Positions 1-64,000 of a stretch of DNA of 64,000 nt are shown here, piece by piece. Position 1 is the first letter of the stretch, and each line of letters begins with the position of its first letter. The position numbers and the translations under genes were made by a program. Source of the stretch: Pelosinus fermentans DSM 17108 (GTDB lineage Bacteria > Bacillota > Negativicutes > DSM-13327); assembly GCF_000271485.2 (NCBI RefSeq), contig NZ_AKVN02000001.1:438001-502000 (forward strand), in the 5' to 3' direction. The notes below the pieces were generated by a model. The model made no database searches and was not told the DNA's origin. It saw only the letters and a program-made list of their open reading frames with translations.

Positions 1-109
1 ATTGAAAAGGGATTCACCCCTTGACTATATGAGGCTGACTGACAGTAATGTCTGCAGATGTTGTAGATTTTTGTCTAAACATATGATATAATTATGTCAA
101 TAGCAAGGG

Positions 110-140
110 CGCTGTTTTCTTAAGAAAAAACAGCGTCTTT
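110..140 (+). terminator. Intrinsic terminator-like hairpin
   Basis: CGCTGTTTT and AAAACAGCG arms around CTTAAG, followed by TCTTTTTAG. It probably ends a gene lying left of the window and insulates the DcuC gene. The remaining bases of 1-240 hold no convincing gene; a TATAAT at 87-92 lacks a good -35 partner. Confidence 0.6.
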
Positions 141-240
141 TTAGTTTAATTCAGCAAGAAAGGAAGGGGGATAGATTTATTTGAAATAAGAAGTTACATA
201 AATGTTTTTATAAATTTTTTTAGAGGGAGAGAATTTTTTT

Positions 241-1494
241 ATGATGACTGCTGTTGGTATTATTGTAGTAATTGTTACAGTTTACTTTTTGATCAAGCGT
301 TATGATGCGCGACTGGTATTATTAGCTTCTGGTATTATTATGGCTTGTGTGGCGGGGACGCCGATGGTTTCTTTAAATGCTTTTGCAAAAGAAATGACCA
401 ATAGCGGGCTGATTCAAGCAGTTTGTTCCGTTATGGGTTTTGCAATGGTAATGAAGTATACAGAATGTGATAAACATTTAATTAATCTTATGGCAAACGG
501 TCTTGCCAAGGTTCGACCTCTTTTGATTCCGGGTGTGGTTTTGGCTACCTATGCAGTCAATGTAGCACTGCCAAGTGCTGCGGGAACGGCAGCGGCTGCA
601 GGGGCGATTTTTGTACCGTTGATGATGTCGGCAGGTGTACATCCGGCGATGGCGGGAGCAGCGGTAAAATGCGGTACATATGGCAGTATGCTGAATCCAG
701 GTTTGGCACATAACCCGTTTGTAGCCAAGATTGCCGGTGTGGGTGTTATGGAGGTTATTGCATTCCACTTTAAAGCGAATATTGCGTCTTTGCTTACAGC
801 AACAATTTTGATTACGTTAATCGCTTATTACAAAAAAGAGCATAAAGGGTATAAAGCCGAAGGTTTTGAGGCAGAGGCATCTTTCAAGGTAAACATTCTA
901 TACGCATTGATGCCGATTTTTCCGATTGTCATTTTAATCTTAGGTGCAATGGCAATTGTTCCGGCATTTAAGATGGGTGTTCCAGAAGCCATGGTTATCG
1001 GTTCTTTACTTGCGCTGTTAGTAACGAGAAAAAATCCTGTTAATTTGAGCAATGCATTCTTCGATGGTATGGGAAAAGCGTATGGTGAAATTCTTGGTAT
1101 CATCATTGCGGCAGGTGTATTTGTTTCTGGATTGACAGCAATTGGACTTGTAAAAGCTTTTACCGATTCAATGCTGAGCAATCCAGCAATTGTTAAGGTT
1201 TGTGCAGCAGTGGGTCCATTTATTTTAGGATTGGTTGTTGGTTCCGGTGATGCGGCAACTTTCGCATTTAATCAAGCTATTACACCACATGCAGCCGATT
1301 TTGGCATGTCAGTGGTGCAAATGGGCAGCATGGCCACACTCGGTGGTACGCTAGGGCGCACAATGTCACCGATTGCCGGTGCCACAATTATCATAGCTGG
1401 TATTGCTGGTGTCAATCCGATGGAAATCGCAAAACGTAACTGCTTGCCAATGGTAGGCGCTATGATAGTCGGTATGTTATTCTTGTTAGCGTAG
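241..1494 (+). CDS. dcuC: DcuC-family anaerobic C4-dicarboxylate carrier
   Basis: A 417-residue, almost wholly hydrophobic protein with about ten or more membrane segments and few charged loops, except a basic loop near residues 195-205. The overall pattern, with the conserved stretches around VNVALPSAAGT (about 102-112) and GSMLNPGLAHNPF (about 148-160), matches the DcuC family, which exchanges or takes up succinate, fumarate and related dicarboxylates in anaerobes. The ATG is preceded by GAGGGAGAG. The CapA-like gene follows after 53 bp and may be cotranscribed. The substrate is inferred from the family only; distant DcuC-like proteins can carry other organic acids. Confidence 0.8.
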   Translation: MMTAVGIIVVIVTVYFLIKRYDARLVLLASGIIMACVAGTPMVSLNAFAKEMTNSGLIQAVCSVMGFAMVMKYTECDKHLINLMANGLAKVRPLLIPGVVLATYAVNVALPSAAGTAAAAGAIFVPLMMSAGVHPAMAGAAVKCGTYGSMLNPGLAHNPFVAKIAGVGVMEVIAFHFKANIASLLTATILITLIAYYKKEHKGYKAEGFEAEASFKVNILYALMPIFPIVILILGAMAIVPAFKMGVPEAMVIGSLLALLVTRKNPVNLSNAFFDGMGKAYGEILGIIIAAGVFVSGLTAIGLVKAFTDSMLSNPAIVKVCAAVGPFILGLVVGSGDAATFAFNQAITPHAADFGMSVVQMGSMATLGGTLGRTMSPIAGATIIIAGIAGVNPMEIAKRNCLPMVGAMIVGMLFLLA

Positions 1495-1547
1495 AGATTG
1501 TCATCCTTCATTTGGAGCAGTAATTTTTTAAAAGGTGTTGAGGTGTT

Positions 1548-2846
1548 GTGTCGAAAATTACTATTGTAGCAGCAGGAGACTCTTTTATTACGCAGCGATT
1601 ACCGCAAGATGATCATTTTACTACATTGAAAAACTACATAGAAGCTCATGATGTTCGATTTACAAACTTTGAGATTTTATTACATGATTTTGAAGTGTAT
1701 CCCGCTCCAACAAGTGGAGGTACCTGGGCGGTTGCACGTCCGGAAGTTTTGGAAGATATCAAGCAGCTTGGTTTTAATATGATGGCCTGGGCCAATAATC
1801 ATACCATTGATTGGAATATCGACGGTGTTTTAACGACGATGAAACATCTCGATAAAAATAAATGTATCCATGCTGGTGTTGGCAGGAATTTGGCAGAGGC
1901 TTCGCAACCGCGATATCTTGATACCCCTCAAGGAAGGGTTGCGCTGATTGGTATTACATCTACGATATCGGAGTGGGGTATGGCAAGTGCGCAAAGACCT
2001 GATGTGCTTGGGCGGCCGGGGGCGAATGTCCTTCGTTATCAGTCGATTCACAAGGTACGCCACGAGGACTTTAAGAAGTTAAAGGAAATCGTTGAGCAGA
2101 CAGAGGTAAATTCGAATCGAATTTTAGACGAAAAGGAAGGCTTTGCAAAACCGGTTGAAGGCGGCTATTATGTTGGTAATATCAGGTTTGAACCATGTGA
2201 TGAGCCAGGCACGGCAACCAAGATGAATTCCAAAGATGCTGAACGTATTGTACGATCTATACGCGAAGCCGTAAGGCAGGCAGATGTTGTCTTAGTAAGT
2301 CATCATACACATGAGCGTAAAGGTTTGGAGAAAGACCGTCCAGCCGATTTTGCCCGTGATTTTGCAAAGTTGTGCATTGACAGCGGTGCACATGCTTATA
2401 TTGGCCACGGCCCGCATATTTGGCGAGGTATTGAAATCTATAAAAATCGTCCAATTTTTTATAGTATTGGCGATTTTATTTTCCAAAATGATTCAGTGGA
2501 ACGACAGCCAACAGAATTTTATGACCTTTATGATTTGGGTGTAGAAAATACTGTATCTGATGGACTGGATGCCCGCAGTGCCAATGAAACAAGAGGACTG
2601 GTTGTCGATCCTAAAGTATTTGAATCGGCCATGGTTTCTTTTGCTGTGACGGCTGGGAAAATTGATGAAATTACTTTAAAACCGCTTTCACTGGGATTTG
2701 AATACGGTAGAGCGCGTCGCGGTCGTCCTCAATTTTCCGATAAAGAAAACGGAGAACGAATTTTGCGTGATATTGCTGATTTATCGACAGCATTTGGCAC
2801 GAAAATTATGATAAAAGATGGCGTAGGAACGATTGGATTAAAATAA
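1548..2846 (+). CDS. CapA-family (PGA_cap) metallophosphoesterase-like protein
   Basis: A 432-residue protein that starts with GTG behind a GAGGTG sequence. It begins AAGDSFITQRLP and contains FTNFEILLHDFE (about 39-50), AWANNHTIDW (about 80-89), SHHTHERKG (about 251) and GHGPHIWRGIEIY (about 286), the Asp/Asn/His motifs of the CapA fold, which is related to metallophosphoesterases. CapA proteins take part in poly-gamma-glutamate export and anchoring, but many homologues outside capsule operons have unknown roles. No CapB or CapC lies nearby and no signal peptide is visible, so a capsule function is doubtful. The pairing with an upstream dicarboxylate carrier suggests a linked metabolic role, which is inference. 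Confidence 0.75.
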   Translation: MSKITIVAAGDSFITQRLPQDDHFTTLKNYIEAHDVRFTNFEILLHDFEVYPAPTSGGTWAVARPEVLEDIKQLGFNMMAWANNHTIDWNIDGVLTTMKHLDKNKCIHAGVGRNLAEASQPRYLDTPQGRVALIGITSTISEWGMASAQRPDVLGRPGANVLRYQSIHKVRHEDFKKLKEIVEQTEVNSNRILDEKEGFAKPVEGGYYVGNIRFEPCDEPGTATKMNSKDAERIVRSIREAVRQADVVLVSHHTHERKGLEKDRPADFARDFAKLCIDSGAHAYIGHGPHIWRGIEIYKNRPIFYSIGDFIFQNDSVERQPTEFYDLYDLGVENTVSDGLDARSANETRGLVVDPKVFESAMVSFAVTAGKIDEITLKPLSLGFEYGRARRGRPQFSDKENGERILRDIADLSTAFGTKIMIKDGVGTIGLK

Positions 2847-2896
2847 GGCGTTTTGCCATTAAACCGTATCGGTCAAATGTAAAAAAATAGCAAACA

Positions 2897-2937
2897 AATA
2901 GTAGCCTACAACCGTTCAATGGTTGTAGGCTACTATT
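2897..2937 (+). terminator. Bidirectional terminator hairpin
   Basis: Seventeen-base perfect arms (AATAGTAGCCTACAACC and its complement) enclose a 7-base loop between the converging capA-like gene and the minus-strand gene at 3005-3418. The sequence after it (GTTGCG) has no long T tract. Confidence 0.7.
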
Positions 2938-3004
2938 GTTGCGTAAGCGAATACCACATGCTCAGCAAGTGATTCTAAAAGCTTATATAGCTATCCCTAT
3001 ATGT

Positions 3005-3418
3005 TTAAACGGGAATTTCCTGAGCCTGGTGCGCGGTGATCCAGCTTTTGCATTCGCCTGGTGCGGCGGGAATGATTAGAACATTGTTGAGGTTAGGCAT
3101 TTGATCGATTTGATTGAGAAGAACCGGGTTGGGATGAATAGCCAGCACGCTGCCGGTATGATCCACCGGGAAATTATTCTTGGTGGTCATAATTTTAAGT
3201 GTGACGGTGCCAATTTTAAATTCAGCGGCAAGGATGGATTCCCGAATCTGAAATTGAGTTAGTTCTGTATCTTGCAAGGCGGCTTCCAGCGTACTTTTTT
3301 GGACGCCAGCTAAGATGCCATGATGCGGGATATGATAAATACATTGCCTTGTCAGCCAGATTATACCAGCATTAATGGCTTCTGGATGGGAGTTGTTGTT
3401 AATGTAATAATATTGCAT
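3005..3418 (-). CDS. Hypothetical protein, about 137 aa
   Basis: Family not recognised. The start is placed at the ATG giving MQYYYINNNS because GAGGTGG sits seven bases ahead of it; an upstream in-frame ATG lies only one base after this site. The product is soluble, with no membrane segment or signal peptide. It contains the sequence TRQCIYHIPHHGILAGVQ and a C-terminal half rich in short beta-like stretches, ending QAQEIPV. It stands alone between a shared terminator and the promoter region of the MarR gene, transcribed away from the latter. A real gene is supported by the good ribosome binding site and normal codon use. Confidence 0.6.
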   Translation of the reverse strand: MQYYYINNNSHPEAINAGIIWLTRQCIYHIPHHGILAGVQKSTLEAALQDTELTQFQIRESILAAEFKIGTVTLKIMTTKNNFPVDHTGSVLAIHPNPVLLNQIDQMPNLNNVLIIPAAPGECKSWITAHQAQEIPV

Positions 3419-3681
3419 ATTCATTCCACCTCGTATAGTCTCATAAAGGTTATCAGGACTTCGTTCTAAAAGAAGTATATCAAGAACCATGAATATGTCA
3501 ATAATTAATGTTCAAATTGTGTTATAAAAGGTAATTTGTGTCAATAAGACGAGTATCGACTAATGCATTGCAGAATTTTATTTTTTTATATGAAACCAAA
3601 TCATATAGTATGGGATACATTTTCGATATGATTTTAATAGGGTGTCCAGATTAGAGGAACATATGCTTATCCTGCTTTTTA

Positions 3682-3731
3682 TTGACAAATAAATAAGATT
3701 GTCATATTATTGTGTCCATGGATACAATAAT
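3682..3731 (+). promoter_or_regulatory. MarR-gene promoter with overlapping palindromic operators
   Basis: TTGACA (3682-3687), a 17-base spacer and TATTAT (3705-3710) form a near-consensus promoter. TGACAA (3683-3688) and TTGTCA (3699-3704) are inverted across the spacer. A second 26-bp palindrome, ATTATTGTGTCCA with its inverse (3706-3731, one mismatch per arm), covers the -10 box, the likely transcript start and the start codon. The layout fits autorepression by the encoded MarR protein. Confidence 0.7.
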
Positions 3732-4182
3732 TAAAGCTTTATTATTACAATTCGCGGAGCTATATGAAAAACAAGATATTTTATCTAAGATTACATCACA
3801 GGAATTTCTTCATGGCTACGGCTATTCAGAAATTCACTGTATTGATGTAATTGGTCGTATGGAAGATTCCAATGCTACTCGAATAGCAAAAGAATTATCT
3901 ATGACTAGAAGCGCCATCAGTAAAATAACAAAAAAACTGGTACAAAGAGGCGACATTATCAATTATCAAAACCCTAGTAATCAAAAAGAAATTTGTTTTA
4001 AATTAACAAAGAAAGGATATTCTTTATTTAAAGAGCATGAGCAACGTCATTTGGCTTGGGAAAAGCGTGATAGAGAGTTTTTAGAAAAAATCAGTACTAA
4101 AAATCTAGAGACTGTTAGTACTTTCCTAGTCGATTTCAACAGTTATTTAAATGAACAAATTAAGACGTTAAATAAGAAATAG
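3718..4182 (+). CDS. MarR-family transcriptional regulator
   Basis: A protein of 154 residues (156 if the GTG at 3712 is used). The winged-helix region around residues 50-95 contains NATRIAKELSMTRSAISKITKKL, a typical MarR recognition helix, followed by the wing ending in EICFKLTKKGYSLF. It probably controls the three following genes, which begin 11 bases after its stop codon. The -10 box ends only seven bases before the ATG, so the transcript would have almost no leader, and no Shine-Dalgarno sequence is present before either start. The effector is unknown. Confidence 0.85.
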   Translation: MDTIIKALLLQFAELYEKQDILSKITSQEFLHGYGYSEIHCIDVIGRMEDSNATRIAKELSMTRSAISKITKKLVQRGDIINYQNPSNQKEICFKLTKKGYSLFKEHEQRHLAWEKRDREFLEKISTKNLETVSTFLVDFNSYLNEQIKTLNKK

Positions 4183-4193
4183 GAGTGAAACAC

Positions 4194-4772
4194 ATGTTAG
4201 TCGATTTAACCGTCAAAATCTCACCAGAGATCAACAAAAATGCTGCCGATAATGAGAAAAAGGTATCTTATGGTCATTTAGGCACTCACTTTGACGTCAT
4301 GAACCAGGAATTTCCTTTGGAATTTGTAAAAAGAAAAGCAATTGTTTTTGATGTCAGAAATATCTTGAATCGAGATATCTCGATTCAAGATATAAACATT
4401 GAGCTAGTACAAAAAAATATGTTTGTTGCATTTTATACAGAGTTTATTGAACAAGAACCTTATGGATCGAAAGCCTATTTTACAAAGCATCCCCAGTTAT
4501 CGGATGAATTAATTAATATACTTTTAGAAAAGGAGATCTCCATTATTGGTATTGATTGTGCGGGGGTAAGGCGTGGTAAAGAGCATACCCCAAAAGATCA
4601 ATATTGCGCAGACAGGGGGGTTTTTATCGTAGAAAACTTATGCAACCTGTCGGAAATCTTAGAAGAAAGAAAATCAAACACATTCGTAGCAAATACTTAC
4701 CCGCTAAACTTTTCCGGAATGACCGGTTTACCATGCAGGGTTGTTGCTGAATTTAGGAAAGAATCATGTTGA
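4194..4772 (+). CDS. Cyclase-family (kynurenine formamidase-like) hydrolase
   Basis: A 192-residue protein; the ATG at 4194 is chosen because AGGAG lies seven bases upstream, whereas the GTG at 4185 overlaps that site. It carries the family's metal-binding signature as YGHLGTHFD (about residues 23-31) and later GIDCAGVRRGKEH and the C-terminal LPLNFSGMTGLPCR-like stretch. Members of PF04199 are metal-dependent amidohydrolases such as N-formylkynurenine formamidase and isatin hydrolase. It overlaps the following short reading frame at 4766. The neighbouring deformylase-like gene hints at formyl-amide chemistry, which is inference. Confidence 0.75.
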   Translation: MLVDLTVKISPEINKNAADNEKKVSYGHLGTHFDVMNQEFPLEFVKRKAIVFDVRNILNRDISIQDINIELVQKNMFVAFYTEFIEQEPYGSKAYFTKHPQLSDELINILLEKEISIIGIDCAGVRRGKEHTPKDQYCADRGVFIVENLCNLSEILEERKSNTFVANTYPLNFSGMTGLPCRVVAEFRKESC

Positions 4773-4906
4773 AAATTAATTTGACGATTAGAAGCATTCC
4801 TGCAATTCTGTGGGGAGAGTCATCGGATAAACTAGTTATTGCTGTTCACGGAAACATGTCCAGAAAGGATGTTGAAAAATGGCTGTACGAGAAATATTAC
4901 TCTTAG
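4766..4906 (+). pseudogene. Truncated alpha/beta-hydrolase N-terminal stub
   Basis: A 46-codon frame starts at the ATG overlapping the cyclase stop. It encodes MLKINLTIRSIPAILWGE, then KLVIAVHGNMSRKD and stops at YYS. The VIAVHGNMS stretch is the oxyanion-loop start (HG) of alpha/beta hydrolases, but the rest of the fold, including nucleophile and catalytic histidine, is absent. Its last 28 bases overlap the start of the deformylase-like gene, so the truncation may have arisen by deletion that joined the two genes. It could alternatively be a short translated coupling peptide. Confidence 0.55.
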
Positions 4907-5400
4907 GAAATGAATCTCTTTATAATGTTTCACGCGAAGTTACCGAAAATATGGATAAAAGAATTCAAGTAGTTAATGATTTACACGATACAATTATAAA
5001 TTTCAGAAAAAAATATGGCTTTGGCAGGGCGATTGCTGCTCCTCAAATTGGAGAATTTTTAAGAATTATCTATATGAATTTTGATAATAAATCATATGCC
5101 CTAATTAACCCCAGATTGGAATTTGGAGAAGAACAGTTCCAAGTGTGGGATGACTGTATGAGTTTTCCCGGATTGGAAGTAAAGTTAAATAGATATAAAA
5201 AATGTAGAATATTTTATAAGGATCTACAATGGAGTGATTGTTTTTTAGAATTTGAGGATGATTTATCTGAACTAATTCAGCATGAATACGATCATTTAGA
5301 TGGGATCTTAGCAGTACAAAGAGCAATAGATAATAAATCATTTAGAATTAACCCTGAGAGATCGGGATGTTTTTTATCATATCCTAATTTACACCTTTGA
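4879..5400 (+). CDS. Divergent peptide deformylase-like protein
   Basis: A 173-residue member of the peptide deformylase family, which removes the formyl group from N-formyl-methionine. Motif I reads GFGRAIAAPQIG (about 47-58). Motif II has the metal-ligand cysteine (C93) but in WDDCMSFPG rather than EGCLS, and motif III is HEYDHLDG (135-142) with both metal histidines and the catalytic glutamate. All catalytic residues are therefore present although the surroundings are altered. It is placed last in a MarR-controlled run next to a formamidase-like gene, so a specialised amide substrate is as likely as housekeeping deformylation. Confidence 0.75.
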   Translation: MAVREILLLGNESLYNVSREVTENMDKRIQVVNDLHDTIINFRKKYGFGRAIAAPQIGEFLRIIYMNFDNKSYALINPRLEFGEEQFQVWDDCMSFPGLEVKLNRYKKCRIFYKDLQWSDCFLEFEDDLSELIQHEYDHLDGILAVQRAIDNKSFRINPERSGCFLSYPNLHL

Positions 5401-5561
5401 TAAAACCTATTATGATCCTAATCCCCAAAATCATGACGTTAACAGTCAAAGAAAATAAATCCAATCGTTTAATTTACAAAATTTAGTTTGCATGCCAATG
5501 GTGGCAAGTAAATCGATAATCTAAAATATAGAAGTCTTTAGCATTCATAATTTGGGCAGAT

Positions 5562-5588
5562 GGGACAAGGAACCTGTCCCCGTGTCCC
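5562..5588 (+). repeat. Short REP-like repeat core
   Basis: GGGACAAGGAACC followed by TGTCCCCGTGTCCC, able to fold as GGGACA/TGTCCC. This is a stand-alone copy of the 3' core of the large intergenic module. Apart from it and the following terminator, 5401-5725 shows nothing else. Confidence 0.8.
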
Positions 5589-5607
5589 ATTCTAGCATCA
5601 AATGAAA

Positions 5608-5648
5608 AAGGCTAAGAAAATTTTCAGACGAAAATTTCTTAGCCTTTA
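5608..5648 (-). terminator. Bidirectional terminator
   Basis: AAAGGCTAAGAAA.. and ..TTTCTTAGCCTTT arms around a short AGACG loop, A-rich on the left and T-rich on the right. It serves the minus-strand aldolase operon end and the plus-strand deformylase-like run. Confidence 0.75.
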
Positions 5649-5725
5649 ATCTTTTTGATCAGCTTTTATTAAACATAACAAAAAGAATATCGCCTGTCAA
5701 TAAGAATGATGGTGACACTAAGCTC

Positions 5726-6622
5726 CTATTTATTACGCCATAACTGATCAGCAAAACCAGACAAAGAAGCTTTTGTATCTTCGGTCAGTGCAGTCAATGG
5801 TGCTTTGCAGTTTTCCTGCATACCCAAACCTAACTCTGCCATAGCCCACTTCATCACAGGATTGAATGGTGTATGGACTTCATAAAAGCGCATTCTTTCA
5901 TCAATCGATCGTTGTGTCTTTATAATTTGACTCAAATCTTCCTTGCGAAGAGATTCTATGACCTCAGCACATAGAGACGGATATACATTCGATAACGCAC
6001 CGATACAACCGTCACCACCGGAAATAACCGTTGGAATGCAATTATTATCATATCCAGTATAAACAATGAAATCCGGATACTTAGATTTTACGAGCTGAAT
6101 ATACTGTTGCGTATGTCGAAGCACGGCATGTGTATCTTTCATGCCCTCTAGATGGTCATGCTTAGCTAGTAGGCGCAAAAAGGTGTCCACTGTTACATCA
6201 TAACCAGTACGGTCTTCGTAATTATAGATATAAACTGGTCCTTTTACATCTGTTAAAAGATTATCATAATAGTTAAATACATCCTCCTGGTTGCAAGCAC
6301 TATAATATGGACCTACTACAAGTACTGATGTTGCACCTGCTTTTAAAGCCAAATTTGATAAATCCACCGTTTCCTTGTATGCCATACGTCCTGTGCCTGC
6401 CATCACAATGGCTCGATTACCAATATATGAAATCGCATCCAATATAAATTCCTTAATCTCCTCATACGTAAAAGCATAGAACTCTCCAGAACTGCCTCCA
6501 ACCAAAATTCCATCAATTCCTGCATCAATCAATGTGTCGTACAGCTTATGCATCGTTTCATAATCTACCGTACCATCGGCATTGATCGATGTCAAAATCG
6601 GACTAATATATTTACAATTCAA
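5726..6622 (-). CDS. DapA/NanA-family 2-keto-3-deoxy acid aldolase (YjhH/YagE-like)
   Basis: A 298-residue class I aldolase of the dihydrodipicolinate synthase family. It has GGSSGE (42-47), the tyrosine region YIYNYEDRTG (131-140) and the Schiff-base lysine K162 in EGMKDTHA. The start is TTG, eight bases after AGGAGG. In E. coli YjhH and YagE, encoded beside the xylonate dehydratases YjhG and YagF, cleave 2-keto-3-deoxy-D-pentonate to pyruvate and glycolaldehyde. The same gene neighbourhood here supports that role. It is the last gene of the minus-strand operon, 75 bp after the permease. Confidence 0.85.
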   Translation of the reverse strand: MNCKYISPILTSINADGTVDYETMHKLYDTLIDAGIDGILVGGSSGEFYAFTYEEIKEFILDAISYIGNRAIVMAGTGRMAYKETVDLSNLALKAGATSVLVVGPYYSACNQEDVFNYYDNLLTDVKGPVYIYNYEDRTGYDVTVDTFLRLLAKHDHLEGMKDTHAVLRHTQQYIQLVKSKYPDFIVYTGYDNNCIPTVISGGDGCIGALSNVYPSLCAEVIESLRKEDLSQIIKTQRSIDERMRFYEVHTPFNPVMKWAMAELGLGMQENCKAPLTALTEDTKASLSGFADQLWRNK

Positions 6623-6697
6623 TTCAAATTCCTCCTATATCCTACAATTAAATATCTACTTTGTTGGTTACCCTTAAAATATCTATTCGGATCATCA

Positions 6698-8041
6698 CTA
6701 TTTAATGATTGCATCTAACGCCAAAATAAACATCAGCCCTACAACAGAAGTAATTGTCGATAACAATGTCCAGGTAGCAAACGTTTCTTTCAAAGTTAAG
6801 CCGAAATATTCCTTAACCATCCAAAATCCAGCATCATTAACATGTGATGCAATGGCACTGCCGCAACCTGTTGCTAAGGTGACCAATGCCAAATTAGCAT
6901 CATATTGAGCTAACATCGGAATAACTAAACCAGCCGTAGATATCGCCGCAACAGTTGCTGAGCCTAAAGAAATACGCAATATCGCTGCAACAATCCATGC
7001 TAAAAGAATGGGAGACATAGATGTCCCAGCAAATATAACTGCTATATACTTGCCGACTCCGCCATTAATAAGCACTTGCTTAAAAGCTCCGCCGCCGCCA
7101 ATAATCAATAACATCATACCGATAGAGGCTGCTGCTGACGAACAAGATCTGGTAATTTCTTTAATAGAAATATTTCTATTAATTCCCATCGTATACACTG
7201 CAATCACTAAAGAAATTAGCATTGCTACGGATGGATCGCCAACAAATGCAATCACTTTAAACACAACATTTGTGCCAGCATTGCCGATTACCATTTTTAC
7301 ACCAGTAGCGATCAGCATTAGAATCACCGGAAACATGGCTGTTAATAAACTAATATTAAAACTTGGCGTATCATCGAGATTAAATTCTTTTTGATCGCCC
7401 AAAGAATCAATACTTCCTCTCTTCTCAAATGCCGAAGGAACTATCTTTTTTGCCAGTCGAGTAAATATTGGACCGGCTATAAGAACGGTGGGGATAGCCA
7501 CAATAATACCATATAACAAGACTTTCCCAATATCAGCTCCATACTCCCCAGCGATTACTGTAGGACCTGGATGTGGCGGAAGAAAACTATGTGTAGCCAA
7601 TAATGCTGCCAGCATTGGGATACCCAAAGATAATAGCGACACCTTCATTTCTTTTGCAATCGAGAAAACAATAGGAATCAACAATACTAACCCGACTTCA
7701 AAAAACATTGCGATTCCAACAATAAATGAGGAAACTACAACGGCCCACTCTATTTTAGTCTCGCCAAATTTATTAATTAAGGTCATTGCAATTCGTTGCG
7801 CACCACCAGCATCAGCTACCAGTCGGCCGAGCATAGCACCCAAACCAAATATGAGCGCAATATGCCCCAGCGTTCCACCAATACCGGTTTCTATCGTGGA
7901 AACAACTTTTTCCATAGGAATTCCCAGTGTAAGGGCTACACAAAATGATACTATCAGGAGTGCAACAAATGTATTTAATTTAAATTTAGAAATTAAAACA
8001 ATTAATAGAATGACGCCTATTGCAACAATTACTAATGGCAT
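6698..8041 (-). CDS. GntP-family sugar-acid permease (YjhF-like)
   Basis: A 447-residue polytopic membrane protein with about 12 or more hydrophobic segments. The conserved GntP stretches are visible, for example FGLGAMLGRLVADAGGAQRIA, SFLPPHPGPTVIAGEYGADIG and the C-terminal ASHVNDAGFWMVKEYFGL. Members import gluconate and related aldonates with protons. The gene begins at an ATG seven bases after GGAGGT and lies between the aldolase and the dehydratase, which matches the E. coli yjhF arrangement, so D-xylonate or a similar pentonate is the likely substrate. Confidence 0.9.
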   Translation of the reverse strand: MPLVIVAIGVILLIVLISKFKLNTFVALLIVSFCVALTLGIPMEKVVSTIETGIGGTLGHIALIFGLGAMLGRLVADAGGAQRIAMTLINKFGETKIEWAVVVSSFIVGIAMFFEVGLVLLIPIVFSIAKEMKVSLLSLGIPMLAALLATHSFLPPHPGPTVIAGEYGADIGKVLLYGIIVAIPTVLIAGPIFTRLAKKIVPSAFEKRGSIDSLGDQKEFNLDDTPSFNISLLTAMFPVILMLIATGVKMVIGNAGTNVVFKVIAFVGDPSVAMLISLVIAVYTMGINRNISIKEITRSCSSAAASIGMMLLIIGGGGAFKQVLINGGVGKYIAVIFAGTSMSPILLAWIVAAILRISLGSATVAAISTAGLVIPMLAQYDANLALVTLATGCGSAIASHVNDAGFWMVKEYFGLTLKETFATWTLLSTITSVVGLMFILALDAIIK

Positions 8042-8075
8042 AGATTTACCTCCTAATTTTTACTGGTGTTGTTAT

Positions 8076-10049
8076 TTATTTTTTATCTGCTAAAACCTTT
8101 TTCCCAGCTTCGATAACTTCGATGATTTTATCCACATCATAGACACAGCCTCTCCATATTCCACCACTAATGGACTGAAGTTCTGCCCACAATTTAGTAT
8201 CATCAGGTAAATCCGGATCTGGCTGCAATCCTGGATGCATCTCTCGTTTTTTCAATACTTCGGCAGCCTCATCATAGGAAAGCTGATTTTCTTGGGTTCC
8301 GATGAAATTAAGTGAGCCTTCGAACTGATTTCCATCAACAATAATCTCTATCAAATCCCCATCTCGCAATTTACCCAGTGGCCCGCCAACCAATGCTTCA
8401 GGTCCTACATGTCCAAAGCAAGCTCCTGTAGAAACACCAGAAAATCTAGCATCCGTAATCAGAGAAACATGTTTGCCAAAAGGTAGTTTTTTCAATGCTG
8501 AAGTTAACTGGTAAGTTTCCTCCATACCGGTTCCCTTCGGACCTCCACCCATAACAATCATGATATCGCCAGCTTGTATTTTCTTATCTTTTATTGCTTT
8601 AATTGCTGACTTTTCGGATATAAATACTTTAGCCTTGCCAGTGTGTCTGAATACGCCATCTTCATCAATAACCGTTGGATCAATGGCTGCAGATTTAACA
8701 ACAGATCCCTCCGGTGCAATGTTTCCAACAGGAAATGTTACGGTAGATCTTAATCCCCTCTCTCTGGCTTTGGCAGGGTTCATAATTACATCGTCAGGAT
8801 TTACCCCATCTAATGCTTCTAAACGCTCCCTGCATTTTTTACGTCTTTCAGATTTTTCCCACCAATCCAAGTTAGCTCCTAACGTATCACCTGTAACTGT
8901 CATAACATCTTCATGCAGCAAACCAAGTTTTCTTAAGCGAAGCATAACCTCTGGAACTCCACCAGCTAAAAAAACACTTACTGTTGGATAGTTAACCGGA
9001 CCAATTGGCATAACACTTACTAAACGAGGAACTTTTTTATTAACAGCGGCCCATTCATTTACTGTAGGAACTTTGCAATTTGCTGCAAAAGCAATAGCTG
9101 GCAAATGAAGAAGTAAATTTGTCGAACCGCCAAATGCCGCATGTAAAACCATTGCATTTTCAATCGCCTTATCAGTAATAATATCCCTTGTTGTAATACC
9201 CTTTTCCTTTAATTGCATCACAGCTCTAGCAGACTGTCTTGCAATTTCTTCCCAAATAGGCTGACCCGAAGGCGCTAAAGCAGAATGTGTAATTGCAAGT
9301 CCCAGTGCTTCGGCGATTACTTGGGAGGTACCTGCCGTTCCAAAAAATTGACACCCGCCACCGGCAGATGCGCAAGCACTGCAGCCCACTCTTGCCGCTT
9401 CATCAAAAGAAATTTCATCACTAGCGAATCGAACACCAATGGTCTGAACCGTTCCAGCATCTTCACCTTTTACAGGTTGAAGCGTTGCACCCCCTGGTAC
9501 AAGAACAGTCGGCAAATCATGCATCGATGACAACGCCATCATCATTGCTGGCAATCCCTTATCACAAGTAGCAATACCCATTACCGCTTTTCTTGTTGGA
9601 AGAGACCGCGCCAATCGTCTAAACACGATTGCAGCATCATTGCGATAAGGCAATGAATCAAACATACCCGTAGTTCCCTGGCTTCTCCCGTCACACGGAT
9701 CCGTAACATAAGCCGCATACGGTACGGCACCATGGTGTGCCAATTCATCTGCGGCCGCACGCATCTGCAAACCTAATTCGTAGTGGCCTGTATGCAACCC
9801 CACGGCTATGGTGCTGCCGTCTTCACCACGAATTCCCCCTTGAGTGCTTAAAATGAGTACATCATCATCATTAAGTTTTTCCGGATTCCAACCCATACCA
9901 GCATTTAGAGTCATTCCAAAAATATGTCCACTTGGCGATTCTTTTAAAAACTTTTCACTAAAAGGTAATTTTCCTTTTGGCCCTTCAGCATGAGTGTAGA
10001 TGTTATATACAGATACATCTTTTACATCATAAATTGATTTCATTGACAT
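8076..10049 (-). CDS. yjhG: YjhG/YagF-type D-xylonate dehydratase
   Basis: A 657-residue member of the IlvD/Edd dehydratase superfamily of the long YjhG/YagF class (E. coli YjhG has 655 residues). The resemblance to YjhG is extensive, including GMTLNAGMGW, DPCDGRSQGTTGMFDSLPYRNDA, ATCDKGLPAMMMAL, GCSACASAGGGCQF and TDARFSGVSTGACFGHVGPEA. Cysteines 119, 162, 223/226 and 233 are candidates for iron-sulfur cluster ligation. It converts D-xylonate to 2-keto-3-deoxy-D-xylonate. The start giving MSMKSIYDV is used because AAGGAGGA lies eight bases before it; the frame is open further upstream. It is the first gene of the operon. Confidence 0.92.
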   Translation of the reverse strand: MSMKSIYDVKDVSVYNIYTHAEGPKGKLPFSEKFLKESPSGHIFGMTLNAGMGWNPEKLNDDDVLILSTQGGIRGEDGSTIAVGLHTGHYELGLQMRAAADELAHHGAVPYAAYVTDPCDGRSQGTTGMFDSLPYRNDAAIVFRRLARSLPTRKAVMGIATCDKGLPAMMMALSSMHDLPTVLVPGGATLQPVKGEDAGTVQTIGVRFASDEISFDEAARVGCSACASAGGGCQFFGTAGTSQVIAEALGLAITHSALAPSGQPIWEEIARQSARAVMQLKEKGITTRDIITDKAIENAMVLHAAFGGSTNLLLHLPAIAFAANCKVPTVNEWAAVNKKVPRLVSVMPIGPVNYPTVSVFLAGGVPEVMLRLRKLGLLHEDVMTVTGDTLGANLDWWEKSERRKKCRERLEALDGVNPDDVIMNPAKARERGLRSTVTFPVGNIAPEGSVVKSAAIDPTVIDEDGVFRHTGKAKVFISEKSAIKAIKDKKIQAGDIMIVMGGGPKGTGMEETYQLTSALKKLPFGKHVSLITDARFSGVSTGACFGHVGPEALVGGPLGKLRDGDLIEIIVDGNQFEGSLNFIGTQENQLSYDEAAEVLKKREMHPGLQPDPDLPDDTKLWAELQSISGGIWRGCVYDVDKIIEVIEAGKKVLADKK

Positions 10050-10173
10050 AAACAGTTTCCTCCTTACAATTTCATGATATTCCAAAGACTATGACCTACA
10101 TGATGGGATTTCTTTCTGGTGTTAACCACTCCTTTTATAACTTTTAAATCGAATTACAGTAATCATGCGCATG

Positions 10174-10220
10174 TTAATAATTCTTATATACGAACATGAT
10201 TCCTTTATAAGAATTATTAA
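10174..10220. promoter_or_regulatory. Candidate operator: long inverted repeat between divergent genes
   Basis: TTAATAATTCTTATA (10174-10188) and its perfect complement (10206-10220) flank a 17-base spacer in the gap between the dehydratase operon and the divergent IclR gene. Its place suggests the regulator's operator, although a transcript hairpin is possible. Confidence 0.5.
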
Positions 10221-10384
10221 CTAGATAATAGCACACTTATGCCATTATTCGCAATAGTCTTTTAACTTTTCATTGCCCCTGATTGTGCTTAGCGAGTAAA
10301 TCACAATTCATATTTAAGTAGACAATCTTTTTTAAAATCAATAGAATGGTAGTAATACAAAATTTATTTATATAAGGAGTATTT

Positions 10385-11134
10385 ATGTCCCATAAACCTA
10401 CAGAACGAGTATTAAATATATTAAATCTTTTATCTGTTAATACAGATGGATTAACTCTTACAGAAATATCTAAAGTTATCTTGGTTCCTAAGAGCACGCT
10501 TTACCCTATCTTGCAAACGATGACTGATATGAATTACATCCAACTCGGTAAAGATTCTTTTCGCTATAAACTAGGCATTTCCACTTTTTGCATTGGATCT
10601 TCTTATTCTCAAGATGAATACATGCTTGAATTCGTCAAGTCGATAATGAAAAGTATCGTTACTGAAATTAAAGAGATTTGCCAAATGGGGGTTTTAGAAG
10701 GAAACAATGTTTTATACGTCTTAAAAGAGGAACCCGAAGTGGGCTTGGATATTCGCATTATCTCTCGTGTCGGAAAAAGACTTCCTGCATATTGCACCGC
10801 ATTAGGAAAAGCTTTATTAAGCAACTATGACATTGAAGAAGTAAAAAAATTATATCCAGAGGGCTTAATTCCCTATACAGAGAATACAATTACGGATTTC
10901 GATATTTTAAATAATCACTTATCAACAATTAGAAAAGAGCATATTGCTAAAGAATACGAAGAAATCACCAAGGGACTATGTTGCTATGCTGTGCCTTTGG
11001 AGTCCAACGGCAATATAATTGCTGCCCTAAGCGTTAGTATTCCTAAATTCCGGGCGACTAAAGAAAAATTAAATTCTGTAACCGAATTGTTATTAAGTGC
11101 CCGCAGACAGTTCGGGAATGTTAATTTCAAATAA
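10385..11134 (+). CDS. IclR-family transcriptional regulator
   Basis: A 249-residue IclR regulator: an N-terminal winged helix (about residues 5-65, with LTEISKVILVPKSTLYPILQTM) and a C-terminal effector domain (about 75-245, with RVGKRLPAYCTALGKALLS and the late GLCCYAVPLESNGNIIAALSVSIP). It starts with ATG after AAGGAG. It is divergent from the xylonate operon, as the E. coli IclR genes yjhI and yagI (XynR) accompany yjhHGF and yagEFG. Control of that operon by a sugar-acid intermediate is the expected role. Confidence 0.9.
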   Translation: MSHKPTERVLNILNLLSVNTDGLTLTEISKVILVPKSTLYPILQTMTDMNYIQLGKDSFRYKLGISTFCIGSSYSQDEYMLEFVKSIMKSIVTEIKEICQMGVLEGNNVLYVLKEEPEVGLDIRIISRVGKRLPAYCTALGKALLSNYDIEEVKKLYPEGLIPYTENTITDFDILNNHLSTIRKEHIAKEYEEITKGLCCYAVPLESNGNIIAALSVSIPKFRATKEKLNSVTELLLSARRQFGNVNFK

Positions 11135-11167
11135 AAAAATTTGTAAAACGAACTTTAAAAAAAATAC

Positions 11168-11205
11168 CCTATAGAGTAGACAATAAAAACGTCTACTCTA
11201 TAGGG
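11168..11205. terminator. Strong hairpin after the IclR gene
   Basis: Perfect 15-base arms, CCCTATAGAGTAGAC and complement, around a 9-base loop. On the plus strand no T tract follows (GGAGAATT); on the minus strand the stem is followed by a run of eight T. It may act in both directions or be an insulating structure. Confidence 0.5.
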
Positions 11206-11238
11206 GAGAATTATGTATAAATTACAAGAACCACCATA

Positions 11239-11302
11239 TTGACAAATTGAAATATATGTTATATGATCAAAATTGAATATAATCATATAACACATATTTC
11301 AA
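11239..11302 (+). promoter_or_regulatory. ars promoter with ArsR operator
   Basis: TTGACA (11239-11244), 17-base spacer, TATGAT (11262-11267). A 21-base inverted repeat with one mismatch (11247-11267 and 11282-11302, TTGAAATATATGTTATATGAT type) overlaps the spacer and -10 box, as expected for an ArsR repressor site. Confidence 0.75.
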
Positions 11303-11363
11303 TCAGCTAACATACAGTATAGTAATTGACGGAATAGGATTGCTGGCAAGGAGGTAGAAAACA

Positions 11364-11723
11364 TTGAATTTAACACGGGTATTAAAAGCATTAGGTGATG
11401 AAACTAGACTTAGCATTGTGAGTTTATTGCGAGTTGAAAATTTGTGTGTATGCGAAATTGAAGCCATAATGCAAAGCAGTCAGTCCAACGTGTCTAGGCA
11501 TCTGGCTAAACTTCGTGACGCAGGGATTATCTATAGCGAGAAAAAAGCACAGTGGGTATACTATGGCATAAACAAAGATATCATTAAAAAATATTCATTT
11601 ATCAGAACATTATTAGAGGAAGATCTTGCCAATCATCCCCAATATCAACATGATATAGAGAAGCTTAAAATCTATCGGGAACAAAACGATGAATGCGGGG
11701 CTTTAGAAAATACAGGTGCTTAA
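11364..11723 (+). CDS. arsR: ArsR arsenic-responsive repressor
   Basis: A 119-residue ArsR/SmtB winged-helix protein. It starts at TTG, eight bases after GGAGGT. NLCVCEIEAIM (residues 26-36) matches the arsenite-binding ELCVCDL motif, with cysteines 28 and 30 at the start of the DNA-binding helix pair, followed by SQSNVSRHLAKLRDAGI. Arsenite or antimonite binding would release it from the palindrome overlapping its promoter. It heads the run arsR-arsD-arsA. Confidence 0.93.
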   Translation: MNLTRVLKALGDETRLSIVSLLRVENLCVCEIEAIMQSSQSNVSRHLAKLRDAGIIYSEKKAQWVYYGINKDIIKKYSFIRTLLEEDLANHPQYQHDIEKLKIYREQNDECGALENTGA

Positions 11724-11751
11724 CACCTTCTTATTAAAGAGTACATGCATA

Positions 11752-11777
11752 TATTCGCATATAAGGATATGCGAATA
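11752..11777. repeat. Perfect palindrome between arsR and arsD
   Basis: TATTCGCATAT and its complement around AAGG. It may be a second regulator site or an RNA hairpin that lowers expression of arsR relative to arsDA. No T tract follows. Confidence 0.5.
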
Positions 11778-11817
11778 ACATAAGGTAATCAAATTACTAA
11801 AATAAGGGGAGATAGAA

Positions 11818-12192
11818 ATGAGTAAAATTGAAATTTTTGATCCAGCAATGTGTTGTGCAACAGGAATCTGTGGACCAGGGATTGATCAAGAGCTTTTAAG
11901 GGTGGCTACAACTATCAATACTCTCACTAAAAAGGGGATCACAGTCATCCGTTATGGTCTTTCTGCTGAACCTCAAGCTTTTATAGATCATAAGAAGGTA
12001 AATGAGTATTTAATGAAAGAGGAAGTAGAAGTCTTACCCATTACAGTAGTCGATGGAGAAGTAGTTAAGACTAGAGAATATCCGACACAAGCTGAATTTG
12101 CTAAATGGGCGGGTCTGCCTATAGAAGAATTAGCAAGCATAGTTCTTGAAAAACAACAAGGATGTTGTTGTGATGAAGGTGGATGCTGCTAA
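11818..12192 (+). CDS. arsD: ArsD arsenic metallochaperone
   Basis: A 124-residue ArsD with the N-terminal vicinal cysteines in DPAMCCATGICG (C12, C13, C18), which bind arsenite and hand it to ArsA, and a Cys-rich tail (C116-118 and C123-124) like that of the E. coli protein. The middle contains EVLPITVVDGEVVKTREYPT, typical of the thioredoxin-like fold. GGGGAGATAG precedes the ATG. It is followed by arsA after 20 bp, so the pair is cotranslated, as usual. Confidence 0.95.
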   Translation: MSKIEIFDPAMCCATGICGPGIDQELLRVATTINTLTKKGITVIRYGLSAEPQAFIDHKKVNEYLMKEEVEVLPITVVDGEVVKTREYPTQAEFAKWAGLPIEELASIVLEKQQGCCCDEGGCC

Positions 12193-12212
12193 AAAAAACT
12201 AGGAGGAACTAC

Positions 12213-13964
12213 ATGTATAAAATATTTAATCCTGACACTATAAATCTGACGAAGTATTTATTTTTCACAGGCAAAGGGGGCGTTGGAAAAACGTCAACTG
12301 CTTGTGCAACTGCCATTACTTTAGCAGATCAAGGGAAAAAAGTATTGTTAGTCAGTACCGATCCTGCATCCAACCTGCAAGATGTTTTTGGTATTGATCT
12401 GGATAGTAAAGGTACTCCCATTCAAGAAGTACCTAATCTTGTAGTAGCAAATCTAAATCCGGAAGAAGCCGCCAAGACATATAAAGAATCAGTAATCGCA
12501 CCCTATAAAGGCAAATTGCCACCCAGTGTTATAAAGAATATGGAGGAACAGCTTTCAGGATCATGTACTGTGGAGATTGCGGCTTTTAATGAATTTTCTA
12601 ACTTTATAACAGATGAAAAAATACAAACAGAATATGATCATATAGCATTTGATACAGCGCCAACAGGCCATACCTTGCGAATGCTGCAGCTGCCATCCGC
12701 GTGGAGCAATTTTATTAGTGAAAGTACGCATGGGGCATCTTGTTTAGGTCAATTATCGGGACTGGAAAGTAAGAAAGAAGTATACAAGAATGCTGTTAAT
12801 ACCCTAGCCGATGGGGCAAAGACAACACTCATCTTACTGGCTAGACCTGAATATTCTCCCCTGCAGGAAGCGGAAAGAGCTTCTAAGGAACTACAAGACT
12901 TAGGGGTTAATAATCAGCTATTAGTTGTAAATGGTGTATTGGAGCTAGATGTTGAAAATGATGAAGTGGCAGAACAATTATATGCGAAACAACAAGGAGC
13001 ATTAGAAAATATATCGGAACATTTACAAGGAATCCAAACCTATCAGATTCCACTGCGGGCCTATAATATCACAGGAATCAAAAATATAAGAATGCTATTA
13101 AAAGAAGATTATTTAGAAACGCAAAGCTATAAGTTAAATAAAGAAGAGTTGCCAAAAGTTAAAGAGTTAATTGAAGATCTCTACCGATCACAAAAAAGAG
13201 TGATTTTCACTATGGGCAAAGGTGGAGTAGGAAAGACAACGTTAGCAGCGGCTATTGCCATTGGTCTTGCTGCAAAAGGTATAAAAGTCCACTTAACCAC
13301 TACGGATCCAGCAGATCATCTGAAATTTGTCGTAGAAGAAGGCCATGGAATTAGGTTAAGTAAGATTGATGAGAAAGAAGAACTTCGTAATTATACAGAA
13401 ACCGTTTTGGCAAAGGCAAGAGAGACGATGAAAGAAGAAGATATTGCTTATGTGGAAGAGGATCTTCGTTCTCCCTGCACACAGGAGATAGCTGTATTCC
13501 GTGCTTTTGCTGAGATTGTCGATAAGGCTGATGATGAGGTAGTAGTGATTGATACAGCACCTACAGGTCACACGTTATTACTATTAGATGCCACACAAAG
13601 TTATCATAAGGAAATACAAAAATCTCATGGAGATATACCAGAATCAGTAAAGAAGCTGCTGCCTAGATTACGAGATAAAAAAGAAACAGAAGTGGTCATT
13701 GTAACTCTTCCAGAAGCGACTCCTGTATATGAAGCCATGAGGTTACAAGACGATTTAAAAAGAGCAGGGATTCATAATAAATGGTGGGTTATTAATGCAA
13801 GCTTGTTAATGACGAATACACAAAGCCCATTGTTAAAAACAAAATCCTTGCATGAGATTCCTTGGATCAATAAAGTGGATGAAATCGCACAAGGGAACTT
13901 TGCAGTAATACCATGGAAAGCAGAAGAAATAAAAGGCGAAAAGTTAGCAGAATTAATCACATGA
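12213..13964 (+). CDS. arsA: ArsA arsenite-stimulated ATPase
   Basis: A 583-residue double ATPase. The two halves each have a P-loop, GKGGVGKT at 20-27 and 335-342, and a DTAPTGHTLR/L switch motif (about 147 and 450). Cysteines 118, 177 and 422 correspond to the three metalloid ligands of E. coli ArsA. The start is the ATG after AGGAGG; an upstream in-frame ATG lies inside arsD. ArsA normally energises the ArsB arsenite channel, but no arsB or acr3 follows here; the next gene is on the other strand. Confidence 0.95.
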   Translation: MYKIFNPDTINLTKYLFFTGKGGVGKTSTACATAITLADQGKKVLLVSTDPASNLQDVFGIDLDSKGTPIQEVPNLVVANLNPEEAAKTYKESVIAPYKGKLPPSVIKNMEEQLSGSCTVEIAAFNEFSNFITDEKIQTEYDHIAFDTAPTGHTLRMLQLPSAWSNFISESTHGASCLGQLSGLESKKEVYKNAVNTLADGAKTTLILLARPEYSPLQEAERASKELQDLGVNNQLLVVNGVLELDVENDEVAEQLYAKQQGALENISEHLQGIQTYQIPLRAYNITGIKNIRMLLKEDYLETQSYKLNKEELPKVKELIEDLYRSQKRVIFTMGKGGVGKTTLAAAIAIGLAAKGIKVHLTTTDPADHLKFVVEEGHGIRLSKIDEKEELRNYTETVLAKARETMKEEDIAYVEEDLRSPCTQEIAVFRAFAEIVDKADDEVVVIDTAPTGHTLLLLDATQSYHKEIQKSHGDIPESVKKLLPRLRDKKETEVVIVTLPEATPVYEAMRLQDDLKRAGIHNKWWVINASLLMTNTQSPLLKTKSLHEIPWINKVDEIAQGNFAVIPWKAEEIKGEKLAELIT

Positions 13965-13990
13965 TATTCTTATCATTTTAAAATTTCTAC

Positions 13991-14002
13991 TCCCCGTGTC
14001 CC
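13991..14002 (+). repeat. Partial REP-like core
   Basis: TCCCCGTGTCCC, the right end of the repeat core seen throughout the window, lies in the 54-bp gap between the convergent arsA and scpB-like genes. The left half is missing. Confidence 0.55.
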
Positions 14003-14018
14003 TAGTTGTGAAGAAAGC

Positions 14019-14798
14019 TTATTCGCCTTTAAAATTTGCCGGGCGTTTTTCTAAAAATGCAGTAATCGCTTCTTCATAATCATGGCTGTCATAAACCTTA
14101 CGCCGCATCCCCTGTACTCGTTCAAAAGCGGATGGAGTGATGGCATATGCTTTTGATAAAACACGGAACTGTTCTTTAATTACCGCAATCGATAACATCG
14201 ACCGGGTGCTGATTGTCGCAGCTAAATTTAATGTAAAAGAGAGAAGTTCTTCTTCTGCAACTAAATGATTGATAATGCCTACGTTTAAAGCCCGTTCCGC
14301 AGGTACTAATTCAGCAGTAAAAAACATCTCCTTAGCAATATTAATCGGTAAACGATTCATAAAATGTAAAATACCTGTAGAATTATAGGGAACTCCAAGC
14401 TTAGCAGGAGTCATGGCAAAATTAGCCGTCTTATCGGCAATCACCATATCACAAGTCATTATTAAGTCACAAGCACCACCCCAGACACTGCCGTGTACCA
14501 TTGCAATAACCGGACCCGGGTATTCTTCCACAGCTCGTAAAAGTACCTCAAGTGAATCATAATAACTTAAAGGATCTCGCATTTTTGACGGTAATTCTTT
14601 AACATCATGACCTGCTGACCATACCTTAGACCCCTCCGGAGCACGCAAAATAATGATATGGATCTTCTGTTTTTGAAAATTATCAAGTGCTTCAATAATA
14701 TCATCGACGAGCTGGGCACTTAATGCATTTAGTTTCTGGGTATTATTTAGCGTAATAATACCCACTTTTTCTGAAAATTCTACCTTGACTAATGACAT
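14019..14798 (-). CDS. scpB: Methylmalonyl-CoA decarboxylase (enoyl-CoA hydratase family)
   Basis: A 259-residue crotonase-fold protein closely resembling E. coli ScpB/YgfG along its whole length: KLNALSAQLVDDI, IILRAPEGSKVWSAGHDVKELPS, VHGSVWGGACDLIMTCD, MTPAKLGVPYN and the end RVQGMRRKVYDSHDYEEAITAFLEKR. The oxyanion-hole segments (SAGHDV and GSVWGGA) are intact. It decarboxylates methylmalonyl-CoA to propionyl-CoA, a step of propionate-forming fermentation from succinate. The ATG follows AGGAGG. No mutase or CoA-transferase gene is adjacent, so it stands alone here. Confidence 0.9.
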   Translation of the reverse strand: MSLVKVEFSEKVGIITLNNTQKLNALSAQLVDDIIEALDNFQKQKIHIIILRAPEGSKVWSAGHDVKELPSKMRDPLSYYDSLEVLLRAVEEYPGPVIAMVHGSVWGGACDLIMTCDMVIADKTANFAMTPAKLGVPYNSTGILHFMNRLPINIAKEMFFTAELVPAERALNVGIINHLVAEEELLSFTLNLAATISTRSMLSIAVIKEQFRVLSKAYAITPSAFERVQGMRRKVYDSHDYEEAITAFLEKRPANFKGE

Positions 14799-15441
14799 AA
14801 TTAATCCTCCTAAATAAGTAAAAATTATAAAATGATTGTATTACTCAGTTGCGATAGGGTTTTAGAAGCCTGATCAATAGTGATATGGCAGCTATACATT
14901 CTTCTTAAAGAAATCTTTGCTTCTCGACCTGGGAATAAGGCACCACAGTGGAGTACATCGTCTCCTTTTGAATGTATTAAAAATACAATATACTGAATAC
15001 TAGATGTATTTTTATCTTTATTATATTCCTGCTATGAAAATAATTGAAATATTGAATAATCATGATATGATAACTATAGGTTATGATTATAATGAGTTTG
15101 ACATGCCATCTTTACAGAATTATTATTCACTGTTATAATTTAGTAAAAATAGAATTATGGAAATTTTATAAATATGGCAGAAGTCATATTCTAACTTTTA
15201 GTAGTAAAACACATAAATATATAGATCTAAAATTGTGGTATGAAACCATTGGGGAGAAAGTTCACCCCGGTTTTCTGCTACATTTTTTTTGCAAAAAATT
15301 AAAAAAGGAAGAAATTACGAAGCTTTGGCGTTTGAAAAGCACCTTAATGGTGCTTGAAAAGGAGGTGAATGGCTCGGGAGTTTCTACTATTGCATGTAAG
15401 GCAATGGATCACGTAAAAGGAAAAAATGTTTGGAGGAAAGT
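14799..15441. other. Leader/intergenic region upstream of the ABC importer
   Basis: A 643-bp gap. On the minus strand about 14825-15000 an open frame without a start codon ends in LSNTIIL and contains KGDDVLHCGALFPGREAK, possibly a gene remnant that I cannot name. The last 200 bases (15240-15430) are rich in hairpins: GGGG..CCCC at 15252-15270, AAGCACC/GGTGCTT at 15337-15355, and TATTGC/GCAATG at 15389-15405 preceded by GGGAGTTTCTAC. This looks like a structured mRNA leader for the importer operon, class unknown. Confidence 0.4.
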
Positions 15442-17046
15442 ATGAAGAACAAAAGAATTTTAGCGTTGTGTTTAATAGTAACTTTCTTATTTACATTAGT
15501 TGGCTGTGGTAAAGCAGATAAGACTGACGCGGGTACGGCGGCAAAAGACAGTGTCGTAATTGCCATGGATGCCGAATCAGAGCCTGCTGCCGGATTCGAT
15601 CCGATTATGGGTTGGGCTGCCGGTGAGCATACACACGATCCTTTAATTCAAAGTACCTTATTAATTACAAAAGATGATATTACTATTGGATATGACCTGG
15701 CAAAAGAGTATACGATTTCGCCGGATGGTCTCACATGGACTTTTAAAATTCGTTCGGATGTAAAATTTACGGATGGTGTGCCGCTTACTGCAAAAGACGT
15801 GGCTTTTACCTATAATAATGCTATGAAGCAGGCCACTGAGACCGATTTGTCTATGCTAAAATCGGTGGAAGCCATTGATGATACGACTGCGGTTTTTCAT
15901 TTTAATACACCTTATTCAGCGTTTGCTTATACGGCTGCTGTTGTTGGTATTGTTCCCGAACATGCTTATCATGCTGCGACCTATGGTAAAAATCCGATTG
16001 GTTCCGGCCGGTATATTCTGAAGCAATGGGATAAAGGCCAGCAGGTAATTTTAGAAGCCAATCCTAATTACTATGGTGAAAAACCAAAAATGAAGAAAGT
16101 TTCAATTGTCTTTATGTCGGAAGATGCTTCTTATGCGGCGGCTCAAGGCGGACAAGTAGATGTGGCCTATACAGCTCCGTCTTATACCGTTAATCCGATA
16201 AAAGGATATAATATCCTTGCATTCAATACCGAAGATATTCGCGGACTGAATCTCCCTGCTGTTCCTGCAGGGAATAAGACACCTGCTAAGAGAAATGGAG
16301 AAACCTATCCTGCCGGCAATAACGTTACTTCCCATCTAGCAATTCGCCAGGCAATTGCCTGCGCTATTGACCGGGAGGCCATCGTAAAGAATGTTCTAAA
16401 CGGCTATGGCTCAGTGGCTTATAGTGACAGCGTTAATGAACCTTGGGAAAATGAGGCCATGAAAGTAGCGTATGATCCCGCAAAAGCAAAAACCATTTTA
16501 GAAGCAGACGGCTGGAGATTAAATGCAGAAGGTATTTATGAAAAACAGGGCTTAAAAGCCGAGTTTGATCTTCTCTATATTTCATCAAACTCCGTTCGAA
16601 CTGGAATTGCAATGGCTGTGAAAGAAATGCTAAAACCAGTAGGGATAAAAGTAAATCCGATGGGCTCAAGCTGGGATCAGATTGCAACTTTATGTTATGC
16701 CACGCCCCATGTTTTTGGTGCCGGATCGCATTCTCCTACTGGAGTTAGGAGCCACTATTATACTGGTAAAAACTATGCATCTTATTCCAATCCAACTGTA
16801 GATACATACATTGACGAAGCATTAGCAGCTACTTCTGTGGAAGCATCGTATCCGTTGTGGAAAAAAGCACAATGGGATGGTGCTGCAGGTGTGACTCCTC
16901 AAGCTGACTCCCCTTGGGTGTGGCTGGTGGAAATTAAACACATTTATTTCGTCAGAGAAAATCTCAATGTAATTGATAAGAAAATTCATCCTCATGGTTA
17001 TGGCTGGACAATTGTTAATAATGTTCACCAATGGTCTTGGAAGTAA
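15442..17046 (+). CDS. Nickel/peptide ABC transporter substrate-binding lipoprotein
   Basis: A 534-residue family 5 extracellular solute-binding protein (the DppA/NikA/OppA family). A basic start, a hydrophobic segment and the lipobox LVGC put the lipidated cysteine at residue 22. Family features include the early LAKEYTISPDGLTWTFKIRSDVKFTDGVPLTAKDV. The start follows GGAGGA. It is the first of five genes encoding a complete importer. Dipeptides, nickel chelates or metallophores are possible ligands; the sequence does not decide between them. Confidence 0.85.
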   Translation: MKNKRILALCLIVTFLFTLVGCGKADKTDAGTAAKDSVVIAMDAESEPAAGFDPIMGWAAGEHTHDPLIQSTLLITKDDITIGYDLAKEYTISPDGLTWTFKIRSDVKFTDGVPLTAKDVAFTYNNAMKQATETDLSMLKSVEAIDDTTAVFHFNTPYSAFAYTAAVVGIVPEHAYHAATYGKNPIGSGRYILKQWDKGQQVILEANPNYYGEKPKMKKVSIVFMSEDASYAAAQGGQVDVAYTAPSYTVNPIKGYNILAFNTEDIRGLNLPAVPAGNKTPAKRNGETYPAGNNVTSHLAIRQAIACAIDREAIVKNVLNGYGSVAYSDSVNEPWENEAMKVAYDPAKAKTILEADGWRLNAEGIYEKQGLKAEFDLLYISSNSVRTGIAMAVKEMLKPVGIKVNPMGSSWDQIATLCYATPHVFGAGSHSPTGVRSHYYTGKNYASYSNPTVDTYIDEALAATSVEASYPLWKKAQWDGAAGVTPQADSPWVWLVEIKHIYFVRENLNVIDKKIHPHGYGWTIVNNVHQWSWK

Positions 17047-17143
17047 TCGATAGATTAGCAAGTTATTTCTGTTCTATGGTACAGAAAAATAAGATGTTGT
17101 CTGTACCATAGGCTTATTCTTTTTTGAAAATGAGGTATTTCTT

Positions 17144-18151
17144 ATGGATGTAGGACCTTATTCCGGCATTTTAAAATATATCGGAAAAAGTATAATCAAA
17201 ATAATTTCACTGTTAATTGCCGTAAGTATTCTTTCTTTCATTCTGGTTTCAGTATCACCTGTCGATCCAGTTCGTGCATTCATTGGCGAAGTTGGTATGG
17301 CTAATATGAGTGCAGAAAATCTGGCTAAACTCGAAGCTTATTTTGGCGTAAATACACCGCCAATCGAAAGGTACTGGAATTGGTTTACCGATTTTATTCA
17401 GGGAGATATGGGAACATCGCTGCTTTACCGTCAGCCTGTTACCAGTGTTATCCATGTAAAATTTATGAATTCAATGGTTCTCATGACGACTGCATGGATT
17501 TTCTCGGGTTTCTTGGGATTCATATTTGGGATTGTTGCTGGCTTATATCGCGACCGATGGATCGATAAAGTAATTAAAGGCTACTCATTACTGATTGCCA
17601 GTATGCCAACTTTTTGGCTGGCATTGGTTTTAGTAATGATTTTTTCTGTATGGCTGCAGCTCTTGCCTATCGGATTGAGCGTGCCAATTGGGGTAAATGC
17701 CGCAGAAGTCTCCATTTTGGATAGCATAAAGCATTTGATTTTGCCTGCTTTAACGTTGAGTGTAATTGGAATTGCCAATATTACTCTGCACACCAGGGAG
17801 AAAATGATAGATATTATGGGGGAAGACTACATACTTTTTGCCAAAGCCCGGGGGAAAAGCAGAATTTCGATTATACGGAATCATGCCCTTCGTAATATTA
17901 TGCTTCCAGCCATAACGCTGCAATTTGCATCTATCAGTGAAATTTTCGGCGGTTCTGTTCTGGTGGAACAAGTTTTTTCCTATCCGGGTTTAGGGAAAGC
18001 TGCTGTTTCTGCCGGTTTGGGCGGCGACGCGCCTCTTTTGCTTGGTATTGCAGTGATCAGCGCAGCATTAGTGTTTGGCGGTAATTTAATTGCCAATCTT
18101 TTATATGGGATTATTGACCCTAGAATAAGGCGGGGAAGCGCATATGAATAA
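17144..18151 (+). CDS. ABC transporter permease (DppB/NikB type)
   Basis: A 335-residue inner-membrane permease with about six membrane segments. It has the EAA loop region as HTREKMIDIMGEDYILFAKARGKS (about 211-234), which contacts the ATPases, and the end VLVEQVFSYPGLGKAAVSA typical of DppB/NikB. It begins 97 bp after the binding-protein gene and overlaps the next permease gene by eight bases, so the two are translationally coupled. Confidence 0.9.
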   Translation: MDVGPYSGILKYIGKSIIKIISLLIAVSILSFILVSVSPVDPVRAFIGEVGMANMSAENLAKLEAYFGVNTPPIERYWNWFTDFIQGDMGTSLLYRQPVTSVIHVKFMNSMVLMTTAWIFSGFLGFIFGIVAGLYRDRWIDKVIKGYSLLIASMPTFWLALVLVMIFSVWLQLLPIGLSVPIGVNAAEVSILDSIKHLILPALTLSVIGIANITLHTREKMIDIMGEDYILFAKARGKSRISIIRNHALRNIMLPAITLQFASISEIFGGSVLVEQVFSYPGLGKAAVSAGLGGDAPLLLGIAVISAALVFGGNLIANLLYGIIDPRIRRGSAYE

Positions 18152-19010
18152 TACCGGTTCTGTAACTGTTTTGCAGAAATATCAAAGAAAACGATTGAAT
18201 CAACGAGGCCAGACCCTTATGTATCTGACTTTTGGCAGTATCTTTTTATTGGCCATTACGGTGATTGGTACTTTGGTGGGAGATATAGCGATAACAACGA
18301 ACTTTACCCAGAAAAATTTATTGCCGCATATGGCTCACCCCTTCGGTACCGACTGGCTGGGCAGAGACATGCTCGCCCGTACCTTGAAAGGGATGTCCAT
18401 CAGTATTTATATTGGACTTTTTGCTTCGGTTATCAGTACTGTTATAGCAGCCATTTTGGGAGCGGCTGCCGCAACGTTAGGAAAAAAGGTAGATGCCGTC
18501 ATAACCTGGTTTATCGACTTAGTGATGGGCATTCCTCACCTTTTACTGCTGATTTTGATTTCCTATGCTTTAGGAAGAGGCACATTTGGAGTGGTTGTCG
18601 CTGTTGCCATAAGCCACTGGCCGGTTTTGACCAGGATAATCCGGGGAGAAATCCTTCAGTTAAAAGAAGCAAATTATATAAAGATAGCCGGAAAGTTAGG
18701 GCAAAGCAAAATGAAAATCGTGGTGAAACATATGATTCCTCATGTATTGCCACAATTTCTGGTTGGGTTAGTGCTACTTTTTCCCCATGCCATTTTGCAT
18801 GAAGCAGCTCTTACCTTTTTGGGTTTTGGCCTGCCGCCAGAACAGCCCGGTATTGGCATCATTTTGTCGGAAAGTATGAAGTATTTATCACTGGGGATGT
18901 GGTGGCTGGCACTTTTCCCTGGAATGGTCTTGATGACTGCAGTTTTACTTTTTGATTTGGTCGGAGGAAGTCTGCGCAAAATCATTGATCCTCATAGTGC
19001 CCAGGAGTAA
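18144..19010 (+). CDS. ABC transporter permease (DppC/NikC type)
   Basis: A 288-residue permease with the N-terminal extension and the HPFGTDWLGRDMLARTLKGM segment (about 65-84) characteristic of DppC/NikC. Around residues 165-190 the ATPase-coupling loop reads RGEILQLKEANYIKIAGKLG, followed by the HMIPHVLPQFLVG pattern. It pairs with the preceding permease to form the channel of the importer. Confidence 0.9.
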   Translation: MNNTGSVTVLQKYQRKRLNQRGQTLMYLTFGSIFLLAITVIGTLVGDIAITTNFTQKNLLPHMAHPFGTDWLGRDMLARTLKGMSISIYIGLFASVISTVIAAILGAAAATLGKKVDAVITWFIDLVMGIPHLLLLILISYALGRGTFGVVVAVAISHWPVLTRIIRGEILQLKEANYIKIAGKLGQSKMKIVVKHMIPHVLPQFLVGLVLLFPHAILHEAALTFLGFGLPPEQPGIGIILSESMKYLSLGMWWLALFPGMVLMTAVLLFDLVGGSLRKIIDPHSAQE

Positions 19011-19023
19011 GGAGGTAGAAGCG

Positions 19024-19959
19024 TTGTCCTGCATGAATCATAAATACATTTTACAGATTAAAAACTTGTCTGTTTCTTTTACGCAATATGAGAATGGATT
19101 GCGTAAAATTGATTTAAAAGTCATTCGAAATTTAAATGTTTCCGTGGGCGAGGGAGAGCTTGTTGCTGTGGTAGGGGCCAGTGGCTCGGGAAAGAGCCTG
19201 TTAGCTCATGCTATTTTGGGAATTTTGCCGCAGAACTGTGATGCTGAGGGCAATATTTGGTTTGAGGACGAATTGTTATCGCCAGAACGTATCAAGGAGC
19301 TGCGTGGGGAAAAAATCGTATTGGTTCCGCAGAGCGTGACCTATCTGGATCCTTTAGAAAAAGTTGGCAAGCAAGTGAGGAAAGAACAAAACGAAAAGAG
19401 TGTTCGCAAAAAACAAGAAGAACTGTTTGCTTTCTATAAGCTGTCACAAAACACCGCTGATCTGTATCCTTTTGAATTATCAGGCGGTATGGCACGAAGG
19501 GTTCTTCTCACTACCGCAATGATGGAAAGTCCGCGCTTGATCATAGCCGACGAACCTACGCCCGGTCTTCATTTAGAAGCAGCTAAAAAAGCCATGGGTC
19601 ATTTTCGTGAATTTGCCGATAAAGGGAACGGTGTGCTTCTCATCACCCATGACATTGAATTAGCGTTAGAAGTAGCTGATCGTATTGCCGTTTTTTATGC
19701 AGGAACCACTGTGGAAGAGGCTCCAGTAGCAGACTTTCAATCAGACGATACCCTTCGGCACCCGTATACGAAAGCGTTGTGGCGAGCTTTACCTCAAAAT
19801 GGTTTTCATCCTTTTCCCGGAAAGCAGCCATATGCGAAAGATATGCCCAACGGTTGTCCATTTGGTCCTCGATGTCCTCAGCTTACGCCGGAATGTGAAG
19901 GGAATATTCAGGAACAACTGATACGTTTCGGAAGGGTTCGCTGTATACATGCAAAGTGA
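19024..19959 (+). CDS. ABC transporter ATPase (DppD/NikD type)
   Basis: A 311-residue ATPase starting at TTG, seven bases after GGAGGT; the first ATG nearby (19033) lies too far from the site. Walker A is GASGSGKS, the signature is LSGGMARR, Walker B is LIIADEPTPGL and the switch histidine is in LLITHD. The C-terminal Cys-rich tail CPFGPRCPQLTPEC is the oligopeptide-transporter C-terminal domain. It forms a heterodimer with the next ATPase. TPGL replaces the commoner TTAL after Walker B. Confidence 0.9.
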   Translation: MSCMNHKYILQIKNLSVSFTQYENGLRKIDLKVIRNLNVSVGEGELVAVVGASGSGKSLLAHAILGILPQNCDAEGNIWFEDELLSPERIKELRGEKIVLVPQSVTYLDPLEKVGKQVRKEQNEKSVRKKQEELFAFYKLSQNTADLYPFELSGGMARRVLLTTAMMESPRLIIADEPTPGLHLEAAKKAMGHFREFADKGNGVLLITHDIELALEVADRIAVFYAGTTVEEAPVADFQSDDTLRHPYTKALWRALPQNGFHPFPGKQPYAKDMPNGCPFGPRCPQLTPECEGNIQEQLIRFGRVRCIHAK

Positions 19960-19972
19960 GGAGTGAATGACA

Positions 19973-20632
19973 ATGATTTTAGAGGCAAAGGGGATATCTT
20001 TCGGTTATAAAAAAGGCGTAAATATACTCGATCAGGTTCAGTTCACGGTAGAAAGTCATGAACGAGTCGGTATTGTGGCACCCAGCGGTTTTGGAAAAAC
20101 TACGCTGTGCCAAATTTTAGCAGGCTATATAAAGCCTGCAAGTGGCCAGGTACTCCTAGACAGAAACGATATTCACAAAACCCAAGGCTATTGTCCGGTA
20201 CAGATGATATGGCAGCACCCGGAGAAAGCCGTTAATCCAAGGTTACGCATGAAAGACATAATTGGGGAAGGCGATGAAATCGAAGAGCGGATTATCAATG
20301 GATTGGGGATTGAACGTGATTGGTTTCATCGTTTTCCCAGAGAATTATCCGGAGGAGAGATGCAGCGTTTTTGTATTGCCAGAGCATTGGGTAAACGGAC
20401 AAAGTTTCTCATTGCTGACGAAATCAGCACAATGCTTGATCTAATTACCCAAAGTCAAATATGGAATTTCCTGTTAACTGAAGTGACAGAAAGAAAGATA
20501 GGACTTATTGTTGTAACTCATAGCAATCCCTTGATGGAGCGCATTGCTACTCGGCAAGTGGTATTAGATACCCAATTAGGTGTTAAACACCACGGCGCTA
20601 GCCTTTCTTGCGGTCAATCACAAATGACTTAA
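19973..20632 (+). CDS. ABC transporter ATPase (DppF/NikE type)
   Basis: A 219-residue ATPase, short for the family because it lacks the C-terminal oligopeptide domain, as in NikE-like subunits. Walker A is APSGFGKTT, the signature LSGGEMQRFCIARAL and Walker B FLIADEISTMLD. The ATG at 19973 is nine bases after GGAG; an ATG at 19967 is only three bases away. It ends the importer operon. The hinge residues of the D-loop differ from consensus (ISTMLD), but the catalytic glutamate is present. Confidence 0.88.
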   Translation: MILEAKGISFGYKKGVNILDQVQFTVESHERVGIVAPSGFGKTTLCQILAGYIKPASGQVLLDRNDIHKTQGYCPVQMIWQHPEKAVNPRLRMKDIIGEGDEIEERIINGLGIERDWFHRFPRELSGGEMQRFCIARALGKRTKFLIADEISTMLDLITQSQIWNFLLTEVTERKIGLIVVTHSNPLMERIATRQVVLDTQLGVKHHGASLSCGQSQMT

Positions 20633-20640
20633 TGCTGCGT

Positions 20641-20787
20641 TTAGCACCGTTGTAAGAATTAGTATTTATAAAGAGAAGCTACCCACAATAACTTAGTTAG
20701 TAAATGGGCAGCTTCTCTTATAGCTGATATGAGCGATAGAAAGACAAGTGAAAGCGTATTAATTTTAAATGGGACAAGGAACCTGTC
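20641..20787 (+). repeat. Intergenic repeat module, copy A (3' core truncated)
   Basis: The stem AGAGAAGCTACCC..GGGCAGCTTCTCT lies at 20672-20719, followed by the GATAGAAAGACA block and GGGACAAGGAACCTGTC. The final CCCGTGTCCC is missing: the sequence changes at 20788 to an unrelated GC-rich fragment. Confidence 0.8.
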
Positions 20788-20960
20788 GTTCGCCACGAAA
20801 GTAATGATTGCCGAAAAGCAAGCATGAGCTATGCTTAACTAAAGATGGAGGAAGGCCCTCCGAACCACCATTCAGGTGGAGGTCTCAAACCACCGTAAGC
20901 TGATGTGGTCAAAAGCTCAACCTGATTACCGTCCAGATGGCGACCGGTATAGAGGCGGAA
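20788..20960 (+). other. Structured GC-rich fragment inserted in a repeat core
   Basis: This stretch breaks repeat copy A and contains many short complementary segments (GGAGG/CCTCC, CCACC/GGTGG twice) but no open frame. It has the look of a piece of a group II intron domain I inserted behind the repeat hairpin; I could not confirm boundaries or domain V. It runs up to the end of the minus-strand SDR gene. Confidence 0.3.
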
Positions 20961-20963
20961 CAG

Positions 20964-21764
20964 CTAAATTTCCCGCAAAGTGCCGCCATCGATGACATGT
21001 TCACAGCCGGTAATATAAGAAGCGCGGTCGGACACTAAAAAAGCGACCAGTTCAGCAACTTCTTCAGGACGGCCTGGACGATCTAAGGGAATACCCCCAA
21101 GCGACTTTACCATTTCACGCATGGCACTATCATAGTCGGTGCCGGCATCCTTAGCCAATCGGTTAATAAGTCTCGTTGCAGCCTGAGTTTCAATAAATCC
21201 AGGTGAAACTGTATTCACACGCACTCCATAAGGCGCAACCTGATTTGCAAGTCCCTTGCTGTAGTTTGCCAAAGCAGCTTTCGCAGCCGAATACGCCATC
21301 GTTTCAGTTGCCGGCAAACGGCATCTAATCGACGTAGTGTGAATGATCACGCCGAAACCCTGCTCTATCATTTTCGGCAATAACGCCCGATCCAGGCGAA
21401 CTGCAGGAAACAAATTGGTATTAAAAATCTGCTGCCAGTCATCATCACTCATCTCAAGCGCCCCTCCCGTAGGTGCAGAAGAGCCGCCGACATTGTTAAC
21501 CAGGATGTCTATACCACCTAAACGTTCCAGTGCCTCCTTAACGACTTTTTCCACACCGGCAGGTGTACTAATATCCGCCTGAATAAATAAAACAGGCGAT
21601 AACGATTCAGTGGGAACAGTACGTGCTGTGGTAATAACCGTCGCTCCAGCATCGGCAAGACGCTTAACAACAGCTTCACCCATACCGGTTGTCCCGCCTG
21701 TAATCAGAACCCTCTTGCCTTTTAGTTCATACCTGTCAAATGAGTTAGTAGTTGGATTGCTCAT
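20964..21764 (-). CDS. SDR-family oxidoreductase
   Basis: A 266-residue classical short-chain dehydrogenase. The cofactor loop TGGTTGMGE (22-30), NNVGG (about 90), the serine in HTTSIRC, the catalytic YSAAK (about 160) and the C-terminal ITGCEHVIDGGTL are all present, so an active NAD(P)-dependent enzyme is expected. The long N-terminus and PGRPEEVAELVAFLVSD are typical of this subgroup, often annotated as oxidoreductases of unknown substrate. The ATG is preceded by AGGAGG. It stands alone between a repeat and a 208-bp gap before the nitroreductase. Confidence 0.88.
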   Translation of the reverse strand: MSNPTTNSFDRYELKGKRVLITGGTTGMGEAVVKRLADAGATVITTARTVPTESLSPVLFIQADISTPAGVEKVVKEALERLGGIDILVNNVGGSSAPTGGALEMSDDDWQQIFNTNLFPAVRLDRALLPKMIEQGFGVIIHTTSIRCRLPATETMAYSAAKAALANYSKGLANQVAPYGVRVNTVSPGFIETQAATRLINRLAKDAGTDYDSAMREMVKSLGGIPLDRPGRPEEVAELVAFLVSDRASYITGCEHVIDGGTLREI

Positions 21765-21972
21765 TATTTCCTCCTATCCTACCATTTAGTAAATTAATAA
21801 TGTATCTCTATTGTTAGTACTAATTATATTTTCGACAATTTATATTCTTCCGTTCATATTTTCTCTAATCCTGCCATTTCTATCCACTGAATATCTGCTA
21901 ATCTCTATAAATGGGAGAGACCGTTGACATGGCAGCGTTTTTAAACCTATAGCTGGGTTAGCTTTGCTGTGA

Positions 21973-22815
21973 CTACTGCCATGTAACTTGCAAAGGGTTT
22001 CTATCCACTAATCGTTGATAGGTATATTTCGGATAGCCTACCATTAGTCCACTGATGACACGCATGTCTGCCGGCATGTCCAACAGATTAAGGAGCGGTT
22101 CATAACCGGAAGCGGCGCAGTATTCAAATAATCCGGCCCAGCATGTCCCCAGTCCGATTGAGGTTGCAAACAGTTGCGCATACGCTAAGGACAAATAAGC
22201 ATTGTCCCGGACAGGAGCCGGAGAATTCTTGTCTGCTATTGCCACGATGAAGCACGGAGCGGACCTTAGTACGATATCCTCACTGGTTTGATGATAGATT
22301 TCAATCTGAGCAGCAGAATTTGGCGCCCACGGAGAAGCTGCCATTGCGGAATCTCTATTCAACTCGCCTTCCGCCCACTGGGTGACAACAGTAGCAATCG
22401 CCCGCAGTGTATCAGAATTAGTCACGACATGGTAGGCGATTCCCTGAGAATTGCAGGCGGTCGGAGCCATACGGGCAATATCGAGAAGCTGCAGTACTTT
22501 TTCCCGAGGTACAGATCTTTGGTGATAGTCACGGATGGATCGACGAGAACGTAAGAATTGAGCTGCTGTAGCCGCATCAAGAACTGGCATTTCTTTTAAA
22601 GGCATTTGCTTGATGAGCGGGGACTTTGCATTATCAAGTGCACTCTGTGGGCAAATGGCCACACATTGACCGCAGCCAATACAAACTGACCGTATAACTT
22701 CCAGCCCATCATCGCCCATACTGAGAACGCCTCGACAAACAGCAATGCAAAGACCGCATTGCGTGCATTTTTCCTGGTCAACTTGAATCAAATCTGTATT
22801 CTTTACTTTTATCAC
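21973..22815 (-). CDS. Nitroreductase with N-terminal 2[4Fe-4S] ferredoxin domain
   Basis: A 280-residue fusion. Residues 10-60 carry two cluster motifs, CTQCGLCIAVC and CIGCGQCVAIC; residues 85-275 form a nitroreductase FMN domain beginning SRRSIRDYHQRSVP and containing GLGTCWAGLFEY and GYPKYTYQR. Such enzymes reduce nitro or enone substrates with electrons delivered through the clusters, and are common in strict anaerobes. The only in-frame classical start nearby is a GTG lying directly against AGGAGG, so the true first codon is uncertain (a non-ATG codon a few residues on is possible). Confidence 0.85.
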   Translation of the reverse strand: MIKVKNTDLIQVDQEKCTQCGLCIAVCRGVLSMGDDGLEVIRSVCIGCGQCVAICPQSALDNAKSPLIKQMPLKEMPVLDAATAAQFLRSRRSIRDYHQRSVPREKVLQLLDIARMAPTACNSQGIAYHVVTNSDTLRAIATVVTQWAEGELNRDSAMAASPWAPNSAAQIEIYHQTSEDIVLRSAPCFIVAIADKNSPAPVRDNAYLSLAYAQLFATSIGLGTCWAGLFEYCAASGYEPLLNLLDMPADMRVISGLMVGYPKYTYQRLVDRNPLQVTWQ

Positions 22816-22914
22816 CTCCTATTTCCCTCATTATATATAAGGCAATAAGACAATAGTATGTCATATTAGAAATCATATTTTATAAATTGGAGGCGACGCT
22901 TGAAATGGGATAGA

Positions 22915-23139
22915 GGGGCAGGTTGTTTGACCCGAGAGATGGGAGAGGAATAATAAGAAAAATAATCCTAGTATAACGCTTTAAACGTAAGAATTTAGCA
23001 GGATTTAGCATTGATAAAGAGAAGCTGCTCATAATAACTTATATGGGTAGCTTCTCTTTCATTTAATCTATCGATAAGATAAAAAGGCAATTTAGATTTA
23101 GCGTCTTAATATGGGACAAGGAACCTGTCCTAATGTCCC
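22915..23139 (+). repeat. Intergenic repeat module, copy B
   Basis: Includes the outer left block GGGCAGGTTGTTTGACCCGAGAGATGGGAG, the stem AGAGAAGCTG..GTAGCTTCTCT (23018-23058) and a core GGGACAAGGAACCTGTCC..TGTCCC ending at 23139. It fills most of the gap between the nitroreductase and the 58-aa gene. Confidence 0.85.
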
Positions 23140-23157
23140 TACATTGAAAATACGTTA

Positions 23158-23224
23158 AGGCATTCAAAATCAAACCGTAGGTACGGTGCAATTTTTTGCA
23201 TTATAAGGTTTGGTTTTGAAGGCC
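23158..23224 (-). terminator. Terminator of the 58-aa gene
   Basis: AAGGCATTCAAAATCAAACC and its near complement GGTTTGGTTTTGAAGGCCTT enclose about 27 bases just beyond the small minus-strand gene. Confidence 0.55.
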
Positions 23225-23401
23225 TTATTTTTGTGTGATTTTTCCTTTTACTTTTTCTAAGAATGTATTCATGAGTGCTGCTTTATTAGGATGATTAGTA
23301 GGTTTATTGCTGAAACTGGTATCATTCTTTTGATTGTTTTGTTCTCTAGACTTTTTTAGTCCAAAAGCATCATTAGCCTTATTTACTTTTTTTTGACCCA
23401 T
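23225..23401 (-). CDS. Small basic hypothetical protein, 58 aa
   Basis: The start giving MGQKKVNKANDAFG has a clear GGGAGGCGAT site upstream; an earlier in-frame ATG has none. The protein is hydrophilic, very rich in Lys, Asn and Gln, with a central SREQNNQKNDTSFSNKPTNH stretch and a C-terminal MNTFLEKVKGKITQK amphipathic helix. No known family is recognised. Good translation signals and its own terminator support a real gene. It may be a nucleic-acid-binding or spore-type small basic protein, which is speculation. Confidence 0.55.
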   Translation of the reverse strand: MGQKKVNKANDAFGLKKSREQNNQKNDTSFSNKPTNHPNKAALMNTFLEKVKGKITQK

Positions 23402-23618
23402 AAGTATCGCCTCCCTAATTATTATCTGCATTACAATAAATTAAATTCAAAGAGGAAGGCTACTAGTTTAATAAATAAGCAATCCCTCAGATTTCGAGTC
23501 ATATACGGCAGTCATAACCATAACAGAAAAACACGATAAATTCAAGCAGAATCGATTCTAATTAAGATAAACCTATGTTGCGATTCTTATTGGGATTAAA
23601 GAAACTGTCAATTGATAA

Positions 23619-23794
23619 GAAACTTGAAACAGAGCCTTGCTTTGGTAAAATAATGCTTAATAAAAAATATAGCAGGGTTTAGCATTATGAAAGAGAAGCT
23701 ACCATAATTAGCTAGTTAGTAAATTTATGAGCCATAGAAAGACAATTGAGAATGTATCATTTTAAATGGGACAAGGAACCTGTCTCCGTATCCC
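23619..23794 (+). repeat. Intergenic repeat module, copy C (stem damaged)
   Basis: Left block ACAGAGCCTTGCTTTGGTAAAATAATGCTT, left stem arm AGAGAAGCTACC present, right arm lost (ATTTATGAGCC instead), then the core GGGACAAGGAACCTGTCTCCGTATCCC. The rest of 23402-23930 holds no gene that I can support. Confidence 0.8.
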
Positions 23795-23944
23795 TATTCA
23801 TTTCATTAGCTTATCAGCTGGGATTGAGATAATCGGTTAACTTGCGCTAGTCGGCTAATGTGTATAGAAATTCCCTTTGATGGAAGAATAAAGACTATAT
23901 TGGCAAACAACACGCGAACCGTTAAATATTAGGAGACCAGCAAT

Positions 23945-24046
23945 ATAATTCGATGGCGCCGACCTGCCGATCCTAAGCCTATTCTAATCATTTTTGTCAT
24001 AACCCTCGTGACTGTGATCGCCTGGCGGCATTCCTATCGAATATGA
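23945..24046 (+). CDS. Possible small single-span membrane protein
   Basis: A frame with no ATG, GTG or TTG but with AGGAG nine bases before an ATA codon encodes about 33 residues: IRWRRPADPKP, a hydrophobic LIIFVITLVTVIAW helix and RHSYRI. Its TGA overlaps the next gene's ATG as ATGA, the layout of a coupled operon. It could be a small subunit with a rare start codon, or the tail of a decayed gene. Confidence 0.35.
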   Translation: MIRWRRPADPKPILIIFVITLVTVIAWRHSYRI

Positions 24047-24840
24047 AAGTGTGTAGAATGACTGAAAAAAAACAGCACGAATCAATAAGAAACCAACGCC
24101 GTCCAAAGGGAATCGTGAATCCGATTTCTATGAATTTCATCCACCTCAGAACGCCGTGGGTAATTACCTGGTGGTCAGCTTCTTACCTTGGCTATGCTTA
24201 TATGATCCTGGGAAGTTATGTAAAAGGCTTTATTTTAATATTCCTGGAAGCTTTTATAAATGTCAATAGCAATTTGAACCTGGGGATATTGTATAGCTTC
24301 ACAGGGCGCTTTGAGATGGCCAAACAGGTGGTAGATGTCAATTGGTTGCTCTTTTATGTACCGATATATATCTATTCCATTTGGGGAGGATACGGGCTTA
24401 CTGTAGACCTAAACAAATACTCCATTCTGGCTGACAGGGAAAATTCCAGCATGATACCCTTTAAGATCAGTAGTTGGGAAATCGCCTTTTTAGATAAGCG
24501 GAAGCCCTGGATGGCGATGGCGTTGTCCCTTTTAGCCCCCGGCCTGGGCCATTTATACACCCATAGAGTCCCTGCCAGTTTCTATACACTGACGTGGTGG
24601 AGTTTCATCGCTTACAAGGGAAATCTATTTCCCTGTATACACCTCACTGCAATTGGTGACTTTGCTGGCGCCACCATGGTAGCTGATCCTTTATGGCTGA
24701 TCTTTCTGCCCTCCATTTACGTGTTCTCAATTTATGATGCCTATGTAAACACAGTAGAGTATAACAGATTGTTCGAGCAAGAACAGAAGCGATTCTTAAT
24801 TGACAACTATCAAAGTGCAAATTTTCCAGTACCAGAATAA
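24043..24840 (+). CDS. Multi-span membrane protein, PGLGHLY type (paralogue 1)
   Basis: A 265-residue membrane protein with about six hydrophobic segments; I do not recognise a named family. It begins TEKKQHESIRNQRRPKG, a charged cytoplasmic lead shared with the protein at 25376-26173. Two related units follow: WWSASYLGYAYMILGSYVKGF (about 45-65) and ALSLLAPGLGHLYTHRVPASF (about 160-180). The PGLGHLY pattern recalls TM2-type membrane domains. The C-terminus ends with YDAYVNTVEYNRLFEQEQKRFLIDNYQ. The ATG at 24043 is coupled to the preceding small frame; an ATG at 24058 matches the paralogue's start better. Confidence 0.7.
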   Translation: MKVCRMTEKKQHESIRNQRRPKGIVNPISMNFIHLRTPWVITWWSASYLGYAYMILGSYVKGFILIFLEAFINVNSNLNLGILYSFTGRFEMAKQVVDVNWLLFYVPIYIYSIWGGYGLTVDLNKYSILADRENSSMIPFKISSWEIAFLDKRKPWMAMALSLLAPGLGHLYTHRVPASFYTLTWWSFIAYKGNLFPCIHLTAIGDFAGATMVADPLWLIFLPSIYVFSIYDAYVNTVEYNRLFEQEQKRFLIDNYQSANFPVPE

Positions 24841-24858
24841 ATATAAGGTGGGTTCTAA

Positions 24859-25395
24859 TTGTACGTTTACGCGTCCTTTGACTATTCGGCCTTTCTTGAA
24901 TTGGCCATAACCGATCTGGAGAAGCGCGGGATCGCTAGAGAACATATCTTGGCAGTTCCTTTGGACAAAAGGGTTGAGGAAAAAATGGTCCTGGATAGCA
25001 TTCATCGGGCAGATGGGATGAGCTTATTTGACGGGGCTATGGTTCTGGGAGCAATACTTATGGAGTTAGGCGTTATATATGGCTTTGTCTTAGCTTGGGG
25101 GCCGATTATCTGGGGGTTGATAGGACTACTGAGCGGAGCAATTATCGGATTCCTGCTTGATTACTTTTATGGAAGGATATTCGGGCACAAGAAAAAAAGA
25201 TCACCTCGCAACCGGGTTAAAGCCGGGGATTGCAAGAATACAGAAGTAATACTTACAGTTTACTGCGACAACAGTCAATACGAAATGGTAGAGAAAGTGC
25301 TATGGGACAATATGGCCTTTGGGGTAGGCAAATTAGACCGACTGCATACTACGATAGGAAATGGGGCGGCAAGTGATGGAAAAGAAGCAAGCTGA
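24859..25395 (+). CDS. Membrane-hairpin protein with ferredoxin-like flanks
   Basis: A 178-residue protein starting with TTG after AAGGTGGG. Residues 1-40 (YVYASFDYSAFLELAITDLEKRGI) and about 130-165 (EVILTVYCDNSQYEMVEKVLWDN) look like two halves of a small alpha/beta domain split by a Gly-rich hydrophobic hairpin (about 62-108, LIGLLSGAIIGFLLDYFYG), followed by a basic KKKRSPRNR turn. This layout resembles proteins in which a cytoplasmic sensory domain is joined to a membrane helix pair. It sits between the two paralogous membrane proteins and its end overlaps the third gene by 20 bases. The family is unnamed. Confidence 0.65.
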   Translation: MYVYASFDYSAFLELAITDLEKRGIAREHILAVPLDKRVEEKMVLDSIHRADGMSLFDGAMVLGAILMELGVIYGFVLAWGPIIWGLIGLLSGAIIGFLLDYFYGRIFGHKKKRSPRNRVKAGDCKNTEVILTVYCDNSQYEMVEKVLWDNMAFGVGKLDRLHTTIGNGAASDGKEAS

Positions 25396-26173
25396 ATCCA
25401 TAAGAAATCAACGCCGTCCTAAAGGAATTGTGAGCGAACTCACAATTAATCTGCTTCACGTAAAAAATCCTTGGATAACGGCCTTCTGGTCAGCAATGTT
25501 TCCGGGTCTAGGATTCCTCATCATGGGGAGTTATATAAAGGGCTTTCTGTTGATTATCGGGGCGACCATCGCAAACTCCATGGCACATATTAACGAGGCG
25601 ATTATCTATGGGTTTACCGGTCAAACTGCATTGGTTAAACAGGTCCTCGATACCAGGTGGCTGCTTTTTTATGCGCCTTTGCAGCTTTTTGCCACTTGGA
25701 GCAGCTACCAGCTCACTGTTGATTTAAACAAATATGCACTCCTTGCCGCACGAGAGGATTCAGCAATTATTCCCTTTAAAATCGGTACATGGGACATAGG
25801 ATTCATCGATAAACGAAATCCCTGGGTGGCGGCAGCTTGGTCCCTTCTCATGCCTGGCCTGGGTCATCTTTATAGCCACCGAATCCCTACCAGCTTTTAT
25901 TTGCTGACCTGGTGGATTGGGATGTCTTACATGGCCCATCTCCTCCCGGCCATCCATCAGACGCTTTTGGGCAACTTTCCCCAGGCCATTGCCGCGATTA
26001 GGCCGGAATGGTTCTTATATTTGGTGGCCATTTACCCGTATTCCGCTTATGATGCCTATGTTAATACGGTTCAGTATAATACATTATTTGACCAGGAACA
26101 GAGCCGGTTCCTCATTGACAATTATCAAAATCCCAAGTTTCCCATGCCCGTAATGGATGATAACAGTCATTAA
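25376..26173 (+). CDS. Multi-span membrane protein, PGLGHLY type (paralogue 2)
   Basis: A 265-residue paralogue of the protein at 24043, alignable end to end: EKKQAESIRNQRRPKGIV, WSAMFPGLGFLIMGSYIKGF, LTVDLNKYALLAAREDSAIIPFKI, WSLLMPGLGHLYSHRIPTSF and the same FLIDNYQ tail. Here both internal units keep the PGLG motif, showing that the protein itself arose by duplication of a PGLG helix-turn unit. The start at 25376 is chosen by match with the paralogue; the upstream ATG at 25361 has no better ribosome site. Confidence 0.7.
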   Translation: MEKKQAESIRNQRRPKGIVSELTINLLHVKNPWITAFWSAMFPGLGFLIMGSYIKGFLLIIGATIANSMAHINEAIIYGFTGQTALVKQVLDTRWLLFYAPLQLFATWSSYQLTVDLNKYALLAAREDSAIIPFKIGTWDIGFIDKRNPWVAAAWSLLMPGLGHLYSHRIPTSFYLLTWWIGMSYMAHLLPAIHQTLLGNFPQAIAAIRPEWFLYLVAIYPYSAYDAYVNTVQYNTLFDQEQSRFLIDNYQNPKFPMPVMDDNSH

Positions 26174-26286
26174 ACTCGTTCCGGCATTGAGCAATTTTTG
26201 CTGCGATCGAACTTTTTTCTGCATATAAACGATCTTTAGTCTTATTCTATAAGCAAGATAGTTTTTACCTGACGGTAATACTAAAC

Positions 26287-26521
26287 AGGGACAGTTATTT
26301 GGCTTGAGATGGGAGAAGCAATATAGAAACCTGAAACAGAGCCTTGCTTTGGTAAATGCTTATAAAAAATATAGCAGGATTTAGTATTATAAAAGAGAAG
26401 CTGCCCATAAATCTACTAATCGTAGATTAAGGGTAGCTTCTCTTTGGGTTGACATACCAATAGAAGGATAATTTAGAACGTATCCGTTTTAAATGGGACA
26501 GGGAACCTGTCCCCGTGTCCC
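26287..26521 (+). repeat. Intergenic repeat module, copy D (complete)
   Basis: GGGACAGTTATTTGGCTTGAG, then the AAACAGAGCCTTGCTTTGG block, then the stem at 26394-26443 (AGAGAAGCTGCCCATAAATCTA and TAGATTAAGGGTAGCTTCTCT), then the core ending CCCCGTGTCCC at 26521. A broken RND-pump fragment starts within five bases of its end. Confidence 0.9.
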
Positions 26522-26525
26522 AATT

Positions 26526-26669
26526 AGTGCCCCGTCAACCATTACCAGGTTTAACGGCCTCCCCGCCGTCCAATTGAGTGGCAGCCCGGCAGCAGGCTAC
26601 AGCTCGGGCCAGGCCTTAGCAGCGCTGGAAGAAGTGGCAGCGCAAACAGTAAGGTTAGCAACACGCTAA
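26526..26669 (+). pseudogene. Fragment of an RND efflux pump (AcrB/HAE1 type)
   Basis: A 47-codon frame reads SAPSTITRFNGLPAVQLSGSPAAGYSSGQALAALEEVAAQ before a stop. It matches the AcrB region around MVTRFNMFPAAEISGAPAPGYSSGQAMAAME. Nothing of the remaining 1000 residues is present. The piece is visibly richer in GC than its surroundings and directly follows a repeat core, which marks the left breakpoint. Confidence 0.75.
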
Positions 26670-26821
26670 TTACGAAAGGTGCTATGTAAACCTGCTCAGA
26701 AAAATTATACAGTTAAGTTTTGGGTTCATGCTAATCAGTTTTGGATAAGATATAAAAATGACATCTAGGTATAAGAAGTATTACTTAATTCAACTGTGAG
26801 AGGGAGCGTAAAAAGCTGATC

Positions 26822-28246
26822 ATGGACCAATCTAATCAACAAGTAGAAAAAGGTATACTCCTATTCATTTTAATTTTAGGGGCGTTTTTATCGCTTTTGA
26901 ATCAGACGATACTAAATGTTGCTTTACCTGATTTGATGAAGCAATTTGAGGTTTCTACAACAACCATTCAATGGCTGTCAACTGGCTTTATGTTGGTGAA
27001 TGGTATTATAATTCCGGCGACGGCTTTTTTTATAAAACGATTTACGACTCGGCAGCTATTTGTCAGTTCAATGGTTTTGCTGTTAGTGGGAACTTTCATT
27101 AACGCCACTGCACCAAACTTCGCTTTTTTATTAACAGGTCGGCTGATTCAAGCTGCAGGTGCCGGTATCATTATGCCTCTATTAATGGTGGTTATACTTG
27201 CGGTGTTTCCTGAGGAAGGCCGTGGAGCTGCAATGGGAATAATTGGACTTGTAATGATAGTCGCGCCAGCAATTGCTCCAACCTTGGCAGGGTTCGTTAT
27301 CGGGCACTTCTCATGGCGATGGTTATTTATCGGCATGTTCCCGCTTGTCGTCATCGTCATTGCTTTATCGCTTAGATATCTGGTGAATGTATCGGAAACA
27401 TCTAAGCCAAAACTCGATATCATCAGTATCCTTTTGTCGACAGCAGGGTTCGGAGGAATCCTTTTTGGATTTAGCAGCGCAGCTGACAAAGGCTGGGGAA
27501 GCGTCGTGGTGCTGGGCTGTTTAATTCTCGGTACTATTTGTCTTGTACTCTTCGTCTGGCGTCAGCTTATGTCGAGTGATCCTTTGCTAAATCTACAAGT
27601 CTTCAAGAATCGAATGTTTACTATAACGACAATCATTCTTGTTTTGAGCACGATGGTTATGTATGCAGATATAATTTTGCTGCCTATTTACTTGCAGGAA
27701 AGCAGAGGATATACAGTCCTTGAAACAGGATTACTGCTATTGCCAGGCGCATTGTTAAGTGCTTTGATGTCACCTATATCTGGTCGCTTATTTGATAAAA
27801 TCGGAGCAAAGCCGTTAGTCGTCGTAGGGCTGCTCTTTTCTATCACTGCGATAGGGGGATTTACCAATTTGAGCGAGACAACCAGTTATCACTATCTCAT
27901 GACAAATACTATCATATTACGCATTGGTATGTCTCTCATTACGATGCCTGTTAATACGGGGGGACTGAATGCACTTCCGAAACACCTAACTGCTGACGGT
28001 ACAGCAGTTAGCAACACGGTTCGACAAGTAGCCGGTTCGGTCGGAACGGCCCTTCCTGTAACGATTATGACAATGAGAACACAAAGTCATGCCGCTGAAT
28101 TGCTTCAATCTGGCGATATTTTGTCCCAATCTCAGATTATTAGACAAGCTTCAATACTTGGCATAAGTGATGCTTACATTTTTACTGCGGTTATCGTTAT
28201 TACAGCATTTCTTGTGACTATCTTCATGCCAAACCAAAAGGAATAA
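26822..28246 (+). CDS. MFS drug exporter, DHA2 (EmrB/QacA) type
   Basis: A 474-residue major facilitator with about 14 membrane segments. It has the early LNVALPDLMKQF and TTIQWLSTGFMLVNGIIIPATAFF of the DHA2 branch, LTGRLIQAAGAGIIMPLLM (motif C region) and SGRLFDKIGAKPLVVVGLL (motif A-like). Members export lipophilic drugs, dyes or metabolites with protons. GAGAGGGAG lies about 15 bases before the ATG, rather far. A fragment of an unrelated RND pump lies upstream; no regulator is adjacent. Confidence 0.9.
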   Translation: MDQSNQQVEKGILLFILILGAFLSLLNQTILNVALPDLMKQFEVSTTTIQWLSTGFMLVNGIIIPATAFFIKRFTTRQLFVSSMVLLLVGTFINATAPNFAFLLTGRLIQAAGAGIIMPLLMVVILAVFPEEGRGAAMGIIGLVMIVAPAIAPTLAGFVIGHFSWRWLFIGMFPLVVIVIALSLRYLVNVSETSKPKLDIISILLSTAGFGGILFGFSSAADKGWGSVVVLGCLILGTICLVLFVWRQLMSSDPLLNLQVFKNRMFTITTIILVLSTMVMYADIILLPIYLQESRGYTVLETGLLLLPGALLSALMSPISGRLFDKIGAKPLVVVGLLFSITAIGGFTNLSETTSYHYLMTNTIILRIGMSLITMPVNTGGLNALPKHLTADGTAVSNTVRQVAGSVGTALPVTIMTMRTQSHAAELLQSGDILSQSQIIRQASILGISDAYIFTAVIVITAFLVTIFMPNQKE

Positions 28247-28364
28247 GAGAAAAATCACAGAGGAAGTGGGGACTGCCATACTAGCCCAATGAAGGTGCTA
28301 ACTAAAAAATTAAAATGGCTTTTCATGAATCAATAAAATAGTAAAAGGAAAGGTGATCTGCTTC

Positions 28365-28505
28365 ATGGGTATTTTGGAAGGTAGAACAGCACTAGTGGTC
28401 GGAGCCAGTTCCGGCGTGGGTTATGGTTGTGCGTTACGCTTTGTTGAGGAGGGCGCCAATGTGCTAGCTCGCGCCAGCGGCTCCCAGAATAGGTTGTTAA
28501 GATAA
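28365..28505 (+). pseudogene. Truncated SDR oxidoreductase (N-terminal piece)
   Basis: Forty-six codons encode [35 protein letters not shown], a Rossmann cofactor-binding start with GASSGVG, and then an unrelated tail and stop. The catalytic YxxxK part is absent. It has an acceptable ribosome site (AAAGGAAAGGTG). Confidence 0.7.
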
Positions 28506-28693
28506 GCCCGGTGGCCTACAGATTCTTGCTTAACAAGAGTACTGGATCCTATTGTACGAAATCAGAAGAAAAAAAGCCATTTCAATCAATCTGAGGGGAG
28601 TGAAATTAGGAAATCTCTATTAATTGAATGAATGAAACGATACCAATATTATGTAAAAATGAGTGTACAAAAATAATTTGACAAGAGGGCAAA

Positions 28694-28918
28694 ATGTCTA
28701 AAAATACAGCGTATACGCAGAAAGAAGTCGGATATCATGTCAAAGGTCTGACAGATATTTTAAATGAAACTTCAATTGAGTACTTTTTACTTAGTCGGCC
28801 ATTGATCTGTGAAAGCAATTTGATCAAATGATGGGAACAAGATACCGCGCCGGCAAAGTGTACTTCTTGCAATAAATGTTTTCGATTTGACGGAACGGTT
28901 TGTATTTTTAACCGTTAA
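28694..28918 (+). pseudogene. C-terminal remnant of an Old Yellow Enzyme-family oxidoreductase
   Basis: Starting at an ATG after AGAGGGC, the frame reads VKGLTDILNETSIEYFLLSRPLICESNLIK, an in-frame TGA (28829-28831), then WEQDTAPAKCTSCNKCFRFDGTVCIFNR. This is the conserved C-terminus of NADH:flavin oxidoreductases (LSRPLI..PDLI..W....KC.SCN.C). The catalytic barrel is missing. A related enzyme lacking this very end lies at 39552-40448. Confidence 0.75.
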
Positions 28919-29077
28919 ACGCTTATAAAAAATATAGCAGGATTTAGCATTATAAAAGAGAAGCTACCATAATAAATTAGTTAAATAGGCAGCTTCTCTT
29001 TTAGTTGATATGAGTGAGCGAAAGACAATTGAGAACGTATTGGTTTTAATAGGGACAAGGACCTGTCCCCGTGTCCC
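28919..29077 (+). repeat. Intergenic repeat module, copy E
   Basis: Begins at the remnant's stop codon with GCTTATAAAAAATATAGCAGG, then the stem AGAGAAGCTACC..GGCAGCTTCTCT (28957-28999), and a core ending at 29077. Confidence 0.85.
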
Positions 29078-29113
29078 TATATTCCTCTATTTTATAATAA
29101 TGGGAGTGGAATT

Positions 29114-29815
29114 ATGGAAGAAACCATAAAAAATCTTCAAAAGAAAATTGAAGCAAGATATGAGGCTAATATTCTGCATGTGCTTAATGGTTTTCATATG
29201 CTTGAAAGATTTAAAAACAATAATCTTATTAAAGAAAATCAAACCTATGTGCCATTTAATGAAGCAATGTGCTGGGGAGAAGCTGATACTAAAATATTCT
29301 CTGATTCTTTTATAGAGAAAAGAGTTAAATCTTTAAAAACGACAGAAGCGGAATATCGAAAAATTGTGCTTGGATCATTAAAACCACTTTTTAAAGAAAA
29401 ATTTGATAGTATTGTTTTGTGGTTTGGCGATGATATGTTTTGTCAGATGAATTTGATTACAATTCTGGCATATCTGGAACAAAGCGGGTATAAGGGTGAT
29501 GTCCTTTTTTGCATGGTGCTTGAAAGAGTTGATGACATCTTACCTGATGCATTTAAAATAGATGTTGAGGGTTATTCAGATATTTATAAGACCGTTATAT
29601 ATAACCATGAAATGCCTGATCTAAAAATAATACCTGTTACGTATCAATCCATAAAAATGTATTTAAATTATCAGACAGAAGAAAGCCCGATTATAAAGTA
29701 TATCAGGAACAACTTAGGCAAAGAACATCTAGTAAATGATTTATTATGTCGGTTTCCTGAGTATGGACTTGGTGACTTGCAATATCAAACTATGATTGAG
29801 GATAACCGCAAATAA
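29114..29815 (+). CDS. DUF1835-like hypothetical protein
   Basis: A 233-residue soluble protein. The opening ILHVLNGFHMLERFKNN (about 20-36), followed by TYVPFNEAMCWGE and later SIVLWFGDDMFCQMNLITILAYLEQ (about 96-120), follows the layout of DUF1835 proteins, which read as HxLNG..., a WREAL-like segment and VLWFGxDxxCQxNL. The function of this family is unknown, and some members are annotated as regulators without evidence. The ATG follows GGGAGTGG. It stands between a repeat module and a nitroreductase gene. Confidence 0.6.
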   Translation: MEETIKNLQKKIEARYEANILHVLNGFHMLERFKNNNLIKENQTYVPFNEAMCWGEADTKIFSDSFIEKRVKSLKTTEAEYRKIVLGSLKPLFKEKFDSIVLWFGDDMFCQMNLITILAYLEQSGYKGDVLFCMVLERVDDILPDAFKIDVEGYSDIYKTVIYNHEMPDLKIIPVTYQSIKMYLNYQTEESPIIKYIRNNLGKEHLVNDLLCRFPEYGLGDLQYQTMIEDNRK

Positions 29816-29919
29816 GAAAAAGCAAAGGAACACGTCCCGCGCTTCTTCTTGATCACAATGATGTGCAAGCTGTTTATTGAGTAATAACTAAAAAAATAAC
29901 AGAGGAGAGTGCATTCATA

Positions 29920-30504
29920 ATGAATGAAATAATCAAAACAATTCTAACACGAAAAAGTACACGTTCTTATAAGGAAGATCAAATGTTGGATTCAGACCTG
30001 GAACTGCTTATTGATGCGGCGATTCATGCACCTACTGGAGGAAATTCGCAGAGTTGGAACTTTACAGTTATACAAAACAAGGAAAAGCTTTTGGAACTGA
30101 ATAGCCTGGTAAAAGAGTCGTTTGCAAATTTAATCGTCGATGAGAACACCTATCGTTCTAAACGAACAGGAAAAATCTCATCTCAGCAAGAGACGTACAG
30201 CTTTTATTATAATGCCCCTACATTAATCATTGTGTCCAATGCGAGAGAATACTCGAATGCCATGGCAGATTGTTCGGCTGCAATTGAAAATATACTGTTG
30301 GCAGCTAAGTCATTAGGGCTGGCTTCTTGCTGGATCAACCAGTTAACTTGGTTTTGTGATGAAGAGAAAATGAGAAAAACTTTAACTGATTATGGCATTC
30401 CTGAAAACTATATAGTCTGCGGAGCGGTTGCTCTTGGTTATAGTGCGTCCAATGATGACAAACTAGTGCCACGAAAGAAAGCGGATGTAAATATTATACG
30501 GTGA
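29920..30504 (+). CDS. Nitroreductase-family protein
   Basis: A 194-residue FMN-dependent nitroreductase. It starts with IIKTILTRKSTRSYKEDQM and has the NSQSWNF FMN-binding segment (about 42-48), AIENILLAAKSLGLASCWINQL (about 120-141) and YIVCGAVALGYS. The acting unit would be a dimer reducing nitroaromatics, quinones or enones with NAD(P)H. It follows GAGGAG and is 14 bp upstream of an SDR gene, probably in one operon. Confidence 0.88.
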   Translation: MNEIIKTILTRKSTRSYKEDQMLDSDLELLIDAAIHAPTGGNSQSWNFTVIQNKEKLLELNSLVKESFANLIVDENTYRSKRTGKISSQQETYSFYYNAPTLIIVSNAREYSNAMADCSAAIENILLAAKSLGLASCWINQLTWFCDEEKMRKTLTDYGIPENYIVCGAVALGYSASNDDKLVPRKKADVNIIR

Positions 30505-30518
30505 GGTGGTCCTAACGG

Positions 30519-31265
30519 ATGGATTATGCTGAGAAAGTTGTTTTAGTAACAGGCGGTGTTAATGGTATTGGAAAGTCTGTCAGCTACGAATTTTTAGTTG
30601 CAGGTGCTACCGTCATTATTGCCGATATTGATGAGAAAAACGGCGAAGTATTAGTTCGTGAATGGAGACAAAATAATTATAAGGCAGTTTTTTATAAAAT
30701 AGACTTAACAGACGTTTCAGCGATTAGAACCATGTATCAATTCATTGTTCGCAACTATAAGAAGCTCGATGTTCTTATTAATAATGCAGGAAAAGGAATT
30801 TTTAAACCGATTTGTGAACTGAAAATAGAGGAATGGGACGAGGTTATCCATCTCAATCTCAGAGCTGCATTTGTTACTGCACAGGAGTTTGCAAAATACC
30901 ATAAGAGTAATAGTTACGGCCGGATCATTAATATTGCCTCTACCCGCTATGTAATGTCCGAACCGAATTCTGAAGCGTATGCAGCTTCCAAAGGTGGTAT
31001 CGTAGCGCTTACTCACGCATTGGCTCTTTCACTTAGTGCCAAGAATTTTACCGTTAATGCCATCAGTCCAGGCTGGATTGAGAATCATCACTATGAGAAG
31101 CTAAGTGTGGAAGATCATGAGCAACACCCCTCTAAACGAGTAGGAAAACCGGAGGATATTGCTAGAGCTTGTATATTTTTAGCTGATGATCAGAATGATT
31201 TTATAACCGGCCAAAATATTGTAATTGATGGCGGTATGACCAAAAAGATGATTTATATTGAATAG
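30519..31265 (+). CDS. SDR-family oxidoreductase
   Basis: A 248-residue classical SDR with TGGVNGIG (11-18), NNAGKG (about 86-91), the serine in NIASTRYVM, catalytic YAASKGG (about 152) and the C-terminal ITGQNIVIDGGMTKKM. The ATG is ten bases after GAGGTGG. It is probably cotranscribed with the nitroreductase at 29920; together they suggest a small reductive detoxification unit, although no substrate can be assigned. Confidence 0.88.
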   Translation: MDYAEKVVLVTGGVNGIGKSVSYEFLVAGATVIIADIDEKNGEVLVREWRQNNYKAVFYKIDLTDVSAIRTMYQFIVRNYKKLDVLINNAGKGIFKPICELKIEEWDEVIHLNLRAAFVTAQEFAKYHKSNSYGRIINIASTRYVMSEPNSEAYAASKGGIVALTHALALSLSAKNFTVNAISPGWIENHHYEKLSVEDHEQHPSKRVGKPEDIARACIFLADDQNDFITGQNIVIDGGMTKKMIYIE

Positions 31266-31286
31266 AGAATTGATAAAGATATCCCA

Positions 31287-31994
31287 TTAATTTTGTTCGC
31301 TGTTGACATGGAAGGGCGATATGTAAACTTGTCGATTGCCGTCCACAGTAGCGAAAAAGACGGCTTTAGCGGTATCAAACCCTTGGTTTTTTAGTTGGGC
31401 ATAAAGCCAATCCTCCGATAGGTGGAGGTCCTTTAATACCTGCCGTAATACCTTACCTTCCTTAATTACCGGATAGGCAATTCCACCGCTTGGTTTTGTG
31501 ATGCCTAAATCCTGGGGGGTTACCGGAGTCAGTTCCGGTTTTTTGTAAACCGATAATCGTCCGTTTGCTTCGATCAGTGCGATGCTAACCTCCGTTATAT
31601 TAAATATCCCATATTCTCTTAATAGCTCTAAAATATTTTCCAGTGAGTATTTAATTTTTTTGATGTTCTTTACAATTAAAATTCCGTCTTTTATCACAAC
31701 TACCGGATCAAAAGTTGTTAACCCTTTAAATTTTTGATTCCGGATTGTTAGTTCGGCAAAAAGCTTTTGCAGGATTCCAATTACTATAACGGCAAATGCA
31801 ATATAGATATGGTTGATTTCAGGCTCGGCAATGTCTGCACCCACTACAGAACCTAGAGTGATAATGATCAAATAGTCGAAAACAGGCAGTTCTCCGACGG
31901 ATCGTCTTCCCATAAATAAGGTCACGAATAGCATCAGTGGCAAAATAGTAAAGATCCGTACTGCTATTTTGAATAAATCAGACGCAGTTTCCAT
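31287..31994 (-). CDS. DUF421 membrane protein (YetF/YrbG type)
   Basis: A 235-residue protein with three N-terminal membrane segments (about residues 8-90), including TLFMGRRSVGELPVFDYLIIITLGSVVGADIA, the family's most conserved stretch, followed by a cytoplasmic domain with RNQKFKGLTTFDPVVVIKDGILI and a basic region. Bacillus homologues such as YetF and YdfS are membrane proteins; some relatives respond to spore or stress signals. The gene is solitary, convergent with the SDR gene. Confidence 0.85.
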   Translation of the reverse strand: METASDLFKIAVRIFTILPLMLFVTLFMGRRSVGELPVFDYLIIITLGSVVGADIAEPEINHIYIAFAVIVIGILQKLFAELTIRNQKFKGLTTFDPVVVIKDGILIVKNIKKIKYSLENILELLREYGIFNITEVSIALIEANGRLSVYKKPELTPVTPQDLGITKPSGGIAYPVIKEGKVLRQVLKDLHLSEDWLYAQLKNQGFDTAKAVFFATVDGNRQVYISPFHVNSEQN

Positions 31995-32047
31995 AACTAC
32001 TTACTCCTTCCCCATCCAGTAAACTCTTCCTTACTAATTTACCCAAA

Positions 32048-32096
32048 AGGGCGCGTCGCTTTGCGTTTTTTTTAAAAACATTTTGCGACACGCCCT
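32048..32096. terminator. Hairpin between two minus-strand genes
   Basis: AGGGCGCGTCGC and GCGACACGCCCT (one mismatch) around a T- and A-rich loop, downstream of the rubrerythrin gene on the minus strand. Probably its terminator. Confidence 0.5.
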
Positions 32097-32129
32097 AGGC
32101 GGCATTATGCTAAAAATAAGGACACGCTT

Positions 32130-32723
32130 TTATTTTCCAAATGGCGAGTCCTCTCTTCGAACAAAGAATCCCTGATTATGGCTGCAAACCGGACAGATTT
32201 GCGGCGCCCCGGCAGCTTTATGGATGTGGCCGCATTGTAGACAGATATATTCGGTGGGAGTGTCGTTTTTAAATAGTTTATTGTTCTGCATTAGCTGTGC
32301 ATACCGAGAAAAACGCTGACTATGTACTTTTTCAATCTCAGCGATCATATAAAAAGAATTTGCGATATTGGCAAATCCCTCCTCCTTAGCCTTGTCACCG
32401 AAGGATTTGTAAATTGTGTCATGCTCAGCAGCTTCATGCTGGGCGGCAAGCTGCAAAAGCTCCTGGATGTTATTCGAATTATCGATGGGGTAGTTGGCGC
32501 TTAGCGAGATTTCCTGTCCATGAAACTCCTTTAAGTGATTATAGAATACCTCAGCGTGTTCCTTTTCCTGATTACCAGTATAATGGAAAAGCCAGTATAA
32601 GACCTCAAGGTTTTGCGTTTTTGCCTGGGTCGCGGCAAATTCGTAGCGCCGCCAAGCTTGGCATTCTCCTGCAAAAGCCCTTAAAAGGTTCTCTTTTGTG
32701 ATGCTGTCTTTCAATGCGACCAT
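32130..32723 (-). CDS. Rubrerythrin
   Basis: A 197-residue peroxide-scavenging protein of anaerobes. The ferritin-like four-helix domain (about 1-150) carries the di-iron ligands in FAGECQAWRRYEFAA, NQEKEHAEVFYNHL, HEAAEHD and MIAEIEKVHSQRF. The C-terminal rubredoxin-like domain has the iron-binding pairs CLQCGH and CPVCSH. It reduces hydrogen peroxide with electrons from a rubredoxin or NADH route in the cytoplasm. The ATG follows AGGAGG. No partner gene is adjacent. Confidence 0.95.
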   Translation of the reverse strand: MVALKDSITKENLLRAFAGECQAWRRYEFAATQAKTQNLEVLYWLFHYTGNQEKEHAEVFYNHLKEFHGQEISLSANYPIDNSNNIQELLQLAAQHEAAEHDTIYKSFGDKAKEEGFANIANSFYMIAEIEKVHSQRFSRYAQLMQNNKLFKNDTPTEYICLQCGHIHKAAGAPQICPVCSHNQGFFVRREDSPFGK

Positions 32724-32896
32724 TTTTTATTCCTCCTAATTTCTTATATCATTAGTATTACCAAATTTCTCATGGTATATAAGAAAAAATGGAACGTATG
32801 GTAACCTTCATATTTAGTTCCTATTTTTACTATAGGAAAATATTTTGAGCAGAATAATAAAATATTTACAAGGGAAGCATTTGGCTTCCCTTAAAA

Positions 32897-32923
32897 GGGG
32901 CAAGGAACCTGTCCCTGTGTCCC
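32897..32923 (+). repeat. Short REP-like repeat core
   Basis: GGGGCAAGGAACCTGTCCCTGTGTCCC, a slightly altered stand-alone core between rubrerythrin and the acetyltransferase gene. Confidence 0.75.
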
Positions 32924-32981
32924 ATTCATCAACGTAGCTTGTAAAATGGTGGCCGTGGCTATCGGTACAGGAGGAATATAT

Positions 32982-33497
32982 ATGATTATTAGACCAATAA
33001 TAGACAATAACATAGAAGCTATTGCTAAAATATATACTGATAATTGGAAGACCACATATCAAGGGATTTTACCAGATTCTTTTTTGAAAGGTATAACATA
33101 TGAACATTCAAAAGAAAAGTGGCTGTCATATATTCATAAGGATAAGCAAGGAGCCTTTGTTGCAGTAGATGAAAATGATATGATAATTGGTTTTGCTGCA
33201 TACAAGCCGTATGAGGATTTGAAGAAATGTCTGTTGCTTGATTCATTGCACATTTTACAATCAGTGCAAGGTGGTGGAATTGGGAAAAAATTGATTTTTA
33301 CAATTGGTAAATATGCTTACAATAATGGATATGAAAAAATGTCTATCTGTATCGTAAAAGGAAATGATAGGGCAGAAGAAATATACACTCATTTAAGTGC
33401 GAAGCCCTACAAAGATTTTATTGACGATTTTGAAGGAACGCCATCTAATTCATCGGTTTTACTATGGGATCATTTGAATATATTTGTTTTCAAATAA
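32982..33497 (+). CDS. GNAT-family N-acetyltransferase
   Basis: A 171-residue acetyltransferase. It opens with IIRPIIDNNIEAIAKIYTDNWKTTY and has the acetyl-CoA loop SVQGGGIGKKLI (about 92-103), where V-Q-G-G-G-I-G-K fits the QxxGxG/A pattern, then YAYNNGYEKMSICIVKGNDRAEEIY, a common sugar- or small-molecule-acetylating layout. The ATG follows GGAGGA closely; an upstream in-frame start at 32946 has none. The substrate is unknown. Confidence 0.88.
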   Translation: MIIRPIIDNNIEAIAKIYTDNWKTTYQGILPDSFLKGITYEHSKEKWLSYIHKDKQGAFVAVDENDMIIGFAAYKPYEDLKKCLLLDSLHILQSVQGGGIGKKLIFTIGKYAYNNGYEKMSICIVKGNDRAEEIYTHLSAKPYKDFIDDFEGTPSNSSVLLWDHLNIFVFK

Positions 33498-33513
33498 CAT
33501 TTCAGTATATTAA

Positions 33514-33660
33514 GAAACCTGAAGCAGAGCCTTGCTTTTGCAAAATAATGCTTATAATGTAAAAATATAGCAGGATTGGGCATTTATAAAAAAGAAGCGA
33601 TAAAGTAAAAGCAATTTAAAGCTAGCGTCTTTAGGGACAAGGAACCTGTCCCCGTGTCCC
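33514..33660 (+). repeat. Intergenic repeat module, copy F (stem degraded)
   Basis: GAAACCTGAAGCAGAGCC and GCTTATAATG are present, the stem is reduced to AAAAGAAGC, and the core is intact and ends at 33660. The LysR remnant starts at once after it. Confidence 0.85.
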
Positions 33661-33662
33661 AT

Positions 33663-34184
33663 TTCATACGTAGATTTGGTTTTTCATGAGATGTCTACAC
33701 CAATGCAAATTGAGGCACTTCACAATAAGGATATCGACATTGGCTTTGTAAGAACCCCTGTGATTGATCCGTTCATATCACTCTGGTCAGTATCGCCGTC
33801 GTACCGAAGCTGCATCCACTTGCGCAGCGCGCTTCAATATCCATGAGTGATCTGAGCACAGAACGATTTATATTAGTAGAGAGGGAGGTTTGGCCGAGCT
33901 GGTATGATGATATCCTCTCAAAATGCCGTGATGCCGGGTTTAGCCCAATCGTTCGTCAACATGTGAAAGAAATCCAGACAGTTGTTGGGTTGGTAGCGGC
34001 AGGACTATGTATAAGTATCGTACCAAGATCAACAGCAAAATTACATGCGCGGGACGTGGCCTATGTTACTATTGAAGGAGAAGCCCCACGCGTAGAAATG
34101 AGTATCGCTTGGAGAACGGATGACAGTTCAACCTTGGTAAAACAATTTCTCGATACAGCAGCAGGTTATAAAAAAAGGAGGTGA
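33663..34184 (+). pseudogene. Broken LysR-family regulator (effector domain only)
   Basis: The first frame reads FHEMSTPMQIEALHNKDIDIGFVRTPVIDPFIS; after about 33780 the homologous sequence continues in another frame as LVSIAVVPKLHPLAQRASISMSDLSTERF and then to the end at 34184 (VGLVAAGLCISIVPRS). The helix-turn-helix domain is absent: the sequence before it is the repeat module. So the gene has lost its 5' third and carries a frameshift. The open 33843-34184 part alone would make a 113-residue protein of no use as regulator. Confidence 0.8.
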
Positions 34185-34190
34185 ACCGAT

Positions 34191-34212
34191 TCTCCCGGGA
34201 TTTTTCGGGAGA
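34191..34212 (+). promoter_or_regulatory. Hairpin beside the translation start
   Basis: TCTCCCG and CGGGAGA arms follow AGGAGGTGAACC. The second arm contains a GGGAGA that may be the ribosome site for the TTG at 34223, so folding could hide it. Confidence 0.35.
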
Positions 34213-34222
34213 TCGGAATTTA

Positions 34223-35545
34223 TTGGACCCTGCGTCTATTGTGTGGAATTTATTTCTGGTTATGTTTTTAGTGTTATTAAATGGTTTTTTTGTTGCGGCT
34301 GAGTTTGCTATGGTTAAGGTGCGCAGTACGCGGATTGACACGCTTTTACAGGAAGGGAATACGCGTGCCAAATATGCGAAGAAACTGGTAGACAATCTGG
34401 ACGCCTATTTATCGGCCTGCCAGCTGGGAATTACCCTGGCATCCCTAGGTCTCGGCTGGATTGGTGAGCCAGCGATTGCCCATCTTATTGAGCCGATATT
34501 GCTGACGTTCGGATTTTCAGCCGCTATGATTCAGACCGTTTCTTTTGCAATTGCATTCTCGGTTATTACCGCACTGCATATCGTTCTTGGTGAGCTGGCC
34601 CCGAAGTCGTTGGCCATCCAAAGATCTGCTAGTGTAACTATCTGGACATCGGTGCCGCTCATTGCCTTTTATAAGCTGATGTATCCGGCAATCTGGGTAT
34701 TAAATAATCTGGCGAACTGGATTCTCCGGATGGTAGGCATTCAAGTGGTAAGTGAGCATGAAGCCGCTCATACTGAGGAGGAAATTCGTATTCTCATGGA
34801 AGAGAGTCATCGGCAGGGTTTTATCAATAAGACGGAACTCACGTTTGTCGATAATATCTTTGATTTTGCTGAAAGACATGCCAGTGAAGTGATGATTCCC
34901 CGTACCGATATGGTCTGCTTATATGTACAGGATTCCTTTAGTGTTAATTTAGAAAAAGCGGTGAATGAGCGACTCACTCGTTTTCCTGTCTGCGACCCGG
35001 ATAAAGATAACATCATCGGGTTTGTTCATAGCAAGGATTTGCTTGCAGCGCTTTCGAAAGGCGAAAATACTACACTGCAAGAAATGGTACGGGAAGTCAT
35101 CGCTGTTCCCGAGTCCATGCCCATTAGTGATTTATTGAAACTTTTGCAAAAGAACAAAGCGCAAATCGCGATCGTGATTGATGAATACGGCGGTACTGCC
35201 GGTTTGGTGACGATCGAAGACATATTGGAAGAAATCGTAGGCGAAATCCAGGATGAATTTGATGAAGAGCGGCCAGTTGTCGAAATCCGGGAGGAGAATA
35301 CCCATTCTGTTGACGGCCGTCTGCTCTTAGGGGAAGTTAATGAAGTGTTTGGGCTGGGGCTGGATGCTGAGGATATTGATACTCTTGGCGGCTGGGTGAC
35401 ATCCCAAGTAGAGATGCCACCCCGGGTTGGACAGCAGGTCGACTATGCAGGCTATGCGTTTATTATCGAGGAAGTCGACAACATGCGCGTTAACCGGGTG
35501 CTGCTGCGCAAAATTTCAAATGATGAAGTAGAATCGGCAGAGTAG
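34223..35545 (+). CDS. CNNM/CBS/CorC_HlyC-domain membrane protein (hemolysin family)
   Basis: A 440-residue protein: a CNNM transmembrane domain (about 1-185, with NGFFVAAEFAMVKVRSTRI and LASLGLGWIGEPAIA), a CBS pair (about 205-325, with SEVMIPRTDMVCL and IDEYGGTAGLVTIEDILEEIVGEI) and a C-terminal CorC_HlyC domain (about 345-430). Relatives act in magnesium or cobalt efflux; the hemolysin label is historical. The start is uncertain: a GTG at 34181 overlaps AGGAGG, so the TTG at 34223, which begins the domain, is preferred. It sits directly behind the LysR remnant. Confidence 0.88.
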   Translation: MDPASIVWNLFLVMFLVLLNGFFVAAEFAMVKVRSTRIDTLLQEGNTRAKYAKKLVDNLDAYLSACQLGITLASLGLGWIGEPAIAHLIEPILLTFGFSAAMIQTVSFAIAFSVITALHIVLGELAPKSLAIQRSASVTIWTSVPLIAFYKLMYPAIWVLNNLANWILRMVGIQVVSEHEAAHTEEEIRILMEESHRQGFINKTELTFVDNIFDFAERHASEVMIPRTDMVCLYVQDSFSVNLEKAVNERLTRFPVCDPDKDNIIGFVHSKDLLAALSKGENTTLQEMVREVIAVPESMPISDLLKLLQKNKAQIAIVIDEYGGTAGLVTIEDILEEIVGEIQDEFDEERPVVEIREENTHSVDGRLLLGEVNEVFGLGLDAEDIDTLGGWVTSQVEMPPRVGQQVDYAGYAFIIEEVDNMRVNRVLLRKISNDEVESAE

Positions 35546-35620
35546 CGGCTGCCCAAGGCGGCAGGTGTTGTCCATCTCTTGTGAAAAGCGGACAAGCGTT
35601 CTCATAATCACCGTCCCCTG

Positions 35621-35780
35621 TAATAGGTTCTGGAAGGATTTGGCATATATAAAGAGAAGCTGCCATAATACATTAGTTAGTGAATTTATGGGAAGCTTCT
35701 CTTTTAGTTGATATAGCGATAGAAAAACAATTAAGAACTTATCGGTTTTAAATGGGACAAGGGACCTGTCCCCGTGTCCC
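35621..35780 (+). repeat. Intergenic repeat module, copy G
   Basis: GGAAGGATTTGGCATATATAA, the stem AGAGAAGCTGCC..GGAAGCTTCTCT (35653-35703), TTGATATAGCGATAGAAAAACA, and a core GGGACAAGGGACCTGTCCCCGTGTCCC. Apart from it 35546-35889 holds only about 100 bp of unassigned AT-rich sequence. Confidence 0.88.
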
Positions 35781-35889
35781 ATTGCAGCTATTGAACTAAA
35801 TAACAAATTTACAGCTTGCAATAATATACTATACGTATTTATTTCTTTGATGTATTATTCATGAGAATAACATTTGAGGAGCGTATAGT

Positions 35890-36486
35890 ATGGACATTAC
35901 ATCTTTTTTAATATACTGCGTTATTATAACCTTTACACCTGGACCTACCAACATTGTTATATTGTCGACGGTGCAGGGTTTTGGAATAAAAAAAGCTATG
36001 GAATACACATATGGAGCTACAATTGCCTTTGGTGCCTTACTTGCAATCTCCGCTATATTAAATACCGTGCTTGTGGTTGTAATACCCAAAGTTTTGATTA
36101 TAATGCAGATAATCGGAAGTCTTTATATTTTGTATTTGGCTTATCAGATATATAATATGGATACATCAGGATCAACTGTAGAACAAGTTGCTACCTTTAA
36201 GTCTGGTTTCATTATGCAGTTTGTAAATCCTAAGGTGGTGTTGTTTACAATGACGGTAATCCCAAGTTTTGTTATGCCATATTATACTGAATCCCATATA
36301 TTAACAATATTTGTTGCGGTTATTACCACTGTTGGTTTTTTAGCATTTGTCACTTGGGTACTTTTTGGGGCGATTTTCAAGGAACTCCTACTAAAGTATC
36401 AAAAGCTGGTTAATATAAGTATGTCACTTTTTTTAATCTATTCTGCTATAATGGGGTCGGGACTCGTTGAGATGATTAGGAGATGA
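35890..36486 (+). CDS. LysE/RhtB-family amino-acid exporter
   Basis: A 198-residue membrane protein with about six hydrophobic segments. The early FTPGPTNIVILSTVQGFGIKKAMEYTYGATIAFG (about 15-48) is the family hallmark (TPGPxN.....), followed by LYILYLAYQIYNM and FVNPKVVLFTMTVIPSF. Members export lysine, arginine, threonine or homoserine lactones. The ATG follows GAGGAG. It overlaps the AraC-type regulator gene downstream, so the two form an exporter-regulator pair. Confidence 0.9.
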   Translation: MDITSFLIYCVIITFTPGPTNIVILSTVQGFGIKKAMEYTYGATIAFGALLAISAILNTVLVVVIPKVLIIMQIIGSLYILYLAYQIYNMDTSGSTVEQVATFKSGFIMQFVNPKVVLFTMTVIPSFVMPYYTESHILTIFVAVITTVGFLAFVTWVLFGAIFKELLLKYQKLVNISMSLFLIYSAIMGSGLVEMIRR

Positions 36487-36491
36487 TGGAT

Positions 36492-37268
36492 ATGGAAAAA
36501 TTCATATATAAAAAATCATCAGATATCACTGCGCTATCAGCTAGTTTTACTGATTTCACATATAAAAAGCATTGTCATGAGGAATACGCATTAGGTGTAA
36601 CTCTGCGTGGCATTCAAGAATATAATTTAGATGGCAGTTTACATTCATCATATGAGAATGGGGTTATGCTCTTTAATCCTGAACAAATGCATGACGGCAG
36701 GGCACATGATAGTACGGGTCTTGATTATGTTATGCTATATATTGAGCCAATGCTGTTCTTGGAGATACTTGGGAAAAGAGATATAGTACGTTTTACATCA
36801 CCAATTGTCTATAATCAAGCTATTAGAAAAAGTATCCTAAGCCTTTCAAGTGCAATCCTAAGTGAAAAAGATGAAGCCTTATGCAGTGAGTTGCTCCTAT
36901 CTCTCGTAGATAACTTTAATCCAACTACTATTTGTACAGATTACAAAAAAGATAATAAACGAATTAAAAAAGCAAAGGAAATGATTTATTCTAAATTAGA
37001 AGGTGTACTGAGTCTTGATGAAATATGCAAAGAGCTTGCCATATCAAAGTTCCAGTTTATCAGGTTATTTAATGCTAATACTGGAATTACGCCATATCAA
37101 TATTTTATATTTTGCAAGGTAAATCGTGCAAAGCAATTGCTGGAAAATAACAAGGATATTTACTTGGCTATAGCAGAATGTGGTTTTGTTGATTTATCTC
37201 ATTTAAATAAGCATTTTAAAAGAATTTATGGAATAACAGCATCTGAATATAAATCAAATTTTAATTAA
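36492..37268 (+). CDS. AraC-family transcriptional regulator
   Basis: A 258-residue regulator. The N-terminal cupin-like domain (about 1-150, with KHCHEEYALGVTLRG and MLFNPEQMHDGRAHD) senses a ligand. The C-terminal double helix-turn-helix (about 160-255) has LDEICKELAISKFQFIRLFNANTGITPYQYFIFCKVNRAKQLL and ends SHLNKHFKRIYGITASEYKSNF. The ATG at 36492 lies nine bases after AGGAG; ATGs at 36483 and 36486 are closer. It probably controls the exporter with which it overlaps. Confidence 0.88.
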   Translation: MEKFIYKKSSDITALSASFTDFTYKKHCHEEYALGVTLRGIQEYNLDGSLHSSYENGVMLFNPEQMHDGRAHDSTGLDYVMLYIEPMLFLEILGKRDIVRFTSPIVYNQAIRKSILSLSSAILSEKDEALCSELLLSLVDNFNPTTICTDYKKDNKRIKKAKEMIYSKLEGVLSLDEICKELAISKFQFIRLFNANTGITPYQYFIFCKVNRAKQLLENNKDIYLAIAECGFVDLSHLNKHFKRIYGITASEYKSNFN

Positions 37269-37271
37269 GGT

Positions 37272-37417
37272 GGAAATACCTACGTAATAAACAATTTGAA
37301 GGAAAGACCAGCGAAAGATGGATAGGGCGAATTTTTATCGGTTTTATGGGTCTCCAAGACATCATTTCACAAGGTTTCATCATGCCAAAGCTTTTGATAA
37401 AACTTAGTGATAAATAG
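37272..37417 (+). pseudogene. Fragment of an MFS transporter (TCR/Tet type)
   Basis: An open stretch reads NKQFEGKTSERWIGRIFIGFMGLQDIISQGFIMPKLLIKLSDK before a stop. FIGFMGLQDIISQGFIMPKLLIKLSD matches helix VII-VIII of tetracycline-type MFS exporters, which usually read F...G...I.QG.....L.K..GE. The rest of the protein is missing. It follows the AraC gene directly. Confidence 0.5.
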
Positions 37418-37473
37418 ATAGCAATTCTTAGAATGGTTTCGGAGATTATAGGATATCATGGAAAAGCTGGTAA

Positions 37474-37500
37474 GAGACAACTAACCTGTCCCCGTGTCCC
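37474..37500 (+). repeat. Short REP-like repeat core, altered left side
   Basis: AAGCTGGTAAGAGACAACTAACCTGTCCCCGTGTCCC. The same altered left part (AAGCTGGTAAGAGACAACTAACCTGTCC) recurs at 43823-43850. Otherwise 37418-37700 shows only AT-rich sequence. Confidence 0.7.
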
Positions 37501-37708
37501 ATGCGAGGGATATATTTTGGTATAGAATCGTAAATAGACTCACGTCATGCGGAGTCAGTATCGATAGTTAGGCCATGGGAAAATGGCGCCCAACGGACAA
37601 AGAGTAATATCGGGTACTGATAAGTCGGTATTATACTGACGTTGATTTGCCTATTCATCTGCTTTATGATATAGTATATATTGTAAATTAAATATTTCTT
37701 GGATTTTT

Positions 37709-37742
37709 TGGAGGAGCCTGTTCACAACGGGTTCCTTTTTGT
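37709..37742 (+). terminator. Weak terminator-like hairpin in the leader of the ion transporter
   Basis: GGAGCCTGTT and AACGGGTTCC pair imperfectly around CAC, followed by TTTTTGTCTTTTTA, 40 bases ahead of the start codon. It may attenuate transcription of the transporter. Confidence 0.4.
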
Positions 37743-37782
37743 CTTTTTAGGGGATGATAATAAAAACACAGGAGGGTTAAAT

Positions 37783-39072
37783 ATGGAAAAACAGGCAATC
37801 TTGGCAATTGGTGTATTTTTACTGACCTATTCATTCATTATTTCTGAAAAGGTACATCGTACTATTGTAGCAATGATTGGTGGCATAATCATGTTAGCCT
37901 TGGGGGTTGTTAGTCAAGAAAATGCACTTCACCATATTGATTTTAATACATTAGGCTTACTGGCTGGTATGATGATTATTGTTGCTATAACAGGTGAAAC
38001 GGGATTATTCAAATATGTAGCCATCGTAGCTGCCAAAAAAGCAAAGGGAGACCCCTTAAAAATTCTTTTTTCTTTAGGTATCATTACAGCTGTGTTTTCT
38101 GCATTACTTGATAATGTTACAACCGTATTACTGATGGTTCCAGTAACCTTTAGCATTACCAGGCAGTTAAAAGTCAATCCCGAACCATATCTTATTACCG
38201 AAATAATCACATCTAACATTGGCGGAACGGCTACTCTCATCGGAGATCCTCCGAATATTATGATTGGCAGTGCTGTAAAAGAGCTTTCTTTTATGTCGTT
38301 TATTAATAACTTAGCGTTTATTTCAGTCATAACATTACTAGTAACTCTGGTTATTTTGCTCTTAGTATATCGTAATCAGCTTAAGACTACAGAAGAACTA
38401 AAATCAGGTCTTATGAGTTTGGATGAAAAGGAGGAATTAAAAGATAAAGTCCTCTTAAAGAAAAGTTTAATAGTTTTAGGTCTAACGATTATTGGCTTTT
38501 TTTTACACCAAATCCTTCACTTGGAGTCGGCAACTGTAGCGCTTGGGGGAGCCTTTGTCCTTTTATTGCTTACAAGTAAAACCGATCACGACCTTGAGCA
38601 TGCTTTTAGCCGGGTAGAATGGACTACAATTTTCTTTTTTATAGGTCTTTTTGTAGTAGTCTCCGGGCTCGTCGAAACAGGAATCATCAGTAGTTTGGCT
38701 CAAGTGGCTATAGAGTTTACAGGAGGGGACATTAAGATTACGGCTATCTTAATTTTATGGCTCAGCGCAATTGCCTCTGCTTTTGTGGATAATATTCCTT
38801 TTGTTGCTACAATGATACCAATGATTCAGGACATGGGAACAATGGGTATTGTTAATTTGGAACCTTTGTGGTGGAGCTTGGCATTAGGGGCTTGTTTTGG
38901 TGGAAATGGCAGTTTGATTGGTGCCAGTGCAAACCTTATCGTCGTAGGATTGGCTGCCCAAGAAGGAACCCATATTTCGTTTAAGCGATTTTTTGTCATA
39001 GGATTTCCGATCATGCTGTTATCTGTTCTCATAGCGACTATCTATGTATATATTCGCTATCTAACGATATAA
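37783..39072 (+). CDS. ArsB/NhaD-superfamily ion transporter
   Basis: A 429-residue protein with 10-12 membrane segments of the ion transporter superfamily, to which the arsenite pump ArsB, the Na+/H+ antiporter NhaD and the P protein belong. Conserved stretches are SALLDNVTTVLLMVPVTFSI, TSNIGGTATLIGDPPNIMIGSA (about 150-171) and, in the second half, AFVDNIPFVATMIPMI and GGNGSLIGASANLIVVG. These twin DN..T/P and G..P-N motifs form the substrate site. The start after GGAGGG is firm. It could serve the distant ArsA, or be a sodium/proton exchanger; sequence alone does not settle this. Confidence 0.85.
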   Translation: MEKQAILAIGVFLLTYSFIISEKVHRTIVAMIGGIIMLALGVVSQENALHHIDFNTLGLLAGMMIIVAITGETGLFKYVAIVAAKKAKGDPLKILFSLGIITAVFSALLDNVTTVLLMVPVTFSITRQLKVNPEPYLITEIITSNIGGTATLIGDPPNIMIGSAVKELSFMSFINNLAFISVITLLVTLVILLLVYRNQLKTTEELKSGLMSLDEKEELKDKVLLKKSLIVLGLTIIGFFLHQILHLESATVALGGAFVLLLLTSKTDHDLEHAFSRVEWTTIFFFIGLFVVVSGLVETGIISSLAQVAIEFTGGDIKITAILILWLSAIASAFVDNIPFVATMIPMIQDMGTMGIVNLEPLWWSLALGACFGGNGSLIGASANLIVVGLAAQEGTHISFKRFFVIGFPIMLLSVLIATIYVYIRYLTI

Positions 39073-39193
39073 GCATTGTAATAAGTAGGGTAAGTAGGAA
39101 TATACGGTAAAAATAAGCAATGAAACCACCTGTTGTATCATGACTGTACGAGGGGGAGGGTATCATTGCGACCGTAAGCTGGCAGGATGGGCT

Positions 39194-39213
39194 GCAGTTT
39201 ATGCATAAACTGC
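39194..39213. repeat. Perfect 20-bp palindrome
   Basis: GCAGTTTATGCATAAACTGC, inside the gap after the ion transporter. No gene is clear at 39073-39287; it may be an operator. Confidence 0.45.
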
Positions 39214-39287
39214 TCTGGCGAAGTGTAGTTTATTTAGTCAATACAAGTAGATGAAATGATTACTGCTATGAAGGAGAGGCAAATAAG

Positions 39288-39426
39288 ATGACCGCAAATG
39301 GCATTTTTCTTTTAGCGGTTGGCAATGTTTTGTTTTAGATTTGTACTCGGATTATGGCTTTCCCGTGGATTTTTCGCCTTAAACAAAAAGATTAATTTGG
39401 CAGCTAATATGGGCGAGGGTGTGTGA
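39288..39426 (+). pseudogene. Frameshifted small gene
   Basis: AAGGAGAGG lies eight bases before an ATG, but the frame MTANGIFLLAVGNVLF stops after 16 codons. The next frame continues as RFVLGLWLSRGFFALNKKINLAANMGEGV and ends at 39426. A single base change would join both into a small hydrophobic protein of about 46 residues. The family is not recognised. Confidence 0.4.
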
Positions 39427-39551
39427 TTTCAGTACCGTCGAGGACATCATAGGATTCAAATAAATGTAAATATGCTGAAATGTTGCTGGCTTGCATACAG
39501 GCCATTTTCACATTAGCCTGAAAACTTATTTTGATGCAGAAAGGAGAAATC

Positions 39552-40448
39552 ATGGGTTTTCCAAAATTACTATCACCAAATAAGATTGAATCATTGGAAC
39601 CAATGGGAACAAATTATGCAAATCAAGATGGTAGTGTGTCTCAACGTCTAATTGATTATCACGTTGCAAAGGCAAAAGGTGGATTTGGATTCGTTATCAT
39701 TGAGGCAACCGCCGTCGATCCATGTGGAAAGACCATAGCGAATCAACTTGGTTTGTGGTCTAATGAGCACATTGCAGGGGTTAAAAAAATAGTGGATGAA
39801 TGCCATAAATATGGTTCTAAGGTCTCTGTACAACTTTGCCATGCTGGCAGAGAAACCAACGCTTTAATTACGGATATCCATCTTGTTTCTTCATCTGCTA
39901 CTCCCAGCCCCAAATGTTTGGAAATTCCAAGTGAACTTACAACGGAAGAAGTTTATGGGATCATTCAGAAGTTTGTGGATGCAGCTAGAAGATGCTGGGA
40001 TGCCAGTGTTGACGCCGTTGAAGTGCATGCTGCATATGGTTATTTAATTGACCAATTTCTGTCGTCGCGTATGAATAAGAGAGTAGATGAATTTGGTGGT
40101 AATCTCGAAAACAGGATGAGATTCCTCCTTCTAATTATTCAGGGTATCAGACAGCAAGTTGACAACGCATATCCTATCATCGTTAGAATTAGTGACGAGG
40201 AAGGTTCTAGTGGAGGGTTTAGTATTACTGAAATAAGCACTATAGTCAGGCACCTGGAAGACGCCGGGGTTAATGCTATACTCGTCTCAACAAGGCCTGG
40301 ATATTTAGCTTATTTAGCAGAAAAGATCAAAAAATCAGTTAAAATTCCAGTTATTATAAAGTTCCTGTTATTACCATTGGCAGACACACTGAACCTTATA
40401 TCTCAGAGGATATTTGGCAGGTTGGCAAGGCGGATCTGGTCTAATTAG
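39552..40448 (+). pseudogene. Truncated, frameshifted Old Yellow Enzyme-family oxidoreductase
   Basis: The ATG follows AAGGAG. The barrel is typical to about residue 270: LFSP-like LLSPNKIESLEPMGTN, QLCHAGRE (substrate histidine region), VEVHAAYGYLIDQFLSSRMNKRVDEFGG and NRMRF. Near 40360 the homology moves to another frame, KVPVITIGRHTEPYISEDIWQVGKADLV, and stops, so the FMN-phosphate region GR....A....G..D.V and everything after it are lost. As read, the product ends with an unrelated tail. The enzyme reduces enones or nitro compounds when intact. Confidence 0.8.
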
Positions 40449-40542
40449 GAAAACAATATTATGAACTTTGCAAATAAAAAATCTTCATAGCAAATACGGC
40501 ATCAAAAAATAAACAATAGTTTCATTGCAAGTTTGTTTGAAT

Positions 40543-40575
40543 GGGACAGGGACAGGGCATCTGTCCCCGTGTCCC
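40543..40575 (+). repeat. Short REP-like repeat core with expanded left arm
   Basis: GGGACAGGGACAGGGCATCTGTCCCCGTGTCCC, with GGGACA doubled. Confidence 0.75.
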
Positions 40576-40672
40576 ATAGCTAATTAGTATTTAACTTACT
40601 AACAGTAATAGTGTATACATATTTTACAAGATAAGATTTATCAACACAGTTACAAATTAATATCACATATAG

Positions 40673-40730
40673 AAAAGTTTAAATAGAAGAACTTGAAAAA
40701 GCATCAAGATCTTCTATTTAAACTTTTTTT
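40673..40730 (+). terminator. Strong terminator without an upstream gene
   Basis: AAAAGTTTAAATAGAAGA and TCTTCTATTTAAACTTTTT (18-base arms) with an 18-base loop and a final T8 run. The nearest plus-strand gene upstream is the broken oxidoreductase, so it may close a short non-coding transcript. The rest of 40576-41001 has no gene. Confidence 0.6.
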
Positions 40731-41001
40731 GTATGAAAAATACTTATTTGTAATAATATTCCATCGGATAAATATAATAGTACAGACCATTGGATCCTTC
40801 ATTATTGCAAAGGTCTTCAAGTCTAAGGTGCATCTAAGCTTCAGTGCAACTTGGAAAAGGATTCAAATTGACAATTTCTTATAGCAGTTATAGCAAACGT
40901 TCATGGAAAATCTTTGGAGGTGGTTGATGTACAACCCTTACAGATAACAAAGTAATGTGTTCAAGATACCTATGTGACTCATTATAATATGGAGGTACAT
41001 C

Positions 41002-42351
41002 ATGAAAAAAAATAACTGGGTAAAAATTTCTGCACTGGCCTCATTTTTATTTCTGCAAACGATTTATGCAACCCCTAGCTGGGCTGACCCCGTAAACTCG
41101 ATCGAAGTTACCGATACTGATACCGCTGTGGGTCATAATTCTGATGCAGGTTTTGTTGATAAAATTTTTTGTGATGAAGAAAAAACTAAAAATAATACTG
41201 CGATTGGCTCTAATGCAAAGGCTGCTGTTGGTAATAGTACCGCAATTGGTTCTGGAGCCCAGGCCAATAAAAAAGGTAGCGTTGCATTAGGAGATGGTTC
41301 CATCGCAGATCGTGAAAATACTGTGTCAGTTGGTAAGGTGGGGAAGGAACGGCAAATTACTAATGTGGCTGCTGGTACTCAAGAAACGGATGCTGTTAAT
41401 TTTGGACAGTTAGATAAGAAAGCTGACAAAAGCTACGTAGATGAGAAGGATGCAGCCCTTGATAAAAAGAAAGCTGACAAAAGCTACGTAGATGAGAAAG
41501 ATGCAGCCCTTGATAAAAAGAAAGCTGACAAAAGCTACGTAGATGAGAAAGATGCAGCCCTTGATAAAAAGAAAGCTGACAAAAGCTACGTAGATGAGAA
41601 AGATGCAGCCCTTGATAAAAAGAAAGCTGATAAAAGCTATGTAGATGAGAAGGATGCAGCCCTTGATAAAAAGAAAGCTGACAAAAGCTATGTAGATGAG
41701 AAGGATGCAGCCCTTGATAAAAAGAAAGCTGACAAAAGCTACGTAGATGAGAAGGATGCAGCCCTTGACAAAAAGAAAGCTGATAAAAGCTATGTAGATG
41801 AACAAGATGCAGCCCTTGATAAAAAGAAAGCTGATAAAAGCTATGTTGATGAGAAGGATGCAGCCCTTGACAAAAAGAAAGCTGATAAAAGCTATGTTGA
41901 TGAAAGAAATACGGCTCTCGACAATAGAATTACCAACGAAACTCAGCGTTTAGATTCTCGTATTGACAATCTATCTTCCCGTGTCGATAAAGTAGGTGCC
42001 TTAGCAGCAGCCTTCTCAGCGTTAGCTCCTATGCCTTATGATCCCGCTGGACCTACACAAATATCGATGGGTGTAGGAACTTATAGTGGACAGCAGGCAA
42101 TGGCTATTGGTATTTATCACTATACAAAAAATGATGTTTTATTGAATGCTGGCTTTGCTATTAGTGGTAGTGAAAAAATGGGGCGCGCAGGTGTGACATG
42201 GAAAATTGGTGGTCCTAAAGAAAAAAAAGAATCTAGTGTGAATAAAAAGATGATTACAGGAAATATCAATTCCAATGTGACATTAGGTAATGATCAGCAA
42301 GTAACAGATATAAATATTGGTGTGGCAGATACTGAGAAAAATGCATTCTAG
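41002..42351 (+). CDS. YadA-like trimeric autotransporter adhesin
   Basis: A 449-residue surface protein. Residues 1-28 are a signal peptide (cut after PSWA). Head repeats follow (about 60-110: NTAIGSNAKA, NSTAIGSGAQA, GSVALGDGS), a neck-like TVSVGKVGKERQITNVAAGTQETDAVNFGQL (about 111-135), then ten 17-residue stalk repeats (140-309) with unit KADKSYVDEKDAALDKK, a coiled coil NETQRLDSRIDNLSSRVDKVG, and the membrane anchor (about 333-400, ALAAAFSALAPM to GRAGVTWKIGG). About 45 hydrophilic residues follow the anchor, which is unusual because YadA anchors normally end the protein. It implies an outer membrane. The ATG follows GGAGGT. Confidence 0.93.
   Translation: MKKNNWVKISALASFLFLQTIYATPSWADPVNSIEVTDTDTAVGHNSDAGFVDKIFCDEEKTKNNTAIGSNAKAAVGNSTAIGSGAQANKKGSVALGDGSIADRENTVSVGKVGKERQITNVAAGTQETDAVNFGQLDKKADKSYVDEKDAALDKKKADKSYVDEKDAALDKKKADKSYVDEKDAALDKKKADKSYVDEKDAALDKKKADKSYVDEKDAALDKKKADKSYVDEKDAALDKKKADKSYVDEKDAALDKKKADKSYVDEQDAALDKKKADKSYVDEKDAALDKKKADKSYVDERNTALDNRITNETQRLDSRIDNLSSRVDKVGALAAAFSALAPMPYDPAGPTQISMGVGTYSGQQAMAIGIYHYTKNDVLLNAGFAISGSEKMGRAGVTWKIGGPKEKKESSVNKKMITGNINSNVTLGNDQQVTDINIGVADTEKNAF
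41419..41928 (+). repeat. Ten tandem 51-bp coding repeats
   Basis: Ten units beginning AAAGCTGACAAAAGCTAC or the synonymous AAAGCTGATAAAAGCTAT. Variants alternate (GAC/GAT, TAC/TAT, GTA/GTT), and units 8 and 10 differ in residue (EQ, ERNT). Such repeats change copy number by slippage and set the stalk length of the adhesin. Confidence 0.95.
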
Positions 42352-42361
42352 GGTATGGTAA

Positions 42362-42576
42362 GCATCAAATTGAAGGAGAAGTTACCCATAAAGTAATGTG
42401 TACCCTTTGTCAAAGACAGTAAAAAAAGCCTATGCAGTTTTAAGAAGATGATTCTTGTATTGAGCAGGAGTCATCTTTTTTTATGGGCAGTTTCTCTTTT
42501 GGTTGACATACCGATAGAACGATAATTTAGAACTTATCGGTTTAAAATGGGACAAGGAACCTGTCCCCCCTGTCCC
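42362..42576 (+). repeat. Intergenic repeat module, copy H, split by an IS remnant
   Basis: Left stem arm GGAGAAGTTACCCATAA (42375-42391), about 90 foreign bases, right arm TTATGGGCAGTTTCTCTTTT (42481-42500), then TTGACATACCGATAGAACGATAA and the core GGGACAAGGAACCTGTCCCCCCTGTCCC (42549-42576). Apart from it 42352-42861 holds no gene. Confidence 0.8.
42393..42480 (-). mobile_element. End of an IS3-family element inside repeat copy H
   Basis: On the minus strand the sequence reads MTPAQYKNHLLKTA and stop, the usual C-terminus of IS3/IS150-type transposase OrfB, followed by TTTTTTTACTGTCTTTGACAAAGGGTACA, an IS3-like terminal end. Only the last 88 bp remain. Insertion between the two stem arms of the module shows that the module was there first. 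Confidence 0.5.
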
Positions 42577-42861
42577 ACGTATCGGCATATACAGTTCTTT
42601 CAGGATAACTAATTACGCTAAGATATCAGAAATCTATGCTAGTGAGTTTGTTTAATACCTGCAAAGACAGCATCTACGCCCCGACTGTGAATTTTTCTGG
42701 AAACAAAAGGGGAATAATGATAATATCATAGTGGGCTTCAAACATCAAAAATGAAATCATATTGGTTGATAAATTGATTTTCACATAAAGCCCTCGGCAT
42801 TAAATTTTATGGGTTTTGATGAAAAAGAAATGTATGTATTAGAACAAAGGATGTACACTAC

Positions 42862-43779
42862 ATGAAGATACCATTTTGGCTATTTAAAAGATTCTTACAC
42901 AACTATCCAAATCGAAGACCGCATCAGCCAATTCCTGTGGAAACCTTAAATCTGGATGACATGTTACATGCGGAGCAGTCTAAAACCGTATGGTTTGGTC
43001 ATTCCACGGCTTTTATGCAGCTCGGAGGGAAGACGATCCTGTGTGATCCGATCTTTTCAAACCTTTTCTGGTTTTTTTCTCTATTTACGGGAAAACGGTT
43101 TACAGAACAATTGCCGATTGTACCGCAGGAACTCCCGGAAATAGATGTTGTTCTGTTGTCGCATGATCATTACGATCATATGGATTATCGTTCTATTATG
43201 GAAATCAAAGATAAAGTACATAGGTTTTGTGTGCCCCGCGGCGTTGGCGCTCGGCTGCGGCAGTGGGGGATTGCAAAGGAAAAGATTGCAGAATTGTCCT
43301 ATGGAGAAACCTCGTGCTTTGACAAGCTGATAGTTACCTGTACGCCAAATCAGCATTTTTCAGGAAGAAGCTTGTTTGACCGCAATAAGACCTTATGGTG
43401 CTCCTGGGTAATCACCAGTAAGGAGGAGAAAATTTTCTTTAGTGGTGACGGTGCCTATGGTCCGCATTTTAAGGAAATTGGTGACCAATATGGTCCATTT
43501 GACTTGACTCTTATGGAATGTGGCCAAGCTATTGAAAGCTTCGGGGCGATTCATATGACTCCTGAAAAAGCAGTGCAGGCACAACTTGATTTACAGGGGC
43601 AGCTCATGCTGCCAATTCACTGGGGAATGTTCAGCCAATCGAATATTGAATGGACACGGCAGATAGAGCGACTGCTAATAGAGGCCGAAAGGCGAGGGGT
43701 AAAAGTAGCTACACCGAGAATCGGTGAAATTGTCACCATTGGCGCTGAGCGATATCCTTGTACGTCCTGGTGGAAATAA
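42862..43779 (+). CDS. MBL-fold metal-dependent hydrolase (NAPE-PLD/UlaG type)
   Basis: A 305-residue metallo-beta-lactamase fold protein. WFGHSTAFMQLGGKTILCDPIFS (44-66) and the metal site SHDHYDHMDY (100-109) match N-acylphosphatidylethanolamine phospholipase D-like hydrolases; later ligands are in NQHFSGRSLFDRNKTLWCSWVI, FSGDGAYG and LPIHWGMF. It has no signal peptide. It could hydrolyse a phospholipid or cyclic phosphodiester; the substrate is not shown. The ATG lies eight bases after AAGGATG. It is a single-gene unit. Confidence 0.88.
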   Translation: MKIPFWLFKRFLHNYPNRRPHQPIPVETLNLDDMLHAEQSKTVWFGHSTAFMQLGGKTILCDPIFSNLFWFFSLFTGKRFTEQLPIVPQELPEIDVVLLSHDHYDHMDYRSIMEIKDKVHRFCVPRGVGARLRQWGIAKEKIAELSYGETSCFDKLIVTCTPNQHFSGRSLFDRNKTLWCSWVITSKEEKIFFSGDGAYGPHFKEIGDQYGPFDLTLMECGQAIESFGAIHMTPEKAVQAQLDLQGQLMLPIHWGMFSQSNIEWTRQIERLLIEAERRGVKVATPRIGEIVTIGAERYPCTSWWK

Positions 43780-43822
43780 ATTAGATTCAAAAGACTACAA
43801 ACAGGTACCCTGTTTCATAGAA

Positions 43823-44104
43823 AAGCTGGTAAGAGACAACTAACCTGTCCGAAACCAATGAAAAAGTCTATATTTCAAAAATTATACTAAAAGTAAAAGA
43901 TTGCAATGGCGCTAAAATGCGCTGTAAGAATCTTTTTTCGTATGTTATACATTTCAGTACCCCTGAATTTTGTTTGTAATTTTAAATGTAATACTTTTTC
44001 AGTGGTTTCAACCTGTCCCCGTGTCCCTTGTGATTTGTAGTGGCGGTTGCTTTTTCTCAAAGACGGTAGATGTGAAGGAAAGGCAAGGCAAGGCAAGGCA
44101 AGAG
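43823..44104 (+). repeat. REP fragments and short AAGGC repeat
   Basis: Holds a left-part copy (43823-43850), the right part ACCTGTCCCCGTGTCCC (44011-44027) preceded by CTTTTTCAGTGGTTTCA, which recurs before 46470, and five AAGGC units at 44080-44103. No gene is visible at 43780-44215. Confidence 0.6.
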
Positions 44105-44215
44105 TAACGGGACTACAGATGATGCCCAAAAGAGAATTCACTGAGTCCTGTTTCTCTCTTGTTTTTACAGAGAAGAAAATAGAGACGGAAGTATTAAAAA
44201 TATAATACAAAAAAG

Positions 44216-44244
44216 TTGACGGCTAAAGGTTTTCGTGTTAATAT
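44216..44244 (+). promoter_or_regulatory. Promoter of the T-box leader
   Basis: TTGACG (44216-44221), 17-base spacer, TAATAT (44239-44244). Transcription would begin near 44251, just ahead of the T-box leader. Confidence 0.65.
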
Positions 44245-44251
44245 GCAAATA

Positions 44252-44542
44252 ACCTAGTAATGAATTATAAAGGTAATAGTGGAGAGAAACATATATATTT
44301 TCTGTTCCAGAGAGCCGATTGTTGGTGGGAATTGGTAGCAGTAGTATATAAAATAGTCACTCTTAAGTTGGCAGTTGAATGTGAAAAGTAAACTGTGCCG
44401 GATTTTTCAAAGCATCCGTTATTGTGCTAAGGTTCAGTGATCTGATGAGATATCATTATTCCCAGATATAACTGATAGTAATAAGGGTAGTACCGCGGAT
44501 TTTACTTCTACCCCTTGCTTTGGCAAGGTGTAGAAGTTTTTT
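44252..44542 (+). ncRNA. T-box leader of brnQ
   Basis: Contains AGAGAGCCGATTGTTGGTG (stem I landmark), the T-box AAGGGTAGTACCGCGG (44483-44498) and a terminator ACTTCTACCCCTTGC..GCAAGGTGTAGAAGT with T6 (44504-44542). Uncharged tRNA pairs with the T-box and favours antitermination. The specifier codon is likely GTC (44356-44358, valine) by its place before ACTCTTAAG, although this is a guess from the usual layout. Confidence 0.88.
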
Positions 44543-44604
44543 ATTGCTCCAAAGTATATAAGTTGAGTTAAAGAATGATAAAGAATATGTAGGAGGCTAT
44601 TTCT

Positions 44605-45960
44605 ATGTCAAATAAGATATCATTAAAGGATATGACTGCTATTGGATTGATGCTGTTTGCTTTATTTTTTGGAGCAGGAAATTTGATTTTCCCCCCTAGT
44701 TTAGGACAAGGGGCAGGAGGTAATTTATGGCCTGCCATTTTTGGTTTTTTAATTACGGGAGTTGGTCTTCCTTTGCTTGGGGTATTGGCGATCGGTTTAT
44801 CGGGAAGTGAGGATTCACAAGCTTTAGCTTCAAAAGTGCATCCGATATTTGCTACAGTATTAATGGTGAGTATTTATTTAACAATTGGACCCTTATTTGC
44901 GATTCCTCGTACGGCGGCTGTTTCTTATGAAATTGGCATACGTCCATTTATGCCTAATGATAGTGGCGTGAATACGATAGGATTATCGCTATATACCTTA
45001 CTATTTTTTTGTGTTACGTATGGGCTATCTCTGAATCCTAGTAAATTGGTAGATCGAATCGGTAAGATTTTGACGCCCTTATTGCTGATAACCTTGGTAG
45101 TGATATTAGTACAACCGATTATAAATCCATTAGGAACCATTCAAATGCCATCTGTAGAGTATGCTAATTCCCCTCTATTTACAGGCTTTAAAGAGGGATA
45201 TTTGACAATGGATACATTGGCATCTGTGGTATTTGGGATTGTGGTGATTAATGCAATTAGGGATAAAGGTGTTACAAAGTCCAAGGATATTACCAAGGTC
45301 TGTGCAAGAGTTGGTTTGATTTCCGCGGGATTTTTAGCAATTATTTATGCAGCTTTAGCTTATGTTGGGGCGACTAGTGTGGAAACACTCGGGCAAGTTG
45401 CCAATGGAGGGATTATTTTGTCCAGTGTAGCAAATCATTTTTTTGGGCCACTAGGGAATGTAGTTCTTGGTTTGGCGATTATCTTTGCTTGTTTAACCAC
45501 AAGTATCGGATTGATCACTTCCTGTGCAACTTATTTTACAAAGATATTTCCTCGTTTTTCCTACAAACAACTTGTCGCAGGTTTTACGCTATTTAGTGCG
45601 GCTGTGGCCAATATGGGTTTAAATCAATTAATTGCCTTCTCGGTTCCTGTATTGGTAACGTTGTATCCTATCGTTATTGTCCTAATCCTATTAGTATTTT
45701 TGGAACCCTTATTCAATGGTAAAAGGGAAGTTTATGTCTGTAGTATCTTTTTGACAGCTCTTATTAGTCTGCTAGATGGTATGCAAGCAGCAGGCTTACA
45801 ATTAACCCTAGTTCATCAGTGGTTAAACAGGGTTATGCCACTGTATGCGGAGGGGTTTGGCTGGGTTGTGCCAGCAATTGTTGGGGTGGTTTTGGGATAT
45901 TGTATAAATGTAGCTCGTAAGTCGAATTCGTTATCAGCAGTAGGAAATGAGCGTGGATAG
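44605..45960 (+). CDS. brnQ: BrnQ branched-chain amino acid transporter
   Basis: A 451-residue carrier with about 12 membrane segments; LFALFFGAGNLIFPPSLGQGAGGNLWPAIFGFLITGVGLPLLG (about 16-58) is diagnostic. It imports leucine, isoleucine and valine with sodium or protons. The start after AGGAGG is firm. The T-box leader upstream makes its synthesis depend on the charging of a branched-chain tRNA, so import rises on starvation. A terminator-like hairpin lies at 46012-46069. Confidence 0.95.
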   Translation: MSNKISLKDMTAIGLMLFALFFGAGNLIFPPSLGQGAGGNLWPAIFGFLITGVGLPLLGVLAIGLSGSEDSQALASKVHPIFATVLMVSIYLTIGPLFAIPRTAAVSYEIGIRPFMPNDSGVNTIGLSLYTLLFFCVTYGLSLNPSKLVDRIGKILTPLLLITLVVILVQPIINPLGTIQMPSVEYANSPLFTGFKEGYLTMDTLASVVFGIVVINAIRDKGVTKSKDITKVCARVGLISAGFLAIIYAALAYVGATSVETLGQVANGGIILSSVANHFFGPLGNVVLGLAIIFACLTTSIGLITSCATYFTKIFPRFSYKQLVAGFTLFSAAVANMGLNQLIAFSVPVLVTLYPIVIVLILLVFLEPLFNGKREVYVCSIFLTALISLLDGMQAAGLQLTLVHQWLNRVMPLYAEGFGWVVPAIVGVVLGYCINVARKSNSLSAVGNERG

Positions 45961-46011
45961 CTGTGATAAAAGGAGGACTTATTAAATAGTCTTTTTCAAA
46001 AGAGATGCATT

Positions 46012-46069
46012 AAAATAAGAGTACCGTCTTGCCAAGGAGTATCTTAGCAGGAAGGTACTCTTATTTTCA
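46012..46069 (+). terminator. brnQ terminator
   Basis: AAAATAAGAGTACC and GGTACTCTTATTTT arms with a loop of about 30 bases. Confidence 0.65.
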
Positions 46070-46091
46070 CCTAATGAAGGAAACTTTTTAA

Positions 46092-46318
46092 AAGGGACAG
46101 GTTGTTTGTATCGAGAGATGGAAGAATTAAGAGTCCTGGACTACAATTCTTATTGGGATAAAAGCAACTGTAGATTGACAAGCAGGATTTCGCATTTATA
46201 AAGAGAAGCTACCCATAATAACTTAATTAGTAAATTTATGGGCAGCTTCTCTTTTAGTTGACTACGGATAAAATAAGAACAATTTAGAATTATCGTTTTT
46301 AAATGGGACAATGAACCT
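46092..46318 (+). repeat. Intergenic repeat module, copy I (core lost)
   Basis: GGGACAGGTTGTTTGTATCGAGAGATGGAAG, then the stem AGAGAAGCTACCCATAA..TTATGGGCAGCTTCTCTTTT (46202-46252), and a degenerate GGGACAATGAACCTC. A right-half core copy lies separately at 46469-46485. Confidence 0.8.
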
Positions 46319-46579
46319 CATGAAAGCGTTTCATCTCACCGTTTTTCCATAACTGCTTTGGTGTATTTTTAAGCATTTTGTTTTCTCTCATAATTGATAT
46401 AATCTACTTTAAATTATATCAGATTACTGGATTTTCCTACCACGTTTCTGACTTTTTCAGTGGTTTCAACCTGTCCCCGTGTCCCTTTCATAGTGACATT
46501 ATCACAAGTTAAACACAGTAATTTATTTTAAAATATTGATTTTATTTGAAAAGCAGGATATAATAGCCGTACGATATAT

Positions 46580-46744
46580 CGTAAGCGTTCACGTCAGCCA
46601 ACGCACTGTCCGACCTGTAAAGGGAAGAGAGTGCGTTTTTTTGTTGCTCTTTTATAAAGAACTCCACACTATATTACATCAAAATAACGTAAGCGTTCAC
46701 GTCAGCCAACGCACTGTTTTGCCATGTGCAGAAGTACGTTTTTG
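46580..46744 (+). promoter_or_regulatory. Tandem attenuator: duplicated 30-bp element with terminators
   Basis: The 30 bases CGTAAGCGTTCACGTCAGCC..ACGCACTGT occur twice (46580-46609 and 46688-46717). In each, GCGTT..AACGC can form a small hairpin that excludes a terminator: ACGCACT (46601-46607) with AGTGCGT (46630-46636) and T7, and the second ACGCACT with AGTACGT and T5. The pair sits just before the exporter gene, and probably senses a ligand, protein or codon. The class is not recognised. A frame running through it (46536-46805) is not taken as a gene. Confidence 0.6.
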
Positions 46745-46786
46745 TACCTTCTTGCTAGGTGGTGGTTACAGTCATAAGGAGATCAT

Positions 46787-47980
46787 ATGTCAAAAATATC
46801 ATTAAAGCAAAGTCTCTCAAAACTAGGCATTGCAATTTTTCTCACTTATTTATCCGTTGCGATGGCGCTTCCGGTCGTCTCTGTATTCGTAAAAGAAGTT
46901 CTCAATCTTCCTAACTGGTTAGGAGGAGTTGCAGTCGGGGTATCTTTTGTTGCAACGATTCTTTCCAGAAAGTACGCAGGAGATTTTGCTGATACAAAAA
47001 GTAGTAAAAAATGTTTTATGATCGGTTTTTTCTTTTACATGGTTGCTGCACTTGTTTGCATGGCTGCTTCAATAACAGGATTGAGTGCTTCAGTATCATT
47101 CACTATTCTTATTGTGGGGCGACTTTTGCTCGGCATAGGAGAAAGTATGACGACCGTCGGGATTCCAAGTTGGCATTTTTTATATCTCGGTCCTGTACAT
47201 TCAGGAAAGATACTTGCGGTTCTTGGAATGGCTATGTACGGTGCATTTGCATTGGGAGGGCCTGTGGGGCTTACACTCTATCGGTATTTTGGCTTTGATT
47301 CGGTTATGCTGGCCTCATCTATTGTGCCAATTATCGGTGTGATCATGTTTGTCACTTCTCCTGAAGTTGCTCCGCATAAAGCGCTTGAAGCGAAAAAGTC
47401 ATTTTTCAAACTTTTAAGATCAATATGGAAACAAGGAATGACTGTTACACTTCAAGGCATCGGATTTGCGGTCTTAGGAGCCTTCATCTCGCTTTATTTT
47501 AAGGATCAAGGATGGCCATATGCTGGTATTGGTCTTTCGTTATTCGGAATCGGATTTGTGATAAGCCGTATTCTTTTCGGCACTTTACCCGATAAAATTG
47601 GAGGAGTAAAGGTCGCACTTGTTTCGCTTGTGGTTGAAACAGTGGGGCAGGGATTACTTTGGCTTGCACCTCATTACAGTCTTGCTTTACTTGGAGCTTT
47701 ACTTACTGGTCTCGGCTGTTCAATGATATATCCGGCTATGGGGGTAGAAGTTATAAAGAGAATTAGTCCGGAACAGCGTGGTGCCGCTTTCGGAGGGTTT
47801 GCAATGTTTCAAGATGTTGCCTATGCCTTTTCTGCACCAATTGGAGGCGTGATTGCTGATAAATTTAGCTATTCTTCAACCTTCCTTTTCGGGTTTATTG
47901 CTGCAGTTGGTGGTATTATTATAGTTCGCTCAATGATGATCAAGAATCTGCCAATAAACAATACTGATAGCACACTATAA
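46787..47980 (+). CDS. MFS transporter (YhhS-like)
   Basis: A 397-residue major facilitator with 12 predicted membrane segments, resembling E. coli YhhS in layout: ATILSRKYAGDFADTKSSKKC (motif A), ILIVGRLLLGIGESMTTVGIPSW (motif B/C region) and YGAFALGGPVGLTLY. The C-terminal half has SRILFGTLPDKIGGVKVALVSLVVE. YhhS-like exporters move sugars or organic compounds outward; the substrate is unknown. The ATG follows AAGGAG. The tandem attenuator suggests induction by a small molecule. Confidence 0.85.
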   Translation: MSKISLKQSLSKLGIAIFLTYLSVAMALPVVSVFVKEVLNLPNWLGGVAVGVSFVATILSRKYAGDFADTKSSKKCFMIGFFFYMVAALVCMAASITGLSASVSFTILIVGRLLLGIGESMTTVGIPSWHFLYLGPVHSGKILAVLGMAMYGAFALGGPVGLTLYRYFGFDSVMLASSIVPIIGVIMFVTSPEVAPHKALEAKKSFFKLLRSIWKQGMTVTLQGIGFAVLGAFISLYFKDQGWPYAGIGLSLFGIGFVISRILFGTLPDKIGGVKVALVSLVVETVGQGLLWLAPHYSLALLGALLTGLGCSMIYPAMGVEVIKRISPEQRGAAFGGFAMFQDVAYAFSAPIGGVIADKFSYSSTFLFGFIAAVGGIIIVRSMMIKNLPINNTDSTL

Positions 47981-47990
47981 TGGATGATAT

Positions 47991-48236
47991 ACAAAGCCTT
48001 GCTTTGGTAAAATAATGCTTATAATGTAAAATTATAACAGGATTTAGCGTTTATAAAGGGAAGCTAACCATAATAAACTTAGTTAGTAAATTTAAAAAGA
48101 GAAATCATTCATAAATCTAGCAGATTATGAATGGTTTCTCTTTTTTTTTGACATATCGATAGAATAAAGATTATTTAGAATTATCGTCTTTAAATTGGGA
48201 CAAGGAACCTGTCCCCGTGTCCCTTCCCCGTGTCCC
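47991..48236 (+). repeat. Intergenic repeat module, copy J, with rebuilt stem
   Basis: The left block (AAAGCCTTGCTTTGGTAAAATAATGCTTATAATG) is followed by a partial stem (GAAGCTAACCATAATAAAC) and then by a second, differing stem AGAGAAATCATTCATAA..TTATGAATGGTTTCTCTTTTTTTTT (48096-48150). Both arms differ from other copies but still pair. The core is followed by a duplicated CCCCGTGTCCC. No gene can be supported at 48237-48636. Confidence 0.85.
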
Positions 48237-48636
48237 TTCAATTGAAAATCCATAGGCAAATTCACCGCGATTTCCTTTTTCGGGGCAAAAAAAAATTTTG
48301 CACGCAGATAGTTCAAGACTCAACTTGCAGTATTTTACTACTTGTTGAGCCTTTTTTCGCGCAAAACTTCCGATTGAACCCTGTACAAACCGTCCCGTGC
48401 GCCCACGGCAAGCTACTGCCTGGCACACTTTCTTTTGCTAGTAATCCACCTCAGCCTATCCCTTATTCTGTTAATCAAATGAAATGCTAAATTTGACAAA
48501 CTAAAAACTTTATTTTAAAATGAGGTTGTTAGTTAAAAAATTCCATAATCATTTCACAATAATAAATACTTGTAAAAATTATTATAAACTTCAAAAAAAG
48601 AGCCGTTTTGAGACTGAATTTTTTTAGGAGGGATAT

Positions 48637-49920
48637 ATGATGACGAACAAAAAGAAAGTTATGTTCATTTCTTACCACGGTGATCCGTTAGAGAAACTTG
48701 GTGGAATCCAGTCTGGCGGGCAAAACACGTATGTAAAAGAAGTGGTATCCTCATTAGAATCGCTTGGTCTTGTGGCAGATGTATTTACTCACTGGTCAGA
48801 TCCTGCCGCTCCACAAATACAGTTGATTGGTAAAAAGTCACGGGTTATCCGCCTTGAAGCTGGACAAAAAGGATTTCAGCCAAAGCAGCTACTCTATACC
48901 ATGCTTCCTAATTTTATTAAAGATATTACAGCATTCATGCAGAGTCCATATCAATACTCCTTAATTCATAGTAATTATTGGCTATCGGGTACTGTAGGCA
49001 GATATCTGAAAAATAAATATAGCTTGCCACTTGTTCATACTTCTCACTCGCTTGGTATTGTAAGAAAAAACGCTGTAGGACAACTTCAAAACAACATCAG
49101 TGCAATTCGCATTGAATCCGAAAAAGAACTACTGCAAAAAGCAGATTGCATAATTGCTACAACATCAACGGAAGAAAATCTATTGCATGAATTTTATCAA
49201 GTCGAACTCAAGAAAATAAAAATAGTTCCATGTGGAGTAAATACTGATATTTTTCGTCCCCTTCAACATGATGCTGCAATAGGCTATAACAGCAATAATC
49301 ACAAAATATTATTGTTTGTAGGACGTTTCGAAGAAAACAAAGGATTAGCAATTCTGTTACAGGCAATCGTAGCGTTAAGAAAAAAATATCCGCAAGCTAT
49401 TAATAATTTACGTCTTTTGATCGGCGGGGGTGACCCTCTTAACATACCAGAAACATCAATAAGTGTCGAAAAAAAACAATACCAACATTTTATTAATCAA
49501 CACTCTCTAGCAGATCATATTCAATTTCTAGGACCTCTCAAACACGAAGAATTAGCCCAATACTTGTCTGTAGCCAGAGCGACAATTGTACCATCTTATT
49601 ATGAATCTTTCGGGCTAGTTGCAATTGAAGCCATGGCCTGCGGATCCCCAGTTATTGCTTCTGACACAGGAGGGCTAGCTCATAATGTTTTACATGGGAA
49701 AACAGGGCTATTGGTAGAACCTAAGAATCCATTATTGCTGGCTGAAGCAATTCACGAACTGCTCATCAATGATTCTTTAAATAAATGGATGAGTAAAAAT
49801 GCTGCTGCTCATGCCAAACGATTTTCCTGGCTTCAAGTAGCGAAAGATTTAACAAAAATATACCGTGGGGTGGTAGCATGCCAAGAAGATGTGTTGAACA
49901 TTCGACAAAGTATGTATTAG
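48637..49920 (+). CDS. Glycosyltransferase family 4, sucrose-phosphate-synthase-like
   Basis: A 427-residue GT-B glycosyltransferase. The N-terminal part has KLGGIQSGGQNTYVKEVVSSLESLG (about 20-44), with the G-G-Q-N-x-Y/V pattern of sucrose-phosphate and mannosylfructose-phosphate synthases, and HTSHSLGIVRK (about 132). The C-terminal part has VGRFEENKGL (about 229) and the donor-site ESFGLVAIEAMACGSPVIASDTGG (about 325). The gene ends inside the phosphatase gene with 43 bases overlap. Together they would make a non-reducing disaccharide by a synthase plus phosphatase route. GlgA or MshA-type roles are less likely. Confidence 0.8.
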   Translation: MMTNKKKVMFISYHGDPLEKLGGIQSGGQNTYVKEVVSSLESLGLVADVFTHWSDPAAPQIQLIGKKSRVIRLEAGQKGFQPKQLLYTMLPNFIKDITAFMQSPYQYSLIHSNYWLSGTVGRYLKNKYSLPLVHTSHSLGIVRKNAVGQLQNNISAIRIESEKELLQKADCIIATTSTEENLLHEFYQVELKKIKIVPCGVNTDIFRPLQHDAAIGYNSNNHKILLFVGRFEENKGLAILLQAIVALRKKYPQAINNLRLLIGGGDPLNIPETSISVEKKQYQHFINQHSLADHIQFLGPLKHEELAQYLSVARATIVPSYYESFGLVAIEAMACGSPVIASDTGGLAHNVLHGKTGLLVEPKNPLLLAEAIHELLINDSLNKWMSKNAAAHAKRFSWLQVAKDLTKIYRGVVACQEDVLNIRQSMY

Positions 49921-50633
49921 CAACAGATCTTGATGGTACTCTGATTGGTTGTAAACAATCTTTGAAGAATTTAAATCAGATTATCGAAAAACAAAGATCA
50001 AATATCCTACTAATCTATATTACAGGTCGAACTTTTTCTTCGGCTTGGCAGCTTGTCCAATCCGAGACCTTACTTATCCCTGATATCCTAATCTCAGACG
50101 TTGGTACTGAAATACATCTAGCCCCCAATTTTATCCGCAATGCAGGCTGGGAAATCAAAATAGGGTCTAAGTGGAAAATAGCTGAAATACGTACTCTACT
50201 ATCAAATATAAAAAATTTAAAACCGCAACCTATCCATCCCAAATTCCGACTTTCTTACTTAACGGAAAGCGCTGATTTCGCCAAAGTTTTATCAGAAATA
50301 TATAAACTAAAACGCGAATTACAAATTCCCATTGAAATCGTTCCTTCATTGGGACATCTGATTGATATTTTGCCTGAAGGAGCAGGTAAAGGTCCCGCTT
50401 TACAGTTTGTACAATCAAATTTTGGGATTGCTGAAAAACAAATATTTGTATGTGGTGATAGTGGTAACGACTACTCTATGTTTATCCATGGATTCCAAGG
50501 GATTGTCGTTGGCAATGCATGTTCTGATTTCAAACAGCAATTAGATAGCATACGCACTTGTATTTATTTTTCTAAAGCTCACTATGCAGCCGGAATTTTG
50601 GAGGGCTTAAAAACATATGGCTTAATTTACTAA
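49878..50633 (+). CDS. Sucrose-phosphatase-like HAD hydrolase (S6PP family)
   Basis: A 251-residue HAD hydrolase of type IIB. The nucleophile motif is ATDLDGTLIG (D17, D19), motif II is YITGR, PDILISDVGTEIHLAPN (about 70-86) is typical of sucrose-6-phosphate phosphatase, and motif IV is VCGDSGNDYSMF. The cap between is shortened. It should remove the phosphate from the disaccharide phosphate made by the overlapping glycosyltransferase. The ATG is preceded by GGGGTGG. Cytoplasmic. Confidence 0.85.
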   Translation: MPRRCVEHSTKYVLATDLDGTLIGCKQSLKNLNQIIEKQRSNILLIYITGRTFSSAWQLVQSETLLIPDILISDVGTEIHLAPNFIRNAGWEIKIGSKWKIAEIRTLLSNIKNLKPQPIHPKFRLSYLTESADFAKVLSEIYKLKRELQIPIEIVPSLGHLIDILPEGAGKGPALQFVQSNFGIAEKQIFVCGDSGNDYSMFIHGFQGIVVGNACSDFKQQLDSIRTCIYFSKAHYAAGILEGLKTYGLIY

Positions 50634-50699
50634 CTGCTTTGTTTATTCTGATGTAGTCCCGTTTGTGTGGAAGATAAATAGTCAGTAGAAGTGAACACG

Positions 50700-51100
50700 T
50701 TATGAACACGGCGTTACAACCGATGTATGACTGAAAACGCATCCCATGGACGAAAGTCTTTCGGGAGGTTTTTAAGCTCCAAAAACGAGTTTATCAAGCT
50801 TCTCTTCGTGGTGACAAAAAGACAGTACGTAAGTTGCAACGACTTCTCATGAAATCATGGTATGGACGACTTCTATAAGAAAGTTGCCAAGGCACTCAAG
50901 AAACAACAAGGTAGTGTGCCATATGCGACCTTTACTTTACTGAACTAGAACTGCCAAATACCGTGACAATTACGAAAAGCCAAATAATCGAGGAGCCGGA
51001 TGACAAGAAATTGTCACGTCCGGTTCTGGAGCCGAGCCGGAGAGGGTTACCTTTTCAGCTTAGGTAGCAGCCTGAGGGTGAAATTCCCCCGGGCTACTTC
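50700..51100 (+). mobile_element. Degenerate group II intron
   Basis: A 41-codon frame (50738-50860) reads RIPWTKVFREVFKLQKRVYQASLRGDKKTVRKLQRLLMKSW, the N-terminus of an intron-encoded reverse transcriptase; the rest of that gene is deleted. About 130 bases on lies a domain V hairpin GAGCCGGATGACAAGAAAT..GTCACGTCCGGTTC (50993-51026), and further structure follows. A right-hand repeat core (CCCGTGTCCC, to 51111) adjoins its end. It cannot splice or move by itself as it stands. Confidence 0.75.
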
Positions 51101-51212
51101 TCCCGTGTCCCATAGCAAAAAAGAACTACTTGGAAGAGTCGCAAGGCATACCCCGGAAATATTATAACAATCTCCATATATTATAATAATATGTAAAATA
51201 TCTCAATGCGTT

Positions 51213-51241
51213 TTGACTAGTAACAACTTCTAAAATATAAT
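51213..51241 (+). promoter_or_regulatory. opuA promoter
   Basis: TTGACT (51213-51218), 17-base spacer, TATAAT (51236-51241), about 38 bases before the opuAA start. Near-consensus. Confidence 0.75.
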
Positions 51242-51278
51242 GGAATTGTTAGATTGAAAACTGCTTAAGGAGGGACTT

Positions 51279-52463
51279 ATGTCAAAAGTAGAAGTAATTA
51301 ATTTATATAAAGTCTTCGGAATCCAACCTCAATCTATTTTGCCAATGATAAAAAAAGGTGCATCCAAGCGTCAAGTGATGGAAGAGACTGGCCATACAGT
51401 GGGAATAAACAACGTAAGTTTTCAGGTAGAGCAAGGAGAAATATTTGTTATTATGGGACTGTCAGGCTGTGGGAAATCTACCTTGGTGCGATGTATCAAC
51501 AGGTTGATTGAGCCGACTGCGGGGGAAATCAGGATTGATGGTGAAAATATTATTGGTGTTGATCCTAATCGGCTGCTGGAAATTCGTCGCAAGAAAGTAG
51601 CCATGGTATTTCAGCGTTTTGGTCTTTTGCCTCATCGAGATGTTTGCTCAAATGTAGAGTATGGACTTGAGATTCAGGGGGTTGATCCGGCTGTCTGCAG
51701 GGAAAAAGCTCTTCAGACCATTGAACTCGTCGGTCTAAAAGGGTATGAGTTTAATATGCCTAGCCAGTTAAGTGGCGGAATGCAGCAGCGGGTGGGACTT
51801 GCTCGCGCTTTAGCGACAGAACCGGATATTTTGTTAATGGATGAGGCATTCAGCGCGCTTGATCCACTTATTCGGAGAGAGATGCAGGAAGAGTTGCTTG
51901 AACTGCAGGCAAAGATGAGTAAAACAATTATTTTCATTACTCATGATCTGGATGAAGCACTAAGGCTTGGCGACAGGATCGCAGTCATGAGAGATGGTCA
52001 GATTGTCCAAATCGGGAATTCAGAAGAAATATTGACCCATCCTGCTGACGATTATGTGCGGGCCTTTGTCCAGGATGTTGATAGAACAAAGGTGCTTACG
52101 GCAAGCTCGATAATGAAGCGCCCCGACCCTTTGGTTATCCCAAAGGACGGGCCAAGGGCGGCAGTGCGCCGTATGCAGGAAGAAGGGATTTCCAGCCTAT
52201 ATGTTGTTGACTCTCAACGACGGTTTCACGGGATTGTGCGAATCGAAGATGTTACACGCCTTGTTCATCAGGAAATACATAATCTCGAAGAAGTTATTGT
52301 TAAGGATGTTCCTATTGCTAATCCTAACATGCAAATAATTGAACTATTACCAATCGCATTCAATGCTAAGACGCCAATTGTTGTACTAGATGATCAAAAT
52401 AAAATGCGGGGGATTATTAGAAGAGCGGCAGTAATATCCAGTATCATGGGGGAGGAAAAATAG
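51279..52463 (+). CDS. opuAA: Glycine betaine/proline ABC transporter ATPase
   Basis: A 394-residue ProV/OpuAA subunit. An N-terminal lead with FGIQPQSILPMIKKGASK precedes the ATPase: Walker A MGLSGCGKST (59-68), signature LSGGMQQRVGLARAL, Walker B ILLMDEAFSALDP and FITHDLDEALRLGDR. The C-terminal part (about 275-390) is a pair of CBS domains, which in OpuA senses ionic strength and gates transport. It is the first of the three-gene operon opuAA-AB-AC. Confidence 0.95.
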   Translation: MSKVEVINLYKVFGIQPQSILPMIKKGASKRQVMEETGHTVGINNVSFQVEQGEIFVIMGLSGCGKSTLVRCINRLIEPTAGEIRIDGENIIGVDPNRLLEIRRKKVAMVFQRFGLLPHRDVCSNVEYGLEIQGVDPAVCREKALQTIELVGLKGYEFNMPSQLSGGMQQRVGLARALATEPDILLMDEAFSALDPLIRREMQEELLELQAKMSKTIIFITHDLDEALRLGDRIAVMRDGQIVQIGNSEEILTHPADDYVRAFVQDVDRTKVLTASSIMKRPDPLVIPKDGPRAAVRRMQEEGISSLYVVDSQRRFHGIVRIEDVTRLVHQEIHNLEEVIVKDVPIANPNMQIIELLPIAFNAKTPIVVLDDQNKMRGIIRRAAVISSIMGEEK

Positions 52464-52464
52464 C

Positions 52465-53301
52465 ATGTTTACGATTCCAATCGGGAAGTACTTTGAAACC
52501 ATCATTATATGGCTGCGCTTGCATTTTGATGGCTTTTTCAATATTACGCGCAAAGCGTTGACATCCTTTATCAATGGATTTGAAGATACACTACTGTTTC
52601 TCCCCGCAGGCGCTGTTATCCTTTTAATGGCGGGCATTGCCTGGCGGGCAGCAGGAAGGGGCGTAGCTATTTTTACGGTCCTAAGCATGGGACTGATTTA
52701 CAGCATGGGGTTATGGACTCAAACTATGCAAACTCTTGCTTTAGTTCTTACATCGGCACTCATTGCTCTGGTAATTGGGATTCCATTTGGTATTTTGGCG
52801 GCAAGAAACGACAAGTTTGACCGGATAGCTCGTATAGTGCTTGACTTTATGCAGACAATGCCTGCCTTTGTTTATCTAATACCTGCAGTGCTCTTTTTTA
52901 AGCTGGGCAAAGTACCGGGAGCGGTTGCCACAGTGATTTTTGCTATGCCGCCATCTGTTAGACTGACCAATCTAGGTATCCGGCAGGTGCCGGAAGATGT
53001 TGTTGAAGCGGCGAGGTCCTTTGGTTCTACGACTAGACAACTGCTGTTTAAGGTTCAACTGCCTATCGCTATTCCAACTATCTTGGCTGGAGTAAATCAG
53101 ACCATTATGCTTTCATTATCTATGGTTGTAATTGCAGCAATGATTGGAGCAGGTGGTCTCGGCGAAGAGGTTTTAAAAGGAATAACTCAATTAAAGATTG
53201 GAAGGGGGTTCGAAAGCGGAGTTGCTGTGGTTCTTCTTGCAATGGTTCTGGATCGAATTACCCAAAGCCTAGCCAATATTAACCGCAACAGAAAAATGTG
53301 A
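52465..53301 (+). CDS. opuAB: Glycine betaine/proline ABC transporter permease
   Basis: A 278-residue ProW/OpuAB permease with about five to six membrane segments. Conserved stretches are DFMQTMPAFVYLIPAVLFFKLGKVPGAVATVIFAMPPSVRLTNLGIRQVP (about 130-180) and the ATPase-coupling loop VEAARSFGSTTRQLLFKVQLPIAIPTILAGVNQTIMLSLSMVVIA. The ATG is one base after the opuAA stop, so the two genes are coupled. Confidence 0.95.
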   Translation: MFTIPIGKYFETIIIWLRLHFDGFFNITRKALTSFINGFEDTLLFLPAGAVILLMAGIAWRAAGRGVAIFTVLSMGLIYSMGLWTQTMQTLALVLTSALIALVIGIPFGILAARNDKFDRIARIVLDFMQTMPAFVYLIPAVLFFKLGKVPGAVATVIFAMPPSVRLTNLGIRQVPEDVVEAARSFGSTTRQLLFKVQLPIAIPTILAGVNQTIMLSLSMVVIAAMIGAGGLGEEVLKGITQLKIGRGFESGVAVVLLAMVLDRITQSLANINRNRKM

Positions 53302-53316
53302 GGAGGAATTTATAGT

Positions 53317-54210
53317 ATGAAAAAAAGTATCAAAAAATGGATGGTTGCAGTAATGGCAGTTCTTCTAGGTCTCAGTCTAATCCTTGTAAGTGGCTGTGGC
53401 GGCAATTCTTCGGGAGACTTAAAAAAAGGCAAAAAGGAAGTTAAGCTGGGCTATGTTAACTGGGCTGAAGGAGTAGCCATGACTCAATTAGCAAAAGTTG
53501 TATTGGAAGATAAGATGGGATATAGTGTACAAGTCACAATGGCTGATGTAGCGCCTATTTTTACCTCCGTGGCAAATGGCGACTATGATGCATTTATGGA
53601 TGCATGGCTTCCTGTTACTCATGACAGCTATATGAAGGAATATGGTTCCAAACTTACTGACTTAGGAATAAATTTTGAGGGAGCGCGTATTGGCCTAGTA
53701 GTTCCTGAATATGTCGACATCAAAAGTATAGAAGAATTAAACAATGCAAAGGAAAAATTTGATGGGAAAATTATAGGGATTGACTCTGGAGCAGGAATAA
53801 TGAAGGCTACTGATAAGACAATTAAAGATTACGGTCTTAATTTAAGACTCATCCCTGGCAGCGGTCCGGCAATGACTGCAACGCTTAAGGATGCTGTTGA
53901 AAGAAAAGAATGGATGGTAGTTACTGGCTGGAAACCCCACTGGATGTTTGCACGCTGGAAGCTGAAGTTCCTGGAAGATCCCAAAGGGGTTTACGGTAAA
54001 GTAGAGAATATACATACTGTTGCGCGTAAGGATATAGATAAGGATATGCCTGAGGTAGCCCAATTTTTACGTAATTTTAAGCTTAACGACCAGCAGCTAG
54101 GCAGCCTAATGGGTCTCATTGCCAATAGCGATGACTCATCAAAAAGCGCAAGACAATGGGTTAAGGATAATGAAAAGCTTGTGGATTCCTGGGTGCCCAA
54201 GAAGGATTAA
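53317..54210 (+). CDS. opuAC: Glycine betaine-binding lipoprotein
   Basis: A 297-residue OpuAC/ProX-type binding protein. The signal peptide ends in the lipobox LVSGC with lipidated C27. The betaine-binding fold shows as GYVNWAEGVAMTQLA, DYDAFMDAWLPVTHDSYM and VVTGWKPHWMFARWKLKFLEDPKG, whose tryptophans form the cage for the quaternary ammonium group. It delivers glycine betaine to OpuAB. Fifteen bases separate it from opuAB. A terminator follows. Confidence 0.95.
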   Translation: MKKSIKKWMVAVMAVLLGLSLILVSGCGGNSSGDLKKGKKEVKLGYVNWAEGVAMTQLAKVVLEDKMGYSVQVTMADVAPIFTSVANGDYDAFMDAWLPVTHDSYMKEYGSKLTDLGINFEGARIGLVVPEYVDIKSIEELNNAKEKFDGKIIGIDSGAGIMKATDKTIKDYGLNLRLIPGSGPAMTATLKDAVERKEWMVVTGWKPHWMFARWKLKFLEDPKGVYGKVENIHTVARKDIDKDMPEVAQFLRNFKLNDQQLGSLMGLIANSDDSSKSARQWVKDNEKLVDSWVPKKD

Positions 54211-54221
54211 TTTCAAATAAA

Positions 54222-54271
54222 TGATAGTAACCGTTCCTGCTAAGATATTCCTTGGCAGGACGGTTACTATT
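54222..54271 (+). terminator. opuA operon terminator
   Basis: ATAGTAACCGTTCCTGC and GCAGGACGGTTACTAT arms, followed by TATTTTATG. Confidence 0.75.
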
Positions 54272-54291
54272 ATTTTATGTCAGACCAATAG

Positions 54292-55183
54292 GATGTCATA
54301 AATTATATTCCTGAAATTGGATTTTATGAAGACCGGAAATATATAACATTGTCCAAATGCGAAACAGATTTTATAAAGAGAAAGCTGTTACAATCTGAGG
54401 AAAACCGAAGGATTATTCGGGTCCTTCGAGGAGAAGGACGGCGCGACACTATTAAAAGATATATTTACAACAGTTCTGTTTTTTTCTTGTACGGTTTAAA
54501 ATCTCCGCATGCAACAGTTCAGGCTAGTAATTTAGCAGATCTTTTGAGTCCCGTTGTAAATTTTAAAAAACAGGATATGCTAGAGTTTCTTCCTACCTTA
54601 ATTGATGAACTTAAAGGACAGTACAATAGGACTTCTCCTGTGAATCTTCCAAATGATGTAGAGGAAAAACTTGGAAAATTCATTTCCGAGAGTAATGATA
54701 TGCAATTTGTTAGAGATTTTTTTGCAAGCATTTTACATACTTCGGGAAGAAGCAGAAATTTTCGCTAGATGTAGAAATACAGTTAATGATTATATCCTTA
54801 TTGACTATTGGGTTAAACGAAGCAGGAAGGATATGATACCTGCGTACTATTTGACGAGAAACATTATCTCTAGATTAAAATCTTTCTCTATAGATTGGTA
54901 TCCAGATCACAATAAAGAAATTATGATAAGATACGGTTTATTTCCCCAAAATATAGTTGGTTATTATGTATATAAGGATGGTAAGCTGTGTTCTTATGTG
55001 ATAAACCCTTATTATTTGTGTAAATGGCGAGCGGATAGTTCTTTTGATATAGGAGACGGTGTTTTCATAGATCAATCGGAAGTTAACCTTAAAAATTCGG
55101 ATGGTTTATTTTTACGAATTTATCTTGCTGACCCGAATGGACAAATTGGAATTTTTCAAGAAGAAGGGCAAGGTACTACTTGA
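54292..55183 (+). pseudogene. Frameshifted conserved hypothetical gene
   Basis: Coding potential runs in one frame to 54768 (IPEIGFYEDRKYITLSKCETDFIKRK, LRGEGRRDTIKRYIYNSSVFFLYGLKSPH) and in the next from about 54725 to 55183 (ILREEAEIFARCRNTVNDYILIDYWVKRSRKDMIPAYYLT..). The two parts read naturally as one protein of about 295 residues interrupted by a frameshift near 54740. No ATG, GTG or TTG start begins the first frame before the TTG at 54349, so the 5' end may also be lost. No known family is recognised. Confidence 0.55.
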
Positions 55184-55202
55184 AAAAACGTTAATTAGAA
55201 AT

Positions 55203-55276
55203 AGGACAAGGGGACGGAGGACGTGTCCGAATGGAATTTCTTTTGACTTTCGGTAAGACACAACCACCGTCCCCTC
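55203..55276 (+). repeat. Second REP-like family
   Basis: GGGGACGG (55211-55218) and CCGTCCCC (55268-55275) as outer arms, with GGACGTGTCC inside. Related pieces are TGACAAAAAGGAACGTCCCCTCTGTCA (55429-55455) and GACGAAAGGACGTTCCCTTTTGTC (59452-59475). Confidence 0.55.
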
Positions 55277-55317
55277 GTGTTATGGTTACTGTGATATAAC
55301 GGAATTGGAAGAATCAA

Positions 55318-55431
55318 ATGGTTAAACTCTCTGCAAGATAAATCATTCAGCGATTAAAAGAAGACGGGCTATCGATACGTCAAATTGGGCGTGCAACAGG
55401 AATATCGCGAGGTATAATAGCAAAAGGGTGA
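55318..55431 (+). pseudogene. IS21-type transposase N-terminal remnant
   Basis: MVKLSAR, an in-frame stop, then IIQRLKEDGLSIRQIGRATGISRGIIAKG. This is the first helix-turn-helix of an IstA-like transposase. The rest is missing. Confidence 0.5.
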
Positions 55432-55460
55432 CAAAAAGGAACGTCCCCTCTGTCATATTC

Positions 55461-55638
55461 ATACATCGAATGTTTTTCGGGAGAATTTCAGCAGAATTAT
55501 TTAAAGGATAAACCGTTTTCCATACCTTTTTTAGGTCGCGGGTACCAGCATATCTATAAAACCGTCAATATCCAATACTCCGATAAGAGACTGGAGGAAT
55601 TTTTAGGACACAAAGTGGAACGCGCTAATTATGGATAA
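55461..55638 (+). pseudogene. Unidentified coding remnant
   Basis: An open stretch without a start codon: FSGEFQQNYLKDKPFSIPFLGRGYQHIYKT, then VNIQYSDKRLEEFLGHKVERANYG and stop. It starts where a second-family repeat core ends. I do not recognise the family. The gap to 55835 contains a hairpin (below) and no other gene. Confidence 0.35.
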
Positions 55639-55756
55639 ATTTAGCAGGACTTTTTGTATTTTATCAGAATAAATTGCTAATGTACGGGAAAGATAAAATC
55701 TTTAAGAAAGGAAATTGGCTTATGATCCTATATTATTTGGAGTCGGTGTTATGCGG

Positions 55757-55802
55757 AGCAAAGGCTATCGCATAACAAATATGCTGTGAGATAGCCTTTG
55801 CT
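55757..55802 (+). terminator. Hairpin upstream of the CD3324-like gene
   Basis: GAGCAAAGGCTATC and GATAGCCTTTGCTC arms (with a further CGCATA/TATGCTG partial match). No T tract follows. It could be a terminator remnant or a leader structure. Confidence 0.45.
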
Positions 55803-55835
55803 CAATCCTAAAACTACAATTTTAGGAGGAGCATA

Positions 55836-56111
55836 ATGGGCTACAAGAACGCAGTTAGTGTATTTCCCGCTGATTTGTTAGAAGCAATACAACAGTATAT
55901 TGACGGTGAATATATTTATATCCCACGAAAGGCAGAAAATAAAAAACGGTGGGGGGAAGTAAAAAACAGCAGGCAATCTATTCAGGAACGCAATGAAAAC
56001 ATTTTTTCCCAGTATCAAGACGGTATTTCCGTTGAGGATATTGCAAGCTGTAATTACTTATCACCCAAAACAATCTACAAAATATTGGCTGCTATGAAAA
56101 GCAAATGCTAA
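55836..56111 (+). CDS. CD3324-family HTH protein
   Basis: A 91-residue protein with MGYKNAVSVFPADLLEAIQQYIDGEYIYIPRK at the start and a helix-turn-helix near the end (ISVEDIASCNYLSPKTIYKIL), the layout of the CD3324 family of small Firmicute proteins, probably DNA-binding. The ATG follows AGGAGG. A good terminator follows at 56117-56150. It is a single-gene unit. Confidence 0.8.
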   Translation: MGYKNAVSVFPADLLEAIQQYIDGEYIYIPRKAENKKRWGEVKNSRQSIQERNENIFSQYQDGISVEDIASCNYLSPKTIYKILAAMKSKC

Positions 56112-56116
56112 AGTGA

Positions 56117-56150
56117 GAGCGACATGGTAATTTTGCCGTGTCGCTTTTTT
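56117..56150 (+). terminator. Intrinsic terminator
   Basis: GCGACATGG, 8-base loop, CCGTGTCGC and T6. Confidence 0.85.
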
Positions 56151-56244
56151 GTTTCTGAAGTATCTTGCAGGGTGCATTGTAATAATATAATTACTATAAT
56201 TGATTTATAGCAGCAAGATAAAGGATTAGCGGAGGAAGGATATT

Positions 56245-56970
56245 ATGTGCACATTTACCAATCAATTTATTTCCAGTCAGAATAACATGGAATTTTTGAA
56301 AGCTGCCATGATGGGGCCTAATGCCATGCGAGTAGCAGAGGAATTAGCGTCATGCCTAGACATCAATGAGAATATGCGTATACTTGACCTCGGCTGTGGG
56401 TGCGGTCTTTCCACACTCTTGCTGACACAAAAATACGGCGCAAAAGTTTTCGCCGCCGACTTGTGGATTTCACCGACTGAAAACTATGAGCGTTTCAAAT
56501 CAATCGGGATTGACGATAAAGCCATTCCGATTTCAGTAGACGCGACCAAAGGATTGCCTTTCGCAAACGGATATTTTGACCTGTTGTTTACTGTGGACGC
56601 TTACCATTATTTCGGTGATACGGCCCAAATGCTCCCGTCCCTCGTTCCTTTAGTGAAAAAGGGCGGCTATATCGCCGTGGCTATTCCCGGCTTAAAATAC
56701 GAATTTGGGAAAAATGTTCCCGATGATATGCAGCCGTTTTGGAATAGCGAGATGGAAAGAACCCTGCACTCTCTTGATTGGTGGAAAGACTTGTGGAAAA
56801 GGGCCGAGGGCATTGAAATGGTAGACTGCCGCGAAATGGCCTGCTGCAGACAGGCGTGGAAAGAATGGCAGACCGGTTATCATCCCATTGTCGCTGAGGA
56901 TATCAAAATGATGGAGGCTGAGGGCGGAAAGTATTTTAATCTTGTTCAGTTGATTGCTAAAGTCATTTGA
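56245..56970 (+). CDS. SAM-dependent methyltransferase
   Basis: A 241-residue class I methyltransferase. Motif I is ILDLGCGCGLSTLLL (about 46-60), motif II ends VFAADLW (about 69-75), FDLLFTVDAYHYFGD (about 109-123) is motif IV, and GGYIAVAIPG is motif VI. The C-terminal third (WKDLWKRAEGIEMVDCREMACCRQAWKEW) is specific to a small Firmicute subgroup. The substrate is unknown. GGAGGAAGG precedes the ATG. Confidence 0.88.
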   Translation: MCTFTNQFISSQNNMEFLKAAMMGPNAMRVAEELASCLDINENMRILDLGCGCGLSTLLLTQKYGAKVFAADLWISPTENYERFKSIGIDDKAIPISVDATKGLPFANGYFDLLFTVDAYHYFGDTAQMLPSLVPLVKKGGYIAVAIPGLKYEFGKNVPDDMQPFWNSEMERTLHSLDWWKDLWKRAEGIEMVDCREMACCRQAWKEWQTGYHPIVAEDIKMMEAEGGKYFNLVQLIAKVI

Positions 56971-57060
56971 ATGGCAACCACATAATAAGAATCCTGCCGC
57001 TTGACGGTCAACAAAAAAACGTGGGGCGGCGGGTCATTCTCCATGCCTAACTGACTGACC

Positions 57061-57126
57061 TCTGGACATTTTGTCCAGAAGTGGCAGAACGGCAAAAGCG
57101 GACGGTTTAATCACCGTCTGCTTTTT
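57061..57126 (+). terminator. Two adjacent hairpins with T tract
   Basis: TCTGGACATTTTGTCCAGA (57061-57079), then AGCGGACGGT..ACCGTCTGCT and T7 (57096-57126), closing the methyltransferase unit. Confidence 0.65.
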
Positions 57127-57172
57127 TTGCCCCCTTTTCACGTTGCAAAGCCCGGATACAAAGATGTCATAG

Positions 57173-57228
57173 GGACGGGGTGTCGACCATGCAATCGTTG
57201 AAGGTAGTGTCAATAACCCCGTCCCCGT
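57173..57228. repeat. Inverted repeat GGGACGGGGT
   Basis: GGGACGGGGT and ACCCCGTCCC with about 36 bases between, followed by CCGTGGCAC. A relative of the second REP-like family. Confidence 0.55.
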
Positions 57229-57254
57229 GGCACGTCTGCTGAAAATAGCAACCG

Positions 57255-58169
57255 TTAAAATAACCGTTGTCTTTGTCGTTTCCGGTAAGCAATGGGCGTG
57301 AAGCATATAAACCGTTTAAAAATCTTGGAAAAATAGCTGGGGCTGTCAAAACCAATCTGATTGCAAATTTCTGTGATGGGGGCATCCGTATCCGTCAGCA
57401 ATCGTGCTGACACTGACACTCGGTATTTAAGCAGATACTGTATGGGTGTCATTCGAATGGTTTTTTGGAAGCAGCGCAGACATTCTCGCTCGCTGATATT
57501 GGCTGCTGCAGCAATCTGCTGAAGCTCGAGCGGTTCGGCAAAGTGCTGATGTAAAAAATCCAGCATTGCATTAATGCGTACTGTGTCCTGGCTTTCACTC
57601 CGGTTTTGCTGTTCAAGAAGTGACTGCATATTTTTAACAATTAAGTACCACATACGGGATAGTTTTTCACGCATAAGCAACTCATAACCAAAATTATCTA
57701 AATCGTAAATTTCAGTAGCTTCTCGAATACACTGCACGGCTTGGCACTGCCATTCAATTTCGCAATAGAATGGAACACCAGGCAATATATTGCAGTCTAG
57801 CAACGGGCGCACATAACGCTGCTCAAAAACACTTTCCGTCGTACCCGATATCAGATTCGCATGAAAGACAAGTGAATTCAATGTGCAGCCTGCATCACCT
57901 ATAATCTGCATTGAGTGCAATACATTGGAATTGATAAAAGCACCTTCGCCTTTCTGCAAGGTAAAATCCATTCCGTTTAGACTTACATGCATGGCACCAC
58001 TGCGTACTATCACTACTTCAATTTCTTCATGCCAATGCCAGGGAATATCGCCAGTCACATTATTGCTTAAATCAGAAAAATAGCCCCCACAAGGGAACAT
58101 CGGTGTACCTCGTGCTTCCAATTCGCGTCGGTCTGTGTCAAGAATCAACTTACACAATTGTTTAGACAT
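57255..58169 (-). CDS. AraC-family transcriptional regulator
   Basis: A 304-residue regulator. The N-terminal cupin domain (about 20-110) has IPWHWHEEIEVVIVRSGAMHVSLNG and KGEGAFINSNVLHSMQ, typical of sugar- or carboxylate-sensing members. The C-terminal DNA-binding domain (about 200-295) has LELQQIAAAANISERECLRCFQKTIRMTPIQYLLKYRVSVSARLL and ITEICNQIGFDSPSYFSKIFKRFICFTPIAYRKR. The ATG follows AGGCAGAC. No target gene is adjacent in the same direction; the gene at 58295 is divergent. Confidence 0.9.
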   Translation of the reverse strand: MSKQLCKLILDTDRRELEARGTPMFPCGGYFSDLSNNVTGDIPWHWHEEIEVVIVRSGAMHVSLNGMDFTLQKGEGAFINSNVLHSMQIIGDAGCTLNSLVFHANLISGTTESVFEQRYVRPLLDCNILPGVPFYCEIEWQCQAVQCIREATEIYDLDNFGYELLMREKLSRMWYLIVKNMQSLLEQQNRSESQDTVRINAMLDFLHQHFAEPLELQQIAAAANISERECLRCFQKTIRMTPIQYLLKYRVSVSARLLTDTDAPITEICNQIGFDSPSYFSKIFKRFICFTPIAYRKRQRQRLF

Positions 58170-58294
58170 TTTGTCTGCCTCCTAATCGATGTGGCGGTTT
58201 TGTTACAGTATAAGTCCTTACTGTTATTGTTGCAAGTAATAAATGGCGATATAATTATAGTGATAAAACGCTTTTGTAAAGTGAGTTGATTTAT

Positions 58295-58597
58295 ATGCAA
58301 AATGAGGTAACTTATCTGACGTTTTTTGATATTCAGCATACTCAGCAATTTTTTGATATGGTGAATCGTTGTGCTGCACCGGTTATTTTTTATCTTCCAA
58401 ATGGTCAGGCAAAGGATCTACGCTTCAATTTACTAGTACAAAATTTTTTAACTTGGATGGATTTATCTGGAAATATTCCTGAGTTGAAATTGGAATGTAA
58501 TAACTCGCAAGATGTGAAAGAGATGATTCAGTTTATGATGGAAAGTGATATGATGAAAACTGATTTATCTCTGCGTACTAAAAGGAGAATATATTAA
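58295..58597 (+). CDS. Hypothetical protein, about 100 aa
   Basis: Family not recognised. The ATG giving MQNEVTYLTFFDIQHTQQFFDMVNRC is used; GTGAGTTG upstream is a weak site. The protein is soluble, with VIFYLPNGQAKDLRFNLLVQNFLTWMD (about 31-58) and an acidic C-terminal half ending TKRRIY. The layout (beta, helix, Gly turn) recalls HPr or STAS-like small domains, but no catalytic motif is seen. It is divergent from the AraC gene and only 21 bp upstream of the HAD gene, so the two are probably cotranscribed. Confidence 0.6.
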   Translation: MQNEVTYLTFFDIQHTQQFFDMVNRCAAPVIFYLPNGQAKDLRFNLLVQNFLTWMDLSGNIPELKLECNNSQDVKEMIQFMMESDMMKTDLSLRTKRRIY

Positions 58598-58618
58598 AAA
58601 ATATAAAGGTAGGTTTGC

Positions 58619-59293
58619 ATGAAGTATTTAGGTATAATCTTTGATTTTAATGGTACTTTATTTTTTGATTCAGATAAACATGAAGAAGCATGGAGAATTT
58701 TTTCAAAAAAACTACGTGGAAATTCTTTAGATGACGAAGAATTACAGAAAGTAATGCATGGAAGAACAAATAAATCATTAATAGAGTATTTATTAGGTGC
58801 TTCAATAGATGATGAAAAGCTATTTCAATTAAGTGAACAGAAGGAACAAATTTATAGAGAGATGTGTATAAAGGATATAACAAATTTTAAGTTAACACTT
58901 GGCGCTATTGAGTTGTTAGATTATTTAAAGGAAAAACAAATACCATATACGATAGCTACTGCATCAGGAAAAACAAATCTTTCATTTTATTTTGAAAACT
59001 TAAATCTTAATAAATGGTTTGACTTAAATAAAATAGCTTTTGATGATGGTTTAATTTTAAGTAAACCAGAACCTGATATTTATTTAAAAGCTGCAGCTAA
59101 GATAGGCATTAAGCCAGAAAAATGTATTGTAGTTGAAGATGCAATTTCTGGAATAGAATCAGCTTACAGAGCTAATATTGGTAAAATTATTGCAATTGGC
59201 CCTGAAAATAAACATGAAAATTTGAAGAATTTGAAAGGTGTAAATTATGTAATTAGCAATTTTAAAGAGTTTGATAGAAATATTTTTTGGTAA
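58619..59293 (+). CDS. HAD-family hydrolase, beta-phosphoglucomutase-like
   Basis: A 224-residue HAD phosphatase or mutase. The nucleophile motif is FDFNGTLFFDS (about 8-18) with N instead of the usual second D of DxD, which would weaken acid catalysis; a helical cap follows (about 20-85), motif II is TIATASGKTN, and motif III-IV is KPEPDIYLKAAAKIGIKPEKCIVVEDAISGIESAYRA. The D-x-N pattern deserves notice. Substrates of relatives are sugar phosphates. The gene is AT-rich compared with its neighbours. Confidence 0.85.
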   Translation: MKYLGIIFDFNGTLFFDSDKHEEAWRIFSKKLRGNSLDDEELQKVMHGRTNKSLIEYLLGASIDDEKLFQLSEQKEQIYREMCIKDITNFKLTLGAIELLDYLKEKQIPYTIATASGKTNLSFYFENLNLNKWFDLNKIAFDDGLILSKPEPDIYLKAAAKIGIKPEKCIVVEDAISGIESAYRANIGKIIAIGPENKHENLKNLKGVNYVISNFKEFDRNIFW

Positions 59294-59333
59294 TAAACAT
59301 TTTTAAACCTGTAGGGGAATAAATCAATGGGAC

Positions 59334-59450
59334 ATGGGGCAAGTAGATCAAAGAATCAACCCTAAACGACTCCAGCGTTTAGTGCAAAAAGAAATCAAAA
59401 ATGTTGGCATTGGTACAAAAGCCCAACAAGCTCTCAAACTAGATCAATAG
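59334..59450 (+). pseudogene. C-terminal remnant of a YjdF-family protein (DUF2992)
   Basis: Thirty-eight codons read GQVDQRINPKRLQRLVQKEIKNVGIGTKAQQALKLDQ. The NPKR.QR.V.KE.KN.GIGTKAQQALK pattern is the end of YjdF proteins, small RNA-linked proteins of unknown role. It starts inside a degraded GGGACATGGGGC repeat core, and the rest is lost. The region 59451-59630 has a second-family repeat and no gene. Confidence 0.6.
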
Positions 59451-59630
59451 TGACGAAAGGACGTTCCCTTTTGTCCTTGATCTAATAATTATAGTTTTTG
59501 ACTAAATATAAGAAAATGCTGCTAAAAGCTGGGGTAAGATAGAAACCTAATCGTGCCATTTTTAATTATGGGTAGCAGACTAAAGGTCGTCGAATATACT
59601 AACTAAGAGGAGTAGAGTCTGAGGTGCGAT

Positions 59631-59879
59631 ATGAACTGTGAGAACGTAAATAGATGGATTATACTAGGGTTGGCGCTAGCTTTGATATCAGACGTAATAT
59701 TTTTGATAGTTGAGGTAATAAGTCAAAATTGTGACGAACAGGAAGAAAAGAAGAGAGTAGAGCAAGAAAATAGAACAAAAGATGAAATCAGCGAACTTCA
59801 AAAAGAAGTATTAGCTTTAAGAGAGCAGCTAAAAAAGCAGGAAAAACTTGTTGCGAATCTTGCCTCTTCTGTCCGTTAA
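59631..59879 (+). CDS. Small membrane-anchored coiled-coil protein, 82 aa
   Basis: An 82-residue protein: an N-terminal hydrophobic helix (about 9-29, WIILGLALALISDVIFLIVEVI), then a charged coiled coil (about 36-75: EEKKRVEQENRTKDEISELQKEVLALREQLKKQEKLV). It has a clear ribosome site (GAGGTG) and its own terminator (59923-59965). Such proteins often act as membrane anchors or regulators in Firmicutes. The function is unknown. Confidence 0.65.
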   Translation: MNCENVNRWIILGLALALISDVIFLIVEVISQNCDEQEEKKRVEQENRTKDEISELQKEVLALREQLKKQEKLVANLASSVR

Positions 59880-59922
59880 AGATGTACATATCGAACCCCT
59901 GTCCAATATCAATAAATGTTAG

Positions 59923-59965
59923 GAGCTTCTCATAGCCGTTTGGCATGAGAAGCTCTTTTATTTTG
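59923..59965 (+). terminator. Intrinsic terminator
   Basis: GAGCTTCTCAT and ATGAGAAGCTC arms around AGCCGTTTGGC, then TTTTATTTTG. The arm GAGCTTCTC is similar to, but not aligned with, the stem of the repeat module. Confidence 0.8.
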
Positions 59966-60069
59966 TTGTCGACTAACTCTCATAATAGGTCCACTAACTA
60001 ATTTGCCACAAAACAACCTCATTTTGGTCAAAATAATGTGAAAAGTAACAATTTGGCTTTAAAAGAAAA

Positions 60070-60121
60070 TTGACTTTTATACTGATTTAATGTATTATTT
60101 GATTGTCAATGACAATCAAAT
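60070..60121 (+). promoter_or_regulatory. MarR promoter and operator
   Basis: TTGACT (60070-60075), 17-base spacer, TATTAT (60093-60098). A perfect palindrome, ATTTGATTGTCA, one base, TGACAATCAAAT (60097-60121), follows the -10 box. It shares the TTGTCA-N-TGACAA core with the site at 60597-60637. Confidence 0.8.
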
Positions 60122-60134
60122 AAAGGAGAAAATA

Positions 60135-60569
60135 ATGTATATTCTAAATGATGCCATTAGTTTTATTATTAGTAGAACATATTCTAGAATGAAAAACATA
60201 TTTCTAAAAAAACTAAAAAGGTATGGAATTACTCTTGAGCAATGGGTTTTACTTGCTCAACTTTCAGAAAAAGAAGGAATTTCACCAACTGATTTATCTT
60301 TAGTATCACTTAGAGATAAACCATATACAACAAGACTTATTGATCGATTAGCAGAAAATGGGCTTATTTTTAAGGAAGAAAGCAAGATTGATAAACGTTC
60401 GTCATTAATTTATCTAACACAACAGGGAGCGGAAATAAAAAAAGAGATTATTCCCATCGCTGATGAAATTAATGAGTGGTTAGTTGAGAATATGGATGAG
60501 GAAGAAGTAAGAAAGCTTAAGGTTGTATTGTATAAAATGTATGAGAATATCCAATCTCATAGTCGATAG
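60135..60569 (+). CDS. MarR-family transcriptional regulator
   Basis: A 144-residue MarR protein. The ATG follows AAAGGAG; an earlier in-frame ATG at 60090 lies upstream of the operator. The winged helix (about 45-95) includes ISPTDLSLVSLRDKPYTTRLIDRLAENGLIFKEESKIDKRSSLIYLT. It sits between two palindromes of the same core, one at its own promoter and one before the membrane protein gene, so it probably represses both. Confidence 0.9.
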   Translation: MYILNDAISFIISRTYSRMKNIFLKKLKRYGITLEQWVLLAQLSEKEGISPTDLSLVSLRDKPYTTRLIDRLAENGLIFKEESKIDKRSSLIYLTQQGAEIKKEIIPIADEINEWLVENMDEEEVRKLKVVLYKMYENIQSHSR

Positions 60570-60596
60570 TTAGAGAAGAATTCAACTAACTTTAAT

Positions 60597-60647
60597 TTTT
60601 TCACATATAGTTGTCATTGACAATTATATGTGAAAAATTGATATAAA
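60597..60647 (+). promoter_or_regulatory. Second MarR-type operator and promoter
   Basis: A 41-base palindrome with one mismatch, TTTTTCACATATAGTTGTCA, T, TGACAATTATATGTGAAAAA (60597-60637), encloses TTGACA (60617-60622). A -10 candidate TATAAA lies at 60642-60647. Confidence 0.75.
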
Positions 60648-60717
60648 TATTATACTTATTCTCCATTGATTATGAGAGAGTAACACGGAAATTAGTTGAT
60701 AAGAGAGGCGTGAGGTT

Positions 60718-61338
60718 ATGAATTATTTAAGGAATTATTGGCAAGATATCGGTGGTATTGTAGGGGTAGTAGTATGCATTGGTTTATTTTTTCGATACCA
60801 ACACATACAAGAACTCCAAGTGATTTTATGGCTGAGTTTTGTTGCAATTCTCTTTCATCAGTTTGAGGAGTATCGATGGCCAGGATATTTCCCCGGTGTT
60901 TTTAATATCGTCTTATTCAAAAGTGCAAATCCAGATAAGTATCCTTTAAATAGCCATTCAGCGATGGTTATTAATATTTTAATTGCCTATGGTTTTTATT
61001 TGCTTCCCATCTTTTTTATAGATCAAATATGGATTGGATTAGCGCCAATATTTATGGGATTTTTTCAATTGGTATGGCATGGGGTTTTTGCTAATCTTAA
61101 AATTAAAGGTATTTATAATCCTGGTCTGTTTGCTGTTATTTTTCTGCATATTCCGATAGGGGCTTGGTATATCAACTATATTATGGTGCATAATTTAGTA
61201 ACTGTGTACGATTGGATATTGGGAATTGCATATTTTGCTGTAGCTACTTACGTGTTAATTGTAAAAGGTAATATGTGGATGAAAAATGAGAAATCAATTT
61301 ACAGTTTTAATCAAAAACAACTAGGTCCTTATCGTTGA
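60718..61338 (+). CDS. HXXEE-domain membrane protein
   Basis: A 206-residue membrane protein with about five hydrophobic segments. The family signature H-x-x-E-E is in LFHQFEEYRWPG (about 46-57), and further conserved histidines occur in NSHSAM, WHGVFANLKIKGIYNPG and FLHIPIG. The HXXEE family has no established function; the clustered His and Glu suggest a membrane metal-dependent enzyme. GAGG precedes the ATG. It probably forms a regulon with the MarR gene before it. Confidence 0.85.
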   Translation: MNYLRNYWQDIGGIVGVVVCIGLFFRYQHIQELQVILWLSFVAILFHQFEEYRWPGYFPGVFNIVLFKSANPDKYPLNSHSAMVINILIAYGFYLLPIFFIDQIWIGLAPIFMGFFQLVWHGVFANLKIKGIYNPGLFAVIFLHIPIGAWYINYIMVHNLVTVYDWILGIAYFAVATYVLIVKGNMWMKNEKSIYSFNQKQLGPYR

Positions 61339-61383
61339 TGGTAGAGCTGTATAATAATAATTACTTACCCATTTGGACTAATA

Positions 61384-61594
61384 AGAAACCCCTGAAGCGG
61401 AGTCTTGCCTGGTAGAATAATGCTTATAATGTAAAAATATAGAAGGATTTGGCATTCATAAAAGAGAAGCTACCATAATAAATTACTAACTAATTTATTA
61501 TGGTAGCTTCTCTTTAGTTGACACTGGGCGGTAGAAAGATAATTAAGAACTGATTGGTGTATTAAATGGGACAAGGATCCTGTCCCCGTATCCC
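61384..61594 (+). repeat. Intergenic repeat module, copy K (complete)
   Basis: GAAACCCCTGAAGCGGAGTCTTGCC, GCTTATAATG, the stem with the longest perfect pairing (61463-61512: AGAGAAGCTACCATAATAAATTA and complement, 5-base loop), TTGACACTGGGCGGTAGAAAGATAA and the core ending TATCCC at 61594. Confidence 0.9.
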
Positions 61595-61596
61595 TT

Positions 61597-61785
61597 TATA
61601 AAAAAAGATGCAAGGGTAGTCGTGGCCAAGAAGTTCTAAAATATAAATTTGATAAAGTTATATGTAAAGATTGTCCAAATAGAGTGGAATGTGCTGGCAA
61701 AAATAAATCGGTTAAATGCTTGGAACTTGAAAAGGATAGCAGCCCTAGTATTCTTTTTAGTCGAATATTTATTGCTGATTTTTAG
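61597..61785 (+). pseudogene. IS1182-type transposase remnant
   Basis: The frame YKKRCKGSRGQEVLKYKFDKVICKDCPNRVECAGKNKSVKCLELEKD ends in an unrelated tail. The CKDCPNRVEC zinc-binding stretch with upstream YKF is typical of IS1182/DUF772 transposases. It starts three bases after repeat copy K. Confidence 0.65.
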
Positions 61786-61952
61786 AGAGATTACTCAATT
61801 AGCAATTATAGAAAACAAAAATCTTCTAATAGCTCAAAAATAGTAAGCTTTTTCAGTAGTTTCGGACGGTTCGGTCGTCTTCAAACACAATCGTTGATAA
61901 TTCCCGTAAAGTGCTTTATGATATAATTAAAGTTTATGAAAGGGTGAATACA

Positions 61953-62042
61953 ATGAAGTTATTTGGAAAATCCGGTATTGTAAAAGGCTCCACACAACTC
62001 GATATGATAAAACATTGTGCGGAGCCCAATCAAATTAAGTAA
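61953..62042 (+). CDS. Possible 29-aa leader peptide or RNA
   Basis: After AAGGGTG and TATAAT, an ATG starts MKLFGKSGIVKGSTQLDMIKHCAEPNQIK. GGCTCC..GGAGCC and CACA..TGTG within it form a hairpin (61986-62025). It lies in the long leader of the MATE gene and is either a short peptide or a structured RNA. Confidence 0.35.
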   Translation: MKLFGKSGIVKGSTQLDMIKHCAEPNQIK

Positions 62043-62140
62043 ATGTTTATTTGATAGATGATTTCAGCACAATCAATTTAAGCTTAAGCTTATGTTGATT
62101 GTTTGTGATGCTCTTTTATAAATATTGAATTTGAATATTT

Positions 62141-62172
62141 GGCCGTAGACAATGTTTTGTCTACGGCCTTTT
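62141..62172 (+). terminator. Intrinsic terminator
   Basis: GGCCGTAGACA, loop, TGTCTACGGCC and TTTT. It separates the region above from the MATE leader. Confidence 0.75.
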
Positions 62173-62222
62173 GCTAGCTTTTTTCAAGGACATATTATGT
62201 CTATTGGCATAGTTAGTATAAA

Positions 62223-62270
62223 AGCAGAGGGCTTGCACCTACGGGTGTATAGTTTCCTCTACTTTTTTGT
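62223..62270 (+). promoter_or_regulatory. Candidate riboswitch-type attenuator of the MATE gene
   Basis: AGAGG (62226-62230) pairs with CCTCT (62256-62260) followed by T6, forming a terminator that encloses a smaller hairpin CACC-TACG-GGTG. Short terminator-type leaders ahead of MATE exporters in Clostridia include guanidine-IV (mepA motif) RNAs; assignment to that class is a guess from context. Confidence 0.45.
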
Positions 62271-62303
62271 TTATATTTTAAAAGAAAAGGATGTAGTCTA
62301 AAA

Positions 62304-63662
62304 ATGGAAAACTCAGAACAGGATTTAACAATTGGAAGTGTACAAAAAAAACTTATAAAATTTGCAATGCCCTTATTTGTTGCTAATTTGCTCCAATCAT
62401 TTTACAGCATTGTAGATATGTTGGTTGTTGGCCGAATGGTTGGGAGCACTGGGCTTGCAGCAATCAGCAATGCTTCAGTGATTAGCTTTATCATTAACTC
62501 AATTTGTATTGGCGTTACAATGGGCGGCACAGTATTAGTTGCTCAGTATAAAGGAGCTAATGATGAACAGGGTCAGAAAAAGACGGTAGGAACCTTGTTT
62601 ACTATATCTGCCATTGCTTCGATTATCGTTACCGTGATAGGGCTACTTGTATATAAGCCCGTGTTTGAACTTCTCGACGTGCCGTCTGCTTCTATGAAAG
62701 ACGCTTGCGATTATATGCTGATAATATGTTTAGGAACATTTTTTGTGTTTGGATACAATGCTGTCTGCTCAATTATGAAAGGATTTGGCGACTCAAAAAG
62801 TTCACTCTATTTTATTGCGGTGGCTACTGTCGTTAATATTTTTCTTGATTTGATTTTAGTTGGGCCTTTTGGATTGGGGACAAAAGGTGCCGCTTATGCA
62901 ACTGTTTTTTCACAAGGCATTTCTCTCATAATTTCAATTATTTGCTTGCGGCGCAGCGGTTTTATTTTTGATTTCAAGTTGCAAAGTTTTGGCATTGATA
63001 GGGACAAACTGATTGCCATTTTGAAAGTAGGATTACCTACTGCAATTCAAATGGTAGTTGTTAATATTTCGTATCTCTTGATTACAGGTATGCTCAATCA
63101 CTTTGGTGTCTCGGTAGCAGCAGCTTCGGGCATTGGATTAAAAGTAAATACTTTCGCCGGTATGCCCTGTTGGGCGCTTGGTCAAGCGGTTACGGCTATG
63201 GTAGGACAAAATATAGGAGCGAAAAACATTGAACGTGTTCAAAATACTACGACAATAGGACTGCGTCTGAATATAATCATTACTTTACTTGTCGTGATAC
63301 TTGTACAGATATTTGCAAAACCCATTGTAATGCTTTTTGAGCCGAAAAATTTAGAGGTGATTCAAGAAGGTGTTTTATATTTAAGAATATGTTGTTCTAT
63401 AAACAGCTTGATTTACGCGGCGATGTATACTTTTGACTCCTTTGCTATTGGTATTGGGGCTGCAAACATAGCCATGTGTAATGCACTGTTAGACGCAGTC
63501 ATTGTACGTTTACCTGTAAGCTGGTCTTTAGCTTTTATACTTCATTATGGTTTTACAGGAATTTATATAGGACAGGCACTTTCTCCGATATTGCCGGCTA
63601 TCGTTGGTGCAATTTATTTTTATCGGAAAGGATGGAGACATAAAAAGTTTTTACATAGTTAA
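62304..63662 (+). CDS. MATE-family multidrug exporter
   Basis: A 452-residue exporter with 12 membrane segments in two halves: QKKLIKFAMPLFVANLLQSFYSIVDMLVVGRMVGSTGLAAISNAS (about 14-58) starts the first and KLIAILKVGLPTAIQMVVVNISYLLITGMLNHFG the second. It belongs to the DinF/NorM superfamily and exports cationic drugs or metabolites with Na+ or H+. The ATG follows AAAGGATG. The terminator in its leader implies control by transcript attenuation. Confidence 0.92.
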   Translation: MENSEQDLTIGSVQKKLIKFAMPLFVANLLQSFYSIVDMLVVGRMVGSTGLAAISNASVISFIINSICIGVTMGGTVLVAQYKGANDEQGQKKTVGTLFTISAIASIIVTVIGLLVYKPVFELLDVPSASMKDACDYMLIICLGTFFVFGYNAVCSIMKGFGDSKSSLYFIAVATVVNIFLDLILVGPFGLGTKGAAYATVFSQGISLIISIICLRRSGFIFDFKLQSFGIDRDKLIAILKVGLPTAIQMVVVNISYLLITGMLNHFGVSVAAASGIGLKVNTFAGMPCWALGQAVTAMVGQNIGAKNIERVQNTTTIGLRLNIIITLLVVILVQIFAKPIVMLFEPKNLEVIQEGVLYLRICCSINSLIYAAMYTFDSFAIGIGAANIAMCNALLDAVIVRLPVSWSLAFILHYGFTGIYIGQALSPILPAIVGAIYFYRKGWRHKKFLHS

Positions 63663-63689
63663 TCAGTAAAAATCGAAATCACCTGCTGA

Positions 63690-63917
63690 ATGGCAATAAA
63701 AAAAGCCGTAATTCGGTTGTCGCTCCCCGCCTCTGTTTCGATTTGCACCATTCTTATCACAAAAATCGAAACGGAGGAAAAATACTATGTCAAAATCAAT
63801 CTACGGGATTATTACCCGTTTTATTCATCGGACTGCTTTATCGAAGTGTCGGACGAGCTGGCAGTGTTTTTAGAGGGCTGCGACAAAGCAGAGAACGTCC
63901 TAATGAAGAGTGTGTAA
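63690..63917 (+). pseudogene. Fragment of an element-type sigma factor
   Basis: The frame has an unrelated start (MAIKKAVIRLSLP) and then KYYVKINLRDYYPFYSSDCFIEVSDELAVFLEGCDKAENVLMKSV. KINLRDYYPFY..D.FIEVSDE is the N-terminus of short sigma-70-like proteins found on conjugative elements in Firmicutes. The sequence breaks off after EGCDKAE, where the family would go on with a basic stretch. GGAGGAAAAATACT lies inside it. Confidence 0.6.
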
Positions 63918-63921
63918 CATA

Positions 63922-64000
63922 AGTAGAATTTAACAGTTATAAAGAGAAGCTACCATAATAAATTAGTTCGTAAATTTATGGTCAGCTTTTCTTTTATTTG
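63922..64000 (+). repeat. Intergenic repeat module, copy L (cut by window end)
   Basis: TTTAACAGTTATAA and the stem AGAGAAGCTACCATAATAAATTAG..TTATGGTCAGCTTTTCTTTT (63942-63992). The core, if present, lies beyond the window. Confidence 0.8.

Follow-up and report, generated by a model that had tools for sequence, protein, structure and literature searches.

A near-obligate pair of membrane proteins in endospore-forming bacteria, a candidate accessory of spore germination

In the window, by which we mean the whole 64,000-nucleotide stretch of DNA that was analysed, a cluster of three genes, A1-B-A2, led us to a near-obligate two-protein membrane module, A-B, that none of the family libraries searched describes. 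It is almost certain that A and B function together. Among the genomes sampled, and allowing for one incomplete MAG, the pair occurs only in genomes positive for SpoIVA, whose presence we used as a marker of spore-forming genomes. Judging from sequence and gene context, A-B may act in the spore membrane as an accessory complex tuning germination, a candidate role that we consider to have an even chance of being correct. Most work on the modulation of germinant receptors, and on the spore-membrane proteins that partner them, has been done in Bacillus subtilis and a small number of clostridia. A-B is a concrete candidate for such germination studies, as it joins ger operons repeatedly across Negativicutes and other Firmicutes, no family library searched gives it a name, and its host species differ in germination lifestyle.

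All three reading frames of the cluster are intact and lie on the + strand (Table 1). A1 and A2 are 55% identical over 258 residues, which is their whole length, and have in common the SIRNQRRPKG start and the FLIDNYQ tail. A preliminary description of the cluster had called them two 265-residue paralogues; the paralogy stands, but A1 is probably 260 residues long. Its frame is also open from an upstream ATG at 24043, and since this codon is absent from several orthologues, the start at 24058 is most likely. The A2 frame is open from 25361, and translation most likely starts at 25376, within the 3′ end of B. Two PGLG units had been assigned to each paralogue. A2 does have both, whereas the first unit of A1 is degenerate (YLGYAYMILG); the internal duplication of A1 is real despite this, as self-matches and a repeated helix pattern indicate. 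The reading of the middle protein as an alpha/beta domain split by a Gly-rich membrane hairpin was borne out by the alignment and the structure model. A 33-residue single-span protein proposed upstream had to be given up: its frame opens with ATT and lacks a standard start codon, and conservation is absent too, the frame being frameshifted or without its TGA in P. fermentans and other Pelosinus, and not recognisable in Sporomusa, Anaerospora or a Syntrophomonadaceae MAG.

Table 1. Features of the window, and gene orders at related loci (positions are those of the window)
Feature	Position	Strand	Description
Repeat copy	23618..23798	+	dispersed intergenic repeat, immediately left of cassette
Cassette	23800..26204	+	most likely moved horizontally; about 90% nucleotide identity with genomes of other GTDB families, no flanking homology
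Promoter-like element	23862..23892	+	GTATA-N17-AAGAATA, inverted repeat TTCC..GGAA in spacer
A1	24058..24840	+	260-aa membrane protein, tandem duplication of PGLG-type unit, first PGLG degenerate
B	24859..25395	+	178 aa, predicted ferredoxin/PII-like domain split by Gly-rich transmembrane hairpin, TTG start
A2	25376..26173	+	265-aa paralogue of A1, two PGLG units, start overlaps B end by 20 bp
Repeat copy	26321..26530	+	right of cassette, same repeat and orientation as 23618-23798
Other repeat copies	20656-20787, 22989-23139, 28916-29080, 33513-33664, 35635-35781	nearly all +	
Other repeat copies	42481-42577, 46181-46318, 47991-48223, 61384-61594		plus shorter pieces
L086			spoIID-like/A/B/gerXA/gerXB/gerXC
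L139			gerXA-XB-XC-A-B
L198			A-B-gerXA-XB-XC
L144/L203			A beside gerXA, with divergent B-A
L148			gerXA-XB-XC..B
L133			Spore_permease gene after A-B
Fused A-B frames			L072/L077/L078/L081/L076/L092/L075, L073, L084/L085/L087, L147/L149, L133, L142; separated places in the A tree

Of 100 related genomes, 22 have a relative of A, whatever its length, and 18 a relative of B; B relatives also occur in a further 17 genomes of the phylum sample (E below 1e-19). At about 51 loci from 35 genomes, A adjoins B in all but one, which is a relic. Every complete B has an adjoining A, and a full-length A adjoins B in every complete locus; the exceptions are a truncated B without A (L148), a deletion remnant (L096) and a truncated A (L138). 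A and B form a single fused reading frame at about 15 loci; in the tree of A these fused forms are intermingled with separate ones, a pattern that requires A and B to have fused or split independently several times. Furthermore, A and B are neighbours on opposite strands at L116/L145 and L117/L146. That adjacency persists through reorientation and that fusion has recurred argue strongly for joint action of the two proteins, and the fusions predict direct contact between them. The conservation of the A-B neighbourhood is far beyond chance, the two genes are near-obligate neighbours instead of occurring separately in other genomes, and profile searches identified neither protein as a known transporter or enzyme. 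The preliminary description had proposed one undescribed membrane complex. A and B do hold as such a unit, but the unit is not the triplet A1-B-A2.

Neither protein matches a curated Pfam or NCBIfam family above cut-off, and searches of PADLOC and PHROGs gave nothing convincing for either. No sequence relatives of A or B were found among solved structures, and the B profile found none in viral contigs. The same genome has a second A-B pair (L067:7036-8283, C1:4893 kb), which lies upstream of dnaX-recR in the same direction; at this dnaX-recR locus in the relative G004 (L096), a deletion remnant joins the start of A to most of B.

A consists of two tandem PGLG membrane units, with internal self-matches of roughly 20-30% identity, and single-unit relatives of 150-190 residues exist separately. 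In the predicted structure of A (mean pLDDT 75, pTM 0.72) there are only helices, arranged in two halves that resemble each other; the conserved residues are Asn, Pro, Trp and Tyr. Searches with this fold gave no Foldseek match of note, VIA-align Z scores below 5 and no useful PDB match, an absence that does not show a new fold. DUF6677 (PF20382) is matched by 18 of 26 A members and DUF5683 (PF18935) by 5 (E<=0.01); the A proteins of the window fall below both cut-offs (for A2, 22.2 bits vs 24.3, and 16 vs 26.7, respectively).

The B model was built from 7 sequences and is of low confidence overall (mean pLDDT 60), with core strands at 80-88. Its elements (E2-8 H11-22 E30-35, helices 56-109, E129-135 H138-150 E155-159) give a modelled order of beta-alpha-beta, two membrane-type helices and beta-alpha-beta, and B is predicted to have a ferredoxin/PII-like fold with a transmembrane hairpin. 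VIA-align matched the B core with many PII chains (GlnK, PstA) at Z of about 10-11 (rmsd 2.1-6.9, 71-90 residues), and the modelled core agrees with the ferredoxin-like beta-alpha-beta-beta-alpha-beta core of PII type. Foldseek, run on the same low-confidence model, ranked the ActD chains 8k9e_D and 6btm_D first (E 0.015). In ActD, a subunit of alternative complex III, a membrane hairpin interrupts an alpha/beta domain. Reading neighbourhoods of A-B by eye, we noticed no other act genes of this complex.

None of 24 B members matches YflT or DUF1269 at E<=0.01. The B profile does, along most of its length, match proteins that stand alone (E about 1e-8 to 1e-11), and these score above the YflT cut-off, some also above that of DUF1269. 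As stand-alone homologues match YflT, DUF1269 and, weakly, ActD, the architecture of B has known relatives, and B itself is distantly related, via these intermediates, to YflT/DUF1269 proteins and probably to ActD. Our literature search found no paper combining two of YflT, DUF1269 and ActD. Two other identities for B of the window were rejected, SpoVAB (18.2 bits vs a cut-off of 25) and DedA (VTT, 18.7 bits vs 33.9), each match being limited to the hairpin region.

The triplet A1-B-A2 is present in Pelosinus genomes, Anaerospora hongkongensis, Sporomusa ovata, a Syntrophomonadaceae MAG, and the genomes G041 and G048, which belong to other GTDB families. The tree of A places A1 sequences and A2 sequences in separate clades, both supported at 100/100; within the A1 clade G041 and G048 are nested among Pelosinus sequences, and the deeper forks are weakly supported. 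Nucleotide identity with the window is 90.1% for G048 (23800-26204) and 90.8% for G041 (23945-26184), with no homology outside these blocks. The upstream flank in P. fermentans is colinear with the window. Block identity without flank homology means that the triplet most likely moved horizontally as a unit, together with its upstream region. A1-B-A2 is a derived form that most likely spread horizontally, with the A1/A2 duplication confined to the moving cassette, and the duplicated pair would here form a complex of two different A subunits and B. On either side of the cassette lies one copy of a dispersed intergenic repeat, the two in direct orientation; the repeat is about 200 bp long and consists of the inverted repeat AAAGAGAAGCT..AGCTTCTCTTT followed by GGGACAGGGAACCTGTCCCCGTGTCCC. 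Three further copies lie 9-24 kb upstream of the window, and 17 other 15-kb stretches of the same genome contain one weak 29-bp match only; the repeat family appears to be restricted to this part of the chromosome.

With regard to phyletic range, A-B occurs in 17 of 40 SpoIVA-positive and 1 of 60 SpoIVA-negative genomes of the class sample, and in 18 of 336 and 0 of 62, respectively, of the phylum sample, the latter being weak alone and both being confounded by phylogeny and genome size. The sole SpoIVA-negative genome with the pair is an 83%-complete MAG of a spore-forming genus. Since many spore formers are without it, A-B is not essential for germination.

The genes around A-B are more specific. 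In five lineages the pair adjoins or sits inside gerXA-XB-XC operons (Table 1), and in a sister genome (L201) the spoIID-like/ger operon persists with only a fragment of A left between its spoIID-like gene and gerXA. Five GerA neighbours were seen within 5 kb of A-B at 51 loci, where 0.7 were expected after scaling to the number of GerA genes per genome, though the Poisson figures count related loci as if they were independent. At most A-B loci there are no adjacent ger genes, A-B accompanies only a minority of ger operons, and neither protein matches the GerA, Spore_permease or Ger(x)C families. Genes of the CBO0543 family (NF041644) lie within 2 kb of A-B at about 15 loci (0.55 expected), and at L199, L200 and L202 they flank ger operons without A-B. 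The genome that contains the window has 11 CBO0543 and 3 GerA genes; neither the triplet nor the second A-B pair has one of them as a neighbour. The preliminary description gave the job of the cluster as unknown. The job is not wholly unknown, because the SpoIVA range and the ger and CBO0543 neighbours point to the endospore and to germination.

CBO0543 proteins are numerous in these spore formers (up to 17) and stand beside ger operons or A-B pairs at, for example, L199, L200, L202, L145, L147 and L134. These membrane proteins look like further uncharacterised germination-linked proteins; our literature search found the family named in one comparative-genomics paper only. Proteins similar to one another are encoded near A-B or single-unit A genes at L198:4337-5266, L134:7575-9603 and L100:6782-7795; we take them to be of the DUF3231 type, on which no paper was found. 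In addition, two distant genomes encode a 201-residue lipoprotein-like protein without a Pfam match (L147:7656-8261 and L149:7406-8011), next to a CBO0543-type gene and a fused A-B.

The promoter-like element upstream of A1 is kept in 6 of 7 triplet orthologues though the flanks diverge. Its sequence loosely resembles forespore promoters, which would fit expression in the forespore but does not prove it. In a promoter scan of all A loci, sigma-E, -K and -G patterns were not enriched over shuffles; a sigma-F-like pattern was present at 2 A loci, a number reached in 3 of 200 shuffles. A relaxed pattern was found at 10% of A loci, mostly triplet orthologues, vs 4% of control genes. SASP genes served as an internal control; their sites, which we read as GTATG-N18-CAAYHTA, resemble the triplet element without being identical to it.

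We suggest that A and B would form one membrane complex of endospore formers, most likely in the forespore-derived inner membrane of the spore, where it would act as an accessory of GerA-type germinant receptors. B would be a membrane-anchored regulatory domain, its globular part on one membrane face and its hairpin packed against A, and A would be a membrane scaffold or path. Through B, the ion, nucleotide or hydration state of the spore core, or the state of a neighbouring receptor, could be passed to A, which might then open, close or stabilise the path or scaffold and so tune the readiness of spores to germinate. According to PMC11841064, GerA-type receptors are ion channels gated by nutrients and SpoVAF/FigP is an auxiliary ion channel; an accessory of the A-B kind thus has precedent. 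A more detailed version would make A-B a signalling component of the GerA receptor, in which a PII-fold B with its T-loop turned into a transmembrane hairpin, plus the duplicated PGLG protein A, gates or tunes ion release; we regard this version as unlikely.

The same SpoIVA-restricted range would also be expected if A-B were a spore or sporulation complex apart from germination, concerned with membrane or ion properties (resistance, mineral or dipicolinate uptake), with its ger neighbours reflecting joint forespore expression. The operon with a spoIID-like gene at L086, the many copies away from ger genes and a weak SpoVAB-like hairpin match in 3 of 24 B members fit such a role, but the recurrent joining of gerXA-XB-XC in separate lineages is more specific than joint expression predicts, and the SpoVAB match of B in the window is below cut-off and involves the hydrophobic hairpin only. 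We consider this possible but rather doubtful. The distant relationship of B to YflT/DUF1269 proteins, which lack a nearby A in many Firmicutes, raises the further idea of a vegetative complex for general stress or envelope homeostasis, as is thought for that type, with spore formers having more such genes because their genomes are larger. The many loci without a sporulation neighbour would suit it; however, the roughly 60 non-sporulating genomes of each sample are without A-B, bar the one incomplete MAG, and the ger and CBO0543 neighbours also argue against it, so that we find it quite improbable.

The movement of a 2.4-kb block between GTDB families, with direct repeats at both ends and no flanking homology, could instead mark the triplet as a passenger or maintenance module (defence or toxin-antitoxin-like) on a mobile cassette. 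The lack of a convincing PADLOC or PHROGs family and of relatives in viral contigs, and the presence of A-B elsewhere beside the housekeeping genes dnaX-recR (L067) or in ger operons, make this very improbable. A germination accessory is in our view the best explanation.

Compared with known systems, A has the PGLGHxY segment in common with DUF6677 and DUF5683, the match covering 25-40 residues only, but unlike them A is duplicated and has conserved Asn, Trp and Tyr residues outside the PGLG stretch. In its low-confidence model B has an interrupted-domain topology like that of ActD (PF11821), and its YflT-like relatives match ActD weakly, although B itself has no ActD sequence match in Pfam or among PDB sequences. 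The modelled hairpin, between strands 2 and 3, has the position of the T-loop in PII proteins; on the other hand, no sequence relation to the PII superfamily was found, and ferredoxin-like folds are common in general. With YflT (PF11181) and DUF1269 (PF06897), B shares the order of an N-terminal alpha/beta half, a Gly-rich GPI hairpin and a C-terminal alpha/beta half, but B is paired or fused with A, whereas the stand-alone proteins of that type are not. Finally, A-B and the GerA-type receptors and their accessories (GerD, the D subunit, SpoVAF/FigP) are all membrane proteins, and in several lineages the A-B genes adjoin gerXA-XB-XC.
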